Shown here in pieces: positions 1 through 64,000 of a stretch of DNA of 64,000 nt (positions are counted from its first letter, which is position 1; each line of letters starts with the position of its first letter). This DNA is from Bacteroidota bacterium (GTDB taxonomy: Bacteria; Bacteroidota; Bacteroidia; Chitinophagales; Chitinophagaceae), in NCBI GenBank assembly GCA_028876495.1, contig JAGWRO010000097.1, forward strand, positions 1 through 64,000, read 5' to 3'. Both the position numbers and the translations under genes were made by a program. The notes below the pieces were generated by a model. It did not search any database. It had not been told where the DNA came from and worked only from the letters and a program-made list of their open reading frames with translations.

Positions 1-2
1 CC

Positions 3-116
3 TTCTCAATGATTAAAGGATTGTTTCTTAGAAAAATACATGCAGTAACCTTTAAAGGCTTTCTGCTGAAATTAATAATATTTATTGTCGCTTTTACTTT
101 TGAAAAACTTGCTTAA
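3..116 (+). CDS. Possible 3' end of an unrecognised protein cut by the window edge
   Basis: One forward frame is open from the window edge to a TAA at 114-116, giving about 37 residues that are basic and then hydrophobic and end in FEKLA. This could be the C-terminus of a membrane-associated protein whose body lies to the left. I do not recognise the family, and a short AT-rich open stretch can arise by chance. The stretch would converge on the methyltransferase gene that ends at 254. Confidence 0.3.
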   Translation, partial: FSMIKGLFLRKIHAVTFKGFLLKLIIFIVAFTFEKLA

Positions 117-167
117 GTAAATAGCAACTTGGGTTAATTAGGTAATTCGTTATTGGGGAAATTAGAT

Positions 168-201
168 AAAATAAAAATTCTCAAAAAAAGTTGGTTTACT
201 G
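168..201 (+). repeat. 34-base dispersed element, copy 1
   Basis: The left arm AAAATAAAAATTC and right arm GGTTTACTG are present and the total length is exactly 34. It lies in the gap 3' of the RsmI-like gene. Confidence 0.75.
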
Positions 202-253
202 TAAACTTTAATAATTGGCAGGAACTATTAAACCAATTAACAAATAAACCAAT

Positions 254-943
254 TCAAGCCTGCAATAAAAAAATAACCGGTTTTTTATGCAGATCTATTT
301 TTTCTTTTTTCCAATCACTTATTCTTTTTGTTTTAATAAATTCATTGGCAGAAGTAAGTTCTGCCGCAATACAAAGCCGGGTGGATGGATTTGCATGATG
401 TAAAATGGTTTCAAACATTTTATTATTTCTGTAGGGCGTTTCAATAAAAATCTGAGTACATTTTTTTCGTAAAGATTCTTCTTCCAGTTGCTTTATTTTT
501 TTAATTCTTTCTACATTATCTATAGGCAAATAACCAAGAAAAGTAAAGCTTTGACCGTTAAGTCCGCTCGCCATTAATGCCAGTAAAATTGAGTTGGGCC
601 CCACCAATGGCTTTACTTCCACATTTAATTGTTGTGCTTCATTAATTAATATTTGGCCGGGATCGGCAACTCCCGGGCAGCCGGCTTCACTGATGATAGC
701 AACATTTTTTCCTTCTTTAATTTTTTCACGAAAAACATGTATCTGTTGCTCTTCCACCTTATGAATGGTATGCCATTCAAAATCATCAATTACGATTTCT
801 TTGTCCATCGCTTTTAAAAAACGCCTTGCCGTACGCTCGTTTTCTGCAAAGATCACTGAACAGTTTTTCACAGCATCAATTACATATTGCGGAATCGTTT
901 CAGCAGCATTTTCCGATAAAAAAGAAGGAATCAAATAAACCAT
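254..943 (-). CDS. RsmI-like SAM-dependent methyltransferase (tetrapyrrole methylase fold)
   Basis: This is probably a relative of RsmI, which 2'-O-methylates C1402 of 16S rRNA with SAM. The protein has about 229 residues, shorter than full RsmI. It contains the SEAGCPGVADPG loop near residue 85, the LVGPNSILLALMASGL segment and FIETPYRN, all typical of the tetrapyrrole methylase/RsmI superfamily. Bacteroidota often carry this shorter paralogue in addition to true RsmI, so the exact substrate is uncertain. I chose the internal ATG at 943 (MVYLIPSFL) because the frame upstream is a hydrophobic extension overlapping the divergent glycosylase start at 1017. The 74-base gap between the two starts should hold both promoters. 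Confidence 0.85.
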   Translation of the reverse strand: MVYLIPSFLSENAAETIPQYVIDAVKNCSVIFAENERTARRFLKAMDKEIVIDDFEWHTIHKVEEQQIHVFREKIKEGKNVAIISEAGCPGVADPGQILINEAQQLNVEVKPLVGPNSILLALMASGLNGQSFTFLGYLPIDNVERIKKIKQLEEESLRKKCTQIFIETPYRNNKMFETILHHANPSTRLCIAAELTSANEFIKTKRISDWKKEKIDLHKKPVIFLLQA

Positions 944-1016
944 TTCAAGTAATTTGTAGAAAAAATAAACCGAACTTAAGCATTTAAAAATAATTAAAAA
1001 GAAAGCAAGGTAAATC

Positions 1017-1622
1017 ATGAAAAAAGTTCCTTTATCTTTTTATCAAAGAAAAGATGTGGTAAAAATTGCGAAAGAATTATTAGGGAAAATTGTGGTAACC
1101 AATTTTGATGGAAAGGTTACATCGGGAAGAATTGTAGAAACAGAAGCGTATGCAGGTATCGCAGATAAAGCTTCTCATTCATTTGCAGGAAGAAGAACAG
1201 CGAGAAACGAGCACATGTATTCGGCCGCAGGCACCGCTTACATTTATATCTGTTATGGAATGCACCAGATGCTAAATGTAGTTACCAATGAAAAAGAAAT
1301 TCCGGATGCGGTTTTAATCCGGGCTATCGAACCGGTAAAAGGAATTGACATTATGCTAAAGAGAACCGGTAAAAATAAATTGGATAAATCTTTAACACGC
1401 GGTCCGGGAAATGTAGGAAAAGCTTTGGGCATTTTTAAACACCATTCAGGGTTATATCTTTTGGATGAGGAAATTTTTTTATTAGAGGATGGCAAAAAAA
1501 TGCCGGAAGAAAATATCGGTATCAGTAAAAGGATCGGGGTGGAAAGTGCCGGAGCAGATGCCTTGTTACCCTATCGTTTTTATGTAAAAGGAAATAAATA
1601 CGTAAGTGGAAAAAATTCCTGA
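1017..1622 (+). CDS. DNA-3-methyladenine glycosylase, AAG/MPG family
   Basis: This is a base-excision repair enzyme that removes alkylated purines such as 3-methyladenine, and hypoxanthine. At 201 residues it has the usual length of bacterial members. The signature ETEAYAG near residue 42 carries the catalytic glutamate. It is followed by the YICYGMHQMLNVVT strand-loop and RGPGNVGKALGI, which match the human AAG nucleotide-pocket segments. The gene is divergent from the RsmI-like methyltransferase and stands alone on this strand up to gapA. The assignment rests on several family motifs in the right order. Confidence 0.93.
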   Translation: MKKVPLSFYQRKDVVKIAKELLGKIVVTNFDGKVTSGRIVETEAYAGIADKASHSFAGRRTARNEHMYSAAGTAYIYICYGMHQMLNVVTNEKEIPDAVLIRAIEPVKGIDIMLKRTGKNKLDKSLTRGPGNVGKALGIFKHHSGLYLLDEEIFLLEDGKKMPEENIGISKRIGVESAGADALLPYRFYVKGNKYVSGKNS

Positions 1623-1728
1623 TTTTATCAAATAAAACATAAATATTTTAAACCAAAACTAAAGCGGGTATTGCTTTATTATTAAAAATTAGAATAATTT
1701 TTATACCTGATTTTCTTTTACAAAAGCT

Positions 1729-1736
1729 TAATTTTG
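1729..1736 (+). promoter_or_regulatory. Bacteroidota -7 promoter element upstream of gapA
   Basis: TAATTTTG matches the TAnnTTTG consensus of the primary sigma factor of Bacteroidota. The start of gapA lies 34 bases downstream. No clear TTG -33 box is seen. Confidence 0.5.
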
Positions 1737-1766
1737 CAACCTCAATTTAAAATAAAAATAAAATAA

Positions 1767-2780
<1,014 letters not shown>

Positions 2781-2812
2781 ATTGAACGTACAATTATCCT
2801 GGTTAAAAACTT

Positions 2813-2845
2813 CTCCCTTTCTTAACTGAAGGGGAGTTTTTTTTT
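2813..2845. terminator. Rho-independent terminator after gapA, possibly bidirectional
   Basis: CTCCCTTTC and GAAGGGGAG pair over 9 bp (one G-U) around a TTAACT loop and are followed by at least nine T on the + strand. The minus strand also shows five T after the stem, so it may serve hemD as well. Confidence 0.85.
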
Positions 2846-2859
2846 AAATAAGGAAGCTT

Positions 2860-3666
2860 TTATTTCTTTTTTAACCCTGACAAATATTTTTCTAACGCAG
2901 AAACCATACTGGGAGCTTCAGGTTCCGGTGCAAGAATATCAGGGTGAAACCCGGCGTTGATAATGGCTTTGCGGGTATTATCGCCAAACGCGCCGATTAA
3001 AGTACCGTTTTGTTTAAAAGAGGGGCAATTTTCAGTAAAACTTTTTACACCGAGAGGAGTAAAAAAACAAATAATCTGGTATTCGTGTTTTTCTACAATA
3101 GCTCTTACATCATTTGATGTAATTTCATAAAGTACCGGTATGGCATATTCGCAGTTATTTTCAGAAAGCCAGGTGGTGATTTCGCTGTCAAATGAATGTG
3201 AACATGGATACAAAAACTTTTCCTGGTCTTTGTATTTATCCATCACCTCGAAAAGATTTTTGGAAGTGCCGTCAGAACTGTAAAAAACCTTTCGTTTTCT
3301 ATATAAAATAAATTTTTGAAGATAAAGCGCAACCGATTCAGTAATACAAAAATATTTTACATCCTGGGATACAGTGATACGCATTTCATCGCAGGTCCTG
3401 AAAAAATGATCAATAGCATTTCGGCTGTTAAAAATAACCGCAGTATAAGAAGTAATATCTATCTTTTGTTTTCTGAATTCTTTGGAAGGGACAGGGTCCA
3501 CACTTATTGGATTAGCAAAACTGAGGTTAACATTAAACTTTCTCGCCATCTCAAAATAGGGAGATTTTTCATTTTCCGGTTTTGACTGGGTAATGAGAAT
3601 ATTTTGGATTTCCTTCACTGTTTTGGGTTCCGTAGGTTCGATGTTTGTATCCATTTTAGAATTCAT
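2860..3666 (-). CDS. hemD: Uroporphyrinogen-III synthase
   Basis: It cyclises hydroxymethylbilane to uroporphyrinogen III in heme and siroheme synthesis. The sequence has the Bacteroidota HemD pattern: ILITQSKPENEKSPYF at the N-terminus, YTAVIFNSRNAIDHFF in the first domain, FFTPLGVKSF in the second, then IGAFGDNTRKAI and a PEAPSM tail. HemD proteins conserve fold more than sequence, but this subgroup is distinctive. The open frame reaches 3681, but a -7 element covers 3679-3686, so I prefer the ATG at 3666; 3654 is also possible. The neighbouring DUF4271 gene is a common HemD neighbour in this phylum. Confidence 0.9.
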   Translation of the reverse strand: MNSKMDTNIEPTEPKTVKEIQNILITQSKPENEKSPYFEMARKFNVNLSFANPISVDPVPSKEFRKQKIDITSYTAVIFNSRNAIDHFFRTCDEMRITVSQDVKYFCITESVALYLQKFILYRKRKVFYSSDGTSKNLFEVMDKYKDQEKFLYPCSHSFDSEITTWLSENNCEYAIPVLYEITSNDVRAIVEKHEYQIICFFTPLGVKSFTENCPSFKQNGTLIGAFGDNTRKAIINAGFHPDILAPEPEAPSMVSALEKYLSGLKKK

Positions 3667-3678
3667 GCAGTAAGAGGG

Positions 3679-3686
3679 CAAAGTTA
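3679..3686 (-). promoter_or_regulatory. -7 promoter element for hemD
   Basis: On the minus strand this reads TAACTTTG (TAnnTTTG). It sits across the first in-frame ATG of hemD and so argues for a downstream start. Confidence 0.45.
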
Positions 3687-3737
3687 GGGCTTTTTATTAA
3701 GACAACTTAAAACACCGCACTAATAATTCGCTAAAAT

Positions 3738-4811
3738 TCATATCAGATAATCAATTGCTAATTTATAAAGGATCAGTAAAGGAATTATTTCAGCCCCTGC
3801 AATGTAGATGATAAAGTGAAAAGGATTAAGTGGGATCTTTTTCTCGATAACCCCGTAACTTTTTACATATCTCGATAAAAAAAGCAGACCTATTACCATT
3901 AAAGATATATTCGTAATTACTGGTAACCATTGAGGGTTGATGAAAGCAAGTAAAATAATAATCGGAACCAAAAAAATGCCGGTAATCTTATTCACAAGAA
4001 ATATGGCAAAAATATAACCGTTTGTACTTTCCTGCACATCCGACACCCATCCCATAAATTTCAATACGCAAAATTTAAGAAAATAAAGAATCCCGATAGA
4101 AAGGATACAGAAGGGTAAAAGTGCTTTTCCACTGAATAACCTTGGCGGATGATAAAAACTAAAAAGAAGCCAGATATAAATTCCCGAGGTGATCGTAAAA
4201 AAAATATTCAATATTAACGAAGGAAGTGTTGCCTGTTGCAACTGATCCGACAATTGAGTTTGCCTTAAAGAAGTATTAAAATAAACCCGGAAAAGATTTT
4301 TAAAATAAACACTAAAAAAAGTTTTAAAAAGGCCGAGAATTAAAAGCACCAGGCATAAAGTATAAAATAAAAATTCTTTGCCTGAAGCAATATGCTTATG
4401 TTCAATTAACAAAACAGGTTTGCTTTTACTGTCAATATACCGGTTCTTGGCAAGCAAGGCGCTATCTGCTGCAATGGTTGTCTGGGTCAACGTTTGAGCA
4501 GTATCAGGTAAGCTATCGGCTTTGTTATTTAAAGTGTCATGAAAGGTATTCGTTTTCGGGATCAGCTTTGTTGCAGAAGCTACATTTGGCAAAGGATTGG
4601 AATCAACCGAAACAGGAATCTTCGTTTTTTCTTTGTTTACTGTATCCGTTATTTTCTTTTTAATTATAACCGGCTCTTTATTTACCAGGGGATGATTTGT
4701 ATCCTGCTTTTTCTTCAATAAACTATCGTTTTGATTTTGTGCAAATAATGTATTAACGCATAAAAACAAACAAACAAAAAGAACAAAATAACAGATCGGT
4801 TTCATTTTCAT
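3738..4811 (-). CDS. DUF4271 membrane protein with signal peptide
   Basis: The function is unknown. The start MKMKPICYFVLFVCLFLCVNT (or the ATG six bases later) gives a clear signal peptide ending near FAQ. A low-complexity linker rich in K, T, N and D follows, roughly residues 25-130. The C-terminal DUF4271 region has about six hydrophobic segments, including FLFYTLCLVLLILGLF and IYIWLLFSFYHPP. The start lies 4 bases after the stop of the BamA-like gene, which suggests co-transcription. The hemD-DUF4271 neighbourhood recurs in Bacteroidota, but no mechanism is established. Confidence 0.82.
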   Translation of the reverse strand: MKMKPICYFVLFVCLFLCVNTLFAQNQNDSLLKKKQDTNHPLVNKEPVIIKKKITDTVNKEKTKIPVSVDSNPLPNVASATKLIPKTNTFHDTLNNKADSLPDTAQTLTQTTIAADSALLAKNRYIDSKSKPVLLIEHKHIASGKEFLFYTLCLVLLILGLFKTFFSVYFKNLFRVYFNTSLRQTQLSDQLQQATLPSLILNIFFTITSGIYIWLLFSFYHPPRLFSGKALLPFCILSIGILYFLKFCVLKFMGWVSDVQESTNGYIFAIFLVNKITGIFLVPIIILLAFINPQWLPVITNISLMVIGLLFLSRYVKSYGVIEKKIPLNPFHFIIYIAGAEIIPLLILYKLAIDYLI

Positions 4812-4815
4812 TTTG

Positions 4816-6636
4816 TCAAAAATAGTTGATATATCCAAAATGTATTTTGGAAGAATTTCTGATGTCAAATTTTACATCGTTTCTTTTTCCAACAGCATAG
4901 CTCAAATTCAATAAACCGAATTTTGTCTCAAATTCCAGCCCAACCCCTCCGCTGATAAACGAGTTGGAATAATCGGCAGCATTGAATTTAGTGCGCGTAA
5001 ATCCTACATCCGAAAATCCGAAAAAATAAGAATTGATTCCTACCAGGTAACGGTATTCGCCGGTAAAAACTGCATACTTACTGGCATAAATACTTTCTTC
5101 ATCAAAGCCCCGAAGCAAACTGTAACCTCCGATGCGAAACAGTTCATTTTGAAAATTTTGCGGGCTCTCGAGCAAGCCTGAATTTACTGCTGTTTTAAAA
5201 GTACTTGCCTTTCCTAATGGGAAATAATGAGCGGCTGAAACAACAATTTTAAAACGATAGGTCTTTTGCATTATTGAATCGTAAAGCGAACTAAAATTAA
5301 AGGTTGGATCTCCGGGATCTTTAAGATTTAGAATATCATTATTTTTTGTAATCTTCTTGATTCCGCCCGTTGCAGTAACACCAATTTCAGTCCCTTTTCT
5401 TGGATTAAGCCTGTAATTGGTATTTACAAAATGATACCCAACGCCAATGTTTCCTGAGCGCACATCAATGTTTGCCGGTAACTTTTTGGTGTAAATTACC
5501 TGGTTGGTATCTACGCCGCCCGAAAGTAAATAATTCTGTTCGGCCTGGTAAAAGAAGTCGAAGGTTTTATTTGCCGAAATACTATATTGAAGCCCGAGAA
5601 TCCCATTTAATTGCAGGTAAGAGGAATCCTTCTTTAGCAAATCAAAAGAAAAATGAAACCCGAAATTAGAATCAAAAATATACGGAAGCGAATAACCGAG
5701 GTTTAGCCTGGGCGATTGAGGTTGTAGCTGTTGCCAGTTTAATAAAATATTTTCTCCCGAGCCAAAACTATTTTTCAGATCAAGATGTACATCGGCAGTA
5801 ACCTGCGCCTTTCCCGTGATGGTATTGGCAGGAACAAACCCAACCAATACATTTATCTGGCTGCTTCTTTTTGGCTCAAGGTATAAATTAAGTGTAGCGC
5901 CGGTTCCAAGCATGGTTACATCCCAGCTTTGTTGTTCCTGAAGAAAAGAAAGTTGCTGAAGGCGGTTGGAGATTTTTTGCAATTTTTCGTTATCATAAAC
6001 GCTCCCGTTGAAAATACCGAGGTAATGCTGCAGGAATAAATTTTTTATTTTCACTTTGCCGTAAAAATGAATGCTGTCGATGTGATAGAGCAGCCCTTTG
6101 TTTACCTGCAAGCCGGCTTTTATTTTATCATTTTTAATTTCGATATTTTGTAAAAAAACTTCTGCAAAAGGATATCCATTATTTTCGTAATACTCAATAA
6201 CCTTCTGTTCCTGTGAATGAAGTTGAGAAAAATTCAATTCTTTGTTTTCAAATAAGCGGTCATCCCAACCGGTTTTTTCAAGCACATTTTTATCGATACT
6301 GTCTGTAGATATTTCAGCCCATTTAAATTTTTCTCCCAAATATATTTTGGCCCGCACAAAGGAAGAATCATAAAAAACAGAATCAACCGAAGCAGCCGGA
6401 AAACCTCTACTCAAAAGAGTTGCAGGCAATTCATTAATATATTTTTGAGCGCTTTCCTTATTTTCAAAATCATTTTTTAACCCAAGCTGGTGAAAATTAT
6501 CCAAAGTATCTTTGCCTGATACAATATACTCAGCTCTATATTTTTTTTGACAAATAGCATTACCTGGAAATAAAATTATCATCAAAAAAATAAGCGCTGG
6601 AATAATGCTAAGATATTTGTTGGTCGCTGGTTTCAT
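4816..6636 (-). CDS. BamA/TamA-like outer-membrane beta-barrel protein
   Basis: This Omp85-superfamily protein has about 606 residues. The N-terminus has a signal peptide (IIPALIFLMIILFPGNAIC). A POTRA-like region follows, with segments such as YYENNGYPFAEVFLQNIEI. The C-terminal half is a surface-antigen barrel with the FRIGGYSLLRGFDEESIYAS block, which matches the conserved (F/V)RGF motif. It ends in aromatic FGYINYF as barrels do. It probably inserts or translocates outer-membrane or surface proteins, but the substrate is unknown. A TAGATTTG element at 6647-6654 would place the transcript start near the first ATG (6645), so I use the second ATG at 6636. Confidence 0.87.
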   Translation of the reverse strand: MKPATNKYLSIIPALIFLMIILFPGNAICQKKYRAEYIVSGKDTLDNFHQLGLKNDFENKESAQKYINELPATLLSRGFPAASVDSVFYDSSFVRAKIYLGEKFKWAEISTDSIDKNVLEKTGWDDRLFENKELNFSQLHSQEQKVIEYYENNGYPFAEVFLQNIEIKNDKIKAGLQVNKGLLYHIDSIHFYGKVKIKNLFLQHYLGIFNGSVYDNEKLQKISNRLQQLSFLQEQQSWDVTMLGTGATLNLYLEPKRSSQINVLVGFVPANTITGKAQVTADVHLDLKNSFGSGENILLNWQQLQPQSPRLNLGYSLPYIFDSNFGFHFSFDLLKKDSSYLQLNGILGLQYSISANKTFDFFYQAEQNYLLSGGVDTNQVIYTKKLPANIDVRSGNIGVGYHFVNTNYRLNPRKGTEIGVTATGGIKKITKNNDILNLKDPGDPTFNFSSLYDSIMQKTYRFKIVVSAAHYFPLGKASTFKTAVNSGLLESPQNFQNELFRIGGYSLLRGFDEESIYASKYAVFTGEYRYLVGINSYFFGFSDVGFTRTKFNAADYSNSFISGGVGLEFETKFGLLNLSYAVGKRNDVKFDIRNSSKIHFGYINYF

Positions 6637-6646
6637 CTTGATCATC

Positions 6647-6654
6647 CAAATCTA
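6647..6654 (-). promoter_or_regulatory. -7 promoter element for the barrel-DUF4271 pair
   Basis: The minus strand reads TAGATTTG just upstream of the barrel gene. It lies in the divergent gap with hemW. Confidence 0.4.
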
Positions 6655-6710
6655 AATTGAATTTGTGAAACCATCATTATTGATACATCAGAAACATAAA
6701 ATTTAGACTT

Positions 6711-7874
6711 TTGGCAGGCATTTATATTCATATTCCTTTTTGCAAGCAAGCATGTTTTTATTGTAATTTTCATTTTTCAACCTCTGCAGGTTCAAGAAAC
6801 GAAATGACCGGTTCATTAATTAAAGAAATTGAACTCAGAAGAAAAATGCTTGATGAGGATGACAAAAAAGACATTGCTATTCTTTCTTCTCCGCAGGAAG
6901 TAATTAAAACTATTTATTTTGGTGGAGGCACGCCCAGCCTGCTTTCCGGCGATGAAATTTCTTCAATTATTTTTTCAGTAAAAAAAAATTACAAGGTTGC
7001 TGGCAATGCAGAAATCACTTTGGAATCAAACCCTGATGATATAAATCCCAAAAGCCTTATTGCATGGAAAAATGCCGGTATTAATCGTTTAAGCATCGGT
7101 ATTCAATCTTTTATAGATCGTGACCTTAAATGGATGAATCGCGCGCATAATGCTGACCAAGCAATAGAATCAATTGAACTTACACGAAAAGAAGGCTTTG
7201 AAAACTTTTCAATTGATCTGATTTTCGGTACGCCGGGATTGACAGATAAAAAGTGGAAAAAAAACATTAGCACCGTTATTGATTTGAACGTTCCTCATAT
7301 TTCCTCTTATGCATTGACGGTAGAGCCAAAAACTGCATTACAAAAAATGATCGAATTAAAGAAAAAAGAAAATGTAAACAATGATGTGCAGGCTAAGCAT
7401 TTTTCGATACTAATGGAAATGATGCAAACTGCCGGCTATGAGCATTACGAAATTTCCAATTTTGCCAAACCGGGCTTCAGAAGCAAGCACAACAGCAGTT
7501 ACTGGCAAGGCGAAAAATACATTGGCATCGGTCCATCGGCTCATTCTTATAATGGAAAAGAACGAAGCTGGAACATTGCCAACAACAAGCTTTACATTGA
7601 ATCGCTAAAACAAAACCGGGTTCCTTTTGAAAAAGAAACGCTTACAAATTCAGAAAGATTAAATGAATATGTAATGACTTCTCTGCGCACCATTGAAGGC
7701 CTGGACCTGGATTTTGTTGAAAAAACTTTTTCCCTTGCAGAAAGAAACAGGATTGAAAAAATACTAAAAAATCGAATTGAAAAAGACAATTTTATTCAAC
7801 AAAAAAACAAAATCGTTTTAACGAATAAAGGAAAATTATTTGCCGATAGAATTGTGGTGGAATTGTTTGTTTAA
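6711..7874 (+). CDS. hemW: Radical SAM heme chaperone HemW
   Basis: HemW is a radical SAM protein related to oxygen-independent coproporphyrinogen oxidase but acting as a heme chaperone. The 387-residue product starts MAGIYIHIPFCKQACFYC, with the 4Fe-4S ligands Cys11, Cys15 and Cys18 in CxxxCxxC spacing. FGGGTPSLL and GIQSFIDRDLKWMNRAH follow, both family hallmarks, and the HemW C-terminal domain is complete. The start codon is TTG at 6711: no ATG fits, and MAGIYIHIPF is the usual Bacteroidota N-terminus. It is convergent with the ABC exporter. Confidence 0.93.
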   Translation: MAGIYIHIPFCKQACFYCNFHFSTSAGSRNEMTGSLIKEIELRRKMLDEDDKKDIAILSSPQEVIKTIYFGGGTPSLLSGDEISSIIFSVKKNYKVAGNAEITLESNPDDINPKSLIAWKNAGINRLSIGIQSFIDRDLKWMNRAHNADQAIESIELTRKEGFENFSIDLIFGTPGLTDKKWKKNISTVIDLNVPHISSYALTVEPKTALQKMIELKKKENVNNDVQAKHFSILMEMMQTAGYEHYEISNFAKPGFRSKHNSSYWQGEKYIGIGPSAHSYNGKERSWNIANNKLYIESLKQNRVPFEKETLTNSERLNEYVMTSLRTIEGLDLDFVEKTFSLAERNRIEKILKNRIEKDNFIQQKNKIVLTNKGKLFADRIVVELFV

Positions 7875-7885
7875 ACTTTTACTGC

Positions 7886-7919
7886 AAAATAAAAATCTTG
7901 TTTATTTATAGGTTTACTG
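7886..7919 (+). repeat. 34-base dispersed element, copy 2
   Basis: AAAATAAAAATC begins and GGTTTACTG ends the copy, exactly 34 bases. It lies in the convergent gap between hemW and the ABC exporter. Confidence 0.8.
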
Positions 7920-7926
7920 CGCTTTT

Positions 7927-9753
7927 CTACTTTACTGCCTGCATGGTTACCAGCTTTCTGTAAAAACCTTCAAGCGCCATTAAAGTCATGTGTGTGCCGC
8001 GTTCTACTATCTTTCCATTTTGCAAAACAATAATTTCATCCGCATGGCGAATGGTACTTAAACGGTGCGCAATTACTACGCTGGTCCTGTTGTGCATGAG
8101 ATTATTGATCGCATCCTGAACCAATTTTTCACTTTCTGTATCAAGCGACGATGTAGCTTCATCCAATATTAAAATCGGAGGATTTTTTAATACCGCACGT
8201 GCAATAGTAATTCGTTGTTTTTCGCCGCCGCTAAGCTTATTTCCCCGTTCGCCTACGGTTGTTTGGTAACCATTTTCTTTCAGCAAAATAAAATTATGGG
8301 CATTGGCAATTTTAGCTGCATTTATAATTTGTTCCTCTGTGGCGTTGTCCATTCCGAGGGCAATATTATTGGCAATCGTATCATTAAATAAGATCGGTTC
8401 CTGCGTCACAATTCCCATTTGATGGCGCAAAGATTTCAATGAATAGTTTTCTATTTTAATCCCATCTATCAATAATTCTCCTTTTACGGTGTCATGAAAG
8501 CGTGGTATGAGATCAACAAGTGTACTTTTTCCGGCACCTGAAGAACCCACCAGCGCTATGGTTTTACCCTTTTCAATTTTCAGGTTGATATCGTCCAGGA
8601 TTATTTTTTCTCCATATGAAAAAGTGACGTTTTTAAAATCGATACTGTTTTTAAAATCTTTTAGGATTACAGGATTTGCGATCTCTTTTATCGAAACATC
8701 TTCTGCAATTAAATGTTCGATCCTGTCGATACTTGCGGCGCCTTTTTTTATGCTGTAAGAAGCCGCCGATAAAGATTTAAGAGGCTGAATGATCTGTGAA
8801 AAAATTAAAATATAAGCTAAAAAATCACCCGGATCAAGAAATGAGTTATGCAATACCAACCTGCCTCCGTACCATAAAACACAGGCTACAGCGGCTACGC
8901 CTAATACTTCGCTCACCGGCGAAGCCATATCGCGCCTACGTATAACTGCATTTTTTATATTTAGAAATTGTACGTTCTGGCTTTCAAATTTGTCGAATTG
9001 TTTCTTTTCAGCGTTAAAAGCTTTTATAACCCTGATTCCACCCAACGTTTCTTCAATTGTAGAAAGAATATCGCCCAGCTTTTCCTGCGCCCGTGTGCTT
9101 TGTTTTTTTAAAGAACGGCCAATTCGGCCAATAAGCAATCCTGAAAAAGGTAAAAATAAAAGCAGGAAAAAAGTAAGTTGCGGACTTAAAATCACCATAT
9201 ACGCAAAGAACAAAATAATCGTGACCGGCTCCCTGAAAAGGGTTTCGAGCAGATTAATAACCGAGCTTTCAACATCGGTTAGATCATTGGTAAGCCGGCT
9301 CATGATATCTCCTTTTTTCTGATCGTTAAAATACCCGATAGGAAGCACAAGGATTTTTTGATACATCCTCGTACGCATATCGTTCACCACCAAATTGCGT
9401 ACGGGGGTTAAAAAATAAATAGCGAGGTATAAAAAAACATTCTTTAGAACAATAAATGACACTATTAAAATGCAGATAACGGCAAGACCTTTTATATCGC
9501 CATTAGGGGTTTGAAGTGTATTATGCAGCCAGACTTTAAAAAAATTGATAGGATTGATGTGAGCCAGGAATCCTGTTTTGGCAGAATCAACAGCCAAAGT
9601 ATCTTGTTTTTTAAAGATCAGCAATAAAAAAGGACTTAGAAGTCCAAGCGAAACCACTGCAAATAAATTGGAAAGGATATTACAGGTGAAATACGCAAAA
9701 ATTAATTTCGGGTACTTACCCGCGTAACGAAAAATAGTCCGTAAACTCTTCAT
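7927..9753 (-). CDS. MsbA-like ABC exporter (fused permease and ATPase)
   Basis: This is a half-transporter of 608 residues: an N-terminal six-helix ABC membrane domain (about residues 15-325) and a C-terminal nucleotide-binding domain. The Walker A GSSGAGKST, signature LSGGEKQR, Walker B ILILDEATSSLD and the H-loop AHRLSTI are all intact. It should form a homodimer in the inner membrane. MsbA-type lipid flipping is plausible from the fold but not proven by sequence. It stands alone, divergent from rbfA. A second, different exporter lies at 60441-62201. Confidence 0.9.
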   Translation of the reverse strand: MKSLRTIFRYAGKYPKLIFAYFTCNILSNLFAVVSLGLLSPFLLLIFKKQDTLAVDSAKTGFLAHINPINFFKVWLHNTLQTPNGDIKGLAVICILIVSFIVLKNVFLYLAIYFLTPVRNLVVNDMRTRMYQKILVLPIGYFNDQKKGDIMSRLTNDLTDVESSVINLLETLFREPVTIILFFAYMVILSPQLTFFLLLFLPFSGLLIGRIGRSLKKQSTRAQEKLGDILSTIEETLGGIRVIKAFNAEKKQFDKFESQNVQFLNIKNAVIRRRDMASPVSEVLGVAAVACVLWYGGRLVLHNSFLDPGDFLAYILIFSQIIQPLKSLSAASYSIKKGAASIDRIEHLIAEDVSIKEIANPVILKDFKNSIDFKNVTFSYGEKIILDDINLKIEKGKTIALVGSSGAGKSTLVDLIPRFHDTVKGELLIDGIKIENYSLKSLRHQMGIVTQEPILFNDTIANNIALGMDNATEEQIINAAKIANAHNFILLKENGYQTTVGERGNKLSGGEKQRITIARAVLKNPPILILDEATSSLDTESEKLVQDAINNLMHNRTSVVIAHRLSTIRHADEIIVLQNGKIVERGTHMTLMALEGFYRKLVTMQAVK

Positions 9754-9779
9754 TAAAACAATTGAAATGCTTAATTAAA

Positions 9780-9808
9780 TTGAAATAGCAGCAAAGTAAC
9801 TAATTTTA
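9780..9808 (+). promoter_or_regulatory. Promoter for rbfA
   Basis: A TTG at 9780-9782 and TAATTTTA at 9801-9808 are separated by 18 bases, close to the Bacteroidota -33/-7 layout. The final G of the -7 consensus is replaced by A. Confidence 0.4.
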
Positions 9809-9830
9809 CAAAGAACGATAACTATATATC

Positions 9831-10223
9831 ATGACAGAAGGTAAAAGACAAAAACAGGTAGCAGTTGAAATATCAAAAGAGCTAAACGATATTTTTTTAA
9901 AAATGGGGCTTACTATGATTGATGGTGGAATGGTCTCAATCTCCTCCGTAAAAATAACACCCGATCTTTTTGAGGCAAGGGTATATTTAAGCTTTTTCCA
10001 GGTGAAAGACCAGGAAGCGGTTTTGGAAAAATTTAAAGATTTAAGCAGTGAAATAAGAGGTGAACTGGGAAAAAGAATGAGGCACCAGTTACGAAGTATT
10101 CCACAACTTACTTTTTACCTCGACGATACACTGGATTATGTTTTTAAAATTGAAAAATTATTGGATGAAATAAAACAACAACCCAAACCGGGTGAGAATG
10201 AAAATCATTCAAAATCAGAATAA
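9831..10223 (+). CDS. rbfA: Ribosome-binding factor A
   Basis: RbfA is a small KH-fold protein that matures the 30S subunit (16S rRNA 5' end) and aids cold growth. At 130 residues it has the expected length. The segments KQVAVEISKELNDIF, DLFEARVYLSFF and LRSIPQLTFYLDDTLDYVFKIEKLLDEI match the family, the last being its best-conserved block. The C-terminal tail is charged and disordered. The FtsX-like permease begins 31 bases downstream on the same strand, so the two are likely co-transcribed. Confidence 0.92.
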   Translation: MTEGKRQKQVAVEISKELNDIFLKMGLTMIDGGMVSISSVKITPDLFEARVYLSFFQVKDQEAVLEKFKDLSSEIRGELGKRMRHQLRSIPQLTFYLDDTLDYVFKIEKLLDEIKQQPKPGENENHSKSE

Positions 10224-10253
10224 AAAATAATTTAATAATTCAATAACTCTTCC

Positions 10254-11468
10254 TTGCATTTCAAATTTGCCTGGCGATATTTTAAAGCGAAAAAAAGCAC
10301 AAATGCCATCAATATTATTTCGTGGGTAACGGCTGGCGTGATTGCTTTCTCCACTTTGTGCCAGGTGCTGGTTTTAAGTGTTTTTAACGGTTTTGAAGGA
10401 TTGGTAAAGTCATTATACTCCAATTTCTATTCTGATGTAAAAGTGGTTCCGGCAAAAGGAAAAACGTTTACACTTACCCAGGCCCAATTAAATAAAATAC
10501 ATACTCTCCCTGGTATTAAAGGCACTTCTTTAAATATAGAGGAGAAAGCCCTTTTGCAAAATACAGAACAACAAACCGTGGTTTTACTAAAAGGAGTTGA
10601 TTCTGATTATTATAAGGTTTCTGGCGTTCCTCAAAAAATGTATGATGGTGTTTTTAATACCGGAACAGCCGATAATCCGAAGCTAATTTTAGGAGCAGGA
10701 ATCGAAAGCGCCATAGGCGTCCAAGCCGACAGGAATCTTTTTCCTATTACCGTTTTTTTGCCAAAAAAAACCAAATCCAATAACCCGCTGGCGGCCTTAA
10801 GCGAAGGCAACGCTACCACTTCCGGAAGTTTTGCTATTCAGCAGGATTTTGATAATAAATATGTAATTACCAACCTTGCTTTCATGAGGCAACAAATGAA
10901 TTACAAACCTGATGAATACAGCGCTTTGGAAATTTCTTTAAAAGATCCCGGGCAGACTGATGAATTTACAAAGACACTTCAAAAAACACTCGGCAGCCAA
11001 TATAAAGTGCTTACAAAATATGAGCAAAATATGAGCCTTTATAATTCTATGCGGATGGAGAAATGGTTCATCTATGCAGTTCTAACGCTGATATTAATCA
11101 TTGCAGCTTTCAACATGGTTGGTGCTTTAACGATGCTGGTGCTGGAAAAAAGAAAAGACATCAGCGTGTTACAATCGATGGGAGCCGACAAATCTTTGAT
11201 AAAAAAGATTTTCTTAACTGAAGGGGTTTTGCTGGCAGTAGTGGGCGCAGGAACGGGAATTGTGCTGGCATTAATAATAGCTTTTTTACAAATGAAATAC
11301 CACCTCATCAAACTGGCAGGCGCTTCTTTTTTGATCGATTATTTCCCGGTGAAATTGGAAATCACTGATTTTATTTTAGTTATTTTTACCGCTTTGATTA
11401 TTGCCTTCACCGCTTCATGGTTTCCTGCCAAAAAAGCTTCGGAACAAATGTTTAACCTGAAAACATAG
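10254..11468 (+). CDS. FtsX-like ABC permease (LolC/LolE type)
   Basis: This is an integral membrane component of the MacB/LolCE superfamily, 404 residues. An N-terminal helix (INIISWVTAGVIAFSTLCQ) is followed by a MacB periplasmic core domain of about 220 residues. Three more helices make up the FtsX domain, with the typical block VLEKRKDISVLQSMGA near residue 298. It probably works in lipoprotein release together with an ATPase encoded elsewhere. The start is TTG at 10254; the N-terminal KFAWRYF motif matches the family and no ATG fits. Confidence 0.88.
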   Translation: MHFKFAWRYFKAKKSTNAINIISWVTAGVIAFSTLCQVLVLSVFNGFEGLVKSLYSNFYSDVKVVPAKGKTFTLTQAQLNKIHTLPGIKGTSLNIEEKALLQNTEQQTVVLLKGVDSDYYKVSGVPQKMYDGVFNTGTADNPKLILGAGIESAIGVQADRNLFPITVFLPKKTKSNNPLAALSEGNATTSGSFAIQQDFDNKYVITNLAFMRQQMNYKPDEYSALEISLKDPGQTDEFTKTLQKTLGSQYKVLTKYEQNMSLYNSMRMEKWFIYAVLTLILIIAAFNMVGALTMLVLEKRKDISVLQSMGADKSLIKKIFLTEGVLLAVVGAGTGIVLALIIAFLQMKYHLIKLAGASFLIDYFPVKLEITDFILVIFTALIIAFTASWFPAKKASEQMFNLKT

Positions 11469-11784
11469 AAAATTCTAGCATTCATCTCCTGAAAATATTC
11501 CTTAATAGGTTTTGATTATTCAAAGTAATTTCTAATTTTGTCTTCCCATACCTCCGAAGACGCCAAAAACTTTCTGTATACTTATTCCCAATTATCTTTC
11601 GAAAAGCAAATGCTTACTTGTTATCTGTTGCATTTATAATGGTTGACTATACCATCCCCAATTCCTCACAATTTATTTGTAAACCATTAGCATATCAATT
11701 CAAGTTCCTCAAGTAAGCCGTTTCTGTAATTCTCCAACAAAATATGATAACCACCTTATCATTTAACCAGGGAAAATTAATTAT
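11469..11784. other. 316-base gap before the T9SS protein gene
   Basis: The gap contains a good promoter (11511-11540) and then about 240 bases with no convincing ORF, hairpin terminator or known riboswitch. If that promoter is used, the T9SS gene has an unusually long leader. Confidence 0.5.
11511..11540 (+). promoter_or_regulatory. Promoter with both -33 and -7 boxes
   Basis: TTTG at 11511-11514 and TAATTTTG at 11533-11540 are separated by 18 bases. This is one of the best two-box matches to the Bacteroidota consensus in the window. Confidence 0.6.
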
Positions 11785-13950
11785 ATGCAACTTTTTACTA
11801 TCACAATTTCTTCCATTAAGAAATTAAATAAGTGCATACTTGCGTTTGCAATATTTTTCCTTTCAGCTTCTGTTTCCAACGCACAAATCCGCAAATACGG
11901 CCTGGTATATTCTGACAACATCAAAGGAGGTTCAACCATTTTTGGTAACACGCTTATGAATATCATTACTGGCGGCAAAATCGATACAGTAAAAATGAAT
12001 GATAACAGAATCGATGGCAACAGTATTTATGGAAACGATAATTCAGATATGGAATTTGTGGATATTGATGGTAATACCGGTTATGGAAGCGTTACAAGAA
12101 ATTCTTCTACTGCTGATCTCATTCTTCCGGCCGGAACCAATACGATTAAACTTGCACGACTTTACTGGGGTGGCCGTATCAGCGATGCTGATTATGATCT
12201 TACAAAAACAGCTAACAGAACCATTAAGATCAGGAAAGGGACAGCAAATGCCTATTCTGATGTTACCGCTTTAGGGATGGACACCACAATTATTACAACA
12301 GGATATACTGAATACCAGGCCTATGCTGATATAACTTCTTTTGTAAAAAATAATGGCACCGGCACTTATGAAGTGGGAAATGTTCCTTTAAGCACAGGTG
12401 CTGTATCAAATGGAGGAAACCATGGAGGATGGAGCATTGTAGTAGTATACGAAAATTCCTCTCTTCCTTACAACAGCGTACGTCTATATGATGGTTTTGA
12501 AGTGGTGTATAATGGCGGAAACGATACAACCAGTACCGTTACACTTACAGGCCTCAATGTGCCCTCTGGTACTTTGGCTGATGATGATGCAAAAATGGGT
12601 GTAGTTGCCTGGGAAGGTGATGCCAATCTTGCAGGCGATTTTTTAAAAATAAACGGAAACACTTTTTCAAATGCTACCAACCCTGCAGACAATCCATGGA
12701 ATGGGACTATTACAGATATTGGGGTGCATGTTACCACAAAAAACCCTAATTATACCAACCAGATGGGAATCGATATTGATAGGTTCAACGTGGGAACTGG
12801 TTATGGTATCAATCCAAATGCACAAAACGTTACCCTTGAATTTGGTACCGAAGCTGATAAGTATTTCCCCGGCGTTTTCACTTTTACCATCAGGATGAAA
12901 GATCCTACCATCACCTTGGAAAAAACAGTGGCAGATGCTAATAATAACCATCTTGCGGAAAGCGGAGAAATATTAACCTATACGCTTCAGGGTGGCAACA
13001 ACGGCCCGGGCAACGCCAATAATATTGTAATTTCTGATACCTTACCCTCTTATGTTACTTACAAACCGGGCTCATTGAAAGTGATGAGTTCCCCTGGAAT
13101 AGCCGCTGGTACTAAAACTGACCAGCCCGGAGACGATGTGGCTGAATACATTTCAAACGGTGCTGTAAAATCGGTTTTTTTCAGAATTGGTACCGGAGCT
13201 ACAGCTACCCATGGCGGTACTCTTGCTGCCGGACAAACGTATCAAGTGCAGTTCCAGGTAACAGTAAATGATCCGGGATATGGCAATCCTGTTCCTTCAA
13301 TAATGAATATTGCACGTATTACTTCCACATCGGATGCAGGCGTAAATTTTGTTGATGACGGAACAGCAATTATTAATCCGGAAGCAGGACCGATGCCCGT
13401 TACTTTAACCAGGTTTACTGCAACACTTATGCAGAATAACCAGGTACAAGTTGGCTGGGCCACTTCCATGGAAATTAATTGTAAACAATTTGTTGTTCAA
13501 AGAAGTTATGATGGTAAAGTATTTACTGACCAGGAAACTGTTGCAGGAAGTGGAACAACTAATTTGGCTCATTCTTATAGTGTAAATGATAATGTTTCTT
13601 CTTTTACCGGAAACACAATCTATTACAGGCTGAAACAAATTGATATTGATGGAAAAGAAAATCTTTCCAAAATAATTCCTGTAAAGCTTCAGACAAATAG
13701 TACTTCAGCAATTGTTTCTCCTAATCCGTTCAGAGATTTTATCAATATCAATTTGCAATGGGATGGTACCGAAATGGTTTCTGCAAAAATATATAGTATC
13801 CAGGGCAGACAATTACTTTCAAAACAAATTCTTGTTAATAAAGGAAATAATAATATAAAAATCAGTGATCTCTCTAATCTTCCTTCGGGAAATTATATTT
13901 TGGAAATATCCTCATCTTCTCAAAAAATTATTCAAAAAATTATAAAATAA
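11785..13950 (+). CDS. Large secreted protein with DUF11-like domain and T9SS type A sorting domain
   Basis: This is a 721-residue protein probably exported to the surface by type IX secretion. Residues 1-33 are a signal peptide (CILAFAIFFLSASVSNAQ). Residues 35-375 form a long beta-rich region that I cannot assign; it repeats gliding/adhesin-like features (TIKLARLYWGG, GGWSIVVVYEN). Residues 378-530 resemble a DUF11/isopeptide-type beta domain (EKTVADANNN, SDTLPSYVTYKPGS). Then comes an FN3-like segment (VTLTRFTATLM) and the C-terminal sorting domain (SPNPFRDFININL, PSGNYILEI). An adhesive or structural surface role is inferred. A hairpin terminator follows. Confidence 0.8.
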   Translation: MQLFTITISSIKKLNKCILAFAIFFLSASVSNAQIRKYGLVYSDNIKGGSTIFGNTLMNIITGGKIDTVKMNDNRIDGNSIYGNDNSDMEFVDIDGNTGYGSVTRNSSTADLILPAGTNTIKLARLYWGGRISDADYDLTKTANRTIKIRKGTANAYSDVTALGMDTTIITTGYTEYQAYADITSFVKNNGTGTYEVGNVPLSTGAVSNGGNHGGWSIVVVYENSSLPYNSVRLYDGFEVVYNGGNDTTSTVTLTGLNVPSGTLADDDAKMGVVAWEGDANLAGDFLKINGNTFSNATNPADNPWNGTITDIGVHVTTKNPNYTNQMGIDIDRFNVGTGYGINPNAQNVTLEFGTEADKYFPGVFTFTIRMKDPTITLEKTVADANNNHLAESGEILTYTLQGGNNGPGNANNIVISDTLPSYVTYKPGSLKVMSSPGIAAGTKTDQPGDDVAEYISNGAVKSVFFRIGTGATATHGGTLAAGQTYQVQFQVTVNDPGYGNPVPSIMNIARITSTSDAGVNFVDDGTAIINPEAGPMPVTLTRFTATLMQNNQVQVGWATSMEINCKQFVVQRSYDGKVFTDQETVAGSGTTNLAHSYSVNDNVSSFTGNTIYYRLKQIDIDGKENLSKIIPVKLQTNSTSAIVSPNPFRDFININLQWDGTEMVSAKIYSIQGRQLLSKQILVNKGNNNIKISDLSNLPSGNYILEISSSSQKIIQKIIK

Positions 13951-13972
13951 TTAAAACGTGAATCCCTACTAC

Positions 13973-14003
13973 AGCCACCCTAACCGGTGGCTTTTTTATT
14001 TTT
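13973..14003 (+). terminator. Rho-independent terminator after the T9SS protein gene
   Basis: AGCCACC and GGTGGCT form a 7 bp stem with a CTAACC loop, followed by a T-rich run (TTTTTTATTTTT). It directly precedes a 34-base element. Confidence 0.85.
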
Positions 14004-14007
14004 AAGG

Positions 14008-14041
14008 TAAATAAAAATTCTTATTATTGGTTTGTCTACTG
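14008..14041 (+). repeat. 34-base dispersed element, copy 3
   Basis: TAAATAAAAATTC begins and TTTGTCTACTG ends the copy, 34 bases. It lies just past a hairpin terminator, upstream of the aldo/keto reductase. Confidence 0.75.
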
Positions 14042-14161
14042 TGGAAATATTTTTTTTCATTTTATAATTTCGAAAAATAAAGGCTTGATTATTGAGGAAT
14101 TAAAACCAAAACAGAAATTGCAGTAATTTGTTTATCTGCTGGTTTATTTATTAAAAATTAA

Positions 14162-15166
<1,005 letters not shown>

Positions 15167-15173
15167 AAACGAT

Positions 15174-16073
15174 CTAAGGATGAATTAACCGGAAGGCCGC
15201 AGGCAATATTTCAATCGAAAACTCTTTAAAACTTTCTGCCGGATCACCGTCAATATGCAAAGGTGCAAAGCGGGGATTTTCTATTTTTATTTTATCCGTT
15301 TGAAAATAGAGAATATTATTTTTACGAAAGTTTTTCGAATGAACACTCGTCACATTTCCGATCAATATTTGTTTGACAAAGGATAAAACCGCCAGCGCCT
15401 TGCTGGTTTTTTTAACCACCACAATATCCAGTAAACCATCACAAATACTGGCTTTAGGCGCTACTTTAAAATTATTTCCGAATTGATTACTATTGGCTAT
15501 TGCAATTAAAAAAGCTTCTGTCTCAAAGTTCTTTCCATCTGCCTCAATAATGAAGGGATAAGTTCTGGCATTCCGGAAATTTTTCAAAGCAATTTTGGTA
15601 TAGGAATTTAGTCCGCGATTTTTCGCTATTGAAAAATCATGAGCCACTTTTGCGTCAAAGCCAAGTCCACACACATGGGTGCTTAATTTATTATTGATAA
15701 GAAAAGCATCTGTAGCAATTGCGTTTCCTGCTAAAAATACATCTATTGCTTTGTCGACTGATTTTGGAATGCCGGCAGTTCTTGCCAAACCGTTTCCTGA
15801 GCCAAGTGGAATAATCCCAATATTTACATTAATTTTTAATATAGTCGAAACGATTGGTGTTACGCTTCCATCACCACCACAAATAGCAATATCAGTTATA
15901 TTTTCCTCCCTGATTTTTTCATACAAAAAATCATAATCGCCCTCTTTGGAAGTAAACAAAATTTCAAAAGAAACATTCTTCTCTTCACACTTTTTAATGA
16001 TCTTTTCTTCCAGGTGTAATTTATTTTTGGTACCTGAGATCGGATTTATAAAAAATAAAATTTTACGGCTCAT
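15174..16073 (-). CDS. Diacylglycerol kinase-family lipid kinase
   Basis: This is a soluble lipid kinase of the DagK/YegS family, 299 residues. The ATP-binding block GGDGSVTPIVSTIL near residue 65 and the PLGSGNGLART loop are the family hallmarks; NPISGTKNK opens the protein. The C-terminal beta-sandwich ends with the APLHIDGDPAE motif. The lipid substrate (diacylglycerol, phosphatidylglycerol or sphingoid base) cannot be decided; Bacteroidota make sphingolipids, so that option stays open. It lies 40 bases downstream of obgE on the same strand. Confidence 0.9.
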   Translation of the reverse strand: MSRKILFFINPISGTKNKLHLEEKIIKKCEEKNVSFEILFTSKEGDYDFLYEKIREENITDIAICGGDGSVTPIVSTILKINVNIGIIPLGSGNGLARTAGIPKSVDKAIDVFLAGNAIATDAFLINNKLSTHVCGLGFDAKVAHDFSIAKNRGLNSYTKIALKNFRNARTYPFIIEADGKNFETEAFLIAIANSNQFGNNFKVAPKASICDGLLDIVVVKKTSKALAVLSFVKQILIGNVTSVHSKNFRKNNILYFQTDKIKIENPRFAPLHIDGDPAESFKEFSIEILPAAFRLIHP

Positions 16074-16113
16074 ACATTCAAGAAATTACTTCGCAAAAAC
16101 GAGGATTATTTTT

Positions 16114-17109
16114 TTAAGCACTTGCGGTTAATTCACTCCACAACATATCCTTTAATTCAACAAGTCCCCTATTAGTGAGTGAAGAAATAAAAATATGTGG
16201 AATATTTGGAGGCAATTCTTTTTCGATAGCTTCCTTTAATTCTTCATCCAACATATCACTTTTGCTTATAGCAATCAGAAATTTTTTATCAAGCAATTCG
16301 GGATTATACTCTTTTAATTCATTCTGCAGAATTTTGAATTCTTCTCCATGATCTTTGCTATCTGCAGGTATAACAAAAAGCAAAACCGGATTGCGTTCTA
16401 TGTGCCTCAAAAAACGATATCCAAGGCCTTTGCCTTCTGCTGCTCCTTCAATTATACCGGGAAGATCAGCAACGCAAAAGCTTTTGTTATCGCGGTAAGG
16501 AACCATGCCGAGTTGGGGCGTTAAAGTAGTAAAAGCATAATCAGCGATCTTTGGTTTTGCTGCCGTTATCACCGAAAGTAAAGTAGATTTTCCGGCGTTG
16601 GGAAAGCCCACCAAACCCACGTCGGCAAGTACTTTCAATTCCAAAACCACGAAACTTTCTTCCCCTGGTTCTCCGGGCTGCGAATGTTGCGGGGCTTGAT
16701 TGGTAGGCGTGGCAAAATGAGAATTTCCCTGACCACCACGGCCACCTTTTAATAAAATTTTTTCCTCTCCATCCTCCAATATTTCTACTTTTTGTCCATC
16801 TTCTTCGATCGTAGCAATGGTGCCTAACGGAACTTCTATAAATACATCTTTACCATCGTGGCCCGTGCAGTTATTTTTGCTTCCGTTTTCTCCGTTCTCA
16901 GCAAAAACATTTTTATAATACCGCAAATGCAAAAGTGTCCAAAGGTTTTTGTTGCCTCTTAAAATGATGTGCCCGCCACGTCCGCCATCGCCTCCATCCG
17001 GACCTCCAAAAGCCGTAAGTTTATTACGAAGAAAATGCCTACTACCTGCACCTCCGTGTCCGCTTCGGCAAAATATTTTTATAAGATCAATAAAATTAGA
17101 TTTTTCCAT
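16114..17109 (-). CDS. obgE: GTPase Obg (CgtA)
   Basis: This is an essential GTPase linked to 50S ribosome assembly and stress control. Of its 331 residues, 1-158 form the glycine-rich Obg fold ([27 protein letters not shown]). The GTPase domain follows with G1 [10 protein letters not shown], switch region TTLTPQLG, G3 DLPGIIEGA and a G4-like ISKSDML. There is no C-terminal OCT extension, so this is the short form. Conserved core residues are intact. A small lipoprotein gene is divergent. Confidence 0.96.
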
Positions 17110-17164
17110 CCGGTAAATTTCGTAAAGTTTTTAGAACGCTTTTTTGTAATGTTACAGGAAAATT

Positions 17165-17521
17165 ATGATTAAAATAATAACTTTTACCGCAGTGCTTTTT
17201 TTATTTGCCTGTGCTGCGCAAAAAAAAGCAGCCGATAGTGCAGAACTTCCTCCATGCCTGAAGGCAAAAATTGATTCAATGACCTTGGATCCAAATGAAG
17301 GATCGCCACAATCCATTACACGTTACAGGTATCACTACCAAACAGTTTATTATATGAAAGCGCCCTGCTGCGATAAATACAATATCGTATTGGATAGTGT
17401 TTGTAATATTTTAGGTTACCCTGATGGAGGTTTTACTGGTAAAGGCGATGGTAAAATGCCCGGTTTTTTTAAAGAAGCAACAGCCGGAAAAGTAGTTTGG
17501 AGTTTAAATTCCTCTAAATAG
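17165..17521 (+). CDS. Small lipoprotein with cysteine-rich motif
   Basis: A 118-residue predicted lipoprotein. The lipobox LFAC places the lipidated cysteine at about residue 16, giving a mature protein of about 100 residues. The core contains YYMKAPCCDKYN, a third cysteine in SVCNILG, and a YPDGGFTGKGDGK block. That pattern resembles a small Bacteroidota lipoprotein family (possibly DUF6970) of unknown function. The three cysteines may bind a ligand or form disulfides in the periplasm. It is convergent with paaY and only 3 bases apart, so the genes share no terminator. Confidence 0.75.
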   Translation: MIKIITFTAVLFLFACAAQKKAADSAELPPCLKAKIDSMTLDPNEGSPQSITRYRYHYQTVYYMKAPCCDKYNIVLDSVCNILGYPDGGFTGKGDGKMPGFFKEATAGKVVWSLNSSK

Positions 17522-17524
17522 AAA

Positions 17525-18124
17525 TTATATTTTCTTCTTCGTCTCATTCCAGGTTTTATAGTCCAAATCGCTTTTTACTTCCTGGTCAGTCACTTCCCGC
17601 AAAGGCTCACAAGCCTTCCATTCTTTTTTCATATCTTCAGTTAGTTGCTGGTAAACTTTTGTCCCTTCCGTTTTCCAATCAATCATTTCATCAGATATTT
17701 CCCTGATGATCTTTGCCGGATTACCAACCAACAAACTTCTCGCAGCAATGTGTTGATCAGCCTTTACAAAACTGAGCGCACCAACAATACATTCATTTTC
17801 CAATATCACATTGTCCATAATTACTGAATTCATTCCAATCATACAATTCCTGCCAATGGTAGCACCGTGTATGATAGCTCCGTGGCCGATATGTGCATTT
17901 TCTTTTAATAAAACTGTTACTCCCGGAAACATGTGAATGGTGCAATTTTCCTGTACGTTGCATCCATCTTCGATAATTATTTTACCAAAATCGCCGCGAA
18001 TAGCGGCGCCGGGGCCGATGTAAACATTTTTGCCAATAATCACATTTCCGGTAATGGCAGATTGAGGGTGAATAAAGGAAGATTCGTGAATTACAGGAAT
18101 ATGTTCTTTAAACTGGTAAACCAT
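17525..18124 (-). CDS. paaY: PaaY-like hexapeptide-repeat protein of phenylacetate catabolism
   Basis: PaaY is a left-handed beta-helix thioesterase/gamma-carbonic anhydrase-like protein that clears stalled CoA intermediates in phenylacetate degradation. The 199 residues show the hexapeptide ladder (ITGNVIIGKNVYIGPGAAIRGDFG), NVQENCTIHMFPG, and ENAHIGHGAIIHG with metal-binding histidines. The C-terminal extension (GTKVYQQL, CEPLREV) is specific to PaaY rather than generic gamma-carbonic anhydrases. The next gene upstream on the same strand is paaI, which supports the assignment. The epoxidase operon itself is 35 kb away. Confidence 0.88.
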   Translation of the reverse strand: MVYQFKEHIPVIHESSFIHPQSAITGNVIIGKNVYIGPGAAIRGDFGKIIIEDGCNVQENCTIHMFPGVTVLLKENAHIGHGAIIHGATIGRNCMIGMNSVIMDNVILENECIVGALSFVKADQHIAARSLLVGNPAKIIREISDEMIDWKTEGTKVYQQLTEDMKKEWKACEPLREVTDQEVKSDLDYKTWNETKKKI

Positions 18125-18146
18125 GATTAATTTTTTTGAAAAAAGG

Positions 18147-18566
18147 TCAGATTAATTTTTTGCCGGTTCTGAAACACGTTCCTTTAAAAAGCGCAATCAA
18201 ATGATCATTTTGGTTCGTGATAGAAATCTGATAAAGGCCTGTGGATTTTCCATTGTGCATTTCTTTTGCTTCAGCAATTAATACATCATCCACATGACCG
18301 GGTTTCATAAAATTGATGGAAGTATCCAAAGCCACTGATAAATTATTCCGGTTGTTGCAGGCGAACGCAAACGCACTGTCAGCAAGGGAAAAAGTGATTC
18401 CTCCATGCACAATACCAAAGGCATTGATCATTTCTTGTCTGATCCTCATTTTTATTTTACTGTAACCTTCGCGCACTTCCAGCACTTCAATTCCCAGCCA
18501 TTTGCTGAAAAGATCTTTTTCCATCAAATGATTTACCACTTCTTTTGCAAATTGATTTTTGTCCAT
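18147..18566 (-). CDS. paaI: Hydroxyphenylacetyl-CoA thioesterase PaaI
   Basis: This hotdog-fold thioesterase hydrolyses hydroxylated phenylacetyl-CoA by-products. The core FGIVHGGITFSLADSAFAFACN carries the family's HGG and catalytic Asp positions, and SINFMKPG follows. The product has about 139 residues from the ATG at 18566 (MDKNQFAKEVV); an upstream in-frame ATG at 18599 would add 11 unlikely residues. It lies directly upstream of paaY on the same strand, 22 bases apart, so the pair is an operon. Confidence 0.88.
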   Translation of the reverse strand: MDKNQFAKEVVNHLMEKDLFSKWLGIEVLEVREGYSKIKMRIRQEMINAFGIVHGGITFSLADSAFAFACNNRNNLSVALDTSINFMKPGHVDDVLIAEAKEMHNGKSTGLYQISITNQNDHLIALFKGTCFRTGKKLI

Positions 18567-18631
18567 CAGGCTTTTATTTTTAGGATTACAAGTTACCATT
18601 ATTTGAAATTCTTTTTATCTCAAAAGATTAC

Positions 18632-18665
18632 CAGTAAACAAACAAAAAAAAGGATTTTTTATTTG
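18632..18665 (-). repeat. 34-base dispersed element, copy 4 (tandem pair)
   Basis: Reverse orientation; the + strand starts CAGTAAACAAACAAA and ends ATTTTTTATTTG, 34 bases. It forms a direct pair with the next copy, 10 bases away, between feoB and paaI. Confidence 0.8.
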
Positions 18666-18675
18666 CAAATTTCAA

Positions 18676-18709
18676 CAGTAACCAAACAAAAAAACCAGGT
18701 TTTTATTTT
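18676..18709 (-). repeat. 34-base dispersed element, copy 5 (tandem pair)
   Basis: Reverse orientation; it starts CAGTAACCAAACAAA and ends GGTTTTTATTTT, 34 bases. The copy ends on the base next to the feoB stop codon. Confidence 0.8.
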
Positions 18710-20830
18710 CTATTTGAACAAATGGAAGGTTATAAAACTCATTACATAAGCAAGCGTAGTCATGTATCCAAGCATAATCATTGGCCATTTCCACGATTTG
18801 GTTTCTCGTTTTACCACGGCAAGAGTGCTCATACATTGCATCGCCAGCACATAAAATATAAGGAGAGATAACCCGGCCGCAAGCGTGTAAACTTTTCTGC
18901 CATCAGGCCATTTGGCAGCTTCCATTTTTTGCCGAAGTGTGGTATTGTCTTTATCCACATCACTGCCTACACTATAAAGAGTTGCCATAGTTCCCACAAA
19001 AACCTCACGCGCCGCAAAAGAAGTGATAAGCGCAATGCCTATTCTCCAGTCATAACCCAGTGGACGGATCACCGGTTCAATTGTTTTTCCCAAAATGCCT
19101 GCATAAGAGTTTTCCAGAAGATCTGTTCCTTCTAATCTTTTATAGTCTTTTGCTTGCGATGGATTTTGTTGAATCAACGAAGTATATTTTGCAGAAACTT
19201 CATGCATTCTTTTTGGGGGCCCAAAGGTGCTTAAAACCCATAACAATAAACTGATAACCATAATTACTTTTCCTGCCTCGGTTACAAAGATTTTGGCACG
19301 CTCTATCATCGTGGAAAAAATATTTTTCCATCTTGGCCCGCGGTAGGAAGGAAGCTCAAGAATGAAAAAACTTTTTTCTTTGCTTTTAATAAACCATTTC
19401 ATTACATAGGCTGCTGACAAGGCCATGAAAGTGCCGATAAAATACATCAGCATCATTACCATTCCCTGAAGGCTGATAAAGCCGAAGTACATTTTATTGG
19501 GAATGATCAAGGCTATAAGAACGGTGTAAACCGGCAGGCGCGCACTGCAACTCATCAGCGGCGTACACATAATAGTGAGTAATCTTTCTTTTTTATTTTC
19601 AATACTGCGCGCACTCATAATAGCAGGAACAGCACATGCAAGTCCGCTCACCATCGGCATCACACTTTTACCGTTAAGGCCGGCTTTGCGCATTATTTTA
19701 TCGGTAAGAAAACTGATTCGCGCCATATAGCCGGTATCTTCCAAAAGGGTAATCAAGCCAAAAAGAATCATGATTTGCGGAACAAATACAAGAATGCCAC
19801 TGAGACCTGCAATAATACCATTGATGAAAAGATCTGTGAACCAGCCTGCAGGAAGCATGTTGCCCAACCATCCGCCCAATTGTGCAAAGGCCCACTCTAT
19901 AGCATTCATCGGGTATTGGGCGATTACGAAAATACTTTGAAACAATGCAAAAAGAACAGTTAGCAAAATCAGGTATCCCCACGTTCTGTGTAAGAGAATA
20001 TCATCCAGTTTTTGAGTAAATAACGCCTTTTGTAACGGATCGGCTTCTACAACCGTCTGCTTCATTATTGTTTTTATTTTCCCATATCGCTGCAAAATTT
20101 CCTCTGCCTGTGTTTTAGTGGGATTAAATTTCGTTTCAACTTCTATATTTTCTATCGCTTTCTGCGTTTCAGCATTCAAAGAAAAATTTTCATGATTGAT
20201 GAGATAATGGATCGCCCGGTAATCGCTTATTTCAGGAAAAATTTGCTGAACTTTCTTTATGGCTGCGGGGGCAAGTGGTTCCATATTTACAAAATCTCGC
20301 TCCGGCAATTTATCCAGGTGGGTTGCCGCATTATTAATCGCATTTTTTAATTCCCCAATTCCTTTGTTTTTTCTCGGGTTTACCGGGACTACAAATACAC
20401 CAAGTTCCCTTTCGAGCCCTGCAACATCTACTTTGATATTGTTTTTGTTGGCAATATCCATCATCGTTAATGCAATCACCACCGGCCGTTTCAGGTCTAT
20501 GATCTGCGAACAAAAGAGCAGGTTTCTTTTTAAATTACTTGCATCGGCTACCAAAACAATAATATCTGCTTTTATCTGCGGATCCTGGTCTATCAGTACT
20601 TTATAAGCCACCCATTCATCAGCTCTTTTTGGGTAAAGACTGTAAGTTCCAGGGAGGTCAATAATTTTTGCGATAACCGATTCTGAAATCTTTGAAATTC
20701 CCGTTTTCTTATCAACAGTAACCCCTGGAAAATTTCCTACTTTTTGATTCAATCCTGTAAGAGTATTGAAAAGAGAGGTTTTACCGCTGTTAGGATTTCC
20801 TACTAAAGCTATATTTAGTTGTTTACTCAA
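18710..20830 (-). CDS. feoB: Ferrous iron transporter FeoB
   Basis: This is an inner-membrane Fe2+ transporter with an N-terminal G domain, 706 residues. G1 GNPNSGKTS is at residues 11-19, G3 is DLPGTYSLYP, and the G4 position reads ALTMMDIA, where many FeoB proteins have NMMD. The membrane part holds the Gate motifs, including LLEDTGYMAR and MPMVSGLACAVPAIMSAR. The start is TTG at 20830; no ATG is in frame nearby and the N-terminus fits. No feoA gene or FeoA domain is seen next to it. Confidence 0.95.
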   Translation of the reverse strand: MSKQLNIALVGNPNSGKTSLFNTLTGLNQKVGNFPGVTVDKKTGISKISESVIAKIIDLPGTYSLYPKRADEWVAYKVLIDQDPQIKADIIVLVADASNLKRNLLFCSQIIDLKRPVVIALTMMDIANKNNIKVDVAGLERELGVFVVPVNPRKNKGIGELKNAINNAATHLDKLPERDFVNMEPLAPAAIKKVQQIFPEISDYRAIHYLINHENFSLNAETQKAIENIEVETKFNPTKTQAEEILQRYGKIKTIMKQTVVEADPLQKALFTQKLDDILLHRTWGYLILLTVLFALFQSIFVIAQYPMNAIEWAFAQLGGWLGNMLPAGWFTDLFINGIIAGLSGILVFVPQIMILFGLITLLEDTGYMARISFLTDKIMRKAGLNGKSVMPMVSGLACAVPAIMSARSIENKKERLLTIMCTPLMSCSARLPVYTVLIALIIPNKMYFGFISLQGMVMMLMYFIGTFMALSAAYVMKWFIKSKEKSFFILELPSYRGPRWKNIFSTMIERAKIFVTEAGKVIMVISLLLWVLSTFGPPKRMHEVSAKYTSLIQQNPSQAKDYKRLEGTDLLENSYAGILGKTIEPVIRPLGYDWRIGIALITSFAAREVFVGTMATLYSVGSDVDKDNTTLRQKMEAAKWPDGRKVYTLAAGLSLLIFYVLAMQCMSTLAVVKRETKSWKWPMIMLGYMTTLAYVMSFITFHLFK

Positions 20831-20849
20831 ATGATTTAAATATAATTGG

Positions 20850-20857
20850 CAAAAATA
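20850..20857 (-). promoter_or_regulatory. -7 promoter element for feoB
   Basis: The minus strand reads TATTTTTG, about 20 bases before the TTG start of feoB. No Fur-box-like palindrome was obvious. Confidence 0.4.
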
Positions 20858-20944
20858 ATAGCGATCATCTAAAAAACTTTACGAAATAGGGAAAGAGATT
20901 GTTGGCATGAAATTTTATCATTATGTTCACTAATATATTCCCGT

Positions 20945-20952
20945 TAATTTTG
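20945..20952 (+). promoter_or_regulatory. -7 promoter element for the M28 peptidase operon
   Basis: TAATTTTG lies 25 bases before the ATG at 20978. The closer ATG at 20966 would leave almost no leader. Confidence 0.45.
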
Positions 20953-20977
20953 TCTTCAAAAGTAAATGTACACCTAT

Positions 20978-22609
20978 ATGAAATATATTTTTATTTCCTT
21001 AATCCTGATATCAACCGGAGCTGCTGCACAAAGATTGAAAAAATCAGACAAAGAAGTAATTGAAAACCTGAAAAAAGAGATCACTTACCTTGCCAGCGAC
21101 AAATTGCAAGGCAGAAGAACCGGCACAGAAGGAGAAAAACTGGCTTATGAATATTTATCCGATCAGTTTGAGAAAGCAGGGTTGGCTCCCAAAGGAGATG
21201 GTAATTCTTTTATTCAAACCTTTGAGATTAATGAAGGCAAACAAATATTACCTGCAACCCATTTTATTATCAATGATACCGCTCTTGAAAGTAGAAAAGA
21301 TTTTTTCCCCTTAATATTCAGCGGAGATGGCTCAGCAAAAGGAGATGTGTCACCGGCGTTTAAAGAAAAAGGAAGGCCGTGGTTTTGGGATATAAAAGAT
21401 GTGCTTGATGAGAATCAAAACAATCCACATTTCGACATTGCAGAAGCGATTAGAAATAAGGCATTGGATATTGAGAAAAAAGGCGCTTCTGCATTAATAA
21501 CCTACAATTCAGGAAAGGCAGATGACGAATTAGAATTTGATGGAAAATCAAAAATGCCTCAAATTCAAATCCCTGTAATTTACCTGTCGAAAAAGGTAGC
21601 AGCAAAATATTTAAGTGACAACGCAGCCAACCTTACTGTGGATTTACAAACAGCCCTGGGTGATAAAACAAGAATGGGCCATAATGTGATCGGCTACATT
21701 GATAACGGTGCAGCACACACGATAATTTTGGGAGCGCATTATGATCACCTTGGCTTGGGGCAAGACAATAATACCCTCGATCCGGGTAATCATGAAGTAC
21801 ATAATGGCGCAGATGACAATGCCAGCGGAACTGCTTCTGTTATCGAATTAGCAAAGTTGGTTAAAGATTCAAAACTTAAAAACAATAATTACCTGTTTAT
21901 TTGTTTTTCAGGTGAAGAATTGGGTTTACTGGGTTCAAAATATTTTACCGAACACCCAACCATACCACTTGACCAGGTTGATTACATGATCAATTCCGAT
22001 ATGATCGGCAGATTAAATGATGCTACCCATAAAATAATAATCGGTGGTTATGGCACTTCTCCTGAATGGAGTAAAATTTTGCCGGAAAAGACAAAAGCAT
22101 TGACCGCAAAATTCGATTCAAGTGGCATAGGGCCAAGTGACCATACTTCTTTTTATTTACAAAATATTCCCGTCTTGTTCTTCTTTACGGGCATTGAAAA
22201 AGACTATCATAAAGCAACAGATGATGCAGATAAAATAAATTACGTTGGAGAATTTAGAGTAATTCAATACATTCAAGACATTTTAAAAGAAACAAACAAC
22301 AATCAAAAAATTGCTTTTTCCAAAACACGTGAACCGAAAATGGAAACAGCACATTTCAGCGTCACCTTAGGTTTTATGCCCGATTATTCCTATTCAGGGA
22401 ATGGTGTAAAGGCCGATGCGATCATCGATGGAAAGACGGCTCAAAAAATTGGCATGAAGGCTGGAGATGTAATTACCCGATTAGGCGATTACCCGGTAAC
22501 GGATTTAAACAGTTATATGGCAGCTTTAGGAAAATTTAAAAAAGGAGATGCCACTGTAGTTACCTTAATGCGTGGAAATAACAAAATGAATTTAGAGGTA
22601 GTTTTTTAA
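20978..22609 (+). CDS. Secreted M28-family metallopeptidase with PDZ domain
   Basis: This is a zinc aminopeptidase-type hydrolase exported to the periplasm. MKYIFISLILISTGAAAQ is a signal peptide. An N-terminal region with an inserted PA-like segment precedes the M28 core. Metal ligands are visible: His in GAHYDHLG, Asp in ADDNASGTAS, Glu in FSGEELG, Asp in NSDMIG and His in DYHKATDD. The last 90 residues form a PDZ domain (AQKIGMKAGDVITRLGDYPV). A role in peptide turnover is inferred. Two small genes follow at 13 and 10 bases, probably one operon. Confidence 0.9.
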   Translation: MKYIFISLILISTGAAAQRLKKSDKEVIENLKKEITYLASDKLQGRRTGTEGEKLAYEYLSDQFEKAGLAPKGDGNSFIQTFEINEGKQILPATHFIINDTALESRKDFFPLIFSGDGSAKGDVSPAFKEKGRPWFWDIKDVLDENQNNPHFDIAEAIRNKALDIEKKGASALITYNSGKADDELEFDGKSKMPQIQIPVIYLSKKVAAKYLSDNAANLTVDLQTALGDKTRMGHNVIGYIDNGAAHTIILGAHYDHLGLGQDNNTLDPGNHEVHNGADDNASGTASVIELAKLVKDSKLKNNNYLFICFSGEELGLLGSKYFTEHPTIPLDQVDYMINSDMIGRLNDATHKIIIGGYGTSPEWSKILPEKTKALTAKFDSSGIGPSDHTSFYLQNIPVLFFFTGIEKDYHKATDDADKINYVGEFRVIQYIQDILKETNNNQKIAFSKTREPKMETAHFSVTLGFMPDYSYSGNGVKADAIIDGKTAQKIGMKAGDVITRLGDYPVTDLNSYMAALGKFKKGDATVVTLMRGNNKMNLEVVF

Positions 22610-22621
22610 AAAACAGAAAAC

Positions 22622-23056
22622 ATGAAATTGCGTATTGACAATGAGGCAATGTTGGAAGAATTCTTTGAAAATACACGCCTGTTGGGCATCGTAGCCTCAA
22701 TTGAACAATACCGCTTCTGCTGGCATTTAAACCAAATACTCAATTTCGATTTCCGCATCAATAATAGCATCGAGATTCACTTAAATAAAAAAACACGGAA
22801 CTATTTTTTTCCGATCTACCAATATGGTGAGCAATCCGGAACGATAAAACATTATTTGTACAATAACGAAGATGACGGCGAATATCTTTTACCGGAATTC
22901 AGGCATCTCGATTTTTTATGGCTCATGAAAGACGATGTACTCAAAGACCAGGAGTTATCTGTTTTAATGAATTCTATCAAAACGATCCCTTCTGTTCAAA
23001 TGGTGGTAGAACTAACAAATGAGAAAATAAAAAACAAACAACATCTCATTTTTTAA
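22622..23056 (+). CDS. IPExxxVDY family protein
   Basis: A 144-residue protein of the Bacteroidota-specific IPExxxVDY family, function unknown. The naming motif appears in variant form as LLPEFRHLDFLWL near residue 95. The N-terminal part (ASIEQYRFCWHLNQILNFDF) is also typical. There is no signal peptide or membrane segment, so it is probably cytoplasmic. It lies between the M28 peptidase and the pterin dehydratase with very short gaps. Confidence 0.82.
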   Translation: MKLRIDNEAMLEEFFENTRLLGIVASIEQYRFCWHLNQILNFDFRINNSIEIHLNKKTRNYFFPIYQYGEQSGTIKHYLYNNEDDGEYLLPEFRHLDFLWLMKDDVLKDQELSVLMNSIKTIPSVQMVVELTNEKIKNKQHLIF

Positions 23057-23065
23057 AAAATAATT

Positions 23066-23299
23066 ATGTGGGAAGAAAAAAATAATAAACTTTACAAAAA
23101 ATTTGAATTCAAAAATTTTTCAGAAGCGTTTTCATTTATGACCAGAGTGGCGCTGGCCGCAGAAAAAATGGATCATCATCCAAAATGGACCAACGAATAC
23201 AACAAAGTAGACATCTGGCTTTCAACGCATGATGCCGGAGATATCATAACCGAAAAAGACAAAAAACTCGCAACAATTATTGATGGTTTAAAAGAATAA
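23066..23299 (+). CDS. 4a-hydroxytetrahydrobiopterin dehydratase (pterin carbinolamine dehydratase)
   Basis: This is a small PCD/DCoH-fold enzyme that recycles pterin cofactor after aromatic amino acid hydroxylation. Of its 77 residues, [27 protein letters not shown] contains the helix and the conserved MDHHP(K/E)W active-site histidines; [14 protein letters not shown]-like sequence completes the fold. It is shorter than the roughly 95-residue average but has the whole core. Its stop codon lies inside a 34-base element. Confidence 0.92.
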
Positions 23300-23326
23300 A
23301 AATCCCGCTTGTTTGTTTGTTTACTG
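23293..23326 (+). repeat. 34-base dispersed element, copy 6
   Basis: AGAATAAAAATCCC begins and TTTGTTTGTTTACTG ends the copy, 34 bases. It contains the TAA stop of the pterin dehydratase gene and lies in the convergent gap with selD. Confidence 0.85.
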
Positions 23327-23356
23327 CCGGTCTTGAGTAGAATCTGAAGTTAGCAG

Positions 23357-24424
23357 CTACGGTAAAACATGAATTACTTTTTCATCAGCAGCGATAAATT
23401 TTCCAACAGGCACACAAAATTTTTCCAGCCCATTTTGCTTTAAAACCTCTTTTACCTCTTCAATTGAACCAGGATGTACCGCAACCAATAAACCTCCGTT
23501 CGTCTGTGGGTCAGGCAATATTGAAAACGCTTCCATCACATTTACCTCTTTAGCAAAACTTATTTTTTTACCATAACTATTCCAATTGCGATAGGTGGCA
23601 TCAGGTACAATTCTTTGGGACAGATATTCATTAACATTTTCAATTAGGCATAACCGTGAGTAATTAAGTTCAGCAGATAATTCGCTTCCTTCGGCCATTT
23701 CAACCAGATGACCGGAAAGCCCAAAACCTGTTACATCCGTAATTGCAGAAACACCTTTTATCTTTCCTAAAAGTTCACCGATAGAATTTAAAGTGGTAAG
23801 CTGATCTAATAAAACTTCAAGGTCGGCTTCTTTTAAAACATTTCTTTTTTGCGCCGTTGATAAAATTCCAACGCCAACTGGTTTAGTCAAAAAAAGTAAA
23901 TCGCCTTCTTTTGCAGTATTATTTTTTTTGAGATGATTAATCTGAACAATACCATTTACCGATAGTCCAAAAAAAGGTTCTGCTGAATCAATACTATGAC
24001 CGCCGGCCAGCGCAATTCCCGCTTTTGCACAAATATTTCTTGCGCCTTCAAGCACTTCTTTTGCCATGGAAGCAGGAAGTTTGTCTACGGGCCAGCCCAG
24101 CAAAGCAATTGCCAGTATAGGCTTTCCACCCATTGCATAAATATCGCTGATGGCATTGGCTGAAGCAATCCGGCCAAAATCAAAAGCATCATCTACAATC
24201 GGCATAAAAAAATCTGTAGTAGAAATTAATGCATTCCCATCTCCTAAATCATAAACTGCAGCATCGTCTTTGCTACTGTTGCCTACCAATAAATTTTTAT
24301 CGGGAAAGGTAAATTGTGAATGCAGTATTTCTTCAAGAACCTGGGGAGAAATTTTGCAGCCACAACCTGCGCCGCGGGAATATTGAGTGAGCCTTATTTT
24401 TTCTTTATTTTCTGAATTTTCCAA
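23357..24424 (-). CDS. selD: Selenide, water dikinase (selenophosphate synthetase)
   Basis: SelD makes selenophosphate from selenide and ATP. The N-terminus reads RLTQYSRGAGCGCKI; Cys21 and Lys24 match the catalytic Cys17 and Lys20 of the E. coli enzyme. The position is encoded by an ordinary Cys codon, not UGA. The AIRS-type domains follow (DVTGFGLSGHL, LPDPQTNGGLL). Its start codon abuts the stop of the upstream repeat protein, so translation is probably coupled. With mnmH upstream, the likely use is 2-selenouridine in tRNA; no selA or selB is present in this window. Confidence 0.96.
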   Translation of the reverse strand: MENSENKEKIRLTQYSRGAGCGCKISPQVLEEILHSQFTFPDKNLLVGNSSKDDAAVYDLGDGNALISTTDFFMPIVDDAFDFGRIASANAISDIYAMGGKPILAIALLGWPVDKLPASMAKEVLEGARNICAKAGIALAGGHSIDSAEPFFGLSVNGIVQINHLKKNNTAKEGDLLFLTKPVGVGILSTAQKRNVLKEADLEVLLDQLTTLNSIGELLGKIKGVSAITDVTGFGLSGHLVEMAEGSELSAELNYSRLCLIENVNEYLSQRIVPDATYRNWNSYGKKISFAKEVNVMEAFSILPDPQTNGGLLVAVHPGSIEEVKEVLKQNGLEKFCVPVGKFIAADEKVIHVLP

Positions 24425-26176
24425 TCAGGTTTTCTTTTTTCGTACTAAAATTATTTTTGAATTTTTGCTGAGGTCACCACTAAAACGGATCTCATAAATT
24501 TTCGTGCCATCGTGAATTACCAATAATCCTGTATTCGGCGGTATACTTCCTAAGTTTTCTGCATACATAACCACAGAAATCGAGTCGCCCATTTCGGGAG
24601 TAAGGTAAATCGTTTTACTGGTTGCGGTGACGAGTAAACCCACACGTGGCATAATCACCTGGCCATTTAGCAAAACGCTTACTGTATCTCCATCAACTGC
24701 TCCGTTATCATAAAGAGAGAAAACGAGACTATCCTGCGCTATTTCTACTGTTCGTATGGTTTCCAATTTCCGCTTTGAAATTTCAGCGGCGGCTGTTGGA
24801 TTGGCTTTCCGCGTTTTAGCAAGTTCTTCAGCCTGTTGCCGTCTTGCAATTTCTTCTTTGGCTTTTGCAGCCTTAGCAAGTTCTTCCTGCTCTTGTTGTT
24901 GACGCGCTAACTCTTCTTGGGTTTTTTTAGCTTTAGCTAATTCTTCCCGGGCCAATTGTTGCCTTGCCAAATTGTCTTTGGCTTGCTGTGCATGTACTTT
25001 GGCGAGTGCTTCCTGCTCCTGCAATTTTCTGACCGAATCGTCTTTTGCCTTTTGTGCTTTGGCGAGTGCTTCCTGCTCCTGCAATTTTCTGACCGAATCG
25101 TCTTTTGCCTTTTGTGCTTTGGCGAGTGTTTCCTGTTCCTGCAATTTCCTGACCGAATCGTCTTCTGCCTTTTGTGCTTTGGCGAGTGCTTCCTGTTCCT
25201 GCAATTTCCTGATCGAATCGTCTTTTGCCTTTTGTGCTTTGGCGAGTGTTTCCTGTTCCTGCAATTTTCTGACCGAATCGTCTTTTGCCTTTTGTGCTTT
25301 GGCGAGTGATTCCTGTTCCTGCAATTTCCTGACCGAATCGTCTTTTGCCTTTTGTGCTTTGGCGAGTGCTTCCTGCTCCTGCAATTTCCTGATCGAATCG
25401 TCTTTTGCCTTTTGTGCTTTGGCGAGTGTCTCCTGCTCCTGCAATTTCCTGACCGAATCGTCTTTTGCCTTTTGTGCTTTGGCGAGTGTCTCCTGCTCCT
25501 GCAATTTCCTGACCGAATCGTCTTTTGCCTTTTGTGCTTTGGCGAGTGATTCCTGTTCCTGCAATTTCCTGGATGAATCTACCTTTGCCTTTTGTGCCAC
25601 AGCTAATTCCTCATTACTATTTTTTGAGGCAATGTTTTGAAGAGGAGGCAAAAATGCAAGTTGATCAGCAAGCCCAAGATCTATCAATTTTTTTACGATG
25701 ATCGTTTGTTCGGGCTGCACTTTCTTTTTCTTCTCAAGAAAAATACTGCCTGTAAGCGGATTGTACTCTCTTGTAGCGTTGGTCCGCCAGGTACCAGCCA
25801 AGACTTCAGAGGAATCGTTGTGAGAGAGAGTTAAAAAAGAATACATTTTTACTCCTTTAGCAGGAGGCTCTGTATAATTATAATAAACAAATTTTTCATC
25901 CTCAACAAAAACGCGATCTTTTTTTACTTTAATCTTTACCTCTTTTACACCAATATTTTTTACACTGTCAATTATAAAAGTAGTATGTGAAAAGCCATTT
26001 GTTTTTCCGTTTACATCATTTATTGCAAGTTCGTAATGAATGGTTTGTTGAGTAGTATCATTATACATATTTCCTACCCAAACCCCTGAAATATCCTGCG
26101 AAAAACACCGAAAAGGGAAAAGAAAAAAAATTAAAATACCCACGCGTATTTTCGATATGTGATTTTTTTTACACAT
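24425..26176 (-). CDS. Secreted coiled-coil protein with 20-residue tandem repeats
   Basis: This is a 583-residue protein I cannot assign to a named family. Residues 1-27 are a signal peptide (VGILIFFLFPFRCFS). Residues 28-150 form a beta-rich domain (DISGVWVGNMYND, LAGTWRTNATREYNP). The middle holds about ten near-identical 20-residue units of the type AKAQKAKDDSVRKLQEQE, then degenerate KEELARQQ units; this part should be a long charged alpha-helix or coiled coil. The last 110 residues are a second beta-rich domain (DNGAVDGDTVSVLLNGQVI) that recurs in Chitinophagaceae. It probably acts in the periplasm as a spacer-linked two-domain protein. It lies between mnmH and selD. Confidence 0.75.
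   Translation of the reverse strand: MCKKNHISKIRVGILIFFLFPFRCFSQDISGVWVGNMYNDTTQQTIHYELAINDVNGKTNGFSHTTFIIDSVKNIGVKEVKIKVKKDRVFVEDEKFVYYNYTEPPAKGVKMYSFLTLSHNDSSEVLAGTWRTNATREYNPLTGSIFLEKKKKVQPEQTIIVKKLIDLGLADQLAFLPPLQNIASKNSNEELAVAQKAKVDSSRKLQEQESLAKAQKAKDDSVRKLQEQETLAKAQKAKDDSVRKLQEQETLAKAQKAKDDSIRKLQEQEALAKAQKAKDDSVRKLQEQESLAKAQKAKDDSVRKLQEQETLAKAQKAKDDSIRKLQEQEALAKAQKAEDDSVRKLQEQETLAKAQKAKDDSVRKLQEQEALAKAQKAKDDSVRKLQEQEALAKVHAQQAKDNLARQQLAREELAKAKKTQEELARQQQEQEELAKAAKAKEEIARRQQAEELAKTRKANPTAAAEISKRKLETIRTVEIAQDSLVFSLYDNGAVDGDTVSVLLNGQVIMPRVGLLVTATSKTIYLTPEMGDSISVVMYAENLGSIPPNTGLLVIHDGTKIYEIRFSGDLSKNSKIILVRKKKT
25005..25600 (-). repeat. 60-base tandem repeat array inside the coiled-coil gene
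   Basis: Nine full units of exactly 60 bases run from 25021 to 25560, flanked by partial ones. They differ by only a few substitutions per unit. The period is a multiple of three, so all frames stay open and produce spurious antisense ORFs. Confidence 0.95.
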
Positions 26177-26244
26177 GAGTTATGGCTCTTAAGGCAGTTG
26201 GGGGTTTAAAAATTAGGATTATAAATTATTTCAAAAATATAAAA

Positions 26245-27315
26245 TTATTCGGCAAGTAAAATCCGGGCATTTTCAATTTTAGTATTTCTGCAAGGAATTT
26301 TATTCAATAAAGATTCTACATCCTCTCTTTTTCTCAAACTTTCGCCGTACATCTTATCATAATATTTTAATAACACAGAAAATGCGGCATGCATATTATC
26401 TTCTGCTATAAATTGAATCACATTCTTTGTATTCATTCCTCCTAATCTCTTTTGAATTTTTAAAACGCAATTGACCAGTTGATGCTTCTCATAGATTCCA
26501 TAGTTGTTTACAATATTTTTAACTCTTTCTTCAAAGGGAATGTCTAAAAAGTATAAAGGACTCTTGCGCATTTGGCCCCAAAAAGCTTTGGGAATGCCAA
26601 CAGTTCCAATATGAGCACTTTCATCCTCTACCCAAATTTCGTTTTTCGTTTTACCATTACCGTTATGTACATTTTTAGAACTCTTCCATAATTGTATTGA
26701 AAGGAGGTTTTCAAACATTTCAGACGAGGGCTGCGGGTTTTCTCCAAGGCTCCCAAATGCAGACCCCTTGTGGTTTGCCAGCCTCTCAAGGTCTATAACT
26801 TTTTCGCCTTTCCTGCTTAACTCTTTTAAAATTTCAGTTTTGCCCGAACCGGTAAATCCGCCTAACACTTTAAGAGCATATTTTTTTTCAAATTGAGAAA
26901 GTGTCCATCTCCTGAATGCTTTATAACCGCCTTTAAGTAAATAAATTTTGTATCCGTACAAATTCAAAAGCCACGCAACCGCGTCACTGCGCATTCCGCC
27001 ACGCCAGCAATGCACAAGGAATATTTTATTGATACTGTCATCCTTACTTCCGGATTTAAAAAGGTCTTCCACCTCACCCGGAATAATTTTCATTCTTTCA
27101 GAAAAGTATTTGAGTCCATGATTTACCGCTATCTGCCTGCTTTCTTTTTTATAGGCTGTTCCTATTATTTTCCTTTGCTCATCTGTAAAAATAGGAATAG
27201 AAAAAGCGCCGGGAATATGAGCATGAGAATATTCTGCCGGGCTCCTTACATCAAGAACAGGAAATTTTTCAGCAAGTTGCAGGAAATTTTCAATATCTAC
27301 TTTTTCAACAGGCAT
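26245..27315 (-). CDS. mnmH: tRNA 2-selenouridine synthase (SelU/MnmH)
   Basis: It converts 2-thiouridine to 2-selenouridine at the wobble position of tRNAs for Lys, Glu and Gln, using selenophosphate. The N-terminal rhodanese domain has LDVRSPAEYSHAHIPGA and the active-site loop VHCWRGGMRS with Cys103. The P-loop GGFTGSGKT is at residues 152-160. Length (356) and domain order are standard. It lies 31 bases downstream of tnaA and upstream of the repeat protein and selD, all on one strand. Confidence 0.95.
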   Translation of the reverse strand: MPVEKVDIENFLQLAEKFPVLDVRSPAEYSHAHIPGAFSIPIFTDEQRKIIGTAYKKESRQIAVNHGLKYFSERMKIIPGEVEDLFKSGSKDDSINKIFLVHCWRGGMRSDAVAWLLNLYGYKIYLLKGGYKAFRRWTLSQFEKKYALKVLGGFTGSGKTEILKELSRKGEKVIDLERLANHKGSAFGSLGENPQPSSEMFENLLSIQLWKSSKNVHNGNGKTKNEIWVEDESAHIGTVGIPKAFWGQMRKSPLYFLDIPFEERVKNIVNNYGIYEKHQLVNCVLKIQKRLGGMNTKNVIQFIAEDNMHAAFSVLLKYYDKMYGESLRKREDVESLLNKIPCRNTKIENARILLAE

Positions 27316-27346
27316 CCGGCAAATTACATTTTGTTTGCGTAAATTA

Positions 27347-28720
27347 TTATTCTACCTCTTTCATCCTTACCGTAAAATGCCTTAAGGAAGGGGCTTCATA
27401 TTCTATTTGCAATCCTTTTATCTTTTCGCGGTTTTTATACACTTCAATTATCACCTCGGCAACATAATCAATGTGACTTTGCGTATATACTCTTCGCGGA
27501 ATCGCCAGCCTAACCAGTTCCATTACTGCCGGAATTAAATTTCCTGTTTCATCATATTTGCCAAACATTAATGAACCAATTTCCACTCCTCGAACGCCGC
27601 CTTCAACATACAAAGCTGCCACCAATGCCTGACCGGGATATTGTTCAGATGGGATATGAGGCAGCATCGCTTTTGCATCAATATAAACTGCATGCCCACC
27701 GGCTGGCTGCATCACCGGCACATCCGCCTTCATTAATTTTTCAGTAAGGTATTCTATACTGCGAATCCTGTATTGCAGGTAACTCACTTCCATTACCTCC
27801 TTCAGACCGATGGCTATTGCTTCCAGGTCGCGGCCTGCAAGCCCGCCGTAAGTAGGAAACCCTTCTGTAATGATTAGCAGGTTTCTGCATTGAACCGCCA
27901 ATTCTTCATTTCTTAACGCGATAAAACCACCAATATTGGCGAAGGCATCTTTCTTTGCGCTCATCGTACAGCCATCCGCATACGAAAATAATTCGTTGGC
28001 AATTTCAGGAATTGATTTATTGGCATACCCTTTTTCACGAAGTTTTATAAAGTAACAATTCTCAGCAAAACGGCAGGCATCAATAAACAAAGGAATACCA
28101 TACTTTTTACATATTGATTTCACTTCCCTTATATTTTGCATGCTCACAGGCTGGCCGCCTCCGGAGTTGTTGGTAACAGTAACCACACAAAGAGGAATAT
28201 TTTCAGCACCCTTTTCTTCAATAAATTTTTGCAAGGCTTCTGTATCCACGTTACCTTTGAAAGGTGCAGGTACAGAAGGAAGTTTTCCCTCTTTGCACAA
28301 AAGATCCACTCCCTCAGCCCCGGAAAACTCAATGTTGGCGCGTGTTGTATCAAACAACGTATTGCTCACAATATATTTTCCTTTTCCTCCGACAACAGTA
28401 AATAAGATTTTTTCAGCCGCGCGTCCCTGGTGAGCAGGAATTACAATCGGCATACCGGTTATATCCTGTATCGTTTTTTCAAAATGAAAAAAACTTTTAC
28501 TCCCGGCATACGATTCATCACCTATCATAATGCCAGCCCATTGAGCGCTGCTCATGGCGCTTGTTCCGCTATCAGTTAGCAAGTCGATGAGCACATCATC
28601 CGCATGAATTAAAAACGGGTTATAAGCCGCGTCTTTTAATATTTTTTCTCTTTGTTCTTTGGTGGTAAAATGAATAGGTTCTACCGATTTTATTTTGAAA
28701 GGTTCGATGATTGTAGGCAT
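27347..28720 (-). CDS. tnaA: Tryptophanase (PLP-dependent beta-eliminating lyase)
   Basis: It cleaves L-tryptophan to indole, pyruvate and ammonia. Of its 457 residues, EPFKIKSVEPI, LLTDSGTSAMS, THQ-like PAHQGRAAEK, TVTNNSGGGQPVS, and the PLP lysine in MSAKKDAFANIGG are visible. Tyrosine phenol-lyase is the close alternative; here the C-terminal domain reads GVEIGSLMFG, like tryptophanase, where tyrosine phenol-lyase carries an Arg in an MERG context. It leads a run with mnmH, the repeat protein and selD. A two-component system is divergent to it, 490 bases away. Confidence 0.88.
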   Translation of the reverse strand: MPTIIEPFKIKSVEPIHFTTKEQREKILKDAAYNPFLIHADDVLIDLLTDSGTSAMSSAQWAGIMIGDESYAGSKSFFHFEKTIQDITGMPIVIPAHQGRAAEKILFTVVGGKGKYIVSNTLFDTTRANIEFSGAEGVDLLCKEGKLPSVPAPFKGNVDTEALQKFIEEKGAENIPLCVVTVTNNSGGGQPVSMQNIREVKSICKKYGIPLFIDACRFAENCYFIKLREKGYANKSIPEIANELFSYADGCTMSAKKDAFANIGGFIALRNEELAVQCRNLLIITEGFPTYGGLAGRDLEAIAIGLKEVMEVSYLQYRIRSIEYLTEKLMKADVPVMQPAGGHAVYIDAKAMLPHIPSEQYPGQALVAALYVEGGVRGVEIGSLMFGKYDETGNLIPAVMELVRLAIPRRVYTQSHIDYVAEVIIEVYKNREKIKGLQIEYEAPSLRHFTVRMKEVE

Positions 28721-28768
28721 TTAAATAATTTTTTAAAGTATCAGCAATAAAATTGTTTGAATAAGTGA

Positions 28769-28912
28769 TATAAAAACTTTCTTTGTAAAAAGAATGATTT
28801 TAATAAATACAATAAGGCTGGTGGTTATGGAGATTGCTTAGGTTGGTTTCCTGATAATATTGATCCAAAGAAGTATCATACGGCAAAAATAAACCTATTT
28901 AAAATCATTTGA
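28769..28912 (+). pseudogene. Possible protein-coding relic
   Basis: A 47-codon open stretch has no ATG/GTG/TTG near its beginning but reads in a protein-like way, including GGYGDCLGWFPDNIDP. I do not recognise the parent family. Chance is possible in this AT-rich gap. Confidence 0.25.
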
Positions 28913-28937
28913 AAACATTTAAAACACCCTGCTGTAT

Positions 28938-28971
28938 AAAAATAAAAAACTGGTAATTTGTTCGTTTACTA
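28938..28971 (+). repeat. 34-base dispersed element, copy 7
   Basis: The left arm AAAAATAAAAAAC and right arm AATTTGTTCGTTTACTA are present; the left arm is shifted by one base. Unlike most copies, it lies in a divergent gap. Confidence 0.7.
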
Positions 28972-29210
28972 TTGCCATACATACCTACGGGAGTGTAACA
29001 TAATTGAACCCTTAAAAAAGCTGTTGTAATTCGTGGTAAAAACAATAATGACCCACGCTTTCTTAAAAAAATTATATTGCCGCTTATAAGGTGTTTTAAC
29101 ACTTTTACCCATAGAAGATAAAAGAAAAATTTTCATATTCCCTATATTCACATTTCATTTTCAATTCCATTTTTTGTGGGAACTTTGAAATTGTTTATAA
29201 AAAATATTAG

Positions 29211-30449
29211 ATGGATAAACTTCTTCAGGAACAGGAAAAATTTAAAGCTATATTTCAAAACGCGTCGCTGGGTATTCTTGTTATTGATCAATCAGGAAAT
29301 ATTATGCTTGCCAACGATTTTTTAATGAAGGAATTCGGTTATTCGGAGCCAGGCGAATTGGTAGGTAAAAAAATGGAGGTACTTATTCCTCCAAGGTACC
29401 GCCATCAGCATGTTCACGATCGGGATCAATTCATAGAACATCCGTCCACACGCCCAATGGGAATAGGAAGAGATCTTTTTGGCATTACCAAAGATGGAAA
29501 AGAAATACCGGTTGAAATAAGCCTTAGCAATTACAAAGATGAGAATGGCGTTTTTTCAATTGCTTTTATAAGCGACATCACACCAAGAATTGAAGCAGAA
29601 AATATCCTTCGGCAACAACGATTACAGTTGGCTGCCATGAACAAAGAAATGGAAGCTTTAAACGAAGAACTGGAGGGAAAAGTAGAAGCAAGAACCGCCG
29701 CCTTACAGGAAACACTAGCAAAACTTGAAGCTTCCAAAGATGAATTGTCGAAAGCATTAAGCAAGGAAAAAGACCTGGGAGATATGAAGAGTGCCTTCGT
29801 TTCCATGGCTTCCCATGAGTTCAGAACGCCGTTAAGCACTATTCTTTCATCTGCCTCTTTATTGGCAAAGTATAAATTAACAGATGAACAGGACAAAAGA
29901 GACAAGCATGTTCAGCGTATTAAATCATCCGTTTTTAACCTTAATAATATTCTAAATGAATTTCTATCTTTAGGCAAAATTGAGGACGGAAAGGTTTCGA
30001 TGCATCAATCACTTTTTGACGTTAAGGACCTTGTTTCACAGCAGATAAACGAAATGGCTGAAATATTCAAAACGGGCCAGGAAGTAAAATACAAACATGC
30101 TGGTAATCCTGACGTCTTTCTTGATGAAGTTTTATTTAAAAATATCCTGATAAACCTACTTTCCAATGCAGCTAAGTTTTCGGCAGAAAATAAACCGATA
30201 TTTGTTGCTACTGAAGTTAAAAACAGTATATTGAAATTTTCAGTGAAAGACCAGGGGATGGGAATTTCAAAAAAAGACCAAACCCATTTATTTGAAATTT
30301 TCTATCGCGCTACCAATGCTACCAATATTCCCGGAACCGGCCTTGGATTGCATATTGTGGCCAAATATGTGGAGATGATGAAAGGTAAAATAGAAATTAA
30401 AAGCGAATTGGATAAAGGAACTGAAATAAATTTAATCTTTGCACAATGA
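29211..30449 (+). CDS. PAS-domain sensor histidine kinase
   Basis: A cytoplasmic sensor kinase of 412 residues without membrane segments. Residues 8-130 are a PAS domain (FQNASLGILVIDQSGNIMLA). A coiled coil (about 135-190) leads into the HisKA domain with SMASHEFRTPLST, phospho-acceptor His202. The HATPase has the N box ILINLLSNAAKFS and the G boxes GMGISKKDQ and GTGLGLHIV. The start is ATG at 29211. Its last 4 bases overlap the start of the response regulator (ATGA), so the two are translationally coupled and almost certainly partners. The signal is unknown. Confidence 0.93.
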   Translation: MDKLLQEQEKFKAIFQNASLGILVIDQSGNIMLANDFLMKEFGYSEPGELVGKKMEVLIPPRYRHQHVHDRDQFIEHPSTRPMGIGRDLFGITKDGKEIPVEISLSNYKDENGVFSIAFISDITPRIEAENILRQQRLQLAAMNKEMEALNEELEGKVEARTAALQETLAKLEASKDELSKALSKEKDLGDMKSAFVSMASHEFRTPLSTILSSASLLAKYKLTDEQDKRDKHVQRIKSSVFNLNNILNEFLSLGKIEDGKVSMHQSLFDVKDLVSQQINEMAEIFKTGQEVKYKHAGNPDVFLDEVLFKNILINLLSNAAKFSAENKPIFVATEVKNSILKFSVKDQGMGISKKDQTHLFEIFYRATNATNIPGTGLGLHIVAKYVEMMKGKIEIKSELDKGTEINLIFAQ

Positions 30450-31501
30450 CAAAAATACTACTGGTAGAAGATAATGATGAAATAAGAGAAAATACGGCCG
30501 AAATTCTTGAAATGGCTAATTACCAAATTGCTACTGCAAGCAACGGAAAGGAAGGTTATGAAGTAGCCTTAAAAGAAGAGCCAGACCTTATCATCTGCGA
30601 TATTATGATGCCGGTATTGGACGGATACGGCTTGCTTCATCTTATCAACAAGAATAATATCTTAAAAAGCATTCCTTTCATTTTTCTAACCGCCAAGACA
30701 GAGCGCGGCGACTTTAGAAAAGGAATGGAAATGGGAGCCGACGATTATATCACCAAGCCTTTTACCGATATCGAATTATTGAATGCTATAGAAAGCAGGC
30801 TTCAAAAAGCAAGGATCCAAAGTGAACGTGCCGCAAGTGCCAAGAACCTGGATGATTTTTTTGAAGAAATAAAAAATGAAGACGCACTTGAAAAATTAAC
30901 CGATTCAAAAATAATGAACCGGTACAAAAAAAAACAACGCGTATATGCTGAAGGAAATCATCCGCACAGTTTGTATTATTTAAGCGCTGGAAAAATCAGG
31001 ACTTATAAGATCAATGAGTTGGGAAAAGAACTTACAATCAGTTTGTTCAATGCAGGTGACTTTTTTGGTTACAATGCGCTTCTCGAAAACTCAGTTTATA
31101 AAGAAACAGCAGAAACGCTGGAAGAATCAGAAATCAATGTTATTGGTCGTGAAGATTTTGAGATCCTCATTAACAATAACAAAAAAGTAGCGCAAAAATT
31201 TATTAAACTCCTCGCCCATAATGTTTCAGAGAAAGAAGAACAACTACTTAACCTTGCTTACAATTCACTGAGAAAAAGAGTAGCCGACGCAATACTGAGT
31301 TTATCAAAAAAATATAAAAAAGAAGAATCTGCTGATTTTACTATCCACATCTCCAGGGAAGACCTTGCTCATATTGCAGGTACCACTACCGAATCGCTAA
31401 TCAGAACACTAAGTGATTTTAGAAATGAAAAATTAATAGAAGCTGAAGCAGGATATGTAAAAGTGTTGAATGAGAAAAAGCTTCTGGATATGTTAAATTA
31501 A
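30446..31501 (+). CDS. Response regulator with receiver, cNMP-binding-like and CRP-type HTH domains
   Basis: This is a transcription factor of 351 residues with an unusual three-part build. Residues 1-120 are a receiver: DNDE acidic pocket, phospho-acceptor Asp52 in CDIMMPVLDG, Lys104 in ITKPFT. Residues 150-270 are a CRP/FNR sensory beta-roll (SLYYLSAGKIRTYKIN, FNAGDFFGYNALL). The final part is a CRP-type winged helix (ISREDLAHIAGTTTESLIRTL). The cAMP phosphate-binding Arg-Ala motif of CRP is not preserved (VYKETAETLEES), so phosphorylation rather than cAMP probably controls it. The targets are unknown. Confidence 0.92.
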   Translation: MTKILLVEDNDEIRENTAEILEMANYQIATASNGKEGYEVALKEEPDLIICDIMMPVLDGYGLLHLINKNNILKSIPFIFLTAKTERGDFRKGMEMGADDYITKPFTDIELLNAIESRLQKARIQSERAASAKNLDDFFEEIKNEDALEKLTDSKIMNRYKKKQRVYAEGNHPHSLYYLSAGKIRTYKINELGKELTISLFNAGDFFGYNALLENSVYKETAETLEESEINVIGREDFEILINNNKKVAQKFIKLLAHNVSEKEEQLLNLAYNSLRKRVADAILSLSKKYKKEESADFTIHISREDLAHIAGTTTESLIRTLSDFRNEKLIEAEAGYVKVLNEKKLLDMLN

Positions 31502-31917
31502 GGGCTTTGCAGCATTTTTTCGTTAAACTCCTTTGAAAGAAGGGTGTATTTTTCTTCAAACTGCAGTATATCGTTCCGTAAATTATTATGAGCATTGATA
31601 AGTTGCTTCGATAGATCCGGTTTATTTTGAATAATATCTGAATAATCCTGCAACTCTTTTATTAACTTTTTAAGGGCCTCATCTTTTAATAAAAATTCAT
31701 TTTGAAAATATTCGGCTGTTTGCAAAAACTGGCTGTCTTCACTATTATCCACCATTTCGCTTAACCTGTATTTAAGCAAAGCATTTTCCTGCCTGAAAAA
31801 CTCTATGAGTCTCAGCCAGGACATATGCTCGTGTTTAATCTGATTATTCTTTACAATATCCATTTTCAATATTTCAGAATCCATTACCATCTCAAAATTG
31901 TATATATCTGTCCCCAA
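31498..31917 (-). CDS. Hypothetical coiled-coil protein
   Basis: A 139-residue protein without recognisable domain, signal peptide or membrane segment. It is rich in Leu, Glu, Lys and Asn with heptad-like spacing, as in SWLRLIEFFRQENALLKYRL and LKDEALKKLIKELQDYSD, so an alpha-helical, coiled-coil structure is likely. Its stop codon overlaps the stop of the response regulator by 4 bases on the opposite strand. Several in-frame ATGs near the N-terminus make the start uncertain. A link to the two-component system is only positional. Confidence 0.6.
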   Translation of the reverse strand: MGTDIYNFEMVMDSEILKMDIVKNNQIKHEHMSWLRLIEFFRQENALLKYRLSEMVDNSEDSQFLQTAEYFQNEFLLKDEALKKLIKELQDYSDIIQNKPDLSKQLINAHNNLRNDILQFEEKYTLLSKEFNEKMLQSP

Positions 31918-32002
31918 TAAAAATGAGCCTTAGCAAACCCGCACATGATCTTAATCATAACAAACCTTCTCTCCTTGCCAAACCAAAATCTATTTAGCCG
32001 GT

Positions 32003-32506
32003 TTATAAATTCTTACCGGGAGTGAACTTTTTCGATTGTATTTCACCTCCCTTTACTTCCAATTCTTCATACCGTCCTGTTCTTTCAGTAATATTTATTC
32101 TAAAAAAGATCCCTGAAATTTCTGAATAATCACCGGTATGAAAAGGCCATTCCGGGCTTAACTTTACTGTTTCGCTGGATACGAGCGGAAGTTTCCGGTT
32201 CATCAGGCTTTGTACTGCAACATTTATGTCTTTCTCGTTTGTCAATTCTTCGAATGTTCCCCAAAGCAAAACGGATTCCCAGTCTGCCATATCTTTCATA
32301 GTATCAACCTGGAAGCAAACGGTTGGGTTTTTACGCATAATAGATATCTTCAAACCTTCGAGGCTGTGTGCATATAAATGTTCCCCATCGTATGCATAGC
32401 TTATAGGAAGAATATACATTTTACCATCTCCATAGCAACCTAATCTGCCGATCACATTTTCTTTTATGACTTTTTCAATTTTGCTATTATCTAAAATTCC
32501 GAACAT
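32003..32506 (-). CDS. Pyridoxamine 5'-phosphate oxidase-family flavin-binding protein
   Basis: A 167-residue split-barrel protein from the ATG at 32506 (MFGILDNSKIEKVIKENVIGRLG). GDGKMYILPISYAYDGEHLYAHSLEG and NPTVCFQVD are typical of the PNPOx-like FMN-binding group, members of which reduce nitro compounds or heme or act as flavin-nucleotide-binding proteins. The exact activity cannot be told. An upstream in-frame ATG at 32533 adds nine unlikely residues. The gene is divergent from the ligase fossil. Confidence 0.82.
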   Translation of the reverse strand: MFGILDNSKIEKVIKENVIGRLGCYGDGKMYILPISYAYDGEHLYAHSLEGLKISIMRKNPTVCFQVDTMKDMADWESVLLWGTFEELTNEKDINVAVQSLMNRKLPLVSSETVKLSPEWPFHTGDYSEISGIFFRINITERTGRYEELEVKGGEIQSKKFTPGKNL

Positions 32507-32665
32507 GGCCTTAATTTTTAGTAAAACTAACATGGGCTTAAGGATTCTAAAATGATGCCTATCAATTTAGTTAATGACAATAATCATACAGGGCATCTGA
32601 CAATCCATTCTCCTGACCAATAAATATAATCAGCACCAAATGAATTAATTTTTTTAAGGTATTAT

Positions 32666-32699
32666 AAAATAAAAATTGGTAAAATTTATCCGTTTACTA
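32666..32699 (+). repeat. 34-base dispersed element, copy 8, at the ligase breakpoint
   Basis: AAAATAAAAATTGG begins and CCGTTTACTA ends the copy, 34 bases. Its right arm overlaps the first recognisable ligase codons (LLSWDEL). Confidence 0.8.
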
Positions 32700-33218
32700 A
32701 GCTGGGATGAATTAGCAGAATTAAGAGAAACTTCTCGCGAAATGAACAGTGAAGGCATCATGCTGAAGAAAAAAGATTCTGTTTACAAAGTCGGCCGAAA
32801 GCGTGGCGACTGGTGGAAATGGAAAATCGATCCGTTGGTTATTGATTGCGTTTTGGTTTATGCGCAAAAAGGAAGTGGCCGCAGAAGTAATTTGTATAAG
32901 GCATACACTTTTGCTGTAAAAGATGGAGATGAGTTGGTAACTTTTACGAAAGCATATTCCGGCTTAACTGATAAAGAATTTGCACAAGTAGATTCGTTTA
33001 TAAAAAGAAATTCAATTGAAAAATTTGGACCCGTTCGTACGGTTAAACCTGAACTTGTTTTTGAAATTGCCTTTTAAGGAATTGCCGCAAGCAACCGCCA
33101 CAAAAGCGGTGTGGCAATGCGTTTCCCGAGAATGAACCGGTGGCGAAAAGACAAAACGGTTGATGAAATTAACACACTTGATGATTTAAAAAAAATGCTG
33201 GAGATGTATGGGAAATAA
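32676..33218 (+). pseudogene. ATP-dependent DNA ligase remnant, 5'-truncated with in-frame stop
   Basis: The reading frame matches the C-terminal third of a bacterial ATP-dependent DNA ligase of the repair-cluster type. It starts near LLSWDELAELRETSRE and keeps adenylation motif IV (EGIMLKKKDS) and motif V (DWWKWK), then the OB fold (RRSNLYKAYTFAV, AYSGLTDKEF, FGPVRTVKPELVFEIAF). The N-terminal part with the adenylated lysine (KxDG) is missing. At 33075-33077 a TAA replaces the usual Glu codon; the frame then continues in good ligase sequence (SNRHKSGVAMRFPRMNRW) to a normal TAA at 33216. It cannot be a working ligase. The Lhr helicase downstream is its normal partner. Confidence 0.9.
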
Positions 33219-33237
33219 GGTGGAGAAAAAAGTTGTT

Positions 33238-33750
33238 TCACTTATTTCCAAGTTCCGCGAGCTTTCTTATTGTATTGACATTTCGAACTGTTCCATTCTC
33301 AGCAATTTTTGGAAATTTAAGTTTCGATTGTCCCATGCCGTTAGGGAAGTGGATGTAAATCTCACGGCCGGAAAGGACAATTTCTTCCGGGCCCGCATTT
33401 TTAAATTCCTGCAAAATATTTGCAGGTACTTTTTCAGTAAAAAATAATATGCCTACCTGCGCAGGATTAGCTTCGGGGAAAGGATTTTTTTCGAGGATTT
33501 TGTCAAGTTCAGCAATTGTCCTTATGATCACTGTTATCACTTTTTCTAGTTTTGTTTTGAGCGCCTTTTCCAATTTTTTTAAAACCTTATCTTCTGAAAG
33601 CTTGCTTTCAAAAATCACGTTGCCGCTTTGAATGTAAGTGCGCACATTTTTAAATCCCGCTTCTTCGCAAAGTGCTTTCAATTCAGTCATGGGAAGTATG
33701 TTGTTTCCTCCCACGTTTATTCCCCTTAAAAGCGCTACAAATGTTTGCAT
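33238..33750 (-). CDS. DUF1697 domain-containing protein
   Basis: A 170-residue protein of the DUF1697 family, function unknown. It opens with FVALLRGINVGGNNILPM, the family signature, and continues with LCEEAGFKNVRTYIQSGNVIFES and the KNPFPEANPAQVGILFF block. No catalytic assignment is known. It is inserted between the ligase fossil and the Lhr helicase on the opposite strand, where an intact repair cluster would have ligase and helicase adjacent. It may therefore mark the rearrangement. Confidence 0.9.
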   Translation of the reverse strand: MQTFVALLRGINVGGNNILPMTELKALCEEAGFKNVRTYIQSGNVIFESKLSEDKVLKKLEKALKTKLEKVITVIIRTIAELDKILEKNPFPEANPAQVGILFFTEKVPANILQEFKNAGPEEIVLSGREIYIHFPNGMGQSKLKFPKIAENGTVRNVNTIRKLAELGNK

Positions 33751-33800
33751 ATTGATTAAAAGATTACGATTTTAAAGATATCAAAAATCGTCCAGCCATT

Positions 33801-33825
33801 CGATTTAATTCGTGAAATTCGTGGC
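33801..33825. repeat. Diverged CGTGAAATTCGTGGC-type dispersed repeat
   Basis: The short TTCGTGAAATTCGTGGC sequence, just upstream of the helicase start, resembles (inverted) the GCCAC-type sequence at 36419-36491. Such sequences are common between genes in Bacteroidota. Confidence 0.4.
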
Positions 33826-33831
33826 TTTCAA

Positions 33832-36366
33832 ATGAAATTAAAAAATACTTTTGGCTTTCAAATTATCGATCAGTGGCTTACCAACAAAGGCTTCGTGCCT
33901 TTCCGTTTCCAGGAAGAAACGTGGCAGCATATTGTAAATAAAAAATCAGGGCTTGTAAATGCACCAACCGGTTGCGGAAAAACGTTTTCAGTTTTTTTAG
34001 GAGCAATAATTAATTTCATAAATGATCACCCGGAAAACTATCAAACCAAAAATAAAAACGGTTTACAACTTTTGTGGATAACACCCTTGCGCGCGCTGGC
34101 AAAGGACATCGGCCGGGCCATGGAAGAAGTAATTGCCGAATTGGGAATGAGCTGGCAAGTCGGCATTCGCAACGGCGACACTTCGATTGCTGAACGAGCC
34201 AAACAAAAAAGAAATGTTCCCGAAGTGCTCATCATCACGCCGGAAAGTTTGCATCTTTTACTCGCACAGAAAAATTATCCGGATGTTTTTAAACCACTTA
34301 TAATAACTGCTGTTGATGAATGGCACGAGTTGCTGGGCAGTAAGCGTGGTGTACAGGTAGAACTGGCGCTTTCGAGAATTATCGGGCTAAGTATCGACAA
34401 CAGTAAACAAACAAAAAAAGCAGATTTTCATTCGGGAGTTTGCGTTTGGGGTATTAGTGCCACCATCGGCAATTTAGGAGAAGCAAGGGAAGTGTTACTT
34501 TCTCCGCTTTCACAAAAAGGATTGGATCAAAAAGACTTTGTAACAGTTACTGCAAAAATTGATAAACCGATAAAAGTCGAATCCATTTTCCCTGACGAGA
34601 TTGAAAAATATCCGTGGGCCGGACATTTGGGTATCAAGCTTGTTGAAAAAGTGATCCCGATCATTATGGAAAGCATGACCACGCTTATTTTTATCAATAC
34701 AAGAGGCATGAGTGAAATGTGGTACCAGGCTTTGCTGAATGCATGTCCCGATCTTGCAGGAGCGATTGCTTTGCATCACGGAAGCATTGAACAGGATTTG
34801 AGATTTTGGGTGGAAGAAAATTTGCATACTGGAAATTTAAAAGCGGTGGTTTGTACCGCCAGCCTTGATCTTGGTGTTGATTTCAGGCCGGTTGAAACGG
34901 TGATACAAGTTGGCTCACCAAAAGGAGTTGCGCGCTTTTTGCAAAGAGCCGGAAGAAGCGGTCACCGACCGGGAGAAGTGAGTAAGATTTATTTTTTGCC
35001 GACGCATTCGCTGGAACTGATAGAAGCTGCGGCACTTAAAGATTCCATCGCTATTAATTTGATTGAAAGCCGTGAGCCAAGAATTTTGTGTTATGATGTG
35101 TTCATTCAGTATTTAAGCACGCTCGCTATTTCGGATGGATTTTATCCTGAAAATATTTTAAAAGAAATAAGATCAACTTACTGCTACCGGGATATCACGG
35201 ATGAAGAATGGCAACAAATTTTGCACTTTGTAACTTCTGGCGGTGTTGCGCTTCAGCAATATGATGATTACAAAAAAGTGGAGATCATTGACGGACTTTA
35301 CAAAATAAACAGCCGGCGAATTGCGATGCGGCATCGAATGCACATCGGAACGATAGTAAGTGACCCAATGTTGAAAGTAAAATTTTTAGGAGGTGGTTAC
35401 GTGGGCGTAATTGAAGAGTGGTTCATAGCGGGAATGCAGCCGGGCGACGTGTTTACTTTAGCAGGAAGAACACTTGAATTTGTGATGATAAAAGATATGA
35501 CTTGCATCGCGAGGAAATCAAATGCAAAAAAATCACGGATACCAAGCTGGCAAGGCGGAAGAATGCCGCTTTCAGCAAATCTTGGTTTTATGCTCAGAAA
35601 AAAATTTGATGAAGCAGCCTCCCCTGAATCCCCTCCCGGACAGGCGACTTTGAAAGAACCGGAATTAGAAATTCTAAAACCACTTTTTGAATTGCAGGGT
35701 TACCTTTCGCATATTCCAAAACAGAATGAATTGCTGATTGAACAAATTGAAACGAAAGATGGATTTCACCTTTTTGTTTTTCCTTTTGAAGGAAGATTGG
35801 TTCATGAAGCTATGGCAGCAATTCTTGCTTATCGCCTGAGTCGCATTCAACCAATTACTTTTTCTTTCGCAATGAATGATTATGGATTTGAATTGTTGAG
35901 TGATCAGCCAATACCGTTAGATAACGATAATGCTTATACGCTTTTTTCTACTGAAAATCTATTTGAAGATATTCAGCGCAGCGTGAATAGTGCTGAAATG
36001 GCAAAAAGAAAGTTTCGTGACATAGCGGTTATCGGTGGATTGATCTTCCAGGGTTTTCCGGGCGAGCAAAAAAAAGCGCGGCACCTGCAATCATCTGCTT
36101 CTTTACTCTTCAACGTTTTCTCCGAATATGAACCCAATAATTTATTGCTGCGGCAGGCTTACAACGAAGTAATGGAACAACAAATGGAAGAACAACGCCT
36201 TCGTGATATGCTCGAAAGAATTCAAAAAGGAAAAATAATTATTACGTATCCGCGCCGCTTAACGCCTTTTTGTTTCCCGATAAAAGTGGACAGTATGCGT
36301 GAAGATCTTTCGTCAGAAAAACTGGAAGAACGGGTAAAGAAAATGCAGCTTCAACTGGAAAAATAA
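33832..36366 (+). CDS. Ligase-associated Lhr-type DEXH DNA helicase
   Basis: This is a superfamily 2 helicase of the Lhr-core type found with an ATP-dependent DNA ligase, an MBL exonuclease and PdeM in a DNA-damage cluster. Its 844 residues carry Walker A NAPTGCGKT (about 43-51), the DEXH box as DEWH (Asp162), motif III SATIGN, motif VI QRAGRSGHRPGE, and the Lhr-specific winged-helix and DEAD-associated domains (FEGRLVHEAMAAILAYR). All motifs are intact and no frameshift is seen. The partner ligase upstream is a pseudogene, and PdeM lies about 11 kb away. Confidence 0.93.
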   Translation: MKLKNTFGFQIIDQWLTNKGFVPFRFQEETWQHIVNKKSGLVNAPTGCGKTFSVFLGAIINFINDHPENYQTKNKNGLQLLWITPLRALAKDIGRAMEEVIAELGMSWQVGIRNGDTSIAERAKQKRNVPEVLIITPESLHLLLAQKNYPDVFKPLIITAVDEWHELLGSKRGVQVELALSRIIGLSIDNSKQTKKADFHSGVCVWGISATIGNLGEAREVLLSPLSQKGLDQKDFVTVTAKIDKPIKVESIFPDEIEKYPWAGHLGIKLVEKVIPIIMESMTTLIFINTRGMSEMWYQALLNACPDLAGAIALHHGSIEQDLRFWVEENLHTGNLKAVVCTASLDLGVDFRPVETVIQVGSPKGVARFLQRAGRSGHRPGEVSKIYFLPTHSLELIEAAALKDSIAINLIESREPRILCYDVFIQYLSTLAISDGFYPENILKEIRSTYCYRDITDEEWQQILHFVTSGGVALQQYDDYKKVEIIDGLYKINSRRIAMRHRMHIGTIVSDPMLKVKFLGGGYVGVIEEWFIAGMQPGDVFTLAGRTLEFVMIKDMTCIARKSNAKKSRIPSWQGGRMPLSANLGFMLRKKFDEAASPESPPGQATLKEPELEILKPLFELQGYLSHIPKQNELLIEQIETKDGFHLFVFPFEGRLVHEAMAAILAYRLSRIQPITFSFAMNDYGFELLSDQPIPLDNDNAYTLFSTENLFEDIQRSVNSAEMAKRKFRDIAVIGGLIFQGFPGEQKKARHLQSSASLLFNVFSEYEPNNLLLRQAYNEVMEQQMEEQRLRDMLERIQKGKIIITYPRRLTPFCFPIKVDSMREDLSSEKLEERVKKMQLQLEK

Positions 36367-36418
36367 AACCCGAAGAATTGCATGTTGCATTTCACCCCGA
36401 GCCTAGCTGACGGCAGAC

Positions 36419-36491
36419 ATTTTTGCCACGAATCACAAAAAATGCCACGAAATTTTTTGCCACAGATTACACAGATTATCACAGATTACAG
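36419..36491. repeat. GCCACAGATTACACAGATT-type dispersed repeat cluster
   Basis: Three GCCAC motifs, two of them GCCACGAA and the third GCCACAGATTACACAGATT, are followed by ATCACAGATTACAG in the convergent gap between the helicase and the permease. A single related GCCACGGATTTTC occurs at 39568. Such sequences are frequent in Bacteroidota intergenic regions; their role is unknown. Confidence 0.5.
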
Positions 36492-36499
36492 AAGAACAT

Positions 36500-37834
36500 C
36501 TACTCGCCATTCACCTTTCGCATCCTTTTTCTCCATTGCAATATTATCTGCCAACCAATTTCCGCACTTACAAGGGCCGATAAAGCAAACACCGCGGGCA
36601 CGAAAGTTCCGGCTTCTGTAGCGAAAGCTCCCGAAACAGCGATAGAAAATACGATCACCGGCAATACCAGCATAATACAAAGGCCAGTGGTACTAAGCGG
36701 TATCCGGAAAGGCCGATGCCTTCCGGGATCAGTAATTCGAAGTTTAATGAGTGTAATAAATTCCAAAAACAAGCCACTACCATAAAGGGTTACATCAATA
36801 ATGATCAGTTGCTCGAAACTCCACAGGATCATAAAACTCACCACTACGGCACAAATGACGATTGAAATGTAAGGCGTTTTATACCGCTTATGCAAAGTGT
36901 GGATCTTTGCAGGCAACAGTTTATCCCCGGCCATTACCTGCGGCACCCTCGATACCGACAACAATACAGCAGCGTATAAGCCAAGAGCACCTGCCATTCC
37001 TGCCAGTGATAATGCACCTCCGAGCCACCTGCCACCTGCAAGACTACCTAATGCCGGAAACCCCTCATCATTCAATACCTGCGCGTTAATACCAAAACGA
37101 AGCGTTGCATACATCACCATTACATACACGAGTATCACTGTAATAAAAGCAATACCGGTAGATTTAAGATAAGTATCGGCAGGCTTGTCTACTTCCCCGG
37201 CGTACGTGGTAGTATTGTCCCATCCAAAGAAATTCCACATCACCGTATAAAGCGCCATGCCCAGAGACGGAAAAGTAATGCCCCTGAGTGAAGGTGTGGG
37301 TAAACTGAAATGCCCGGTATCTTTCAGTGCTATAAAAAAAAGTACGAGAAACGGAGTGATCACCAATATACTAAGCATGATGGATGTCTTGCCCACAGGC
37401 GATATACCCAATATATTCAGAAAGGCGCCGATCCAGATAACAGCAAGACAAACCGGTACCTTAACCGCAGCAATTTGCGGAAAGAAAAAGGAAGCATACT
37501 CCACAAAAAGCACCGGGTAAATGGCAAGGTCCACGAAGGTGTAAAGCCACGTCCACCAGCCTTCATAAAAACCGAACCGCAGACCAAGCGTTTTTTTCAC
37601 CCACTGGTAATAGCCGCCTTCTACCGGCATCATGCTGTTAAGTTCCATTACGGTAAGTATGGCCGGCACGTCCCAGATAAAAGGGGTTACCAGCAAAAGC
37701 AGCAACGCTCCATGCGCTCCGGCATATCCCAATAAAGGCTCAAGCCCAAATGGGCCACCGGAAACCGTAAAAAATATTACAGCAGCCAGTTGAAGCACGC
37801 GAAGCCGCTTACGCACCGGGATCCGAGACACCAT
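36500..37834 (-). CDS. APC-superfamily amino acid permease
   Basis: This is an inner-membrane secondary transporter of 444 residues with about 12 hydrophobic segments. The N-terminal helix-1 region (FFTVSGGPFGLEPLLGYAG) carries the unwound Gly-rich motif of the amino acid-polyamine-organocation family. NSMMPVEGGYYQWV and ARNLSR-like SRVPQVMAGDKLLPAKIHTLHKRYKTPY are further hallmarks. The substrate cannot be decided from sequence. GC content is somewhat higher than in its neighbours, so lateral acquisition is possible but not shown. Confidence 0.88.
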   Translation of the reverse strand: MVSRIPVRKRLRVLQLAAVIFFTVSGGPFGLEPLLGYAGAHGALLLLLVTPFIWDVPAILTVMELNSMMPVEGGYYQWVKKTLGLRFGFYEGWWTWLYTFVDLAIYPVLFVEYASFFFPQIAAVKVPVCLAVIWIGAFLNILGISPVGKTSIMLSILVITPFLVLFFIALKDTGHFSLPTPSLRGITFPSLGMALYTVMWNFFGWDNTTTYAGEVDKPADTYLKSTGIAFITVILVYVMVMYATLRFGINAQVLNDEGFPALGSLAGGRWLGGALSLAGMAGALGLYAAVLLSVSRVPQVMAGDKLLPAKIHTLHKRYKTPYISIVICAVVVSFMILWSFEQLIIIDVTLYGSGLFLEFITLIKLRITDPGRHRPFRIPLSTTGLCIMLVLPVIVFSIAVSGAFATEAGTFVPAVFALSALVSAEIGWQIILQWRKRMRKVNGE

Positions 37835-38042
37835 CTTTTTTTACACAGTTTTAATAGTTCATTTTTTGCAAAGGAATTTCAAAAAGCAATGTATAAAAAT
37901 AAAGTTTTTATTAAAGGAAATGTTAAGAGGAACCACATGCTAAAAGCAAACCGAAATTTACAAAATAAAAATCGTAGGGTATTATTTATGGTCTTCCATA
38001 AACCCATTAATACCCCCAGGAATGTTTTAACAAAAAAGTCTG

Positions 38043-38735
38043 CTAATCCAATCTCTTCACTTTTATATTTTTAAACCATATGGGAACGCCTGCATGTTTT
38101 CCCTGGAAACCGATATGCCCGTGCAGGGGAAGTGTTGCCATGGGATTACTGAGCCATGAAGGAACCGCCGATCCGTCTGGATTGGTTTTGGCAGAGGTAA
38201 ATTGACTCATGTCGCAGGTATTAACAAGCGTACCATTAAGTACCACCCATATTTTTCTCCCGATGCAGGTAATCGTATAATGGTTCCATTGCCCAGGGCG
38301 GTTTAAAGTTTTATTGGAAGCAGCCTGGTGGCCGAATATAGCCGCGCATTGCCATGTTGGCGCTGCGCTGCCCCATTCTTTACTATAGTCATCTGCTATT
38401 TGTATCTCTACTGAATGCGGTATCCAGTTCTTCATATCCGTAGCATGCACCATTACACCGCTATTGGTACCATCAGCATTCATAAAATCGAGGTCCAGAA
38501 CAAAATTATCATATTCATCTTTACTCCAGATGGCTTCATCTTTAGTTGCCGTGATGATACCTGCACTATCGCTCCAAACACCCGCAGGGTACAAAGCATT
38601 ACTAAGATTTCTGTTAAACATGGTAATCCAACCCGGTCCCGAAGTATCGGGGTTAATATAGGCAGTATCCTGTGCAAAGGAATGGATAGTGAGCAAACAA
38701 ATGATTGCTGTCGCAAAAATCTTATAGGTTTTCAT
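38043..38735 (-). CDS. Secreted DUF1080 (3-keto-disaccharide hydrolase-type) protein
   Basis: A 230-residue exported protein. MKTYKIFATAIICLLTIHSFAQ is a signal peptide. The rest is one concanavalin-like DUF1080 domain: WSKDEYDNFVLDLDFM, NSGVMVHATD, VEIQIADDY, RPGQWNHYTITCIGRKIWVVLNGTLVN and GHIGFQGKHAGVPIWFKNIKVK. Members of this family hydrolyse 3-keto-glycosides or bind sugars. The complete order of motifs makes the family call firm; the substrate is not known. It is divergent from a small membrane protein. Confidence 0.9.
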   Translation of the reverse strand: MKTYKIFATAIICLLTIHSFAQDTAYINPDTSGPGWITMFNRNLSNALYPAGVWSDSAGIITATKDEAIWSKDEYDNFVLDLDFMNADGTNSGVMVHATDMKNWIPHSVEIQIADDYSKEWGSAAPTWQCAAIFGHQAASNKTLNRPGQWNHYTITCIGRKIWVVLNGTLVNTCDMSQFTSAKTNPDGSAVPSWLSNPMATLPLHGHIGFQGKHAGVPIWFKNIKVKRLD

Positions 38736-38736
38736 G

Positions 38737-38770
38737 AAATAAGAAGTATTAATGATGAATTGTTTTACTG
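38737..38770 (+). repeat. Degenerate 34-base element in the DUF1080 leader
   Basis: AAATAAGAAG at the left and AATTGTTTTACTG at the right keep the 34-base length. The left arm is diverged. It ends one base before the DUF1080 start codon, within the 5' leader. Confidence 0.4.
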
Positions 38771-38787
38771 ATAATCTTGTTGATTAT

Positions 38788-38795
38788 CAAAAGTA
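38788..38795 (-). promoter_or_regulatory. -7 promoter element for the DUF1080 gene
   Basis: The minus strand reads TACTTTTG, about 52 bases before the DUF1080 start. Confidence 0.35.
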
Positions 38796-39030
38796 ATTGT
38801 AAATGTTTTAAATGCCTCGTTATAAACAAATTAAATGCATGATGCATAATTAAATGGAGTTTATAAGACAAACTTTTATATTTCAAACGGAAGAAGCAGG
38901 TTGACGGGATTAAGTGGCCTTGCCCAAAAGGTAATAAAACAATTTCCTGCGCAATTATTTTTAAATTAATTCGTTTTACTATTTACAGTGCTTTCGGAAA
39001 TTATTTTTTTTGATTAAAAAATCTCCTCCT

Positions 39031-39555
39031 ATGATCATCACCTTAATCTTTATTCTCTTCATCATTGGATTGCTCTTTTTTGGTTCCTTGTCTTTTATTT
39101 CAGTGTATGCTAAAAGAAAAAAAGAAAAGATGTTCCGGCAATTGAGCAGGGAAGGCATAACCAATGGTCTTACATTTTGCAGCCAGGAAATCCTAGAGGA
39201 TAAAGTGATTGGCATAGATGGTATTCACCGGAAAATCCTGATCCTTGAGCAAAAGAAAAACACTTACCAAACTTCGATCATCTCACTCGACGAAGTGCAA
39301 CATTGCCAGCTTGTGGACGATGAAGTTGTTTTTCCTGATGATTGTAAAAATTTAGGCCAACAAATAAAAACCGGAGTTCTAGAACTTCAGTTTGAATTCA
39401 ATAATCACCGCCAGGCTGCTTCTATCACCTTTGCTACTGGTTTAACCAACTCCAAAAGAGAGCTTGCCTTATTAAGAGCAAAAGCCGAATATTGGTGTGT
39501 GATGTTTTCTAAAATGCTGAACCAGCAGGTGAGTATAGGTAAAGCAGTTGCTTAA
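39031..39555 (+). CDS. Hypothetical protein with one N-terminal membrane helix
   Basis: A 174-residue protein of unknown family. Residues 1-24 (ITLIFILFIIGLLFFGSLSFI) form one transmembrane helix followed by a KRKKEK stop-transfer cluster. The remainder is a soluble cytoplasmic domain with no recognised motif (GVLELQFEFNNHRQAASITFATG). The frame opens at a TTG at 39010, but the ATG at 39031 gives the more normal N-terminus. It may be a small membrane-anchored regulator, but nothing in the sequence proves it. The ebo operon begins 285 bases downstream. Confidence 0.65.
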   Translation: MIITLIFILFIIGLLFFGSLSFISVYAKRKKEKMFRQLSREGITNGLTFCSQEILEDKVIGIDGIHRKILILEQKKNTYQTSIISLDEVQHCQLVDDEVVFPDDCKNLGQQIKTGVLELQFEFNNHRQAASITFATGLTNSKRELALLRAKAEYWCVMFSKMLNQQVSIGKAVA

Positions 39556-39560
39556 CTCCA

Positions 39561-39580
39561 TTTTTTTGCCACGGATTTTC
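39561..39580 (+). repeat. GCCACGGATTTTC dispersed repeat, single copy
   Basis: TTTTTTTGCCACGGATTTTC resembles the left part of the cluster at 36419-36491. Confidence 0.35.
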
Positions 39581-39637
39581 CTTAGAGATATTTTCAAATT
39601 AATATATTTTCTACGTACACAGAGGCCAACTTAAGCC

Positions 39638-39671
39638 TGAATAAAAATCATGATTATTTGTTGCTTTACTG
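39638..39671 (+). repeat. 34-base dispersed element, copy 9
   Basis: TGAATAAAAATCATG begins and TTATTTGTTGCTTTACTG ends the copy, 34 bases. It lies upstream of the ebo operon promoter. Confidence 0.8.
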
Positions 39672-39784
39672 CAAATGCAACTTTTCTTAATCTCTATCAT
39701 AAACAAAGGAGATTATAACTTTTTTTTAAGTTCTTTTTGTCGTAAAAAACTATCAATTCCTTTTCCTGCAATACCTGATTACAG

Positions 39785-39792
39785 TATCTTTG
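39785..39792 (+). promoter_or_regulatory. -7 promoter element for the ebo operon
   Basis: TATCTTTG (TAnnTTTG) lies 49 bases before the TMEM220 start. There is no TTG at the -33 spacing, so activator help is possible. Confidence 0.45.
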
Positions 39793-39840
39793 GTTTTCTG
39801 ATTCTATAGATATTTACATTGCTTTAAAATAACGTTTCAC

Positions 39841-40209
39841 ATGGTTTTAATTATTCTGAATACTTTTTTTTGTCTTGCTTTTGCAGCATTCGCTTATGTA
39901 AACCTTAACGATAATGATGCATGGTTGTGGGTAACCATTTATATGGTGGCTTGTGTTTGTTGCGGGCTTGCAGTATTTCAAAAATATTTTCCAATGGTGT
40001 ACCTTGTGGCTATTGGTTTTTATCTTCTATATGCTATTCGCCTTTTTTTTATCAAAGACGGTGTGAAAGATTGGATCGTAAAATATAACAAGCCAAGTAT
40101 TGTAGAAAGTATGCAGGCAACTAAGCCTTACATTGAACAAACAAGGGAGTTTTTCGGTTTACTGATTATCAGTGCTGCATTGGCAATGAATTATTTTGTA
40201 GCCAGATAA
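39841..40209 (+). CDS. TMEM220-family small membrane protein leading the ebo operon
   Basis: A 122-residue protein with four hydrophobic segments: VLIILNTFFCLAFAAFAYV, LWVTIYMVACVCCGLAVF, VYLVAIGFYLLYAIRLFF and a C-terminal EFFGLLIISAALAMNYF. The AYVNLNDNDAWLWVTIY block near residue 18 matches the TMEM220 family (typically FAYVQLNDPDPWLW). Function is unknown. eboA starts 23 bases downstream on the same strand, so it is probably the first gene of the ebo operon and may help it at the membrane. Confidence 0.8.
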   Translation: MVLIILNTFFCLAFAAFAYVNLNDNDAWLWVTIYMVACVCCGLAVFQKYFPMVYLVAIGFYLLYAIRLFFIKDGVKDWIVKYNKPSIVESMQATKPYIEQTREFFGLLIISAALAMNYFVAR

Positions 40210-40232
40210 CTTAAAAACGATAGCTGGTTATT

Positions 40233-41102
40233 ATGGACACAGAAACTACCAGGTCACTTACTGAAGTGCTAACCTCAATCATTGAAAAAAAAGTTAACCA
40301 GGAAACCTGCCAATGGCTTCTTGATAAAGCTGCTCAGTCAGCAGATAAAAATAATAATTACCAACTCAACCTCACCTTTACTTCCATACCCCGGCATACC
40401 GGAAAAGAAGAAATAGTTTTAGAAGAACCGGATGAAAAAAAGATCAATTCATTATTACCCGGCTTTACTGTTGAAGGTTGGACTGTAGACAGATTATGCA
40501 GGGTATGGTTATTAATGCAATTAGACAGTAGCGATAAAGAAGCTTATATAAACCGTATCGAAAATCTGTTTCCGCAGGCGGAGATGAATGAACTGGTAGC
40601 GCTTTATTCTGCCCTACCCGTTCTTACCTACCCTGAAGCATGGAGATTACGTTGTGCCGAAGGTATCAGAAGCAATATTGGAATTGTTTTAGACGCCATC
40701 ATGTATCATAATCCTTTTCCTGCCAAATACCTGGACGAAGGGGCGTGGAATCAATTGGTGCTTAAAGCTTTTTTTACTGATAAAAACATGAACTACATTG
40801 AAGGTTTGGATGAAAGATCAAACCAGCATTTAGCCAATACGCTTTTTGACTATGTAGAAGAACGCTGGGCCGCAGGCCGCACAACGAGTCCGCAGATATG
40901 GCGCTTAACAGGAAAGTATATGGATGGATCGCATTTTTACATGCTGGACAAATTAATGAACGAAGGAAATGAAACCAATCAACAGGCCGGTGCTCTTGCT
41001 TTAAGCGACTGCTCATTTGAAAAAGCGGCTACCGTATTGGACCAATATCCGGATCTTAAAACAGCTATTGAGCAAAGAAAATTGACCTGGCAAATGTTAT
41101 AA
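40233..41102 (+). CDS. eboA: EboA domain-containing protein
   Basis: EboA is an uncharacterised protein of the conserved ebo cluster. The 289-residue product is alpha-helical and probably cytoplasmic. The family block is clear: DAIMYHNPFPAKYLDEGAWNQ-type sequence followed by LVLKAFFTDKNMNYIEGLDER and YVEERWAAGRTTSPQIWRL. The C-terminal HFYMLDKLMNEGNETNQQA segment ends the domain. Together with eboB-F in the correct order this makes the assignment firm. Biochemistry of EboA is not known. Confidence 0.93.
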   Translation: MDTETTRSLTEVLTSIIEKKVNQETCQWLLDKAAQSADKNNNYQLNLTFTSIPRHTGKEEIVLEEPDEKKINSLLPGFTVEGWTVDRLCRVWLLMQLDSSDKEAYINRIENLFPQAEMNELVALYSALPVLTYPEAWRLRCAEGIRSNIGIVLDAIMYHNPFPAKYLDEGAWNQLVLKAFFTDKNMNYIEGLDERSNQHLANTLFDYVEERWAAGRTTSPQIWRLTGKYMDGSHFYMLDKLMNEGNETNQQAGALALSDCSFEKAATVLDQYPDLKTAIEQRKLTWQML

Positions 41103-41130
41103 AAAGTAATTATTAAATAAATTTAAAATT

Positions 41131-42114
41131 ATGTGTTGCAGCAATGAAGAGCATGCCGGAATGGAAGCAGAAAAGCTAACGGCAGCCGACCTGGAGGTTA
41201 TAAAAGGAATGCATTTTTTTGATCCGCATATTCATATGGTTTCACGAACCACCGATGATTACCAGGCGATGGCTGATGCAGGCGTGGTTGCTGTTATTGA
41301 ACCCGCCTTCTGGCTTGGGCAACCACGTACGGGTGTAGATAGTTTTAGAGATTATTATAGCAGTCTTATTGGTTGGGAAAGATTTCGTGCGTCACAGTTT
41401 GGTATTAAACATTATTGTACCATCGGGTTAAACTCACGTGAAGCCAATAATGAAAAACTGGCTGAGCAGGTAATGGAAATACTTCCCTTATTCGTATATA
41501 AAGAAGGTGTAGTTGGGGTTGGAGAAATCGGGTTTGATGACCAGACTCCAGCTGAAGAAAAATATTACAGACTGCAACTGGAACTTGCAAAAGAAGCACA
41601 CTTGCCCGTGCAAATTCATACACCGCACCGTGATAAAAAGAAGGGAACACAACGTAGTATGGATATTGCAATTGAACAAGGGCTGGATCCCTATTCGGTT
41701 ATAGTTGATCATAACAATGAAGAAACAGTTAAAGAAGTGCTAGACAGAGGATTTTGGGCAGCTTTTACTATTTATCCTTTTACCAAAATGGGCAATGAGC
41801 GTATGGTTGAAATGGTGAAGCAATATGGCACTGAGCGTATCATGATCAATTCTGCTGCTGATTGGGGGATCAGTGATCCTTTAGCGGTTCCTAAAACAGC
41901 CGCTTTAATGAAAATCAGGGGCATTGAAATAAAGGATATAGAATTAGTTTGCTACCGTAATGCTATCACTGCATTCGGACAAAGCGGGCAAATCCTGGAA
42001 TCGGATTTTCAGGAAGTTAAAAATATTGATCAATCCAAAAAGTTCCAGGGCAATACCGTTCTTCGCGGAGGGCAGGCGCCACGCATTAATAAAGGGTCTC
42101 TAATCATCAGTTAA
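41131..42114 (+). CDS. eboB: EboB, TatD-family metal-dependent hydrolase
   Basis: This is an amidohydrolase-fold enzyme of 327 residues. Metal-binding positions are visible: His-x-His in DPHIHM, Glu in GVGEIGFD, His in VQIHTPHRD, His in VIVDHNNEE and Asp in NSAADWGISDP. TatD relatives act as metal-dependent DNases or hydrolases, but the ebo version is a distinct subgroup whose substrate is unknown. It starts 28 bases after eboA and is followed at 10 bases by eboC. Confidence 0.92.
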   Translation: MCCSNEEHAGMEAEKLTAADLEVIKGMHFFDPHIHMVSRTTDDYQAMADAGVVAVIEPAFWLGQPRTGVDSFRDYYSSLIGWERFRASQFGIKHYCTIGLNSREANNEKLAEQVMEILPLFVYKEGVVGVGEIGFDDQTPAEEKYYRLQLELAKEAHLPVQIHTPHRDKKKGTQRSMDIAIEQGLDPYSVIVDHNNEETVKEVLDRGFWAAFTIYPFTKMGNERMVEMVKQYGTERIMINSAADWGISDPLAVPKTAALMKIRGIEIKDIELVCYRNAITAFGQSGQILESDFQEVKNIDQSKKFQGNTVLRGGQAPRINKGSLIIS

Positions 42115-42124
42115 TTTTTATGAA

Positions 42125-43015
42125 TTGAAAAAAGGCAAAGGTTTTCTGCAACTAATGAGGCCCGCCAATATAATCACCTCTATTGCTGATGTACTGGCCG
42201 GTATCGCTATATCAGGGTATCTGGCCAATGCAAATCTCTCTCAAAATTATCTTTCCCCCATCTTTCTTTTAATCATTTCCACTATAGGTTTGTATGGAGG
42301 TGGGGTGGTTTTTAATGATGTATTTGATGCAGAACTCGACAAGATAGAAAGACCTGAAAGGCCAATTCCTAAGGGAATTATATCTATAAAGGAAGCATCG
42401 TTCCTGGGGATTATTTTATTATTGGCAGGAATAATTTCAGCCGCAATGGTAAGCCTGCTCTCAGGAGTACTTGCCTTATCAATTGCAGTTGCTTCTCTTA
42501 TTTATGATAAGTGGTCAAAACACAATGCATTTGCCGGCCCTTTAAATATGGGATTATGTCGTGGTTTAAATCTCTTATTAGGAATCAGTATTATTGTTTC
42601 TTCCGTTGCTGCCTGGTGGTTTTTAGCGATAGTACCCGTTATTTATATAGCTGCTATCACTATGGTCAGCAGGGGCGAAGTACATGGCGGCAGTAAAAAC
42701 ATTTTATATGCTGCTGCCTTCTTTTACTGTATAGTGATTGGTGGCATTCTCTTTTTATCAACCCAAAGAAATATGCTGTGGTGGGCCATTATTTTTCTAC
42801 TTCCTTTTTCGTGGATGATTTTTTCAGCCTTAATAAGAGCGATTCGGCTACCCACTCCCAAAAATATCGGGAAGGCAGTGAAAGCCGGGGTTATTGCTTT
42901 GATTTTAATGAATGCTTCGTGGGCGGCAGCATTTGGTGCCATCAGTCTTGCTTTCTTAATCTTACTTTTGTTACCGGTTTCTTTATGGCTGGCAAAAATT
43001 TTTGCAGTTACATAA
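42125..43015 (+). CDS. eboC: EboC, UbiA-type prenyltransferase
   Basis: This is a polytopic membrane enzyme of the UbiA superfamily, which transfers isoprenoid chains to aromatic or other acceptors. Of its 296 residues, the first Asp-rich motif NDVFDAELDKIERPERP (from Asn64) matches NDxxDxxxD, and YDKWSKHNAFAGPLNMGLCRG is the second conserved region. Around nine hydrophobic helices follow. The start is TTG at 42125 (MKKGKGFLQLMRPANI); the ATG five bases upstream is closed by an immediate stop. The acceptor in the ebo pathway is unknown. Confidence 0.92.
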   Translation: MKKGKGFLQLMRPANIITSIADVLAGIAISGYLANANLSQNYLSPIFLLIISTIGLYGGGVVFNDVFDAELDKIERPERPIPKGIISIKEASFLGIILLLAGIISAAMVSLLSGVLALSIAVASLIYDKWSKHNAFAGPLNMGLCRGLNLLLGISIIVSSVAAWWFLAIVPVIYIAAITMVSRGEVHGGSKNILYAAAFFYCIVIGGILFLSTQRNMLWWAIIFLLPFSWMIFSALIRAIRLPTPKNIGKAVKAGVIALILMNASWAAAFGAISLAFLILLLLPVSLWLAKIFAVT

Positions 43016-43070
43016 CGGAGTTGTTTTAATTTTTCAGAAAATTTTATATCCTTTTTAAGTACTTTGTTAT

Positions 43071-44246
43071 ATGAATTACCTGGAGCAGTCATTTAGCGTG
43101 CATTTTGATTACAAGGTTTATTTTACCAGCGGCATTTTTGATATTTCCAATAAGGATTTTGAAAATTTCTTAAGAGAACGAACTGTTCCTTCAACTACTC
43201 AAAAAATTCTTTTTGTTATTGACGAGGGGGTTCTTAATACGCATCCGGAATTGACCGATCAAATCAGGTCTTATTTTAAAAATAATGTTTCCATGTCATT
43301 GGTAGAAGAGATGATTGTAATACCTGGCGGAGAGGAGGCAAAGAATCATTCCATGCATTTTGATTCGATAATTAAAGCCATTGATGTAAATGCAATTGAC
43401 CGCCATTCTTACGTGGCAGCCATTGGTGGCGGTTCGGTTCTGGATCTTGCCGGGTTTGCTTCTGCAGTCGCTCACAGGGGCATAAAACACATACGTATTC
43501 CCACCACGGTTTTATCTCAAAATGATTCAGGTGTTGGGGTGAAGAACGGAATCAATTTTAAAGGTAAAAAAAATTTTATTGGCAATTTCGCGCCTCCTGT
43601 TGCGGTATTTAATGATGATCGTTTTTTAGAAACACTGAGCGAAAGAGATTGGCGTTCAGGAATTGCCGAGGCCATAAAAGTAGGATTAATCAAGGATGCT
43701 AATTTCTATTGCTGGATTGAGGAAAACGTTGAAAAATTAGTACAAAGGGATCGTGAAACAATGAATTATTTAATCCGCCGTTGTGCCGCATTGCACCTTC
43801 AACATATTGCTTCCGGCGACCCTTTTGAACTTGGCTCATCCCGACCTTTGGATTTCGGCCACTGGAGTGCACACAAACTGGAACAATTATCCGGCTTTAA
43901 AATTTTACATGGAGAAGCCGTGGCCATGGGCATCGCATTGGATACAATTTATTCGGCTTTATCAGGCCACTTATTGATGGAAAAGGCTGAAAGAATAATC
44001 GAACTTTTAATAAAATTCGGTTTTGAAATTACCAATCCTTTGTTAGAGATTCAGGATGAAAACAGTGAAATATTAAAAGGCTTACAGGAATTTCGCGAAC
44101 ACCTGGGAGGACAATTAACTCTGATGTTACTGGCTGATATTGGGATCGGAGAAGAAGTTCACGATCTGAATTTCCTTTTGCTCAAACAAGCTTCAAAAAA
44201 GCTGGAGAGTTATCAACACCAAATGATAGACAATATAAAAAATTAA
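43071..44246 (+). CDS. eboD: EboD, 3-dehydroquinate synthase-like sugar phosphate cyclase
   Basis: A 391-residue NAD-dependent cyclase of the DHQ synthase superfamily. NAD and substrate motifs GGEEAKN, AAIGGGSVLDLAGFASA and RIPTTVLSQNDSGVGVKNG are intact. The zinc ligands are likely Glu in GIAEAIKVGLI and His in DFGHWSAHKLE and ILHGEAVAMG. True AroB is usually encoded elsewhere; position in the operon shows this is the ebo paralogue, probably acting on a different sugar phosphate. It starts 55 bases after eboC. Confidence 0.92.
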   Translation: MNYLEQSFSVHFDYKVYFTSGIFDISNKDFENFLRERTVPSTTQKILFVIDEGVLNTHPELTDQIRSYFKNNVSMSLVEEMIVIPGGEEAKNHSMHFDSIIKAIDVNAIDRHSYVAAIGGGSVLDLAGFASAVAHRGIKHIRIPTTVLSQNDSGVGVKNGINFKGKKNFIGNFAPPVAVFNDDRFLETLSERDWRSGIAEAIKVGLIKDANFYCWIEENVEKLVQRDRETMNYLIRRCAALHLQHIASGDPFELGSSRPLDFGHWSAHKLEQLSGFKILHGEAVAMGIALDTIYSALSGHLLMEKAERIIELLIKFGFEITNPLLEIQDENSEILKGLQEFREHLGGQLTLMLLADIGIGEEVHDLNFLLLKQASKKLESYQHQMIDNIKN

Positions 44247-44255
44247 AGAAAAAGT

Positions 44256-45461
44256 ATGTTTACTGTAGCAGGCCATTTAACGTACTGTACTAATATTCAC
44301 CAGGGAGAAAACTGGAAAGATCATTTTGCCTCCATCAAAAGTAATTTCCCTTCTATAAAAGAAAATATCTCACCCAATAATCCTATGGGCATTGGATTAC
44401 GCTTATCTAATGAAGCAAGTCTCGAACTAATCAAAAAAGAAAATCTTTCAGAATTTAAAGAATGGCTTAAAGCACAACATGCTTATGTTTTTACCATGAA
44501 CGGTTTTCCTTATGGGGGATTTCATAACACCATTGTAAAAGACCAGGTACATACGCCCGACTGGACTACTGCCGAAAGAGTGGATTACACAATTCGTTTA
44601 TTCCATATTTTATCAGCTTTATTGCCTGCTAACATGGATGGTGGTGTATCAACTTCTCCATTGAGCTACAGGCTTTGGTTTACAACAAAAGAAAGCCTGG
44701 ATAATTGCAGGGAAACGGCTACCAAAAATGTAATTCATGTGATTGAAAATCTTATACTGATTCATAAATCAACAGGAAAATTATTGCACCTTGATATAGA
44801 GCCGGAGCCCGATGGATTATTGGAGACAGGGGAAGAATTTTTAGATTGGTTTGAAAATGATTTACTTCGTTTAGGCGTGCCTGTTATAAAAGAAAAACTT
44901 AAAATTTCAGGTCAACATGCTGAAGATTTAATAAAAGAACATTTGCGTTTATGCTATGACGTATGCCATTTTGCAATCGGATACGAACCTCATAAAAAAA
45001 TCATCATCGAGGTGCTGAAACGGGGAATAAAGATTGGCAAAATTCAGATTAGTGCAGCCCTGAAATCAAAAATGGATTTAAATAATAGAAACGGCATTAA
45101 GCAAAGTTTTGAAAATTTCAATGAGCCCACTTACCTGCACCAGGTAGTGGCAAAAACCACCGATGGAAAATTATTGAGATATCCTGATCTGCCGCAAGCG
45201 ATAAAACAAATACATAATCCTGTGTTTACAGAATGGCGTGCCCATTTTCATGTACCTATATTTACCGAAAAATTTGATTTATTATTTTCCACACAAGATG
45301 AAATAAAAGAAATGCTGTCACTTCAAAAAAGTAGCCCTTTTACCAACCATCTTGAAGTGGAAACTTATACCTGGGACGTACTTCCATCAGAATTAAAATT
45401 ACCCATTCAGGATTCCATTTCCAGGGAAATGCAATGGGTTACGCAAATACTGAACAATTGA
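44256..45461 (+). CDS. eboE: EboE, xylose isomerase-like TIM-barrel protein
   Basis: A 401-residue protein with an AP-endonuclease 2/xylose isomerase-type TIM barrel. It begins TVAGHLTYCTNIHQGENW, a signature of EboE, and continues AYVFTMNGFPYGGFH, HLDIEPEPDGLLETGEEF and YDVCHFAIGYE; the acidic and His residues in these last blocks are plausible metal ligands. Isomerase or epimerase chemistry on a sugar-like intermediate is inferred from the fold; the family is annotated as a metabolite traffic protein. It is 9 bases after eboD. Confidence 0.92.
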   Translation: MFTVAGHLTYCTNIHQGENWKDHFASIKSNFPSIKENISPNNPMGIGLRLSNEASLELIKKENLSEFKEWLKAQHAYVFTMNGFPYGGFHNTIVKDQVHTPDWTTAERVDYTIRLFHILSALLPANMDGGVSTSPLSYRLWFTTKESLDNCRETATKNVIHVIENLILIHKSTGKLLHLDIEPEPDGLLETGEEFLDWFENDLLRLGVPVIKEKLKISGQHAEDLIKEHLRLCYDVCHFAIGYEPHKKIIIEVLKRGIKIGKIQISAALKSKMDLNNRNGIKQSFENFNEPTYLHQVVAKTTDGKLLRYPDLPQAIKQIHNPVFTEWRAHFHVPIFTEKFDLLFSTQDEIKEMLSLQKSSPFTNHLEVETYTWDVLPSELKLPIQDSISREMQWVTQILNN

Positions 45462-45487
45462 TTTGTTTAAAACTGAAAGAAACGTAA

Positions 45488-46834
45488 ATGAAAAAAACTG
45501 TTGTAATTGATGTAGTAGGCCTTTCTTCATCGTTAATAGGAGCACATACTCCTTTTTTGCAAAAATATATTTCTAATAAAAATCTTAGTTTGATAGAACC
45601 GATGTTGCCGGCTGTAACAACGGCTGTGCAATCAACTTACGTTACAGGCAAATGGCCTTCGGAACATGGAATTGTTGGTAATGGCTGGTACGACAGGGAA
45701 GATGGTGAAGTAAAATTTTGGAAGCAATCGAATAAACTGGTTCACGCAGAAATGATTTGGGAAAAGGCAAAAAAAGAAGATCCTTCTTTTACCTGTTCTA
45801 AAATGTTCTGGTGGTACAATATGTATTCATCCGCTGATTTTGCTGTTACGCCGAGGCCAAATTACCTGGCAGATGGAAGAAAAATACCCGACTGTTATTC
45901 TCATCCTGCGGAGTTGCGGGACAGGCTTCAAAAAGAATTGGGCCAATTCCCTTTGTTCCAGTTCTGGGGGCCGGGCGCTAACATAAAATCCACTCAATGG
46001 ATAGCCGATGCTTCCATATTAACTGATCAATGGCACAATCCGACTCTTTCATTAATTTATCTTCCGCATCTTGATTATTGCCTTCAGAAATTCGGACCTG
46101 ATTTAAGCAGGATTTCCAAAGACCTGAACGAGATAGACGCGGTGTTAGCGCAACTCGTCAGTTATTATGAAAAGAAAGATACAGAAATTATTATTCTTTC
46201 TGAATATGGCATAGGCGCGGTAAACAATCCCATACATTTAAATCGTTTGTTCAGGGAAAATAATTTACTGCAGATACGTGTAGAAAGAGGTTTGGAATTA
46301 TTGGATCCAGGCGCTTCAAAAGCCTTTGTGGTAGCAGATCATCAAATTGCGCATGTTTATATCAATGATAATTCTGTAACTGACAAAGTGAGGAATCTTT
46401 TGGAAAAAGTTCCGGGGATAGAGCTGATTTTAGATAAAACGGCGCAAAGTAATTATCATATTGATCATGAACGTAGTGGCGACCTCGTATTAATGGCCGA
46501 TCAGCAAAGTTGGTTTACTTATTATTTTTGGCTGGATGATGCCGTTGCTCCGGATTATGCGCGGGTAGTAGATATTCATAAAAAACCGGGGTACGATCCT
46601 GTTGAAATGTTCATGACTTCAAAACTACGGGCAGGCTATAAACTATTGAGGAAGAAAGCAGGATTTCGATATGTAATGGACGTAATCCCTTTAGACGCAA
46701 CGCTGGTAAAAGGTTCGCACGGAAGAACAGGAACTCCTGCAGAACTTCACCCAATTATTATTACCAACAATCCTTTAGGCAAAAATATTTTTGCAACAGA
46801 GGTACAAGCAATTATTTGGAACACTCTTTTTTGA
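45488..46834 (+). CDS. eboF: EboF, alkaline phosphatase-superfamily (nucleotide pyrophosphatase-like) protein
   Basis: A 448-residue protein of the alkaline phosphatase/NPP superfamily. The nucleophile region reads MLPAVTTAVQSTYVTGKWPSE and then HGIVGNGWYDRE, both family hallmarks. However, the usual D..GH..GP metal motif appears as LDYCLQKFGP and the usual DHG as SEYGIG, so several classical zinc ligands are replaced; the final GSHGRTGTP His remains. The ebo subgroup may use fewer metals. No signal peptide is visible. It is the last ebo gene, 26 bases after eboE. Confidence 0.9.
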   Translation: MKKTVVIDVVGLSSSLIGAHTPFLQKYISNKNLSLIEPMLPAVTTAVQSTYVTGKWPSEHGIVGNGWYDREDGEVKFWKQSNKLVHAEMIWEKAKKEDPSFTCSKMFWWYNMYSSADFAVTPRPNYLADGRKIPDCYSHPAELRDRLQKELGQFPLFQFWGPGANIKSTQWIADASILTDQWHNPTLSLIYLPHLDYCLQKFGPDLSRISKDLNEIDAVLAQLVSYYEKKDTEIIILSEYGIGAVNNPIHLNRLFRENNLLQIRVERGLELLDPGASKAFVVADHQIAHVYINDNSVTDKVRNLLEKVPGIELILDKTAQSNYHIDHERSGDLVLMADQQSWFTYYFWLDDAVAPDYARVVDIHKKPGYDPVEMFMTSKLRAGYKLLRKKAGFRYVMDVIPLDATLVKGSHGRTGTPAELHPIIITNNPLGKNIFATEVQAIIWNTLF

Positions 46835-46892
46835 GTTAGGAATAATATTTGATTACAATAACAGGCGCTTTGTAACGTTTTTATTGGGTGAT

Positions 46893-46918
46893 CCGGATTA
46901 ATTGATTCTTCAATCCGG
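46893..46918 (+). other. Hairpin upstream of the small lipoprotein gene
   Basis: CCGGATT and AATCCGG form a 7 bp stem between eboF and the small lipoprotein gene. No T-run follows, so it is probably a leader structure or RNA-processing site rather than a terminator. Confidence 0.3.
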
Positions 46919-46936
46919 CACATTAAACTCTATAAT

Positions 46937-47071
46937 ATGAAAACCATTTTAAAACTTTTTTTAGTTGTCTTAGGATTCTTAACCATTTTATCAGGTTGTA
47001 GCGGATCAAAATATGCCTCAGGCGCACAACACAACCGCGGAGTAAATAACAGCCATTACAGCGGGTATTAA
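46937..47071 (+). CDS. Very small lipoprotein
   Basis: A 44-residue ORF too short for most gene callers. It starts MKTILKLFLVVLGFLTILSGC, a textbook lipoprotein signal peptide with lipobox LSGC. The mature part is only about 25 residues, rich in Ser, Gly, Asn and His (SKYASGAQHNRGVNNSHYS). Short lipoproteins of this type are common in Bacteroidota, and their function is mostly unknown. It follows eboF by about 100 bases and is followed by a 34-base element. Confidence 0.75.
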   Translation: MKTILKLFLVVLGFLTILSGCSGSKYASGAQHNRGVNNSHYSGY

Positions 47072-47091
47072 TTTATTTTTCGCTTTTTTGG

Positions 47092-47125
47092 TAAATAAAA
47101 ATCCTTCGAATTTGTTAGTTTACTG
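47092..47125 (+). repeat. 34-base dispersed element, copy 10
   Basis: TAAATAAAAATCC begins and AATTTGTTAGTTTACTG ends the copy, 34 bases. It lies directly upstream of pdeM. Confidence 0.85.
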
Positions 47126-47173
47126 ATAACAGAAAGGTGGAACAACACAATTCTTTATCTTGCCGCTAAAAAA

Positions 47174-47824
47174 TTGCCAGCGCCCGTTCGTTTTATATTT
47201 CATCAGCAAACACTCTGGCTTTCTGCAGCCCGTTGCATCTTTTGGGAAGAAGAAAGAGCGCTTATTCTTTCTGACCTGCATTTCGGGAAATCTGGGCACT
47301 TCAGAAAATCCGGCATCGGCATTCCACAAAATATTTTTAAAGAAGACCTGCAAAGATTATTTGCGCAGATCCAGTTTTTTAAACCCAAAATTGTATTAAT
47401 CGCCGGCGATATGTTTCATAGTGATGAAAATAAGGAAGCCGGTTTTTTCCTTAAATGGAGAAAAGATATACCGCAGACCGATTTTTATTTAATAAGAGGC
47501 AACCATGATATTTTGCCGGCGGGCTTTTACCAAAAAGCCAATATCACCGTCTTTGAAAATAAGTTAACTATAAAGGATTTTTGTTTCGCTCATGATGCCG
47601 CGGGTTGTGATGATAAATTATTTACTTTTTCAGGCCATATACATCCCGGCATCAAAATGAACGGAGCTGGAAATCAAAGCATCATGCTTCCCTGTTTTTA
47701 TTTTGGAGAGAAATACGCCGTATTACCCGCTTTCAGCGCGTTTACCGGGCTCGTAAAAATAAAACCGTCAACTAAAGATCATGTTTTTGCTTTGGTCGAG
47801 AACTCGGTTATTAAAATTCAATAA
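47174..47824 (+). CDS. pdeM: Ligase-associated DNA damage response endonuclease PdeM
   Basis: A calcineurin-like metallophosphoesterase of 216 residues. The five metal blocks are present: SDLHFGK, GDMFHS, RGNHD, FSGHIHPGIK and the central His in FAHDAAG. The N-terminal LWLSAARCIFWEEERALILSD is specific to PdeM, the nuclease that belongs to the same repair cluster as the ATP-dependent ligase and the Lhr helicase. Here it is detached from both by about 11 kb. The best start is TTG at 47174; the frame is open upstream to 47099 without a better codon. Confidence 0.88.
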   Translation: MPAPVRFIFHQQTLWLSAARCIFWEEERALILSDLHFGKSGHFRKSGIGIPQNIFKEDLQRLFAQIQFFKPKIVLIAGDMFHSDENKEAGFFLKWRKDIPQTDFYLIRGNHDILPAGFYQKANITVFENKLTIKDFCFAHDAAGCDDKLFTFSGHIHPGIKMNGAGNQSIMLPCFYFGEKYAVLPAFSAFTGLVKIKPSTKDHVFALVENSVIKIQ

Positions 47825-47835
47825 GAGAACCAAAA

Positions 47836-47869
47836 CAGTAAACAAAGAAATTTTACAGATTTTAATTTT
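47836..47869 (-). repeat. 34-base dispersed element, copy 11
   Basis: Reverse orientation; CAGTAAACAAAGAAA begins and GATTTTAATTTT ends the copy, 34 bases. It lies in the convergent gap between pdeM and the S41 peptidase. Confidence 0.8.
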
Positions 47870-47892
47870 GAAAAAAATCAATTCTTATACAA

Positions 47893-49362
47893 TTACCCAT
47901 CAGTCTTCTCGCGAATGATTTCTTTTACTTTTTCAATTTTTGTATCTACCCCTTTCAGAATGTCGCGCCAGTTGGGCCCTACAAAAATATCCGGTAAAAC
48001 GCCGGTTCCCTTTTCATGAACATGTTGGTATTGCACCAGCCTGAAGAAAGGAAGCCGCACTCTTATTTTGGTATTAGGAAGTGTAATGTCAGGAATCATA
48101 ATTCCTGAATTTCCATACCATCCGCCGCCTGTTTCTTCGCCCACCAATTTAATATTGTCCTGCCCTTTCACATCGCTGCAAAAAATGGATGATGCAGAAA
48201 AAGTAAGCCCGTTGGTAAGAATATAAATGTTGCCATTAAAATGATTTTTGCGTTTCGGTTTAAAGGTATGACGTTCCCAATATCCAAAATGATACCTGCC
48301 GTCTTTCTCTTTGTGGGTTACAAAAAGTAAACCGATGTTATTGAAAAATCCGTGCGAGATATAGCGGGTGTAAGGCGAAAAAGTTTTGCTGACGGCGTCT
48401 GCAGTATCCGACACTTTAAAAGGTGTATTTCGTAAATATTTGGTAAGAAAAACAGATTTAATAATATCACCACCACCATTGGCTCTTATATCAATTATTA
48501 AATTCTTTGTTTTGTTTCTTCGCATTTCACGGAAAGAATGGCGAAAAAAACTTTTCAGATGGCCCTTAGAAAAACCATTTATGGTCATTAACGCATAAGA
48601 TGAATCATATTGCAGGGATCGCGTATATTCAAGTTTTTCCTGATGCGTGTATTTTATTTTGTGTCTTTTCTTAATGAGCTTTTTCTTTTTAACACTATCT
48701 GAAACCGGCTGAAAATAAGGGATCACTGCATTTTCGGAATTGCCGGATGTATCAGTATAACTTACCTGGTAATTTTTATACAATCCAAATATGTTGCGAT
48801 GAAAATAGGGAAAATCAGAACTGAGGCGGATATAATTCACGTTTTCTGAATAGCCGTCTTCTACTAAAAAATGAAACATATAATTGATCATCTCCTGATT
48901 TTTTATCCCATTAATTGAAGTAATAAATGATCCGTTATTGATCATGCGTTTTTTACGATTAAGGTTTCCTATCACCATCATGGTATCTTTCCAAACTTTT
49001 AAATAAAGCGGAAAAGAAGGAATGATTTTATTTTTTATAAAATGATTCCAACCTTTACTCATATTGAAACTCGTATGCCCGCAATGAATTACAGAAGTGA
49101 GCGGCGCAATAATTTTCCACCCAAACTGGAGTTCTGTCATAGAATCCTGTATGGCATTATAGCCGGCGCCAAAATAATAATCCATACTGTCTTTGGAAGT
49201 ATACCAATAAATTGATGGATGTTTTTGTTCGAGAATATTACGCAATAAAGTATAATCTTCCTGTAATTGCTTCTTAGAATATTTCTTATTCGGATTATAA
49301 TTTTTTGAGACCGAGCAGGAAAAAAATAATGGTAAAAAAAACAAAAGATAATGTCGCCTCAT
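47893..49362 (-). CDS. S41-family peptidase, probable lipoprotein
   Basis: A 489-residue exported protease-like protein. The N-terminus RRHYLLFFLPLFFSC looks like a lipoprotein signal with a loose lipobox (FFSC). Residues 25-240 are an S41-typical helical and PDZ-like region. The peptidase core has NLIIDIRANGGG and the nucleophile block LTFSASSIFCSDVK, then GEETGGGWYGN. This is the C-terminal processing peptidase superfamily; the substrate is unknown. thiL lies 55 bases upstream on the same strand. Confidence 0.87.
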   Translation of the reverse strand: MRRHYLLFFLPLFFSCSVSKNYNPNKKYSKKQLQEDYTLLRNILEQKHPSIYWYTSKDSMDYYFGAGYNAIQDSMTELQFGWKIIAPLTSVIHCGHTSFNMSKGWNHFIKNKIIPSFPLYLKVWKDTMMVIGNLNRKKRMINNGSFITSINGIKNQEMINYMFHFLVEDGYSENVNYIRLSSDFPYFHRNIFGLYKNYQVSYTDTSGNSENAVIPYFQPVSDSVKKKKLIKKRHKIKYTHQEKLEYTRSLQYDSSYALMTINGFSKGHLKSFFRHSFREMRRNKTKNLIIDIRANGGGDIIKSVFLTKYLRNTPFKVSDTADAVSKTFSPYTRYISHGFFNNIGLLFVTHKEKDGRYHFGYWERHTFKPKRKNHFNGNIYILTNGLTFSASSIFCSDVKGQDNIKLVGEETGGGWYGNSGIMIPDITLPNTKIRVRLPFFRLVQYQHVHEKGTGVLPDIFVGPNWRDILKGVDTKIEKVKEIIREKTDG

Positions 49363-49417
49363 GATTTATAACCCTAATAAAATTGTTACGATAATAATTA
49401 ATTTGATTTTAAAAAAA

Positions 49418-50449
49418 TCATTTAAGCGCATTCCATCCCTGTGCAGTTAGCGGATGCGTGTTACCACCTTTAGTAATAATAACAGACCCTTTTTCTTTTT
49501 CAGTGATATAGCCAATAATGCTGATGTTGGGATTCTCAGATATCTTTTCAAAATCATTTTGATCAACGGTGAAAAGCAATTCATAATCTTCGCCGCCGCT
49601 TAAGGCACAAGCCGTAGGGTCTACCTCAAGTTTATAAGCAAACTGACGTGCCATTTCGTTTACCGGAATTTTTTCTTCGTACAACACGCAACCAGCTTCA
49701 CTTTTTTTACAGATATGCAAAAGTTCACTGCTTAAGCCATCACTGATATCAATCATTGAAGTAGGTTGTATTTCCTTCTCCGCAAAAAATTCAATAATAT
49801 CTCTGCGTGCTTCCGGTTTTAAAATTCTTCCAACAATATAATCCTGGTTTTCGAGATCAGGTTGAACGCCCTTGGTTTCAAGAAAAACTTTCTTTTCTCT
49901 TTCAAGCAAGGTCAATCCCAGGAACGCTCCACCGAGTTCCCCGCTCACACAAATAAGATCCCCTTTCTTAGCGCCGCTTCGTGTAACAAATTTATTGGGC
50001 GCTACTTCGCCTATTGCTGTCACGCAAATAATAAAACCTTTTTGCGAAGAAGTAGTATCACCTCCAACCAAATCCACATTGTATTTATCACACGCTGCAT
50101 ACACCCCTTCATAAAACTCATTCAACGCCTCTACGCTGAAACGATTGCTAAATGCAAGGCTCATGGTAATTTGTGCCGGTGAAGCATTCATCGCATATAC
50201 GTCGCTGAGGTTTACAATTACGCTTTTATAGCCAAGGTGTTTTAAAGGAGTGTACATCAAATCAAAATGAATTCCTTCTACCAGCATATCGGTTGTAACC
50301 ACCGTTTGTTTTCCAAAATGATCTATAACAGCAGCATCATCGCCCACTGCCAAAATAGTGGAAGCATTTCTTATTTCATTATTTTTCGTAAGGTGATCTA
50401 TCAGGCCAAACTCGCCAAGCGAGGAAACTTCAGTTCTTTCCGGATTCAT
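49418..50449 (-). CDS. thiL: Thiamine-monophosphate kinase
   Basis: ThiL phosphorylates thiamine monophosphate to the active cofactor thiamine diphosphate. Of its 343 residues, GEFGLIDHL opens the protein, AVGDDAAVI binds magnesium and ATP, and TTDMLVEGIHFDLMY, GGDTTSSQKG, DISDGLSSELLHI and SGGEDYELLFTV follow in standard order. It shares the AIRS/PurM-like fold with SelD. No other thiamine genes are next to it. A -7 element (50482-50489) lies upstream. Confidence 0.96.
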   Translation of the reverse strand: MNPERTEVSSLGEFGLIDHLTKNNEIRNASTILAVGDDAAVIDHFGKQTVVTTDMLVEGIHFDLMYTPLKHLGYKSVIVNLSDVYAMNASPAQITMSLAFSNRFSVEALNEFYEGVYAACDKYNVDLVGGDTTSSQKGFIICVTAIGEVAPNKFVTRSGAKKGDLICVSGELGGAFLGLTLLEREKKVFLETKGVQPDLENQDYIVGRILKPEARRDIIEFFAEKEIQPTSMIDISDGLSSELLHICKKSEAGCVLYEEKIPVNEMARQFAYKLEVDPTACALSGGEDYELLFTVDQNDFEKISENPNISIIGYITEKEKGSVIITKGGNTHPLTAQGWNALK

Positions 50450-50474
50450 TTTTATCTTTTAAACATTGAAACTA

Positions 50475-50508
50475 TAGTAAACAAAGTTAATTCCAATTTT
50501 TTGAAGCG
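50475..50508 (-). repeat. Degenerate 34-base element overlapping the thiL promoter
   Basis: Reverse orientation: TAGTAAACAAAG begins it and AATTTTTTGAAG stands for the left arm. The right arm is well kept and overlaps the thiL -7 element. Confidence 0.4.
50482..50489 (-). promoter_or_regulatory. -7 promoter element for thiL
   Basis: The minus strand reads TAACTTTG, about 33 bases before the thiL ATG. Confidence 0.4.
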
Positions 50509-50550
50509 ATAAAAATTAGAAATTGAACGAATTTGTTGGTTCGCTATAAA

Positions 50551-50582
50551 TAGAAAAGGCCCCATGCATTTGCATGAAGCCT
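50551..50582 (-). terminator. Terminator after the PspC gene
   Basis: On the minus strand, AGGC and CATGC pair with GCATG and GCCT around a short loop, with a 2x2 internal loop. The stem is followed by TTTTC on that strand. Confidence 0.6.
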
Positions 50583-50606
50583 GTCCAACTAAACATCCAA
50601 AAAGAT

Positions 50607-52850
50607 TTAGATGTACATTATAAATGTATAGTTCTCTGGTATTTTTTGTTCGTGATTATTTTGATATAAAGCGGTTCCTTTATTTAATTTTTCGAGCTTT
50701 TGATTGATTTCCTGTTTTTCCTTTTGCAATGAATCTTTCATTTTCCTGAGTTCGTCTTCATGGAGAGCTTTTAAAGAATCCACTTTTTGTTCCATAGTCT
50801 GAATTTGCTTTTCCTGTGTCTTTTTTATAGAATCAATACTCTGGTTGTAGCGGTAGCCGCCATCGTTCTGGCCCGGATTTACATTGTTGTCCTGGGAACT
50901 GTTCCAATCGCTGTTATTTTCATCTGAACGACGGCCATCTAAGGTGTAAAGTCCATCTTCTTTCATCACGTATTGCACTCCCTTTTCATAATTAAAATCC
51001 CCATTGTTATCATTGTAGTCGTACCAATCATAGTTATTCCTCCAAAAACCTTCGATCCTCACCGTGTTCCAATGCTCAAAATTTCTGTTGATTTTAATAT
51101 AATGACCAACGGGTACTGCAACAGTAACCTCCACATATTGGTTCCTGAATTTGTCGGTCGTATTGATGGCTATTGACCTGTCCATCATCAACAATGAATC
51201 ATTCTGCGAAATGTTGAAATGAATGAGCGAGGCTAATGTATCCGCATTTCTCCTGGTGCTTCCGTTGCAAAGTTTCACTGCGCTAACTTCAAAACTATCT
51301 GAAGTGGATTTAGTAATTCTTATTCTTACATTGGTAATATAAGCGGTATCGTCGTCTATTCCAAAAGTGGCAAAGGGTTCCAGCCTGAACCAACTATTAT
51401 ACCTGTTGTAACTGTTATTCTGAAAAGGCATCACTTCAAGGCTGCTAACATGCGGATTAGTTAATTCAATATTTTGAACATTCATTGAGTTTACACTTCT
51501 GAAATCACGACCGATTGAAATCAATAACCCGATAAAAGACGCAATTCCTACAATCCAAAGACCTACAAATGACCAGCGCATTAATTTATTGCTCTTTTTG
51601 ATACGCGCAAATCTCCTGATGATAAAAGTGATAATTCCGATAACGGGCACGGCAATAAAGAAGATCAAAGTGCCCCATGCAAAAATTGTTTGCCAGCCGT
51701 TAGTCAGCACAAAATCTTTTAAAGGAAATAAGCCTATCGCAGCAGTTGCAATAGCAAATAATGCCACAATGATTGCCAGTGCCACACAGCCCAAAATAAA
51801 GTACACAAATATTTTAACAAGTGTAGCGATAACGTTTCCAATTGCACCAGATGAACGATGAGCTACGTAATGAACATCTTTACCAAGTTCTGCTCCTTTT
51901 TCTTTTGCGGCAGCGCCGGCTTCCATTCCCATTTTACCCACTTTTTCGCCTACTTCTTTTCCCATTTTGCCTACTCTTTCACCTACTTCCTGCATTTCTT
52001 TTAAAACTGAATTTTTGATAGAATTCAAATCGATCTTTTCACCTTTCATTTCAAGCTTTTCGCTCGTTGTTGTTGCTTCAGGAATTACCAGCCACAAAAT
52101 AATATAGATAAGAAATGAGCCGGGGCTGAATGTAAAGCTGACGAAATGAGGGAAAGTCAGTGGTCCGAAATGCCCCCACCTGAAAAAGAAGGAGATAAAC
52201 GGAATCAAAAATATAGCTCTTGGAATCCATGGATTGATATTAAAATAACTTCCTATTCCGCTACATACACCGGCAATTATTTTACCATCCGGGTTGCGGT
52301 ATAACCTTTTTCTTACACCATTTTCAATCATATTGCTTCCCGGAACAAATGCCCACAAAAGAATATAAGCCAGGAATCCGACACCTGAAATGATAAATAA
52401 TATCCTGACAAAAACCGGGTCTATACCAAAGTAAGCAGCAATACCGCTACAAACGCCACCAAGGATCTTATTATTCTCATCACGATAAAGACGTTTGCCT
52501 TTCCAGCTCCAGTCGCCCTGGAAATAGTTTTCACCTTTTCCTTCCTTTGAATAGGAAGACTTGCCATTTTCTGTTTCGCCCTGCTCCGCTTCTTCCAATT
52601 GTTCCGGCCGGCCCATGTTATTTATAATTGCATTTACGTCATCATCCGTAATACAGGTGCTTCCACCCTTTAAACGTTCCTGGAACAATTCGCTGATGCG
52701 GCTTTCAATATCATTGATGATCTCATCTTTCCCTTCTTCATTGGCAAAATAGCGGCGCAGGCTTTCTATATATTGTTGCAGCAACTCATAAGAACTTTCT
52801 TCAATCGGTACTATCGTACCCTGAAAATTTATATTTATTACCTTTTTCAT
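50607..52850 (-). CDS. Membrane protein with two PspC domains
   Basis: A protein of about 747 residues from the ATG at 52850 (MKKVININFQGTIVPIEES). An N-terminal globular region (INDIESRISELFQERLK) is followed by two PspC domains in tandem, RLYRDENNKILGGVCSGIAA and RLYRNPDGKIIAGVCSGIGS, each with a membrane helix (FLAYILLWAFVPGS). Further helices follow and a beta-rich C-terminal domain. The end is a low-complexity, coiled-coil tail (EQKVDSLKALHEDELRKM). PspC proteins sense or buffer envelope stress. The PadR repressor gene lies 11 bases upstream and probably controls it. Confidence 0.9.
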   Translation of the reverse strand: MKKVININFQGTIVPIEESSYELLQQYIESLRRYFANEEGKDEIINDIESRISELFQERLKGGSTCITDDDVNAIINNMGRPEQLEEAEQGETENGKSSYSKEGKGENYFQGDWSWKGKRLYRDENNKILGGVCSGIAAYFGIDPVFVRILFIISGVGFLAYILLWAFVPGSNMIENGVRKRLYRNPDGKIIAGVCSGIGSYFNINPWIPRAIFLIPFISFFFRWGHFGPLTFPHFVSFTFSPGSFLIYIILWLVIPEATTTSEKLEMKGEKIDLNSIKNSVLKEMQEVGERVGKMGKEVGEKVGKMGMEAGAAAKEKGAELGKDVHYVAHRSSGAIGNVIATLVKIFVYFILGCVALAIIVALFAIATAAIGLFPLKDFVLTNGWQTIFAWGTLIFFIAVPVIGIITFIIRRFARIKKSNKLMRWSFVGLWIVGIASFIGLLISIGRDFRSVNSMNVQNIELTNPHVSSLEVMPFQNNSYNRYNSWFRLEPFATFGIDDDTAYITNVRIRITKSTSDSFEVSAVKLCNGSTRRNADTLASLIHFNISQNDSLLMMDRSIAINTTDKFRNQYVEVTVAVPVGHYIKINRNFEHWNTVRIEGFWRNNYDWYDYNDNNGDFNYEKGVQYVMKEDGLYTLDGRRSDENNSDWNSSQDNNVNPGQNDGGYRYNQSIDSIKKTQEKQIQTMEQKVDSLKALHEDELRKMKDSLQKEKQEINQKLEKLNKGTALYQNNHEQKIPENYTFIMYI

Positions 52851-52861
52851 TTTAGTTCGAT

Positions 52862-53218
52862 TTATTGGTTGTTTGTTGATTCTGAATTTTTGTTTTTGCC
52901 CGTTATAGTTTCCACCGCGCCGGCCAGTTCGAGCCATGTTGCTTCCAGTTCTTCATAAAATTTTGCACCTTTTTCTGTGAGTGAAAAATATTTTCTTGGA
53001 GGCCCACTGTTGCTTTCAACCCAGCGATACGTAAGAAACTCAGCATTTTTTAATCTTGTAAGCAAAGGATATAATGTTCCTTCCAGGATATTGAGGTTAG
53101 CAGATTTCATCATGTCTATTATATCACTCGGGTAAGCTTCTCCCAGTTTTATGATCGACAAAATGCAAAACTCCAAAACCCCTTTTCGCATCTGGCTTGC
53201 TGTGTTATCAATGTTCAT
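52862..53218 (-). CDS. PadR-family transcriptional regulator
   Basis: A 118-residue winged-helix repressor. MRKGVLEFCILSIIKLGEAYPSDI, LNILEGTLYPLLTRLKNAEFLTYRW and SGPPRKYFSLTEKGAKF are the standard PadR N-terminal domain. The second domain is very short (one helix) as in the PadR-s1-like subgroup that pairs with PspC membrane proteins. It is the first gene of the pair and likely autoregulates through the palindrome in its promoter. Confidence 0.93.
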   Translation of the reverse strand: MNIDNTASQMRKGVLEFCILSIIKLGEAYPSDIIDMMKSANLNILEGTLYPLLTRLKNAEFLTYRWVESNSGPPRKYFSLTEKGAKFYEELEATWLELAGAVETITGKNKNSESTNNQ

Positions 53219-53258
53219 GTTATTGGTTTTTAATCTGGAGACTATTTAAATTCCAATA

Positions 53259-53289
53259 CAAATATAAGATGTTTTACAATACTATGCAA
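53259..53289 (-). promoter_or_regulatory. padR-pspC promoter with both boxes
   Basis: On the minus strand a TTG (53287-53289) and TATATTTG (53259-53266) are separated by 20 bases. The imperfect palindrome TATGCAATACATA (53284-53296) covers the -33 region and could be a PadR operator. Confidence 0.6.
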
Positions 53290-53522
53290 TACATAATACC
53301 TGTTTTTTGAAGGTAGCACACAATAGCAAGGAGCTAATTTTGGGCTAAAACCCTTTCCAGCAAAGAGTCTCAGAAGTAATCTGGAAAAATAAGAGAAGGA
53401 AAAATTATTACAAAAGGAAAAATAGAAGTATGAATGGCATTTGTAAGCGGTTTATAAGAAGTTAACAGATCAAATCTTTGACCGCATTATAGGAACATTT
53501 TGAAAACTGAAAAAGGAAGAGT

Positions 53523-53556
53523 GTGTAAACAAAACAAAAAAGAAATTTTTTTTCCA
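53523..53556 (-). repeat. Degenerate 34-base element
   Basis: GTGTAAACAAAACAAA begins it and AATTTTTTTT stands for the A-rich arm. It lies near the 3' end of paaG. Confidence 0.4.
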
Positions 53557-53588
53557 ACCCGGAAACATTTCCAACGATTCTAAAGCAA

Positions 53589-54365
53589 TCAGTCTCCTTT
53601 AAAATCGGCTTTTCGTTTTTCAATAAACGCTGCAACACCTTCTTTAAAATCGTTGGTAGCAGCAGCTTTCTGCTGTAGCAAATCTTCAGTTGTCAATTGC
53701 TGATCCAAATCCTGCTGCAAACTTTTATTGAGCGCATCTTTTGTAAAAGCCAAAGCGCGCGTAGGTAATTGTGAAAGTTCAATCGCCATATTTTCGGCTT
53801 CTTTGGCAAACACATCATCGGCAAAACATTTATAAATCATTCCTATTCTTTCGGCTTCTTTAGCTAAAATTTTATCACCAAGCATCATGATAGCAGACGC
53901 TTTTCCAAAACCAATCAATCGTGGCAAAAAATAAGTTCCGCCACTGTCCGGTATCAACCCGATCTTACTAAATGCCTGGATAAATGAAGCGCTTTCGGCC
54001 GCAATAACTACATCGCAACACAAAGCAATATTAGCGCCTGCTCCGGCAGCAACTCCGTTTACAACGGCCAAAACAGGCTTGCTCAAATTCCTGATCTTTT
54101 TTATAGTGGGATTATAATGTTCCGATAGAATTTGATCCATTCCGGGACCATTTGGATCAATCACTTCTGAAAGATCCTGGCCAGCGCTAAATGCTTTTCC
54201 CGTACCTGTGATACATACACAACGAATGGAAATATTGGTCTCACATTCATCCAACTTTTCCTGCAATTCCAACGCCATTTCTCGGTTGAAAGCATTGTAC
54301 TTTTGAGGGCGGTTAAGTGTTATAAACGCAATCGAATTTTTTATTTCAAAAAGAATGGATGTCAT
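53589..54365 (-). CDS. paaG: 1,2-epoxyphenylacetyl-CoA isomerase / enoyl-CoA hydratase-family protein PaaG
   Basis: This crotonase-fold enzyme isomerises ring-1,2-epoxyphenylacetyl-CoA to the oxepin form. Of its 258 residues, IAFITLNRPQKYNAFN, GKAFSAGQDLSEV (oxyanion loop), VNGVAAGAGANIALCCD and KIGLIPDSGGTYFLPRLIG are present; the Asp in IPDSGG fits PaaG rather than a classic hydratase with Glu. PaaF cannot be fully excluded. It is the last gene of the paa operon, 45 bases after paaD. Confidence 0.88.
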   Translation of the reverse strand: MTSILFEIKNSIAFITLNRPQKYNAFNREMALELQEKLDECETNISIRCVCITGTGKAFSAGQDLSEVIDPNGPGMDQILSEHYNPTIKKIRNLSKPVLAVVNGVAAGAGANIALCCDVVIAAESASFIQAFSKIGLIPDSGGTYFLPRLIGFGKASAIMMLGDKILAKEAERIGMIYKCFADDVFAKEAENMAIELSQLPTRALAFTKDALNKSLQQDLDQQLTTEDLLQQKAAATNDFKEGVAAFIEKRKADFKGD

Positions 54366-54410
54366 GGAGTTCTTATAAAATGTTTACGCTAGTATTAAAA
54401 CCCAAGTTAA

Positions 54411-54941
54411 TCAATGACATTTAAAATAATCAAAAGGTTCACCGCAATCATTGCATTTATAAAGCGCTTTACAAGCAGTGGAACCAAATTCACTGATAAC
54501 TTTTGTATTGATAGAATGACAATGCGGACATTCAACATTTATATTTTCTAAATAATTTTTGTCAAAAGTTTTCGCTACCGGCGGCGCAATTCCGTAAGCT
54601 TTTAATTTATCTTTTCCTTCATCCGTCATCCAATCGGTTGTCCAGGCAGGAGAAAGCTGGTGAGTAATTTTTATATTAGTAAAGCCATTGTCTGAAAGCG
54701 CTTTTCGAATATTCATTCCTATAAAATCCATTGCCGGGCAGCCACTGTAAGTCGGTGTAATAATTACTTCCATCCTATCATCTTGCATTTTTACATCACG
54801 CACAATTCCGAGGTCCAGCACCGACAAAACAGGTATTTCAGGATCGGTTACCGAGCTTAAAATATTCCATATTTTTTCTTCTTCATCAGAATAGGTATGG
54901 GCGATATTTTGTTTCATCTGGTTCATATTAATTTTTACCAT
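54411..54941 (-). CDS. paaD: Phenylacetyl-CoA epoxidase subunit PaaD
   Basis: PaaD is a MIP18/DUF59-type iron-sulfur assembly factor for the epoxidase. Its 176 residues begin with the DUF59 domain (SVTDPEIPVLSVLDLGIV, TYSGCPAMDFIG). The C-terminal zinc-ribbon-like part has CPHC, ACKALYKC and CGEPFDYFKCH cysteines. The gene overlaps the end of paaC by 7 bases, a sign of translational coupling. The order paaC-paaD is standard for this pathway. Confidence 0.94.
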   Translation of the reverse strand: MVKINMNQMKQNIAHTYSDEEEKIWNILSSVTDPEIPVLSVLDLGIVRDVKMQDDRMEVIITPTYSGCPAMDFIGMNIRKALSDNGFTNIKITHQLSPAWTTDWMTDEGKDKLKAYGIAPPVAKTFDKNYLENINVECPHCHSINTKVISEFGSTACKALYKCNDCGEPFDYFKCH

Positions 54942-55720
54942 TCCAACCCGGGATAGGCTCTTTGCATAAACTGCATTTCTGCAAGAATGTAGCCGAGGTG
55001 TTCCGTGTGAATGCCGTTTTTGCCACCACTTTGCATCCAGCTTTCGCCGGGAACTGCAAGCGTTCCTTCTTTAAAAACGGAATTGACTTTTTCCAGCCAA
55101 TCATTTTTTATACTACTAACGTCAACGAATACACTATTTTTTACATCAGCTTCAAAATCAGCAGGAACAAACATTTCGCCGGTGTAGGGCCAAAGATCTT
55201 CAATTGCTTTTTCGATTGTCTTTTTACTTTCTTCTGTTCCATCACCTAATCTTATTATCCAATCGCTGCTCCATTTTACATGATACGTAACTTCTTTCAA
55301 AGATTTCTCAGCAATAGCAGCCAGTTGTTTATCACTTGAATAAATCAACTTCTGGTAAAAATAAAATTGCCACGTACTGAAGAAAAAAACTTTGCCAATG
55401 GTTTTAGCCCAATCCTCATTGGGAAGTTCTGTTATCAATAAATTTTTAAACTCATGTGCATCTCTTAAATAAGCCAGGTCGTCTTCGGTAATTTTTTTAT
55501 CCTTTTGATTTGTTATCAATTCCGCTGCATATTGGTAAAAATTCCTTGCCTGCCCTATTAAGTCAAGCGCAATATTTGTGATGGCAATATCCTGCTCAAG
55601 CATAGGCCCGTGGCCCGTCCACTCGCTCAACCGATGTCCCATAATTAATGAACTATCAGCAAAAAAAAGAGTAAAATCCACTAAATCATTTTGGGCATTA
55701 TTTGTTGGTTTACTGTCCAT
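54935..55720 (-). CDS. paaC: Phenylacetyl-CoA epoxidase subunit PaaC
   Basis: PaaC is the structural ferritin-like subunit that pairs with PaaA in the epoxidase. Of its 261 residues, LFFADSSLIMGHRLSEWTGHG, LEQDIAITNIALDLIGQAR and EVTYHVKWSSDWIIRLGDGTEESK are hallmarks. The first 14 residues (MDSKPTNNAQNDLV) are not conserved in the family as I know it, and their DNA carries the right arm of a 34-base element. It lies 25 bases after paaB. Confidence 0.94.
   Translation of the reverse strand: MDSKPTNNAQNDLVDFTLFFADSSLIMGHRLSEWTGHGPMLEQDIAITNIALDLIGQARNFYQYAAELITNQKDKKITEDDLAYLRDAHEFKNLLITELPNEDWAKTIGKVFFFSTWQFYFYQKLIYSSDKQLAAIAEKSLKEVTYHVKWSSDWIIRLGDGTEESKKTIEKAIEDLWPYTGEMFVPADFEADVKNSVFVDVSSIKNDWLEKVNSVFKEGTLAVPGESWMQSGGKNGIHTEHLGYILAEMQFMQRAYPGLEW
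55682..55715 (+). repeat. 34-base element right arm inside the paaC coding start
   Basis: TTATTTGTTGGTTTACTG at 55698-55715 matches the right arm almost perfectly, but the left arm is diverged. The stretch encodes residues 2-13 of PaaC on the opposite strand. Confidence 0.5.
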
Positions 55721-55745
55721 TTTATTTTTTTACAAACAGAAATTC

Positions 55746-56033
55746 TTACATGTATTTTAATTCATCAGGAAGATCATAAAAAGTAGGATGGCGGTATACT
55801 TTATCATTGGCAGGATCAAACAAACTTTCCGTTTCATCAGGATTGGTGGCGTGAATGTATTTCGATTCGACCACCCAAATGCTCACGCCTTCCATTCTTC
55901 GTGTATAAACATCGCGCGCATTTTCTATCGCCATTTTCGCATCTGCAGCGTGAAGACTACCAACGTGTTTGTGATCGAGACCTTGCTTGCTCCTGATAAA
56001 AACTTCCCAAAGAGGTTCTGACTGGTTTGACAT
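55746..56033 (-). CDS. paaB: Phenylacetyl-CoA epoxidase subunit PaaB
   Basis: PaaB is a small bridging subunit of the PaaABCDE multicomponent oxygenase. The 95 residues contain WEVFIRSKQGLDHKHVGSLHA and NARDVYTRRMEGVSIWVVES, the conserved core of the family. Length is standard. It lies between paaA and paaC, 6 and 25 bases from them. Confidence 0.96.
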   Translation of the reverse strand: MSNQSEPLWEVFIRSKQGLDHKHVGSLHAADAKMAIENARDVYTRRMEGVSIWVVESKYIHATNPDETESLFDPANDKVYRHPTFYDLPDELKYM

Positions 56034-56039
56034 AATTTT

Positions 56040-57029
56040 TTAATTCGATGGTGATCCAACTAATTCTGATTTCTTTTTCTTTTCTGCATAAGCAAGAGCG
56101 GCTTCCCTAACCCAGGCTCCTTCTTCATGTGATTCAATTCTTGCTTGCAGCCGCTCCTTATTGCATGGCCCGTTTCCTTTTATTACATTCCAAAATTCGT
56201 CCCAGTTGATTTTTCCAAAATCATAATGGCCACTTTCTTCGTTCCATTTCAAATCGGGATCAGGAATGGTAATGCCCAGAATATCTGCCTGCTCTTTGCA
56301 CACATCCACGAACTTTTGTCTTAATTCATCATTTGAAAATCTTTTGATCTTCCATTTCATACTTTGTGCCGTATGCGACGAAGCATCATCATTCGGACCA
56401 AACATCATCAGGCTTGGCCACCACCAGCGATTTAATGCATCCTGGGCCATTGCTTTTTGTTCTTCACTTCCCCGGCATAGCGTTAATAATATTTCATAAC
56501 CCTGTCTTTGATGAAAACTTTCTTCTTTACAAATACGAACCATAGCTCTTGCATAAGGCCCATAAGAAGCACGGCACAAAGGAACCTGGTTCATTATCGC
56601 AGCGCCGTCAACCAGCCAGCCAATAGCGCCTATATCTGCCCATGAAAGTGTAGGATAATTAAAGATTGAAGAATATTTTGCACGACCGCTTAAAAGCTGG
56701 TCAACCATTTCTTCTCTCGAAATATTTAAAGTTTCTGCCGCGCAATACAAATACAATCCATGCCCTGCTTCGTCCTGCACTTTGGCCAATAAAGTGGCCT
56801 TTCTTCTTAACGAAGGAGCACGTGTAATCCAATTCGCTTCCGGCAACATGCCAACGATTTCACTATGTGCGTGCTGACTTATTTGCCTTATCAGCATTTT
56901 ACGATAATCATCAGGCATCCAATCTTTTGGTTCAATTCTTATTTCCTGCTCAATTTTATCATCAAACCTTTCTAATTCTTTTGCTTCATCCATATGCGGA
57001 ATGTTTGTTCTCAAAGTTACTGATTCCAA
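56040..57029 (-). CDS. paaA: Phenylacetyl-CoA epoxidase catalytic subunit PaaA
   Basis: PaaA is the di-iron ferritin-like subunit that inserts oxygen into phenylacetyl-CoA. Of its 329 residues, [37 protein letters not shown] and [15 protein letters not shown] hold the Glu and His residues of the di-iron site, and [14 protein letters not shown] is also typical. The C-terminus keeps [17 protein letters not shown]. It starts 57 bases after paaE on the same strand; a 34-base element fills that gap. Confidence 0.97.
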
Positions 57030-57055
57030 AAGGTAAAATTTGTGACGAGAGGTTA

Positions 57056-57089
57056 AAAATAAAAAATGGCAAAATTTGCTGTTTCACTA
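57056..57089 (+). repeat. 34-base dispersed element, copy 12
   Basis: AAAATAAAAAATGG begins and TTTGCTGTTTCACTA ends the copy, 34 bases. Its last three bases are the stop codon of paaE on the other strand. It lies inside the paa operon. Confidence 0.75.
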
Positions 57090-58160
57090 AGCCTGGTCAT
57101 AATCTACCACCACTTTTTTGGTACGCGGATGCGATTGACAGGTAAGAATATAGCCTGCCTTTACTTCACTTTTTTCAAGCCCATAATTGGCTTCCATATC
57201 CACTCGACCTTCAATTAATTTGGCTTTACAGGTACAACAAACACCGCCTTTGCAGGCGAAAGGCAAATCAGCGCCATGATCAAGACCGGCATCCAAAATG
57301 GATTTACCATTATAATCCAATTTAAATTCAAAACTTCGCCCATCGATGCGCATGGTTATATTGCTGCCTTCTTCTTCAGTTGGCTTAACAGCCGTATAAA
57401 TTTGAGTGTGCTCTTTGGTAGGAGTTGTAAACAATTCGAAATGAATTTTATCCGGATCAATTCCCCATTTCAAAAGAAAATCTTTTGCAGAATAAATGAG
57501 AGGCTCAGGTCCGCAAATAAAAAAATTATCTACTGAATTAAAATTTACAAGTCGCGAGAGCGTTTCCAATTTTTCATCAGTAATTCTTCCGTTGTTAAAT
57601 ACACTTTCCGCGGTTTCCCTGCTAAAAACATAATGAACATTAAATCTTTGCAGGAATTTGTCTTTTAGGGCTTCGAGTTGTTCTTTAAAAATGACAGAAG
57701 TGACCGTTTTATTGCCATAAAGGAGTGTAACCTGGCTTTCTTTTTCTGTGGCAAGAATCGTTTTTATCAATGAAATAACAGGTGTAATGCCGCTGCCCGC
57801 TGCAATAAAAACGTAATTCTTTTTTTGGGAAACAATGATCGGCGTATAAAAATTTCCGGTCGGTGGCAATACTTCAAGCACATCACCTTCCTTTAATTCT
57901 TCATTGGCAAAAGTTGAAAAAATGCCTCCTTCTACTTTTTTTACAGCTACCCGCAATTCATTTTCAGAAGGGCAACTGCAAATAGAATACGATCTACGAA
58001 TTTCTTCCCCGTTAAAAGACTTTTTTAAAGTGATATTCTGCCCGGGAATAAACTGAAAATCCTTTTCAATTTCCTGGGCAATTTCAAATGCAATTGAAAC
58101 ACAATCGCTAGTTTCCTTCCTGATATCTTTTACTTTAAGTTGATGAAAATGTATCGCCAC
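57087..58160 (-). CDS. paaE: Phenylacetyl-CoA epoxidase reductase subunit PaaE
   Basis: PaaE carries electrons from NADPH to the epoxidase. A ferredoxin-reductase FAD domain (RSYSICSCPSE) and NAD domain (FIAAGSGITPVISLIK) are followed by a plant-type 2Fe-2S domain, ligands in FACKGGVCCTCKAK and ILTCQSHP. I place the start at the GTG at 58160 (VAIHFHQLKVKDIRKET), which matches the family N-terminus and has a -7 element 24 bases upstream; the frame runs open to 58331 but that extension is not PaaE-like. Unusually, paaE precedes paaA here. Confidence 0.93.
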   Translation of the reverse strand: MAIHFHQLKVKDIRKETSDCVSIAFEIAQEIEKDFQFIPGQNITLKKSFNGEEIRRSYSICSCPSENELRVAVKKVEGGIFSTFANEELKEGDVLEVLPPTGNFYTPIIVSQKKNYVFIAAGSGITPVISLIKTILATEKESQVTLLYGNKTVTSVIFKEQLEALKDKFLQRFNVHYVFSRETAESVFNNGRITDEKLETLSRLVNFNSVDNFFICGPEPLIYSAKDFLLKWGIDPDKIHFELFTTPTKEHTQIYTAVKPTEEEGSNITMRIDGRSFEFKLDYNGKSILDAGLDHGADLPFACKGGVCCTCKAKLIEGRVDMEANYGLEKSEVKAGYILTCQSHPRTKKVVVDYDQA

Positions 58161-58183
58161 GCGTTCAAACTTTTTATAATCTT

Positions 58184-58191
58184 CAAAGGTA
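58184..58191 (-). promoter_or_regulatory. -7 promoter element of the paa operon
   Basis: The minus strand reads TACCTTTG. It supports the GTG start of paaE at 58160. Confidence 0.5.
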
Positions 58192-58280
58192 CGGCAACAT
58201 TGAGGAATTCGTTTTTTATGGAATTGCAAGTCGTTGAAATAATCTCGTAATATAATAAGTGTAAAAGAATTAAGAATGTC

Positions 58281-58288
58281 TAATTTTG
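58281..58288 (+). promoter_or_regulatory. -7 promoter element of the cupin-like gene
   Basis: TAATTTTG lies between two in-frame ATGs (58276 and 58309) and favours the second. Confidence 0.4.
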
Positions 58289-58308
58289 CCGTTGAAAAAT
58301 CGTTGCAA

Positions 58309-59196
58309 ATGCAATTACAATCAGTAGACAAGGTCGAAAATATTTCAGGAGAAGATTTTAAAAAAAATTACTACCAGCCACAAAAACCGCTGGTAATTAC
58401 AGAATTGGCAAAAGAATGGCCGGCTTATAAAAAGTGGTCGTGGGATTATTTTAAAGAAATTGTGGGTGACAAAAAAGTAGGCCTTTATAACAACATTAAA
58501 AGCGATGCTTATACGCCGATCAATACGGCTGATGATTACAAAACTTTTGGCGAATATATTGATATGATCCAACAGGGGCCAGCCGCCTGGCGTATTTTTC
58601 TCTTTAATATTTTTGATCATGCACCCCAACTAATCAACGATTTTACATGGCCGGAACACCTTATGACAGGTTTTGTAAAAAAATACCCTATGCTTTTTAC
58701 AGGTGGCCAGACTTCGATCACCCATATGCATTTCGACATTGATCTTTCACATATTTTACATACCCAGTTCGGAGGAAGAAAAAGGGTTTTATTATTCAGG
58801 CACGAGGAGCAGCACAAACTCTACAGGAAACCTTTTGAAGTTTTAAGCCTTGCTGATTTTTCAAATTATAGCAGTAATAATGGAACTCCTGATTATGAAA
58901 AATTTCCGGCGCTAAGGTATGCAGTCGGTTACGATTTGATCTTAAATCCGGGTGAAACCTTATTCATGCCTGCTGGCTATTGGCACCACATGGAATACAT
59001 TGACAGTGGATTTGCCATGAGTTTAAGAGCGCTTCAAAGTTCGCTTGGCGGAAAAGTACACGGAGTGTGGAATTTATTCGGAATGAGAAGTATTGATACT
59101 GTTTTGAAAAAAACGGCACCAAAATGGTGGTATGATTATAAAATAAAAAGGATTGACGAACTCGCTAAGAAAGAGATAAAAAAATTTTCAAATTAA
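58309..59196 (+). CDS. Cupin-like/JmjC-type Fe(II) and 2-oxoglutarate oxygenase-fold protein
   Basis: A protein of about 295 residues with a Cupin_8 (JmjC-like) fold. The iron ligands are seen as His-x-Asp in THMHFDIDLSH and a distal His in MPAGYWHHMEY; PLVITELAKEWPAYKKW is the usual N-terminal block. Relatives hydroxylate protein side chains or RNA-modifying targets; the substrate here is unknown. An in-frame ATG at 58276 would add 11 residues but lies upstream of the likely promoter. It is divergent from the paa operon. Confidence 0.85.
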   Translation: MQLQSVDKVENISGEDFKKNYYQPQKPLVITELAKEWPAYKKWSWDYFKEIVGDKKVGLYNNIKSDAYTPINTADDYKTFGEYIDMIQQGPAAWRIFLFNIFDHAPQLINDFTWPEHLMTGFVKKYPMLFTGGQTSITHMHFDIDLSHILHTQFGGRKRVLLFRHEEQHKLYRKPFEVLSLADFSNYSSNNGTPDYEKFPALRYAVGYDLILNPGETLFMPAGYWHHMEYIDSGFAMSLRALQSSLGGKVHGVWNLFGMRSIDTVLKKTAPKWWYDYKIKRIDELAKKEIKKFSN

Positions 59197-59510
59197 ATAT
59201 AATAAATATTGTTTTAATCAATAAATATATATTAATTTAGCATTCCGTCCTTTTCTCCTTTTCCTATTTTCAAAAAACCTTACACTATCCAATAAGAGCA
59301 TTGTGGATTTTTTAATTTTTAAATAATTCGTTTAATTATAAATTACCTTTTATAAGATTTTTAGCAGGAAAATAAACTTTTTCTTGTGGTTTCAGAGGTA
59401 AGCAAGGCCGGTGATTTTTATCACTGGCCATTTTTTTGCGGAATGGTTATTGCGTTTTTCCTATTTTTATACAGTCATAATTATTTTTAAGTCACGTTTA
59501 ATTACATCAA
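59197..59510. other. 314-base gap before the dienelactone hydrolase gene
   Basis: It holds one strong terminator (59406-59437) and otherwise AT-rich sequence with no visible gene or repeat. The terminator ends about 75 bases before the next start codon. Confidence 0.5.
59406..59437 (+). terminator. Rho-independent terminator
   Basis: GGCCGGTGAT and ATCACTGGCC pair over 10 bp (one G-T) with a TTTT loop and a seven-T tail. It ends far from the cupin gene, so a small transcript may lie before it. Confidence 0.85.
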
Positions 59511-60278
59511 ATGAGTTTATTGAACCAATCAGGCATCTCTGCCACTTCAGCAAAAGAAAATATTAAAGAAGAAGCCATCAACTATGAAATAGATGGTAAA
59601 AAGTACGACGGATACGTTTATTATAATGAAGAACAAAAAGGAAAGCGCCCTGCGATTTTGGTAGTACATGAATGGTGGGGATTAAATGATTACAGCCGCA
59701 GGCGGGCAAAGCAATTGGCTGAACTTGGTTATATTTCAATGGCAGTGGATATGTTTGGAAATGGTAAAACTGCTGAAGATCCGACGGGTGCACAGAATCT
59801 GGCAATGCCGTTTTATAAAGACCCAACGCTCGCAAAAGCCAGGCTGGATCCTGCAATTGCACTTTTAAAAACTTACCCGCAAACCGATGCTTCAAAAATG
59901 GGTGCTATTGGTTATTGTTTTGGTGGCTCTGTGGTATTAAACGCAGCAAAGCTTGGAGCTGATTTGAAAGGAGTGGTTTCTTTTCATGGAAGCTTAAGCG
60001 GTGTAAAACCCGTTAAGGATCTACTCAAGGCAAAAATTTTGGTTTGCCACGGAGCAGAAGATCCAATGGCAAATCCGGATGCTGCCGGATTTAAAAAAGA
60101 CATGGATGCTGCCGGTGCTGATTATATTTTTAAAGTTTATCCAGGTGCTACTCACGCATTCAGCAATCCAAATGCAACGGCAAAAGGAGAAAAATACAAT
60201 ATGCCTATCAGGTATAATGAAGCAGCAGATAAAGCTTCATGGAATGATATGAAAGATTTTTTTCAAAAAATATTCTAA
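59511..60278 (+). CDS. Dienelactone hydrolase-family protein
   Basis: An alpha/beta-hydrolase of 255 residues. The nucleophile elbow reads GYCFGGSV (Cys, as in dienelactone hydrolase), the Asp is in GAEDPMANPDA and the His in GATHAFSNP, completing the Cys-Asp-His triad. HEWWGLND near residue 52 is also a family mark. Many relatives act on unknown esters, so an aromatic-degradation role is possible but not shown. There is no signal peptide. A strong terminator lies upstream, so it has its own promoter. Confidence 0.9.
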   Translation: MSLLNQSGISATSAKENIKEEAINYEIDGKKYDGYVYYNEEQKGKRPAILVVHEWWGLNDYSRRRAKQLAELGYISMAVDMFGNGKTAEDPTGAQNLAMPFYKDPTLAKARLDPAIALLKTYPQTDASKMGAIGYCFGGSVVLNAAKLGADLKGVVSFHGSLSGVKPVKDLLKAKILVCHGAEDPMANPDAAGFKKDMDAAGADYIFKVYPGATHAFSNPNATAKGEKYNMPIRYNEAADKASWNDMKDFFQKIF

Positions 60279-60289
60279 AGAAATTAAGG

Positions 60290-60323
60290 AAAACAGGAAT
60301 TGTTGTTATTTATTTGTTCACTA
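60290..60323 (+). repeat. 34-base dispersed element, copy 13
   Basis: AAAACAGGAATTG begins and TTATTTATTTGTTCACTA ends the copy, 34 bases. The left arm is the most diverged of the clear copies. It lies 12 bases after the hydrolase stop. Confidence 0.65.
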
Positions 60324-60428
60324 ATAAAAAATGGGGCTTTATTGTAGAAGTAATGCCACAATATCCAATTAAAATCATTTAATAAAATTCTTCCGCTGTC
60401 AAAAAATCTGAACTACATCATTTCGTTT

Positions 60429-60436
60429 TAAATTTG
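60429..60436 (+). promoter_or_regulatory. -7 element immediately before the ABC exporter ATG
   Basis: TAAATTTG ends 4 bases before the ATG at 60441, which would give a leaderless or near-leaderless transcript. Confidence 0.35.
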
Positions 60437-60440
60437 CCTG

Positions 60441-62201
60441 ATGGCGGAAAATAAACAGCGAAAAAAATTATTAGATCTTAGTGCATTGAAAAAAGTTTTT
60501 GCTTATGCATTGCCCTACAAAAACAAAATTTATCTTTCGGTATTTCTTTCTGTTATTCTTGCCGTTCTTTCTCCGCTCCGGCCTTATTTAATTCAATACA
60601 CCGTTAACCACTTTATTAAGGATAAGAATATGCATTGGCTTATCCTTATCACTATTATACAAATAGGAATGCTGCTGGTAGAATCAGCCTTAAGTTTTTA
60701 TTTTCGGTTTCTTACTTCATGGCTGGGGCAAACAGTGGTAAAGGATTTACGGGTGACTGTTTATAAAAAAGTATTGAGTTTAAATCTGAGACAGTTTGAT
60801 AAAACGCCGATTGGCACTCTAACCACCCGCACGATCAATGATATAGAATCTATCAATGATATTTTTTCAAACGGATTGATTCCTATTATTTCTGATCTGC
60901 TTTCTATTATTTCTATTTTACTGTTTATGTTCTCGGCAGATTGGCGTTTGTCATTGATCAGCCTTGTTCCTTTTCCCATACTTATTGTCGCCACTTATTT
61001 TTTTAAAGAAAGCGTAAATAAATCTTTTATTAAAGTGAGAAATGCGGTGGCTGCCTTAAATGCATTTGTGCAGGAACACATTACAGGAATGAGTGTAGTG
61101 CAGGCTTTCGCGGTAGAAGATAAAGAGTTTAATAAGTTTAACGCGATCAACAAACAACATCGAAATGCCAACATAAAAGCCATTTTTGCTTATTCTGTTT
61201 TTTTTCCGATCGTAGAAATTGTGCTGGCGTTTTCAATCGGCTTACTGGTATGGTGGGGAGGAAATTATTCTGCCAATCCAGGTGTAATTATTTCTTTCAT
61301 CATGTACCTAAATTTATTGTTCAGGCCGCTGAGAATGATCGCTGATAAATTTAATGTCCTCCAAATGGGAATGGTAGCGAGTGAAAGGGTTTTTAAAGTT
61401 TTGGAAAATGAAGATGTAACGCCCAATAAGCACCATGGAATTCATTCAGCAACAGTTGAGGGAAAAGTGGCGTTTAATCACGTTTGGTTTGCTTATAATA
61501 AAGAAGATTATGTTTTAAAAGATATTAATTTTTCCATTGCTCCTGCAGAAACTTTAGCGATCGTGGGGCACACAGGAAGCGGAAAAACTTCTATCATCAG
61601 TTTATTGAACCGCCTTTATCCGATCAACAAAGGAGAAATAAAAATTGATGATCATAATATCCTTGATTATGATATTGATTTCCTGAGAAGCAGGATAGCA
61701 GTGGTTTTGCAGGATGTTTTTTTATTTAGTGGCTCGATATTGGATAATATTACCTTAAGAAATCCTGACATTAAAAAAAGTGATGCCATTGAAGCAGCAA
61801 AAATGATCGGCGTCCATAATTTTATTATGAAATTACCGGGAGGATACGATTTTAATGTAATGGAACGCGGCTCTACACTTTCATTAGGCCAGCGTCAATT
61901 ATTGTCATTTATCCGCGCGCTTTTATACAATCCTTCGATCCTGATTTTGGATGAAGCCACTTCTTCCATCGACAGTGAAAGTGAATTACTTATTCAACAT
62001 GCCATTGATAAATTAATCAGTGGCCGCACTTCGATTGTGATCGCCCATCGTTTATCTACCATTCGCAAAGCCAGTAAAATCATGGTTCTTGATAAGGGAG
62101 AAATAAAAGAAATGGGCACCCACAACGAGTTGATGGCTTTGCAAGGTCATTATTTTAAACTTCACAATATGCAGTTTGAAATGCAGGAAAGTAATGTGTA
62201 G
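60441..62201 (+). CDS. ABC exporter (fused permease and ATPase)
   Basis: A half-transporter of 586 residues. Residues 20-310 form the six-helix membrane domain; the ATPase has Walker A GHTGSGKTS, a signature written LSLGQRQLL instead of LSGGQ, Walker B ILILDEATSSID and the AHRLSTI H-loop. The LSLGQ variant occurs in one subunit of heterodimeric multidrug exporters, so a partner may exist elsewhere. The substrate is unknown. It differs clearly from the MsbA-like gene at 7927-9753. Confidence 0.9.
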   Translation: MAENKQRKKLLDLSALKKVFAYALPYKNKIYLSVFLSVILAVLSPLRPYLIQYTVNHFIKDKNMHWLILITIIQIGMLLVESALSFYFRFLTSWLGQTVVKDLRVTVYKKVLSLNLRQFDKTPIGTLTTRTINDIESINDIFSNGLIPIISDLLSIISILLFMFSADWRLSLISLVPFPILIVATYFFKESVNKSFIKVRNAVAALNAFVQEHITGMSVVQAFAVEDKEFNKFNAINKQHRNANIKAIFAYSVFFPIVEIVLAFSIGLLVWWGGNYSANPGVIISFIMYLNLLFRPLRMIADKFNVLQMGMVASERVFKVLENEDVTPNKHHGIHSATVEGKVAFNHVWFAYNKEDYVLKDINFSIAPAETLAIVGHTGSGKTSIISLLNRLYPINKGEIKIDDHNILDYDIDFLRSRIAVVLQDVFLFSGSILDNITLRNPDIKKSDAIEAAKMIGVHNFIMKLPGGYDFNVMERGSTLSLGQRQLLSFIRALLYNPSILILDEATSSIDSESELLIQHAIDKLISGRTSIVIAHRLSTIRKASKIMVLDKGEIKEMGTHNELMALQGHYFKLHNMQFEMQESNV

Positions 62202-62222
62202 CTATTTACAAAACCTAATTTA

Positions 62223-62256
62223 CAGTAAACAAACAAATAAGACAGATTCTTATTTT
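62223..62256 (-). repeat. 34-base dispersed element, copy 14
   Basis: Reverse orientation; CAGTAAACAAACAAATAAG begins and GATTCTTATTTT ends the copy, 34 bases. It contains the stop codon of the MBL hydrolase gene and sits in a convergent gap. Confidence 0.85.
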
Positions 62257-63038
62257 TTCCCTGGAATATTTATTTGCAAACCATCATAAGCCAATTGAAT
62301 ATTGGGTGGAATTTCAGCATTTATTTCATCGTGCAGCCCAAGCTGGTGGCTTATATGAGTAAGATACGCCTGTGGAATTTGCAAATCTCCTGCTAAATCT
62401 ATTGCTTCCTGAAGCGTAAAGTGAGAAATATGTTCTTTTTTACGCAATGCGTTTACCACAAGAACGTCGCTGCCCTTTATTTTTTCTTTTTCTTCATCGC
62501 TAATCCTGTTTGCATCAGTGATGTAGGTAAAATTTCCAAAACGAAAACCTAAAACCGGCATGTTTAAATGATAAACAAGAATCGGGATAATGGGAATATC
62601 ACCCACCACAAAAGGATCATCAGTGATAGTATTTAAATTTATTTGAGGAACCCCCGGATATTTATGATCGGCAAAAATGTAATAAAATTCGCGACGTAAT
62701 GCTTCTTCCGTCAGTTTATTAGCATATACTTCAACTGCTTTTTTCTGGAAATAATTAAAGGCTTTTATATCATCAAGCCCTGCAATATGATCTTTATGCG
62801 GATGTGTAAAAATAACGGCATCAAGTTTTTTTACCTTTTCACGCAACATTTGCGTACGGAAATCGGGCGTTGTATCTACCACCAAAGAAGTCCTTTCACT
62901 TTCTACCAAAATGCTGCTACGCAGTCTTTTGTCCTTTTCATTTTCTGAAGAACAAACAGCACAATCACAGGCAATCATAGGAACACCGCCACTTGTACCG
63001 GTGCCTAAAAACGTAATTCGAAGATCAGGATAACTCAC
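62250..63038 (-). CDS. MBL-fold metallo-hydrolase, PhnP-like
   Basis: A 262-residue metallo-beta-lactamase-fold hydrolase close to PhnP cyclic phosphodiesterase and the arylsulfatase/RNase Z-like group. FLGTGTSGGVPMIACDCAVC carries the PhnP-type cysteines, THPHKDHIAGLDD is the metal HxHxDH motif, and YITDANRIS plus LTHISHQLGLH provide further ligands. The true substrate is unknown. The start codon is GTG at 63038, with a -7 element only 4 bases upstream. Confidence 0.88.
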   Translation of the reverse strand: MSYPDLRITFLGTGTSGGVPMIACDCAVCSSENEKDKRLRSSILVESERTSLVVDTTPDFRTQMLREKVKKLDAVIFTHPHKDHIAGLDDIKAFNYFQKKAVEVYANKLTEEALRREFYYIFADHKYPGVPQINLNTITDDPFVVGDIPIIPILVYHLNMPVLGFRFGNFTYITDANRISDEEKEKIKGSDVLVVNALRKKEHISHFTLQEAIDLAGDLQIPQAYLTHISHQLGLHDEINAEIPPNIQLAYDGLQINIPGKK

Positions 63039-63042
63039 GCTT

Positions 63043-63050
63043 CAAAGATA
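63043..63050 (-). promoter_or_regulatory. -7 element adjacent to the MBL hydrolase GTG
   Basis: The minus strand reads TATCTTTG, ending 4 bases before the GTG. This again implies a leaderless or near-leaderless mRNA. Confidence 0.4.
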
Positions 63051-63106
63051 AAATATTTTATAGCGCCGCAGTTAATTAAGAGAATTTTTGAAGAGAAGAA
63101 ACGGAT

Positions 63107-63382
63107 TTACTTTTCCAGAGTTGCATTTTTGGCTCTCACTTCATCGTATAATTTTTGAGAATCATGGGTAAGCGCGTCGTAGTTAATAGTTAAAGAAGGA
63201 ATAATATCCATTAATGTGTTGATCCTTCCTTCAGGAATTAAAAATTTATTAAGGACCACTACTTTTCTATCTTCCAAAATGCAATACCCGCTTTGAAAAG
63301 AGCCACGCTCGTATCGAACAATATAGCCCGCTTCGTCCAGAATTTTTTCAAGTTTGTTTAAAGTGGCCTGATTATATTTCAA
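63107..63382 (-). CDS. Small conserved protein divergent from mutL
   Basis: A protein of about 91 residues, family unnamed to me, of a type often found beside mutL in Bacteroidota. The core TLNKLEKILDEAGYIVRYERG and SFQSGYCILEDRKVVVLNKFL is distinctive; no catalytic motif is evident. The open frame runs to 63463, but a -7 element (63410-63417) lies inside it, so the TTG at 63382 (reading MKYNQATLNKL) is the best start; 63412 is a second option. There is no signal peptide. Confidence 0.7.
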   Translation of the reverse strand: MKYNQATLNKLEKILDEAGYIVRYERGSFQSGYCILEDRKVVVLNKFLIPEGRINTLMDIIPSLTINYDALTHDSQKLYDEVRAKNATLEK

Positions 63383-63409
63383 AAGAAATTTTTTATTTTT
63401 TACTTCGAA

Positions 63410-63417
63410 CAAATTTA
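63410..63417 (-). promoter_or_regulatory. -7 promoter element for the small gene beside mutL
   Basis: The minus strand reads TAAATTTG, about 28 bases before the TTG at 63382. Confidence 0.4.
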
Positions 63418-63487
63418 CAATAATCCAAAGAATATAAACCAGCTTATAACTTTTTAAAAGCAATAAACCCTTCCGTAAAATAAGAGT

Positions 63488-63495
63488 TAATTTTG
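63488..63495 (+). promoter_or_regulatory. -7 promoter element for mutL
   Basis: TAATTTTG lies 22 bases before the TTG start of mutL. Confidence 0.5.
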
Positions 63496-63517
63496 TATCT
63501 TAAAATTAAAATGAATT

Positions 63518-64000
63518 TTGGCTGACATCATCAATTTATTGCCCGAGAATATTGCGAACCAGATTGCCGCCGGAGAAGTGATACAGCGGCCGGCAAGCGC
63601 TGTAAAAGAACTGTTGGAAAATGCAGTAGATGCGGGCGCTACAGAAATACAACTTTTTGTAAATGATGCCGGAAAAGCGCTGGTGCAGGTAATTGATAAT
63701 GGAAAAGGAATGAGCGAAACTGATGCCAGGATGAGTTTTGAGCGGCATGCTACGTCCAAAATAAAAAATATTGATGACCTGTTTCACATAAAAACCATGG
63801 GCTTTCGTGGAGAAGCATTGGCGAGTATAGCGGGCGTGGCGCAGGTAGAATTGAAATCAAAAAAGACCGGCGAAACTGTTGGAACTTATATTGAAATAGA
63901 AAACAGTGTGGTAAAGCGGCAGGAACCTGTTGCTACGGATGAAGGCACTAATATTTCGATGAAAAATTTATTTTTCAATGTGCCGGCCCGAAGGAATTTT
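63518..64000 (+). CDS. mutL: DNA mismatch repair protein MutL, N-terminal part
   Basis: MutL couples mismatch recognition by MutS to strand incision. The window contains the first 161 codons and cuts the gene at its right edge. The start is TTG at 63518; the ATG seven bases upstream is out of frame and quickly stopped. The GHKL ATPase motifs are intact: [30 protein letters not shown] (Glu34, Asn35, Asp38), VIDNGKGM and [12 protein letters not shown], then [12 protein letters not shown] at the edge. Confidence 0.96.

Follow-up and report, generated by a model that had tools for sequence, protein, structure and literature searches.

Can an Lhr-type helicase work without the ATP-dependent DNA ligase that was once encoded beside it? 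The question is raised by a 64,000-nucleotide stretch of DNA (hereafter the window) from a genome of the Ginsengibacter group, in which a sequence-only reading had proposed the fossil of such a ligase next to an intact helicase. The features on which the analysis rests are the following:

32003..32533, minus strand: pyridoxamine-phosphate-oxidase-like protein (PF12900), left neighbour of the ligase remnant; it adjoins Lhr in the relative G094 too
32698..32703, no strand: apparent deletion junction; the left flank is common with sister G094 up to 32698, and homology to ligase DNA begins at 32703
32703..33218, plus strand: remnant of a LigB-type (TIGR04120) ATP-dependent DNA ligase, identified by ligase profile matches, with one in-frame TAA at 33075-33077
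33238..33750, minus strand: DUF1697 protein (PF08002), intact; it lies between ligase and helicase in the relative G088 too
33832..36366, plus strand: ligase-associated DEXH helicase of the Lhr-Core type (TIGR04121), intact, 844 aa, identified by profile match
47174..47824, plus strand: ligase-associated endonuclease PdeM / MPE (TIGR04123), intact; the helicase lies about 11 kb upstream of it

The ligase remnant stands far above chance level in NCBIfam matching. Up to its stop codon it matches NF006701 (E 2.4e-62) and TIGR04120 (E 2e-59), and the frame read through the single TAA scores 276.7 bits over positions 350-526 of the 526 in TIGR04120; the C-terminal third of the ligase is thus present, as had been claimed. 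Both this score and that of the part before the stop (202 bits) fall below the curated cut-off of 400 bits, and the frame is interrupted at 33075: the segment is a remnant and no member gene of the family. Model positions 1-349 are gone, and with them the N-terminal DNA-binding domain. The adenylation lysine of motif I, which the earlier reading had found lacking, belongs to this missing part, and what is left comprises motifs IV and V of the nucleotidyltransferase domain together with the OB domain, the stop lying inside the latter and ahead of motif VI. The stop was said to replace a conserved Glu codon, and all eight intact relatives in the genus indeed carry Glu at this column; the 46 in-frame ligase codons beyond it, up to the TAA at 33216-33218, were also counted correctly. 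The open frame that ends at the first TAA comprises 133 residues from a TTG at 32676, and its first 10 codons are not ligase. A promoter scan found 4 where 3.9 were expected, and no transfer RNA was found within the window.

The helicase, which had been described as fully intact, matches TIGR04121 with 1068.3 bits (cut-off 850) over model positions 2-803 of 804. Its nearest solved sequences are 5v9x and 7lhl, both of which are M. smegmatis Lhr according to PMC10953399. As to the partners of the helicase, the earlier reading had named an MBL exonuclease only. The search for it came back empty: no member of the Exo family (TIGR04122) exceeds the cut-off of 325 bits in the window genome, whose assembly is 99.96% complete in 99 contigs, and the best match, a 470-residue frame, reaches 42.3 bits. 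The partner that had been overlooked is the nuclease PdeM, which is usually found next to this helicase and whose gene is intact within the window (206.8 bits in TIGR04123, cut-off 150); its nearest solved sequence is 6nvo, 'Nuclease MPE' (E 2.2e-25). The proposed genome search for a second ATP-dependent ligase did yield one, a 663-residue DNA ligase D, which is the sole further ligase-domain match; a second LigB-type ligase was not found in the assembly. Between helicase and PdeM, positions 40233-46834 hold six consecutive genes (in order: no Pfam match, TatD-like, UbiA-like, 3-dehydroquinate-synthase-like, no Pfam match, type I phosphodiesterase), an order similar to that of the ebo cluster.

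Whether the ligase was truncated in the organism or in the assembly was assessed by comparison with relatives. G094 is the closest sister of the window genome, with a helicase 93.6% identical, and it carries the left neighbours of the window followed directly by the helicase, 314 bp past the pyridoxamine-oxidase-like gene. The similarity between the two genomes ends at 32698, with a last block of 28 matching bases in 33. Since the left flank up to this point and the left neighbour beside Lhr both recur in the sister, the break at 32698-32703 looks like a real deletion. Of the possibility that an assembly join lay at about 32690, the junction has stood, at slightly refined coordinates, and the artefact, as far as the assemblies can tell, has not; an assembly chimera was rejected on the recurrence of flank and neighbour order. 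The noncoding left flank (32626-32698) is conserved in G094 up to the break, beyond which the genomes differ, and the breaks of both share one left edge. A search of the G094 gap for traces of the ligase or of DUF1697 gave only a chance-level ligase match within the helicase region (E 0.29), and as the G094 assembly is 85% complete, the absence of a ligase elsewhere in it is likely rather than certain.

Two further relatives point to the ancestral order. In G093, Exo, ligase and helicase are consecutive, and a pyridoxamine-phosphate-oxidase-like gene, 61% identical to that of the window, lies upstream of Exo; in G088, the order is ligase, DUF1697, helicase, as in the window. When the left flank of the window was compared with the sequence preceding Exo in G093, only chance-level matches were found. 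The ancestor would have carried Exo-ligase-(DUF1697)-Lhr, an arrangement retained in G093 and G088, and a deletion in the window lineage would have taken Exo together with the N-terminal two thirds of the ligase, leaving the C-terminal third. The latter would also have gained its nonsense codon, either before or after the deletion.

The sequence-only reading had presented the loss as an event of this lineage, and in this respect it needs correction: the loss is not peculiar to the window. In a sample of 20 genomes from the genus, 13 contain the helicase and eight the ligase over cut-off, and five of the 13 have the helicase without a full ligase, namely the window genome, G082, G083 (79% complete), G084 (92%) and G094. 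On the helicase tree this amounts to at least four ligase losses in the genus, assuming no regain and with some reserve owing to the incompleteness of G083, G084 and G094. Ligase and helicase may also lie on different contigs, as in G091 and G092, so that absence from the flank is not absence from the genome. Among 80 helicase loci of named genomes, a ligase was present within the fetched flanks of 33, and each of these 33 ligases runs without a stop to its C-terminus (at least residue 550 of 555). None is a remnant like that of the window, within a scan that excluded ligase matches of at most 38% identity and above E 1e-8 and that more decayed remnants would escape.

The same pattern extends to the family. 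In 79 Chitinophagaceae genomes, 38 contain the ligase, 39 Exo, 54 the helicase and 56 PdeM over the respective cut-offs. All 38 ligase carriers have Exo and PdeM, and the carriers of Exo are these same genomes plus G033, which is cut by a contig end. A ligase over cut-off is missing in 17 of the 54 Lhr carriers, incomplete assemblies among them; none of the 17 has Exo, 14 have PdeM over cut-off and the other three contain PdeM fragments. Only two of them hold a partial ligase, the window genome and G041, the latter an N-terminal piece.

In the phylum sample (247 genomes, each at least 90% complete), all 37 genomes with a ligase over cut-off have Exo, helicase and PdeM, and all 62 Lhr carriers have PdeM, while 10 of the 62, the remnant of the window aside, contain no ligase at E 1e-50. 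Another 36 genomes, nearly all outside the class and not counting the remnant, encode divergent ligases below the cut-off, and 21 of these have no helicase over cut-off; in seven genomes Exo exceeds its cut-off and the helicase is absent. The ligase-Exo pair is also found without the helicase, again outside the class. Taken together, the distribution suggests that the helicase pairs with PdeM and the ligase with Exo, forming two separable modules. The divergent ligases and Exo proteins in helicase-less genomes favor modules that are able to stand alone over a fixed order of loss. The divergent LigB (about 200-350 bits) and Exo (210-230 bits) proteins below the curated cut-offs, many of which belong to one family (f23), are often unaccompanied by a helicase and may represent a separate subfamily. 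Two genomes of another family (G196 and G215 of f21) have PdeM over cut-off and no helicase over E 1e-90.

How recently the ligase was lost was estimated from the codons of the remnant, its first 10, which are not ligase-like, having been removed from the alignment. Under a branch codon model, omega on the remnant branch is 0.044 against 0.020 elsewhere (p 0.155), and neutrality of the whole branch is rejected (p 9e-5). The branch was divided into a constrained and a neutral part under four topologies; the best fit makes 1-3% of it neutral, about 7-14% is the upper limit (a drop of 1.92 log units), and a share of zero is also allowed, at no more than 0.9 log units from the best. G094 split off at 44% of the corresponding branch of the helicase tree (0.362 of 0.827). 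With a neutral share this small, inactivation falls after that split, so that the ligase was still under selection well past it, and the ligase loss in G094 would be separate from that of the window; a loss common to both genomes is rejected, since setting the neutral share to 0.45, a value close to the split itself, costs 4.3-5.9 log units relative to the best fit under the four topologies. The claim that the loss is recent was therefore upheld. The remnant carries 8 changes (7 missense and the stop) at 130 columns that do not vary among the other eight genomes, compared with 0-3 for each of the eight other ligases at columns otherwise invariant, which speaks in favor of some decay. Divergence from G088 is no greater past the stop (pN 0.050) than ahead of it (pN 0.074), and the codon data alone do not show a neutral phase. 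The ligase tree rejects grouping of the remnant with G093 (AU p 0.046) or with G088 (AU p 0.027) and accepts it beside the two jointly (AU p 0.13), and the helicase tree places the window genome with G093, with a support of only 52% for that arrangement; the placement of the remnant in the ligase tree counts against a simple history.

Selection on the helicase bears directly on whether it is functional in the absence of the ligase. From a codon alignment of the genus, cleared of columns in which gaps exceed 30%, Lhr omega is 0.046 on the five ligase-less tips and 0.061 elsewhere (p 0.01), and the codon model detected no relaxed selection on these five tips. On the window tip the value is 0.030 versus 0.059. 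Because the loss is so recent, constraint on this tip mostly reflects time spent with a ligase, and the weight of the argument rests on G082, G083, G084 and G094. The undiminished constraint in the ligase-less lineages argues that the helicase does work without the ligase, which answers, as far as comparison can, the question that the earlier reading had posed.

We consider it probable that the window contains a genuine, recent ligase pseudogene, beside which Lhr and PdeM persist as a self-sufficient unit, the Exo-LigB pair being droppable. The loss of the ligase could instead be the beginning of a loss of the entire system, with helicase and PdeM as relics that are not yet broken. Such a course is suggested by six of the 20 genus genomes, which lack both a ligase over cut-off and any helicase match at E 1e-40, two of the six being only 59% and 72% complete, and by G080, in which the helicase (locus L050, 1577-3747) is spread over three frames and has lost its first 45 residues, with the adjoining PdeM open. 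The G080 helicase has perhaps been caught decaying; the frameshifts may also be errors, given that this genome is 72% complete and in about 620 contigs. Against general decay, Lhr is not relaxed in the ligase-less lineages, and the two-gene state looks stable, with 17 of 54 Lhr carriers in the family lacking the ligase and PdeM kept in every one of the 62 Lhr carriers of the phylum. We regard this course as unlikely.

Less probable still is that the organism has an intact ligase and an intact Exo, the gap and the stop being products of assembly or sequencing error. The low omega of the remnant would equally be expected of an intact gene, and a near-zero neutral fraction is what an intact ligase hidden by an assembly error would give, but error would have to account for each of two separate lesions. 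Moreover, an almost complete assembly contains neither Exo nor the N-terminus of the ligase, the flank and the adjacency of the pyridoxamine-oxidase-like gene to Lhr are matched in the independent assembly of the sister, and the seven missense changes at otherwise invariant columns exceed the number in any intact relative. We give least credence of all to the idea that the remnant still yields a useful C-terminal ligase fragment of at most 133 residues (from TTG 32676 or later) that is kept by selection. The open frame and its low omega would agree with such a fragment; however, the frame begins with non-ligase codons and stops within the OB domain ahead of motif VI, and no similar piece occurs among the 33 ligases flanking the helicase loci. 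Since divergence is not raised past the stop relative to the codons preceding it, recency accounts for the low omega, and a retained mini-protein was rejected on this ground.

The reading of a recent pseudogene beside a functioning Lhr-PdeM unit can be extended, at somewhat better than even chances, to the cluster as a whole: Exo-LigB and Lhr-PdeM would be independent modules, the latter self-sufficient with general ligases, and the window would be one of several separate losses of Exo-LigB in the genus, caught early. Lhr and PdeM would continue as a self-sufficient damage-processing unit, in which Lhr would move 3' to 5' and open the damaged duplex, PdeM would incise the single strand so exposed, and the resulting nick or gap would be sealed by NAD-dependent LigA, expected as the replication ligase, or by DNA ligase D. 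Exo and LigB would together form a separable and dispensable module for end processing and sealing. The activities assumed here for Lhr-Core and PdeM are reportedly those of the Pseudomonas putida homologues. The titles and abstracts of the literature searched contain no description of the two-module split, which may well be in print already.

The case is one of ordinary gene loss caught early rather than something new, and the modular split is its useful part. A lineage freshly without ligase and Exo, with a constrained helicase and nuclease, amounts to a natural knock-out, and comparison with its close four-gene relatives would allow testing of which steps depend on LigB and Exo and which on Lhr and PdeM only. 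This genuine and recent pseudogene belongs to a gene cluster of a familiar type, and its value is a modest one, that of a natural experiment. According to PMC10140301, the LigB operon has no known role.

Compared with the four-gene cluster of Exo, LigB, Lhr-Core and PdeM (TIGR04122, TIGR04120, TIGR04121 and TIGR04123, respectively), the window has Lhr and PdeM over the cut-offs, a ligase remnant of the same family and the gene order of G093 and G088. Unlike the cluster, it has no Exo, its ligase is truncated and interrupted, and its PdeM is distant from Lhr. It resembles the other Lhr-PdeM carriers of the family without LigB in its intact helicase and in the absence of a full ligase and of Exo, and differs from them in still having a recognizable ligase remnant beside the helicase. 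A more distant parallel is the mycobacterial Lhr-Nei2 operon, again an Lhr-type helicase in DNA repair with partners other than LigB; mycobacterial Lhr acts with Nei2 in crosslink repair, and the authors propose Lhr as the anchor of a pathway whose partners vary (PMC11323726). In contrast to the window, the mycobacterial protein is a full-length, tetrameric Lhr with a C-terminal domain, and Nei2 takes the place of PdeM.
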